From: Flavobacteriaceae bacterium
Lineage (GTDB): Bacteria > Bacteroidota > Bacteroidia > Flavobacteriales > Flavobacteriaceae
Length of the DNA: 10,270 nt
Assembly: GCA_002401385.1 (NCBI GenBank)
Contig: NVSY01000021.1
Coordinates: forward strand, 29,304-39,573
Direction of reading: 5' to 3'
A program made the translations under genes and the position numbers. Under the pieces are notes generated by a model. That model saw only the letters and a program-made list of their open reading frames with translations. It made no database searches and was not told the DNA's origin. Below, piece by piece: positions 1 through 10,270 of this stretch (its first letter is position 1; every line of letters starts with the position of its first letter).

Positions 1-1
1 A

Positions 2-349
2 AAAGTATTGTTCAGTATAATGATGTTGATAGGTGTTGCAACCTATGCATTTAATTTCGATATAGTAGCAACCAGGTTTACCGGTTTGGGCTACCCAATC
101 TACATTATTCTTTTATTGGGTGTAGTAAAAGTTTTAGGATTGATCTCAATTTGGTTTAGTAAGTCAAGGCTTTTAAAAGAATGGACATATGCTGGATTTA
201 TTTTTGTCCTAATCCTTGGAGTCATCGCGCATTTAGCGATTCATGATAATGAATATGCACCAGCATTAATTTCTTTGATATTGGTCGCAACTACCTATAT
301 CTTCCATAGAAAGGAACAAGTAATTCTGGATCATTCACCAAAACTGTAA
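2..349 (+). CDS. DoxX-like integral membrane protein, 5'-truncated by the window edge
   Basis: The frame is open to the left edge and ends with TAA at 347-349. The first in-frame start is a TTG at 8-10, but codons 2-7 (Lys-Val) are also open, so the true start lies outside the window. About 115 residues are visible, and probably only 10-20 N-terminal residues are missing relative to DoxX-like proteins of 120-130 residues. Four hydrophobic helices can be seen: around VLFSIMMLIGVATYAF, YIILLLGVVKVLGLISI, WTYAGFIFVLILGVIAHLAI and PALISLILVATTYIF. The order of Gly-x-Pro before helix 2, a KVLG-type motif inside it, a Lys/Glu-Trp-x-Tyr-Ala-Gly-Phe entry to helix 3 and an Ala-His-Leu end matches the DoxX-like family. 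Members are small inner-membrane proteins of poorly defined role. The stop is followed by the inverted repeat at 374-410. The family call is by pattern recognition and is fairly secure; function is not inferred. Confidence 0.75.
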   Translation, partial: KVLFSIMMLIGVATYAFNFDIVATRFTGLGYPIYIILLLGVVKVLGLISIWFSKSRLLKEWTYAGFIFVLILGVIAHLAIHDNEYAPALISLILVATTYIFHRKEQVILDHSPKL

Positions 350-365
350 AAATTAAGAAACGAAT

Positions 366-404
366 ATGATTTTTTTTAATCAAAAAATACACGCAAGGGT
401 CTGA
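366..404 (+). other. 12-codon open frame inside an inverted repeat (possible leader peptide)
   Basis: The frame runs ATG to TGA and would encode MIFFNQKIHARV. It overlaps an inverted repeat with arms TTTTAATCA (374-382) and TGATTAAAA (402-410) and a 19-nt loop. A homologous frame of identical length occurs on the minus strand at 9710-9748 (MNFFNQKIPPRV), also upstream of the same hairpin leader. Between the copies the frame and stop are kept while a few codons change, one of them synonymously (GTC/GTA). This could be a translated leader peptide, or a conserved DNA or RNA hairpin that happens to be open. No ribosome binding site can be judged because this group uses weak ones. Confidence 0.3.
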
Positions 405-507
405 TTAAAATAAATTCAAGTGAGAACGCGTGTAACGCGTGTAACGCGTGTTTACACGGGTTCTCAAATTTAAAAATAATTTTAGTTAATTACAAAATTT
501 TAAACAC
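405..507 (+). promoter_or_regulatory. Repeated hairpin leader, copy 1 (upstream of the 508-909 gene)
   Basis: The hairpin spans 422-465. GAGAAC (422-427) pairs with GTTCTC (460-465), then comes a G/G mismatch, and CGTGTAA (429-435) pairs with TTACACG (452-458). The 16-nt loop contains further copies of a 9-bp unit, CGCGTGTAA, at 427-435, 436-444 and, in part, 445-451. The hairpin is followed by CAAATTT, an A/T-rich spacer, and ACAAAATTTTAAACACATG ending in the start codon at 508-510. The same layout occurs on the minus strand before the genes starting at 4170 and 9616. There is no T-run after the stem, so it is not a simple terminator. It is interpreted as a 5'-UTR element acting on transcription or translation, because its identity stops at the ATG. 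Confidence 0.8.
427..451 (+). repeat. Tandem 9-bp repeat (CGCGTGTAA, about 2.8 copies) inside leader copy 1
   Basis: Units are at 427-435, 436-444 and 445-451 (partial). The other two leader copies have only about two degenerate units (CGAGTG-type), so the loop length differs by one unit between copies. This fits slippage within the hairpin. Each unit could pair with the downstream TTACACG arm, so alternative foldings exist. Confidence 0.8.
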
Positions 508-909
508 ATGAAAAAATCAAAAGAAGAAAACACCATATTAGTAGACAATTCTAACAAGAGTATCCTTGTTCGCGGTTGTGATCCTGCAATGGCTTTACAA
601 GGAGCAAAAATGTTACCACCTCTTGTTGGAAACCCTACATGTGTTGGCACCACAAGTGATACTGATTTTATCGAAAAATTAAAATCACAAAAATGGTCCG
701 TCGTGTTCTTTGCTCCAGGTGCTTGTAGATTTAATGCTGCACAGTTGCCCATTCCAGGAAGTAATTCTCAAACAGAAGGTTGGCCCCTCGTCCAGTATCG
801 TACTCTTGTGAGAGAATTGCAAGGCGAAGGGATCCAAATAGTGGAAACACAGTTAGAAAGCGAAACTGTTGAATTGATAAAAAATGCATTAGCAAAAGTT
901 AGCGCCTAA
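508..909 (+). CDS. Uncharacterised 133-residue cytosolic protein behind the hairpin leader
   Basis: I do not recognise a named family. There is no signal peptide or membrane segment, and the N-terminus is charged (MKKSKEEN), so it is probably cytosolic. Cysteines are at residues 24, 45 and 73. The stretch around 63-73 (W-S-V-V-F-F-A-P-G-A-C) looks like the central beta strand and Cys loop of a thioredoxin-like fold. It lacks the classical CxxC pair, so this is only a suggestion. A Pro/Gly-rich segment (residues 36-46) and a second one (79-92) flank it, and the C-terminal 35 residues look like a beta strand followed by an amphipathic helix. The start at 508 is chosen because the conserved leader block ends exactly there, as in the two other leader copies. 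There is no obvious terminator after the stop, and base composition is slightly less AT-rich than its neighbours. It is a real gene with unknown function. Confidence 0.75.
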   Translation: MKKSKEENTILVDNSNKSILVRGCDPAMALQGAKMLPPLVGNPTCVGTTSDTDFIEKLKSQKWSVVFFAPGACRFNAAQLPIPGSNSQTEGWPLVQYRTLVRELQGEGIQIVETQLESETVELIKNALAKVSA

Positions 910-1184
910 AAGGGGATGTACTTTAACACGAATATCGTAACGCTACTGAACCATTATTCACTAACGCTCATGAGAATAGTTATATCGTGCAGCGTCTACG
1001 AGCACCTCATACACCTACATGCTAATTTTCATACAACTGCTTTAGTAACACGTACTCAGCGTACAAAAAATCAATAAAATAGTTCGTTTTTTAAATCGTT
1101 AAACGGGTACGGTCACATGATAAAATCGTGCGAGAACGGGGAAATATACAATCAATTATAACGGTGTTATTAGACTGTGTTTTT
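910..1184. other. Gene-free stretch with locally higher GC
   Basis: Only short frames occur here, for example ATG at 970 to TAA at 1077, which would encode 35 residues rich in His and Thr and resembles nothing I know. The segment at about 930-1065 is richer in CG steps (repeated TAACGCT at 938 and 963, plus GTAC-TCAGC-GTAC near 1052) than the surrounding intergenic DNA. No convincing terminator, tRNA or promoter was seen. It may be a decayed gene or an unrecognised RNA. Confidence 0.4.
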
Positions 1185-1865
1185 TCATATTTTAAATACA
1201 TGGAGTTTTTTTACAAATTGATTTCTTTGATACCAATCATTATAAACAAGTTCCATTTTATCTATTTCAAAAGTTCCAAAATCAGAGTCGGAATAGGAAT
1301 CAATAATTTTTAAAAAGTTGTCTTTTTGATTGAATTCTTTTCTAAAACGTACAATGGTAGCATGTGCTGTTTGAATAGCGTATCTTTTATCTATACTTTG
1401 TTCCAATTCAGTATTTTTAAATTCAACCCTCAATCTATCTCTGATGTTGTTTATTATATTGTTATTCATAAATCCTTGCAACATGATACACGAATTAGAA
1501 GCAGTTAAACCTTTAAAATGAATCTTACTACGTTCGTTTAATGGCAGACACTGTTTTATTATATCAATGTATTTATTTAATTCAATTTTTTCCAAGTTAA
1601 AACCTTCATAACACGATATTAATGACATAATTGTAATGTGAATATCAGAATTTGGATAGTAGTATTGATTTGGTTCCACTTTTTTTAACTTAGATAGGAA
1701 ATTTTGAATGTTAGCTTTAACCTCATTTGAGGGCCTAATGAGAAGAGTCATTCCAAATCTTTTATCAAATTTTGAATCGATTAAACTATCCAATTTGTAT
1801 TTGTCGGATGAGATTTTATTTATTGATTCTTTATATAATTCACTATAATGTTCTTTAAGGTTCAT
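1185..1865 (-). CDS. 2H phosphoesterase superfamily protein (2'-5' RNA ligase / cyclic phosphodiesterase-like)
   Basis: The 226-residue product carries the two H-x-T/S-x signatures that define the 2H phosphoesterase superfamily: His76-Ile-Thr78-Ile and His168-Ala-Thr170-Ile. They are about 92 residues apart, one in each lobe of the expected bilobal fold. Superfamily enzymes hydrolyse or transfer 2',3'-cyclic phosphates or 2'-5' phosphodiester bonds on RNA ends, nucleotides or small molecules. A beta strand with F-G-M-T-L-L-I-R (37-44) precedes the first motif. There is no signal peptide, so it should act in the cytosol. The N-terminal 30 residues form a charged helix beyond the core domain. 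The gene stands alone. It is preceded by a diverged promoter-leader unit with a TACTTTTG box at 2019-2026 and points away from the 508-909 gene's downstream gap. The superfamily is secure, but the substrate is unknown. Confidence 0.85.
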   Translation of the reverse strand: MNLKEHYSELYKESINKISSDKYKLDSLIDSKFDKRFGMTLLIRPSNEVKANIQNFLSKLKKVEPNQYYYPNSDIHITIMSLISCYEGFNLEKIELNKYIDIIKQCLPLNERSKIHFKGLTASNSCIMLQGFMNNNIINNIRDRLRVEFKNTELEQSIDKRYAIQTAHATIVRFRKEFNQKDNFLKIIDSYSDSDFGTFEIDKMELVYNDWYQRNQFVKKLHVFKI

Positions 1866-1910
1866 TAATCATCTGTTTTGAAGTAATTTTCCGCTAATCT
1901 AGCCTAAAAG

Positions 1911-2045
1911 CACTATATCTACAATACAGACCTTGACGGTATATTTATTATATCTATAGTAAATGGGTGTTTTAAATTCTATTATAAACAAGGACATATA
2001 ACGCACTACCCCTCCTTTCAAAAGTACATATAATTAGGTTATACG
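1911..2045 (-). repeat. Diverged promoter-leader repeat, copy A
   Basis: The segment at 1917-1960 on the plus strand (ACAATACAGACCTT ... ATATTTATTATATCTATAG) aligns with 4331-4379 (ACAATAGCAACCTT ... ATATTTATTGTATCTAAAG). The segment around the -7 box aligns with both 2950-2985 and 4381-4415. A TCCTTGTTTA-containing stretch on the minus strand is also shared with the leader ahead of 2803. Identity is partial and judged by eye. Confidence 0.5.
2019..2026 (-). promoter_or_regulatory. Candidate -7 promoter box (TACTTTTG) for the 2H phosphoesterase gene
   Basis: On the minus strand TACTTTTG matches the Bacteroidota -7 consensus TAnnTTTG. It lies in a segment that aligns with the boxes at 2961 and 4392, sharing a CCTC-TTTCAAA core before it on the plus strand and a GTTATACG segment after it. 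No exact TTG was found at the -33 distance. It is about 153 bp ahead of the start codon at 1865, close to the 157 bp seen for the gene starting at 2803. Confidence 0.4.
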
Positions 2046-2110
2046 TAGGTTTGAAACGTTGTTATTTACTGATAATAGCCACTTAGTTATTATCTAAATT
2101 TAGTCAATTA

Positions 2111-2803
2111 CTATTTTATTCCAGACCATTCAATTTTTACATATCCATTACCACCTTTAATGCCGGGTTGTGCACTTGTTGGAACTAAATTATTGACTTC
2201 AGTTCCAATGCCTCCATTTCCTCCAATACCAAATGTGCTGAAATTATCTCCTCCTATACCACCTGTACCAGCTATTCCATTCCAATTTACATCCAATAAC
2301 TCACCATTGCCTCCAGCGCTTCCTTGTGGGAAACCAATTCCTCCGGTTCCTCCAACATTTTCATTTATAGTGTTACTTTTTCCTCCATTCCCATGAATTG
2401 CCATAAATAGCGTTATTTGTTCCAGTGATATTTCAGATAATTGTCCATCTAAGCCATTACCATTGACATTTCCACCATTACCTCCTTCTCCTATGTTCAC
2501 AGTATAGTTCACGTTTTCTTGTAAGTCTATATCTATCAAGAGTTTTACTTCTCCAGCACCACCACCTCCACCACCACCTGTAGATGAATTTCCGGCATTA
2601 AAACCAACGCCTCCGCCACCTCCGCCACCAGCACCGACAATTGTAATGGTTGCTTTTATATTACTTGCGTTAATCTTAAAATTATGAATACCAATCTCTG
2701 AAAATTCAAATGTGCCTGAAATTTCTTTTTGGTCATCATTTGAGCATCCAACTACTATTAAAATAATCAGTAGAGAAAATAATTTTGTTATTATATTTTT
2801 CAT
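2111..2803 (-). CDS. Glycine-rich outer-surface or periplasmic lipoprotein
   Basis: The 230-residue precursor has a lipoprotein signal: Lys at positions 2 and 7, a hydrophobic core LLIILIVVG and the lipid-modified Cys20, followed by Ser-Asn-Asp-Asp. In Flavobacteria, such acidic residues after the Cys can direct export to the outer surface. The mature part opens with a beta strand typical of the glycine-rich domain seen in phage-tail and adhesin-like proteins (F-K-I ... I-K-A-T-I-T-I-V-G-A-G-G). Poly-Gly runs follow at about 57-65 and 76-83, then a Y-T-V-N-I-G-x-G-G-x-G-G segment, several G-G-x-G repeats, and a closing G-G-N-G-Y-V-K-I-E-W strand. This order suggests one complete glycine-rich domain and little else. 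The role may be structural or adhesive, but nothing in the context proves it. A promoter box lies 158 bp upstream. The gene is not closely linked to others. Confidence 0.8.
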   Translation of the reverse strand: MKNIITKLFSLLIILIVVGCSNDDQKEISGTFEFSEIGIHNFKINASNIKATITIVGAGGGGGGGVGFNAGNSSTGGGGGGGAGEVKLLIDIDLQENVNYTVNIGEGGNGGNVNGNGLDGQLSEISLEQITLFMAIHGNGGKSNTINENVGGTGGIGFPQGSAGGNGELLDVNWNGIAGTGGIGGDNFSTFGIGGNGGIGTEVNNLVPTSAQPGIKGGNGYVKIEWSGIK

Positions 2804-2960
2804 AATCTTATCTATTAAAAATTAGTGATTCTTTTTTACTGATTTCTGGGAACATCAGTACATTAACAATAAAAACTTAAAGTTGATGCAATATCCTTTT
2901 TACTGGGTGGCATAAATAATTCCATTTCTAAACAAGGAAATAGAATCCTACCTAGTTTTT

Positions 2961-2988
2961 CAAAGATACATAAACTTAAATTACACAA
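2961..2988 (-). promoter_or_regulatory. Promoter (TTG-N17-TATCTTTG) for the glycine-rich lipoprotein gene
   Basis: On the minus strand TTG (2988-2986), a 17-nt spacer and TATCTTTG (2968-2961) fit the Bacteroidota promoter pattern TTG-N17-23-TAnnTTTG. Transcription would start near 2955, giving a leader of about 150 nt before the start codon at 2803. The same box with related flanks recurs at 4392-4399. Confidence 0.55.
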
Positions 2989-3090
2989 TATTTTTAACAT
3001 ACTTGCATACAGGCGATTAACAATTATTCAATGTATTTAATTCACAATAAAAGAATATGCAGGGACGCTTATTCATATAAAATACGTCAT

Positions 3091-3124
3091 AAAAAAAGAC
3101 CCATTCACTTTGAATGGATCTTTG
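3091..3124 (-). terminator. Rho-independent terminator after the 3214-3681 lipoprotein gene
   Basis: On the minus strand AGA-T-CCATTCA pairs with TGAATGG-G-TCT across an AAG loop. This gives 7+3 bp with one mismatch, followed by seven T residues. It lies about 90 bp after the stop codon. A decayed relative lies at 4513-4545. Confidence 0.7.
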
Positions 3125-3213
3125 TGGTAACTATGTAGTTTACTCTGTGTTTCTGTTTGGTGCTATGGCACTCCATGTACGTTTAGCTAGGTAACACGTT
3201 GTTTTGTTTAGAA

Positions 3214-3681
3214 TCAATTTCTTAATAGTTTAATAATTTGGATTAGATTTTCAATATACGCTGTGATTTCAGCGTTCGTATTTTCGTTGACTTCATCAAA
3301 TATCCAAGTTTTTGTTTTTCCATTTACGTTCAAATGTAAGAAATAATCAAAATCGGCCCATGTTTGATATCCAACTTCTCTTTCATAGACTAACAAGCCA
3401 TTTGGAATTTCTAATAATGATATAGCCAATTCAAATTTATTAATTGCTAATCCTTGATTTTCAAAAGTGGTATGCTCCCATTTTCCGAATTCGGTATCAC
3501 TATCTGAATCTTTATAAATTCCTTCTTCAGTCAATAAGAACAAAGTTCGACAGTCCCCTGCACAATTTCCGTAAATTTCACCAAAAATAATTGTTTTTTT
3601 AGTTTGAGAGTTTTGATCGCTGTCTTTAGAACAACTTAAAATAATGGATAAAAGTAAGATTAAGAATACAAGTTTTTTCAT
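3214..3681 (-). CDS. Small orphan lipoprotein with a Cys-xxx-Cys motif
   Basis: The 155-residue precursor begins with a clear lipoprotein signal (MKK, then LVFLILLLSIILS, and Cys17 followed by Ser-Lys-Asp-Ser-Asp). The mature part opens with a G-E-I-Y-G-N-C-A-G-D-C-R motif carrying Cys40 and Cys44, followed by a strand (T-L-F-L-L-T) and an acidic Asp/Ser segment. The remainder is beta-rich with aromatic residues and ends in a hydrophobic helix. Similar G-x-C-x-G-x-C-x openings occur in flavobacterial orphan lipoproteins as I recall them, but I know no function. The two Cys residues could form a disulphide in the periplasm. It follows the 4170-3796 gene with a 114-bp gap that lacks a recognisable promoter, so the two may be co-transcribed up to the terminator at 3091-3124. 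Confidence 0.7.
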   Translation of the reverse strand: MKKLVFLILLLSIILSCSKDSDQNSQTKKTIIFGEIYGNCAGDCRTLFLLTEEGIYKDSDSDTEFGKWEHTTFENQGLAINKFELAISLLEIPNGLLVYEREVGYQTWADFDYFLHLNVNGKTKTWIFDEVNENTNAEITAYIENLIQIIKLLRN

Positions 3682-3795
3682 CTTTAGTGTATTGTATTAA
3701 ACGTTTATATTATTGCGGAATTTTTCACCAATTTTTTACATCTGTTTGAGTGCTGGTTTTTGTGTGCTTAAATACAGTGCATGAATGACACCTCT

Positions 3796-4170
3796 TTAAT
3801 TGCTTTTTATCCATATTTCTCCATCTTCAGTTCTTCGTAACGTTGTAGCATCAATTATGGTAAAAGTTATATCGTAATTCAATCCTGGTGATTGTTCAAA
3901 CGTTACATTAGATTCGTTGCTACTATATGTTGTCTGAAATACAATATCGCCACCTCCAATTAATACACTTACAATTCCTGAATCATTGAACACAATGAAT
4001 TCAAGACAATTAATCTCTGGATTACTCGAATTATCGCAATCTTCAAGCAGATGCGTATATTCTCCATTTAAATCAAACTTACGCTCATTTTCATCATTTG
4101 TACAAGAAGTAATTCCTAAAATAATTATTGATAGAAATAAGTTGATAATCAATCTGTTTACTTTTTTCAT
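3796..4170 (-). CDS. Small lipocalin-like orphan lipoprotein under hairpin leader copy 2
   Basis: The start is set at the ATG at 4170-4168 (124 residues, MKKVNRL). The longer frame from 4230 would begin inside the leader hairpin, whereas the other two leader copies end exactly at an ATG followed by AAA. The signal peptide has a hydrophobic stretch LIINLFLSIIILGITS and Cys23 followed by Thr-Asn-Asp-Glu, a lipobox with an acidic sorting tail. The mature domain of about 100 residues looks like a small beta barrel. It opens with L-N-G-E-Y and closes with D-A-T-T-L-R-R-T-E-D-G-E-I-W-I-K, a pattern found in lipocalin-like META or DUF-type lipoproteins of Bacteroidota. Two Cys residues (in D-C-D and N-C-L) could bridge. 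It is the first gene of a likely pair with the 3681-3214 gene. Confidence 0.7.
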   Translation of the reverse strand: MKKVNRLIINLFLSIIILGITSCTNDENERKFDLNGEYTHLLEDCDNSSNPEINCLEFIVFNDSGIVSVLIGGGDIVFQTTYSSNESNVTFEQSPGLNYDITFTIIDATTLRRTEDGEIWIKSN

Positions 4171-4262
4171 GTGTTTAAAATTTTGTAATTGAATAAAAAT
4201 ATTTAAAAATTTGAGAACCCATGTAAGCACTCGTTACACTCGTTCTCACAAGAATTTAATTT
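4171..4262 (-). promoter_or_regulatory. Repeated hairpin leader, copy 2
   Basis: The hairpin spans 4213-4247: GAGAAC pairs with GTTCTC, a GA/GG internal loop follows, and GTGTAA pairs with TTACAT through one G-U pair, with a 7-nt loop. After the hairpin come CAAATTT, a spacer of about 20 nt, and ACAAAATTTTAAACACATG ending in the start codon at 4170. Similarity to copies 1 and 3 extends about 15 bp beyond the hairpin on the far side (AAATTC-n-n-GTGAGAACG). The upstream inverted repeat and 12-codon frame of the other copies are missing here. Confidence 0.8.
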
Positions 4263-4319
4263 TCTTTGTATGTGCTTTTCAAACTTACTCGTCTATTTAA
4301 ACGCTGAAATAAAATTGCC

Positions 4320-4550
4320 TCTTCATTTTCACAATAGCAACCTTTATTCTTAGGTGAGATATATTTATTGTATCTAAAGCACCTCGTTTTTCAAAGATAC
4401 GTAATTTAAGTTATACGCACCTGTTTAGGGTGCTTATTTACAATGATTTAACAAAAGTTAAATACTGTAAAAGTCAAAGTCTAGTCTGGATACTTATTCA
4501 TATGCAATACGTTATAAAAAAAAAGAGCCATTCATGCTTGAAAAGGTATT
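4320..4550 (-). repeat. Diverged terminator-promoter-leader repeat, copy C
   Basis: TTTTTCAAAGATACGTAA at 4387-4404 matches 2956-2973 (one base different). The stretch at 4490-4530 (CTTATTCATAT, AATACGT-ATAAAAAAA, AG-CCATTCA) matches 3068-3107. The part at 4331-4379 matches copy A (1921-1959). The terminator stem of the 3091 copy is decayed here. The distance from the terminator-like segment to the -7 box is nearly the same in the two copies (about 115 and 123 bp), which supports a common origin. Confidence 0.6.
4392..4399 (-). promoter_or_regulatory. Candidate -7 promoter box (TATCTTTG) for the 4170-3796 gene
   Basis: The minus strand shows TATCTTTG with nearly the same flanks as the promoter at 2961. 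No TTG lies at the expected -33 distance. It is 222 bp ahead of the start codon, which is the usual leader length of this family plus roughly the length of the inserted hairpin element. An alternative box, TAAGTTTG (4280-4287), lies closer to the hairpin. Confidence 0.4.
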
Positions 4551-4793
4551 TGTTGAGTCTATATAGGTAACAAGGGTTTCATATTTAAGGGGAGACATCA
4601 CACGAAAACCTCTTTATTTGTAGACAACCGTGAAGCCAAACCTATTGCTAAAACTCCCTCGCTTTATTTTAAAATAGTCTTCTTTTTTACTCAATTTGAA
4701 AGTAAATTGAACAGGACAAAAATGTATTCACAAGGAATGGCTACAGTGATCAATTCTACTATAATGGCTGATATATAAACATTTATAGACACC

Positions 4794-4822
4794 TTGTTTT
4801 TATTGTCTTATAAATAGGTTTC
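4794..4822 (+). promoter_or_regulatory. Weak promoter candidate for the 4857-5393 lipoprotein
   Basis: TTG (4794-4796), an 18-nt spacer and TAGGTTTC (4815-4822) approximate the Bacteroidota pattern TTG-N17-23-TAnnTTTG, with the last base of the -7 box not matching. Transcription would start near 4829, leaving a leader of just under 30 nt. Confidence 0.3.
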
Positions 4823-4856
4823 ATTGCATATTATTTTATTAGTTTCGCAAGAAAAA

Positions 4857-5393
4857 ATGTTTAAAAAAATAAAGTTATCATTAGTACTTTTAAGTGCTAC
4901 AATACTATTTTACACATGTAGTAGCGATGATAGTGAAGACCAAAAATATTTAGATAATTTAATTGGAAGTTGGAGTCCTGTTGTTGGATTAATGACTGGT
5001 GAGATTGTTAATGGAGACTATGGAAAAGAATCATTTACATATAATTTTAATGAATGTGATAGAGAAAAAGGACGCTTAACTTTTAATAAAGATGGAAGTC
5101 TGGATTTTATTAGATATAAAGGAAAACTTGATCAAGGATGTAGTATTAAGGAAAGCTCAAAAGATGTAATTTGGGAAAGTGTAGGCGATTCGGCCTTTAT
5201 TTCTCAAGGTTTAATTTTACAATTAAACAATCAAGGTTCATATGACGAAAAAGAGGTGTTTTATGCCTCTGAACCGTATTTAGATCAAGTAGATTTAGTG
5301 AAAGTGAAGAATGACACGCTCATCTTGTATTATGATCAAATACCTAAAACAACGCTGTATACGACGCGTTTTTTTTATGTAAAAAATAATTAA
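4857..5393 (+). CDS. Lipocalin-like lipoprotein
   Basis: The start is placed at ATG 4857 (178 residues, MFKKIKLS) rather than the in-frame ATG at 4824. Only the later start puts the basic residues directly before the hydrophobic core (LSLVLLSATILFYT) and Cys21. Ser-Ser-Asp-Asp-Ser-Glu-Asp follows the Cys and could act as a surface-export tail. The mature part resembles the lipocalin-like domain of Bacteroidota lipoproteins: L-I-G-S-W-S-P-V (about 35-42), a turn with Cys, L-T-F-N-K-D-G-S-L-D-F near 80-90, a second Cys in G-C-S, and a final run of beta strands (L-I-L-Y-Y, Y-T-T-R-F-F-Y-V). The single barrel with two Cys may bind a small hydrophobic ligand, but this is family inference only. It stands alone and converges on the sigma-factor operon. 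Confidence 0.7.
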   Translation: MFKKIKLSLVLLSATILFYTCSSDDSEDQKYLDNLIGSWSPVVGLMTGEIVNGDYGKESFTYNFNECDREKGRLTFNKDGSLDFIRYKGKLDQGCSIKESSKDVIWESVGDSAFISQGLILQLNNQGSYDEKEVFYASEPYLDQVDLVKVKNDTLILYYDQIPKTTLYTTRFFYVKNN

Positions 5394-5409
5394 ACCCCCA
5401 GGGGTGTTT
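5392..5409 (+). terminator. Possible weak hairpin at the stop of the 4857-5393 gene
   Basis: AAAC-CCC and GGG-(T)-GTTT can pair across a 3-nt loop with a bulged T. The left arm overlaps the stop codon. No long T-run follows, so termination is doubtful. Confidence 0.25.
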
Positions 5410-5513
5410 GATATAGTGAAATTTGCATGGTAACAATCTTGATTTTATTTCTTTTTCAAAATTGTGTATCCTAGAAAATGTGAGTTACATTGAAATTGTT
5501 GTTTTTGAAAAAA

Positions 5514-5542
5514 TTGAACAGATCATTAACCGATCTGTTCAA
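5514..5542 (-). terminator. Strong Rho-independent terminator of the sigma-factor operon
   Basis: A perfect 11-bp inverted repeat, TTGAACAGATC / GATCTGTTCAA, encloses a 7-nt loop and is followed on the minus strand by TTTTTTC. It lies about 58 bp past the stop codon of the last gene. On the plus strand the arm is followed by A residues, so it acts mainly for the minus-strand operon. Confidence 0.85.
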
Positions 5543-5600
5543 ACAAAAAAGGTATTTCATAAAAAACAGCATCAAATATTACACATTTTATTATTGATAT

Positions 5601-6194
5601 TTAGTCCGTTATGTCGGCTTTTAATTTTATAATATCATTCAATTTTTGCATTTCCTTTTTAACACTTTTTCTTATTATAATAAAAAGTATTCCCCCAATA
5701 ATTACGTACGAAATATCAATTAAAACTAAATTCCAATATGCTATATATAAACTAAATTCTGGTGTAATCATATAAAACCCAATAGTATATAAAACAACAA
5801 CTACTGGTGCTACAACATTATGAATTGTTTTTCTAAACTCATGAAAATTGATGGTATTTTCAGTTGTTTTTAAAGCGCTATCAAGATTATTTATTTTTTT
5901 TGCTTTATAAATACTAATTACTTCAATTATAATTCTAAATAGCAGTCCAGAAATCATTAATCCTACACCAATTCTGCTAAGTAGCTCTTTGACTGGTGCT
6001 ACGCTATAAAAAAACAGGGAAATGGTGATTAGTGTTGCCAATAAAATTGTAATTGTTCCATAATAGAAAAAATAATTTTCTTTTTCTTTCTTCCTTATTT
6101 TACTATGTATTTTATCTAAACTGTTAGTAGAAAGTTTAATCTCCTTTTTGTTGTTGTTCCATTTATTTTGAAGTTCAATAAATTCATTATCCAT
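5601..6194 (-). CDS. Four-helix membrane protein, likely partner of the adjacent ECF sigma factor
   Basis: The 197-residue protein has a soluble N-terminal segment of about 40 residues (E-L-Q-N-K-W-N-N-N, a Trp-containing opening often seen in sigma-linked membrane proteins of Bacteroidota). Four hydrophobic helices follow at about 42-64, 74-95, 126-143 and 155-174, then a charged C-terminal tail. The short cytosolic N-terminus and co-translation with a sigma factor suggest an anti-sigma or sigma-anchoring role. There is no classical zinc-finger anti-sigma motif (H-x3-C-x2-C) and no FecR domain. The start overlaps the sigma gene's end by 8 bp, which indicates translational coupling. It is the last gene before the terminator at 5514-5542. 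The function is inferred from context. Confidence 0.65.
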   Translation of the reverse strand: MDNEFIELQNKWNNNKKEIKLSTNSLDKIHSKIRKKEKENYFFYYGTITILLATLITISLFFYSVAPVKELLSRIGVGLMISGLLFRIIIEVISIYKAKKINNLDSALKTTENTINFHEFRKTIHNVVAPVVVVLYTIGFYMITPEFSLYIAYWNLVLIDISYVIIGGILFIIIRKSVKKEMQKLNDIIKLKADITD

Positions 6195-6693
6195 TTTCAG
6201 TGTTTTTTAATATTGTTTCAAGACGTTTCTTAATTCTATGAATTTTAACTCTCACATTGGTAGGTTTTATACCAATAATTTCTGAAATACTATCATAATC
6301 TTGGTTTTCTAAAACCATCATAATTAGTAATCTGTCTATTTTTTTTAGTTGCCCTATTGCCGTATATAACCTCTGAATATTTGGATTTGTTACGGTTTCA
6401 TTATTTACAACAGCGTTTTGGCTTTCTATTTCCAAAATAGGATATGTTTGTTCTTTTTTCTCCTTTTTTATATATTGCAAACAAGTATTTACGGTAATTC
6501 TATAAATCCAAGTTTTATAAGTTGATGCTCCTTTGAATTTTTCTAAATTATTCCAAACACTTATAAAAACTTCTTGTAATAAGTCATTTGCTATATCGAT
6601 ATCTCCTTTAACAAACCCCAAACACATTTGTAAAACCATTGGTTGGTGTTGATGGTAAATTGTTTCAAAATATGCATCTCTATTTTTTCCCAT
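6187..6693 (-). CDS. ECF-type RNA polymerase sigma factor
   Basis: An alternative sigma factor of the ECF class that would direct RNA polymerase to a small set of promoters. Region 2 is clear: D-L-L-Q-E-V-F-I-S-V-W-N-N-L, then F-K-G-A-S-T-Y-K-T-W-I-Y-R-I-T-V-N-T-C (core binding and -10 recognition). Region 4 is the helix-turn-helix I-G-Q-L-K-K-I-D-R-L-L-I-M-M-V-L-E-N ... I-S-E-I-I-G-I-K-P-T-N-V-R-V-K-I-H-R-I-K-K-R-L (-35 recognition). I chose ATG 6693 (168 residues, MGKNRDAY). An in-frame ATG at 6708 is possible and would add MTFYS. With 6693 the gene overlaps the hydrolase gene by 14 bp, and its end overlaps the membrane-protein gene by 8 bp. All three are therefore probably translated from one message. 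The sigma factor may control its own operon. Confidence 0.9.
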   Translation of the reverse strand: MGKNRDAYFETIYHQHQPMVLQMCLGFVKGDIDIANDLLQEVFISVWNNLEKFKGASTYKTWIYRITVNTCLQYIKKEKKEQTYPILEIESQNAVVNNETVTNPNIQRLYTAIGQLKKIDRLLIMMVLENQDYDSISEIIGIKPTNVRVKIHRIKKRLETILKNTENG

Positions 6694-7567
6694 TGAATAA
6701 AAAGTCATTTACAGATTTATAAAACCATGTTGGTTGGTCAAACATCACAAAATGTTTACTATTAGGTACCATTCTAATCGTTTTATTAGATAAGTTTGAA
6801 TATTGATTTTCGTAATTTTCTTTTGCTATTTTAAGGTTAGGAAAAGAAGCTCCTACTATTAAAGTTTGACACTTAATGTTGCTTAAAACATTTCTTAAAT
6901 CAAGTTTTAACAAATCTGTAAATCCATAAACCCAAGTTTTTCGGTCTGCTTCTAGTATCCAATTTGTTAAAACATCAATTTTAGCACTATTTATTGTCAT
7001 ATTTGATGCCATCATTGATGCCATATTTTTGAATTGTTCCTCGTCCATTTCAAGCATTTGTTTATTGTATGGGCTATTATAGAACAGACTTTCTGCTGAT
7101 ACATTTGGCATCATCACTTCACGCATACAAGGCAAGGCTTCAACTATAACAATTTTTGAAACTCTATTTGGTAGTTCTGATGCTATATCAACAGCCAAAT
7201 TCCCTCCCATACTGTGTCCAATTATTACTATTTTATTTAGGTTATTAGTTTTTATATACTGAATAATTGATTTTTTGATCGTGTCATACCAAGGCATTTC
7301 TATTGGTTTGTTTCCATTAAATCCCGCATAAGAAAAGAGATAAGATTTTCTTTTCAAAGATAAATTCTCAATGGTTTCTTTCCATATTGAGCCAGAAACT
7401 GTAAAACCTGGAAGATATAAAATTGGTTTTCCTTTTCCAATTGTCTCAACTGTAAATGGTGTCGGGTCTAAATTTTTTGATTGATTTACACTTCTTTTTA
7501 ATGAAGAGCAACTCAATGTATTTATTGCTACAATAAAGAAGATGAATAATTTTAGTGCTTTTAACAT
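6680..7567 (-). CDS. Alpha/beta-hydrolase lipoprotein, first gene of the sigma-factor operon
   Basis: The 295-residue precursor has a lipoprotein signal (LFIFFIVAINTLS, Cys20, then Ser-Ser). The mature part is an alpha/beta-hydrolase: the oxyanion region Y-L-P-G-F (51-55), the nucleophile elbow G-H-S-M-G-G with Ser119, an I-V-E-A-L-P-C-M-R segment (141-149), and the catalytic His272 in N-S-K-H-F-V-M-F-D. The usual acid after strand 7 is not obvious: V-G-A-S-F-P stands where an Asp is common. Glu143 at the end of strand 6 is a possible replacement. Related hydrolases with V-D-A-L-P in that place are, as I recall, common in Bacteroidota. It should be anchored in the periplasm or outer membrane, and its substrate is unknown (an ester or peptide). 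It overlaps the sigma-factor gene by 14 bp. The operon suggests an envelope enzyme whose expression or product is tied to the sigma factor. Confidence 0.8.
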   Translation of the reverse strand: MLKALKLFIFFIVAINTLSCSSLKRSVNQSKNLDPTPFTVETIGKGKPILYLPGFTVSGSIWKETIENLSLKRKSYLFSYAGFNGNKPIEMPWYDTIKKSIIQYIKTNNLNKIVIIGHSMGGNLAVDIASELPNRVSKIVIVEALPCMREVMMPNVSAESLFYNSPYNKQMLEMDEEQFKNMASMMASNMTINSAKIDVLTNWILEADRKTWVYGFTDLLKLDLRNVLSNIKCQTLIVGASFPNLKIAKENYENQYSNLSNKTIRMVPNSKHFVMFDQPTWFYKSVNDFLFNGKK

Positions 7568-7918
7568 AATACTATTTTTTAATTGTTTTCCTCTTTGATT
7601 AAAAAAAGTAGTTTTTGTTACACTTTTGTTTTTTATTTTGGTTATTCTTATTCCAATTCCTTTTCTATTTTGAATACAAACACCATATATCTACAATAGC
7701 TACCTAAAAGTGAGTACAACACCTTTAGCTTTCTTGAATATGCCCTTCCCCAGTAACAACATCGATAACATCCATATAGTTTACAACAATTGTATACTAC
7801 TTAGTAGTACTTATGAATCCCAAATAAGTAGTTTTTAATTAGTGATTTGTTCTTTTTAACAATGAAATTTCAGGTTTTCTCTTAGGAATTAATAGTTCTA
7901 TTTTGTAGCCTTTTCAAC
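7568..7918. other. 351-bp intergenic region upstream of the sigma-factor operon
   Basis: No exact TAnnTTTG box was found on the minus strand here, so the operon promoter is not identified. The stretch at 7683-7712 (CACCATATATCTACAATAGC, then TACCT) resembles part of the diverged leader repeat at 1911-1935 and 4331-4345. A minus-strand frame at 7725-7775 would encode 16 residues (MDVIDVVTGEGHIQES) and reads like the C-terminus of a lost gene. A 15-bp palindrome lies at 7795-7809 (TACTACT-T-AGTAGTA). No terminator with a T-run was found after the gamma-glutamyltransferase gene. Confidence 0.45.
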
Positions 7919-9616
7919 TTAATATCCAGCTGCTTGCCCGTCTTTTCGACTTTCTGAAGCGCCATGATAGACTTTATTTTCTTTGTCCCACAAAATCGCT
8001 TGATAACCGCCGTATATGCCTCTTCCAAAACTTACCTTATGCTTTTTATCCATAAGTCCTCTTACAGTTTTATAAGAAATACCCGATTCCAGTCTTATTT
8101 CTCCAGTTCCTTTCTGAGTTATTCCTGTTGGAGTTGATGTGCCAATATGGTCCCATCGAGGAGCGTCTCCAGCTTCCTGTAAATTCATACCAAAGTCTAT
8201 GAGGTTCATTACTATTTGTGTATGCCCTTGAGGTTGAAAATCTCCTCCCATGACACCAAAGCTCACAAATGGTTCTGCATCTTTTGTGATAAAAGCGGGT
8301 ATGATCGTATGAAAAGGTCTTTTGTCAGGTTGATACGTATTGGCCTGTCCTCTTTTTAAACTGAACAATTCACCACGATCCTGAAGCATGAATCCTAGTT
8401 TTGGTGGCACCATTCCTGAGCCCATACCACGATAATTACTTTGAATTAATGAAATCATATTTCCGTATTTGTCAGCAACAGTCAAATAAACCGTTTCCCC
8501 TGCACTGATTTCTCCTGCTTCATAAGTAGAAGCTCTGTTACTAATTAACTTTCTTCTTTCTTCTGCATAACTATCCGATAATAATTTTTTTATGGGTACA
8601 TTAGTAAAATCCATATCAGCATAGTATTTGGCTCTGTCCTCAAAAGCTAATTTTTTAGCTTCTGTAAAAAGATGAAGATGCGCTGCACTGCCAAAATTAA
8701 TTTTAGAGAAGTCATACCCTTCAAGTATTTGAAGCATTTGTAGTGCAGCTATTCCCTGACCATTTGGAGGAAGTTCCCAAACATCATAACCTCTATAGTT
8801 TATTGAAACAGGGGTCACCCATTCTGAATGATGGGCTGCCAAATCTCTTTCTGACAAGAAGCCACCTTGACCCTGTATAAAGTTGGCGATAGTTTTCGCA
8901 ATTTCACCCTTGTAAAATGCATCCCTCCCTTCTTTGGCGATTTTTTTATACGTAGTAGCCAAATAAAGATTTTTGTAAATCTCTCCTTCTCCCACTAAGT
9001 GATTCATATTTTGCTTTATATATGTGTCTTCAATGTTTGGATAACCCAATTTCATAAAATAAGGAATGGATTTTTGCATATACCAAGCGATAAGCTCTGT
9101 TAGCGGAAAACCTGTTTCAGCATACGATATAGCGGGCGCCAAAATATCCTCCATTCTCATTGATCCAAACTTTTGATGCAACTCAAACCAGCCATCAACA
9201 GTGCCAGGAACACTCACTGGAAGAGGTCCATAAGATGGAATTTTTTCCATCCCTTTATTTTCGAAATATTCTAATGTTAACTCTTTTGGCGATCTTCCAC
9301 TGGCATTAAGTCCATAAAGTTTTTTTGTTTTCGCATCCCAAACAATTGCGAACAAATCTCCTCCAATACCACTTCCTGTAGGTTCCATGAGTCCTAATGC
9401 CGCATTTGCTGCAATGGCGGCATCAATTGCATTACCACCGTTTTTAAGTATGTCAAGTCCAATTTGTGTTGCCAATGGATGACTTGTTGCAACCATTCCT
9501 TTTTGTGCCAATACTTCAGATCTTGTAGCAAATGATGCACCTGTTACTCTGTCCTGACCGAATAAAAAGGAGGTGGATAGAATACTTAACAATAGGTTTA
9601 GAATAAATATTTTCAT
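7919..9616 (-). CDS. ggt: Gamma-glutamyltransferase-family N-terminal nucleophile hydrolase, exported
   Basis: The 565-residue length is typical of the family. Residues 1-20 form a signal peptide (MKIFILNLLLSILSTSFLFG), so it acts in the periplasm. The large-subunit part has M-V-A-T-S-H-P-L-A-T (41-50) and G-G-N-A-I-D-A-A-I-A (60-69), both family signatures. The autocleavage site is Thr375 in G-E-T-V-Y-L-T-V-A-D-K-Y-G-N. Thr375 becomes the nucleophile of the small subunit (375-565), followed by a substrate loop with G-V-M-G-G-D-F-Q-P-Q-G-H near 454-465. Classical enzymes transfer or hydrolyse the gamma-glutamyl group of glutathione. The Q-P-Q-G-H loop is instead typical of the wider gamma-glutamyltransferase/acylase-like branch, so glutathione is not certain as the substrate. 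It stands alone behind hairpin leader copy 3, the only enzyme of central interest under that element. Confidence 0.9.
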   Translation of the reverse strand: MKIFILNLLLSILSTSFLFGQDRVTGASFATRSEVLAQKGMVATSHPLATQIGLDILKNGGNAIDAAIAANAALGLMEPTGSGIGGDLFAIVWDAKTKKLYGLNASGRSPKELTLEYFENKGMEKIPSYGPLPVSVPGTVDGWFELHQKFGSMRMEDILAPAISYAETGFPLTELIAWYMQKSIPYFMKLGYPNIEDTYIKQNMNHLVGEGEIYKNLYLATTYKKIAKEGRDAFYKGEIAKTIANFIQGQGGFLSERDLAAHHSEWVTPVSINYRGYDVWELPPNGQGIAALQMLQILEGYDFSKINFGSAAHLHLFTEAKKLAFEDRAKYYADMDFTNVPIKKLLSDSYAEERRKLISNRASTYEAGEISAGETVYLTVADKYGNMISLIQSNYRGMGSGMVPPKLGFMLQDRGELFSLKRGQANTYQPDKRPFHTIIPAFITKDAEPFVSFGVMGGDFQPQGHTQIVMNLIDFGMNLQEAGDAPRWDHIGTSTPTGITQKGTGEIRLESGISYKTVRGLMDKKHKVSFGRGIYGGYQAILWDKENKVYHGASESRKDGQAAGY

Positions 9617-9703
9617 GTGTTTAAAATTTTGTAATGACTAAAGTTATTTCAAAATTTGAGAACCCATGTAAGCACTCCCTACACTCGTTCTCACATGAAT
9701 TTA
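9617..9703 (-). promoter_or_regulatory. Repeated hairpin leader, copy 3 (upstream of gamma-glutamyltransferase)
   Basis: The hairpin at 9658-9692 has GAGAAC pairing with GTTCTC, then a GA/GG internal loop. GTGTAG pairs with the CTTACAT arm through T-A, G-C, T-A and A-T plus G-U pairs at both ends. The block ACAAAATTTTAAACACATG ends at the start codon (9616-9614), as in copies 1 and 2. The change of A to G in the inner stem relative to copy 2 keeps a G-U pair. Confidence 0.8.
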
Positions 9704-9709
9704 TTTTAA

Positions 9710-9748
9710 TCATACCCTTGGGGGTATTTTTTGATTAAAAAAATTCAT
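9710..9748 (-). other. 12-codon frame matching that at 366-404, with nested inverted repeats
   Basis: The frame ATG (9748-9746) to TGA (9712-9710) encodes MNFFNQKIPPRV. Outer arms 9704-9712 and 9732-9740 form the same 9-bp inverted repeat as in copy 1. An inner TACCC/GGGTA stem (9713-9717 with 9722-9726) adds to it. The frame coincides with the last 12 codons of the DUF6090-like remnant that reads in from the right, so it may be a leader peptide, a gene end, or both. Confidence 0.3.
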
Positions 9749-10083
9749 GTTCCTTTCATAGATATTACCTTGGCGATCAAAATCAGAATATTGGGTTAGA
9801 TTTCGTACAATTTTTCCTAAAGTATCTAGTTGACTTCTATCGTTGGCTTCAATAATCTTATTGGCATATATAAATTGCTCCATATAGTAATTATTAAAGT
9901 CTTTTTGACTCTGAATTAATTCCTTATCATCTATAATTTGATCTCTAATGTTTTTGTAATAATTCAGTTCCGAATTTCTTTTTATACGACTGTCATTCAT
10001 ATTATTAACCTGAAATGCCAAACCAATACCAAAAACAATTCAAAATGACCGATATAAATAGCTTCTTTTTCGTTCTTTCGTTG
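9710..10083 (-). pseudogene. Frameshifted, 5'-truncated DUF6090-like gene
   Basis: A 103-codon frame (10021-9710) opens with A-F-Q-V-N-N-M-N-D-S-R, followed by a charged helical region (Y-Y-K-N-I-R-D-Q-I-I-D-D-K-E-L). DUF6090-like flavobacterial proteins usually have a membrane helix ending in L-I-A-L-Q-I-N-N-W-N-E before exactly such a helix. The missing helix is found just upstream in another frame: E-A-I-Y-I-G-H-F-E-L-F-L-V at about 10062-10024. The join to G-I-G-L-A-F-Q-V needs a frameshift near 10020-10030. The upstream frame is closed by TAA at 10084-10086 and has no start codon. It is thus a decayed family member lacking its N-terminal basic segment. Its last codons lie in the repeated inverted-repeat block. 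The family assignment is by recall and is moderate. Confidence 0.5.
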
Positions 10084-10086
10084 TTA

Positions 10087-10124
10087 AAAAATCTAACGAT
10101 AGCTATGGCTATCGTTAGATTTTT
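10087..10124. terminator. 17-bp perfect hairpin with T-runs on both strands
   Basis: The arms 10087-10103 and 10108-10124 are exactly complementary around a TATG loop, with A-run and T-run ends. The minus strand reads stem then TTTTTT, the plus strand stem then TTTTT, so it could terminate in both directions. The stop codon (TAA, 10117-10115) of the truncated gene to the right lies inside the stem. It separates two DUF6090-like fragments. Confidence 0.8.
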
Positions 10125-10270
10125 CGCCTACATTTAACGAAAAATAATTCAATTTCTAAACCATCATTCGGAAATACATTTGGTATAATCCCAATCATTA
10201 GCAATAGAATTTCACCAACAGCATACAAAAGGTATCGTTTTAAATTCTTTTCTTTTATAAGCTTTTGTCT
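10115..10270 (-). CDS. Truncated DUF6090-like membrane protein N-terminal part, running off the right edge
   Basis: The minus-strand frame is open from the right edge to TAA at 10117-10115, giving 51 visible residues. It starts R-Q-K-L-I-K-E-K-N-L-K-R-Y-L-L-Y-A-V-G-E and continues I-L-L-L-M-I-G-I. This is the classical opening of DUF6090-like proteins: a basic amphipathic segment, then A-x-G-E-I plus a hydrophobic helix. After M-I-G-I the expected L-I-A-L-Q-I-N-N-W-N-E is replaced by I-P-N-V-F-P-N-D-G-L-E and the frame soon ends in the hairpin. It is therefore cut short, compared with about 250 residues for a full member. The start codon is outside the window. Both this piece and the 9710-10083 remnant carry the membrane helix, so they come from two tandem copies. 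Confidence 0.5.
   Translation of the reverse strand, partial: RQKLIKEKNLKRYLLYAVGEILLLMIGIIPNVFPNDGLEIELFFVKCRRKI

Follow-up and report, generated by a model that had tools for sequence, protein, structure and literature searches.

A short repeated leader of Flavobacteriaceae genes as a probable start-codon-directed, non-autonomous mobile element with a covarying internal guide-like motif

The IS110/IS1111 elements insert sequence-specifically by means of a DEDD recombinase and a two-loop bridge RNA, and their structured non-coding end guides both donor and target. The repeated leader described here shares with these bridge-RNA elements sequence-specific insertion and a structured non-coding end, which may guide both donor and target. 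It also shares several traits with the IS200/IS605 elements (IS608, ISDra2), namely subterminal hairpins with no terminal inverted repeats seen, a fixed short target 5' of the element, and an internal guide, 5' of the right hairpin, pairing with the right end, where the ATG would here be the cleavage site. In IS200/IS605, the internal guide base-pairs with the right cleavage site as tetranucleotides, according to the passage of PMC6006769 on these elements; the pairing of the present element is longer, closes a long hairpin at the ATG and is imperfect in most host copies. Also unlike IS200/IS605, no Y1 gene is linked to the element here, its target requirement runs 3' of the junction (AAA), and insertion is strongly biased to start codons. 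With the REP/REPIN repeats and their RAYTs it has in common short, structured, non-coding repeats, species-specific amplification and a presumed trans-acting enzyme; it differs in that it inserts in a single orientation at ATGAAA, forms head-to-tail arrays in the host, flanks no Y1 gene found, and by eye lacks a GT[AG]G foot 5' of the hairpin, a foot that is not required in subclass 2.6. Bacterial MITEs, such as those of Porphyromonas gingivalis in the relevant part of PMC4596501, are likewise short, non-coding and repeated, whereas the element has a start-codon target and no TIRs that could be seen: by eye, its left AAACGAACATG and right TTTTAAACACATG are not the inverted repeats of a TIR-type (DDE) MITE. 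What we describe is a short non-autonomous mobile element, unusual for its start-codon target and its covarying internal guide-like motif. Neither a published description of the family nor a printed match to its sequence was found in the open-licence literature of PMC. The nearest printed statement, in the portion of PMC6006769 on subclass 2.6, concerns structures flanking these RAYT genes, which flank tests left unconnected with the element; the atypical REP sequences in Table S1 of that paper may include a relative.

The window, that is, the whole stretch of 10,270 nt analysed from contig NVSY01000021.1 of a Flavobacteriaceae bacterium (the host), holds three copies of the leader, each ending at the ATG of an ORF and located where a preliminary description had placed them (Table 1). 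When aligned, the three have in common a hairpin, CAAATTT, an A/T spacer and ACAAAATTTTAAACACATG. The left edge given in that description, at 405, lay too far to the right, because copies 1 and 3 share another 50–60 nt on the left that include an A/T-rich hairpin (TTTTAATCA...TGATTAAAA). Copy 1 is old: its left ATG has decayed to AAG, and an additional 9-nt repeat lies within hairpin 2. Copy 2 is 5'-truncated at about unit position 53, with the left hairpin gone, and copy 3 has TCT joined to ATGAAAGGAACATG as its left junction. Folding gave the GAGAAC/GTTCTC hairpin z-scores of -3.51 in copy 2 and -5.08 in copy 3, beside the value listed for copy 1. The downstream genes had been called unrelated, and nine downstream proteins that were checked have indeed no Pfam family in common. 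The Rfam 15 covariance models gave no match at E<=1 in the window and, in nine related loci, one weak match (E 0.022, L128 614-666) that lies off the element (1502-1638 there); the statements that the hairpin is not a plain terminator and corresponds to no named riboswitch thus hold as far as tested, with no Rfam match at the element.

Table 1. Copies of the element in the window with their internal motifs and downstream genes, and the RAYT-like gene of the host
Feature	Position	Strand	Remarks
Copy 1	355-510	+	156 nt; ends at the ATG of ORF 508-909 (C60:29658-29813)
Hairpin 2 of copy 1 (GAGAAC/GTTCTC), as seen in the preliminary description	423-466	+	z -6.44 (416-470 folded)
Guide-like motif within copy 1, CACGGGTT, which faces the right end	455-462	+	sequence and family covariation
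Right end of copy 1, AAACAC + ATG, partner of the internal motif	502-510	+	
Gene after copy 1	508-909	+	133-aa protein, no Pfam match
Copy 2	4168-4262	-	ends at the ATG (4170-4168) of a lipoprotein-like ORF (C60:33471-33565)
Internal motif of copy 2, CATGGGTT	4216-4223	-	
Gene after copy 2	3796-4170	-	124 aa, lipoprotein-like N-terminus (by eye), no Pfam match
Copy 3	9614-9759	-	full length, 146 nt; ends at the ATG 9616-9614 (C60:38917-39062)
Internal motif of copy 3, CATGGGTT	9661-9668	-	
Gene after copy 3	7919-9616	-	gamma-glutamyltranspeptidase, Pfam PF01019
Host's only RAYT-like Y1 gene, with an apparent frameshift	L113 (G000:C27:38000-42589), ~2297-2620	-	own GCGGATTTGCAATCCGTGC-type palindromes

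In the 3.15-Mb draft genome of the host, which is 82.3% complete, the right-end 19-mer ACAAAATTTTAAACACATG has 106 matches with up to two mismatches (100 of the 106 places listed), and the reversed control has none; the leader copies are therefore not chance similarity. A search of the host and of other Flavobacteriaceae, proposed in the preliminary description, yielded at least 105 copies in the host and the right-end motif in 15 of 397 genomes of the family. The host total, a lower bound, comprises 101 aligned copies and four more read at left-end matches: 79 of the 83 left-end matches lie within aligned copies that reach the right end, and the other four are two full copies, one that runs off a contig end and one with its right part deleted. 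The 101 aligned copies occupy 78 sites (58 single, 17 double and 3 triple), and no two of them within 1 kb lie on opposite strands. Arrays are head-to-tail with a period of mostly 143–144 bp, the unit being about 144 bp long, and mean divergence from the majority sequence is about 4–5% over unit positions 5–100. A typical unit reads (..TT)ATG-AAACGAACATGAATTT...TTTTAAACAC-ATG-AA; at the left junction xATG is mostly joined to AA(A/C)CGAACATG, and at the right junction AAACACATG mostly to AA.

We have little doubt that the repeated leader is mobile DNA, a start-codon-directed element, because flanks joined without it align to empty orthologous sites with the native ATG at the junction. For eight insertion sites, 200 nt of each flank were joined in this way and searched in three congeners. 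Alignments that span the junction were obtained for six of the eight loci, each locus in one to three of the congeners, 12 alignments in total at 67–85% identity and every one with ATG opposite ATG (some with 1-nt gaps beside it, and one with ATGCA instead of ATGAA). The remaining matches, among them a weaker second G003 locus for C41, stop short of the junction, and no match in the three congeners spans it for the intragenic site or for window copy 1. At C17:15464, the insertion interrupts a coding frame that, by eye, reads on once the element is left out. The three congeners carry 1, 2 and 1 right-end motifs, with equal numbers by BLAST (14 of 34–40 candidates scored). Flanks compared by eye also point to older common sites: the element at host site C32:20569 has a counterpart at G002:C87, and of the one at host site C49:63583 only the last 37 nt are left in G001:C145. 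A shortened first copy precedes full copies in 5 of 20 arrays, which suggests that later array copies entered again at the start codon, although the shortening could be later; overall divergence gives no order of copies within arrays. The earlier proposal that the leaders were copied or mobile, rather than products of gene duplication, is strongly borne out by the roughly 105 copies, the tandem arrays and the empty orthologous sites.

The element inserts into ATGAAA, mostly where its ATG is a real start codon, and in the host it prefers TTATGAAA. Of the 78 sites, 71 have ATGAAA and 65 are gene starts (an ORF of >=37 aa from the ATG; two were set by eye, with a partial copy intervening), leaving 13 without a recognisable gene start, a few of them with Ns or possible frameshifted starts. 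The left ATG is preceded by TT in 40 of 64 full-length first copies, as against 10 of 61 unoccupied ATGAA starts; among non-coding ATGAA sites the figure is 11 of 162. Occupancy is higher at starts than at non-coding sites (odds ratios 13.3 for ATGAA, 13.8 for ATGAAA, 11.1 for TATGAAA and 6.0, P=0.02, for TTATGAAA); these values are only estimates, because the DNA was sampled around insertions and genes were called simply as ORFs. At 17 of the 64 sites with a full-length first copy, an upstream ORF on the same strand ends 0–20 nt before the insertion. These data bear on the earlier observation that identity between the leaders is bounded by the ATG. A sharp edge is present there, but the AA(A) that follows is also nearly fixed in the copies, because the target is ATGAAA. 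The edge thus reflects target choice, and with 13 of 78 sites not being gene starts, it no longer serves as an argument for a 5'-UTR regulatory element. Insertion of this kind would alter neither the ATG nor the reading frame, and the element would become the gene's new 5' leader. A Kozak-like leader was considered and rejected: the element has C at -3, where A favours initiation in F. johnsoniae, as stated in the relevant part of PMC6847099. Settling at start codons while sparing the protein, an element of this kind can give dozens of genes in one lineage new 5' leaders, and for annotators this means that common leaders in Bacteroidota need not be riboswitches.

From 19 diverse copies, RNAalifold predicts hairpin 1, hairpin 3 (AAATTTT/AAAATTT) and, unexpectedly, pairing of a conserved middle CATN with the right-end NATG, with two-sided changes in 11 of 30 predicted pairs; hairpin 1 lies near the left end and hairpin 3 and the guide stem at the right, so that subterminal hairpins occur at both ends. 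The right end, C-Y'-X'-ATG, has its complement in an internal CAT-X-Y-G, and the two covary between foreign copies, as in CATCCG/CGGATG, CATCAG/CTGATG, CATTAG/CTAATG, CATATG/CATATG and CATTCG/CGAATG. The pairing was assessed in 85 distinct foreign copies collected by a left-end/right-end pattern, 77 of which have the internal motif by pattern (in some of the other eight a variant is visible by eye). Complementarity holds at both X and Y in 54 of the 77, against a shuffle mean of 13.7, and in 12 of 28 distinct motif/end pairs, against a mean of 2.4; none of 20,000 shuffles, which ignore the relatedness of the copies, was as high in either case. In the host, 64 of 101 copies have one mismatch (CATGGGTT vs CATGTGTT) and 2 are perfect; five have a right end changed so as to match CATATG, one of them with the matching internal change. 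G421 copies likewise show one mismatch between internal motif and right end. The adjoining TT-n-CAT would be able to pair with ATG-n-AA, in keeping with the AA(A) that the target demands, but pairing of TTnCAT with the target's ATGnAA is only a conjecture, since both are nearly invariant and the search pattern presupposed TT. Near the left end, the CAT that precedes hairpin 1 might pair with the ATG of the target; the base ahead of this ATG differs by genome without a matching change of guide. The base before the left ATG is T in the host (51/64), A in Marinilabilia (21/27) and mixed in G421, a difference that no pairing explains; a left-flank preference following the internal guide was dropped, as the flank base varies by genome without a matching guide change. 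The element offers a testable case in which guide-like base pairing may fix the insertion site of a short non-coding element, and the covariation of X and Y with the right end predicts the effect of mutations. At the foot of the left hairpin (alignment columns 7-13 and 66-72), CGAR...YGAG shows partial R-Y covariation, with C-G changed to U-A in two rows. We take this foot to be the context of tandem sheared G-A pairs, and it may be a protein-binding mark of the left end.

Relatives of the element are found well beyond the host. The right-end motif (one mismatch) occurs 95 times in the host and one to three times in each of the other positive Flavobacteriaceae genomes, the control of this family-wide search giving one match, in another genome. 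By eye, the architecture is unchanged, and the hairpins are strongly diverged, in most of the loci read from these other genomes; L122, L124, L135 and L138 are without it, and L116, L127 and L134 have it in part. A scan of named genomes found the element family in Tenacibaculum sp. MAR_2009_124, Marinilabilia salmonicolor and Bacteroidales MAGs (11 matches), except that a match in a Polaromonas MAG is unlike the element and one MAG match (L150) is a right half only. Right ends with <=3 mismatches number 71 in Marinilabilia (G420), 42 and 38 in the MAGs G424 and G421, 17 in G250 and 1–6 in nine other genomes, and a left-end 14-mer (one mismatch) occurs 158 times in Marinilabilia and 30 times in G421; controls gave 0 in both searches. 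The family is separately amplified in Marinilabilia and in Bacteroidales MAGs. In a sample of the phylum, the exact left 15-mer matches more than once in two of 296 genomes (56 times in the host, 6 times in G552) and once in seven others, against two matches for the control; the distribution is patchy, as for mobile DNA. Plasmids, queried once with the Bacteroidales form, gave no match, and neither did phages with one query of the host form or viral contigs with one of the exact right-end pattern. Unit length in relatives is about 90–190 bp vs about 144 bp in the host. Marinilabilia has a second form of about 91–102 nt, and a similar short form is seen in five of six loci of G552, which lies outside the host's class, and in G433. 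By a loose pattern, 17 of 20 further left-end sites in Marinilabilia have a right end 91–102 nt on; among the three that do not, one resembles a diverged short copy and one is decayed. In G023 (L062/L129), the gene after the element starts with ATGAAACGAACATTT (MKRT..), the first 13 nt of which equal the element's left end, perhaps an excision footprint turned N-terminus, and a similar left-end remnant lies at host C44:10367.

Very probably, this is a non-autonomous, non-coding element that inserts into ATGAAA, mostly at start codons. A transposase supplied in trans would move it, and the pairing would act as a guide in the folded single strand, setting cleavage or joining at the right-end ATG. 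Of the mechanisms considered, the one favoured, if short of probable, is an HUH/Y1-like single-strand mechanism as in IS200/IS605 transposition. We regard as plausible, though likewise short of probable, that these form a new class of guide-carrying mobile elements homing to start codons by way of a 5'-TTnCATXYG-3' that reads the joined site: TTnCAT would pair with the target's ATGnAA, and XYG with CY'X' at the right end of the element itself. If true, such pairing would make insertion gene-start-specific and spare the protein. Y1_Tnp was found in 9 of 19 genomes searched, all 19 having a match to the element or its right-end motif, and gave no match in the other 10. None of the 27 Y1_Tnp matches listed, nor the host's one, has the element beside it within about 1.5 kb per side by long- and short-form profiles, in a scan that was shorter at contig ends and used the Y1_Tnp model only (sub-threshold matches at E 0.25 and 0.54). 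No autonomous copy was seen among the host's 83 left-end matches. Six Marinilabilia loci with IS200-like genes were read, and five have their own palindromes (by eye).

Movement by another guided system, either an IS110-like bridge-RNA recombinase or reverse transcription into the site, is in our view unlikely. It would account for an ATGAAA common to donor end and target, for a guide-like motif that can span the junction, and for asymmetric loss, since the left part is lost or deleted in 11 copies of the junction list (contig ends excluded) and the right end in 1 of the 82 left-end matches that do not run off a contig. By eye, however, at least three of the 11 left losses are deletions inside the copy, between short repeats (ACATG or AACGA), the truncated copies show by eye no ATG target remnant at the left edge, and selection that keeps the leader beside its gene explains the asymmetry equally well.

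Unlikely as well is a spreading riboregulator, in which the internal CAU of the leader RNA would pair with the AUG in a closed state, in competition with hairpin 2 in an open one; if true, many genes would stand under one translational switch. The anti-start pairing covaries, GTTCTC is common to both structures, and with RNA parameters the predicted probability that the AUG is unpaired is <=0.02 in eight of nine foreign copies folded and 0.10–0.14 in the ninth, L151. For the host consensus, to which the downstream bases of one copy were added, it is <=0.08, or 0.37–0.48 with DNA parameters. Against this, the AUGs of the window are predicted to be partly open (0.98/0.82/0.46 in copy 1, 0.93/0.30/0.16 in copy 2 and 0.62/0.54/0.46 in copy 3), and the short copies of Marinilabilia and G552 lack hairpin 2 yet keep the pairing. 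The sites that are not gene starts (13 of 78), the lack of a common Pfam family among the nine downstream proteins checked and the patchy distribution (15 of 397 family genomes) also speak against such a regulator. For a mobile element, a regulatory side effect through masking of the start codon is possible, because folding predicts a paired AUG in many copies, and a switch between hairpin 2 and the closing stem is conceivable, as the two have GTTCTC in common. Strong silencing seems unlikely at one G552 copy, since it precedes a gene that reads, by eye, as a glutamate racemase.

That a RAYT (TnpA-REP) of the Bacteroidetes subclass 2.6 moves the element as a REP/REPIN-like repeat appears very improbable. 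Subclass 2.6 Bacteroidetes RAYTs are flanked by atypical structures with copies elsewhere, as the corresponding part of PMC6006769 has it, and the host has one RAYT-like Y1_Tnp match (Table 1). That gene looks broken, however, with a 107-aa ORF and the rest in another frame (by eye), and it is flanked by other palindromes, of the GCGGATTTGCAATCCGTGC type (by eye), rather than by this element; moreover, neither form of the element, long or short, flanks any of the 27 Y1 matches, and 10 of the 19 genomes searched gave no Y1_Tnp match. With no RAYT-like Y1 gene flanked by the element, a RAYT as the mobiliser is not supported. As a separate observation, Marinilabilia carries two nearly identical RAYT-like genes (L180/L181, G420) about 5 kb apart, with nearly identical near flanks; RAYT genes are generally single for each repeat type, in the account given in part of PMC6006769. 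Finally, a non-mobile 5' UTR inherited vertically through gene duplication or common regulation is virtually untenable: some sites are common to host and congeners (G002:C87, G001:C145, G002:C7), but the empty orthologous sites contradict it for the six aligned loci, and tandem arrays at one start codon, unrelated downstream genes and the insertion inside a coding frame (C17:15464) count against it as well.

Other repeats occur near the element. The 40–50 nt to the left of copies C59:56806 (L186) and C42:100539 (L074) are alike (GGGGTAGTTAAACA.CAGAAT.GAAGTTT) and are perhaps another repeat or a common upstream element. Within the window, two direct-repeat pairs, 2950-2973/4381-4404 (92%) and 3063-3097/4488-4522 (86%), are spaced by 1431 and 1425 and may represent a duplicated intergenic block, and a palindrome at about 10086-10124, AAAAATCTAACGATAGC.TATG.GCTATCGTTAGATTTTT, looks like a bidirectional terminator.
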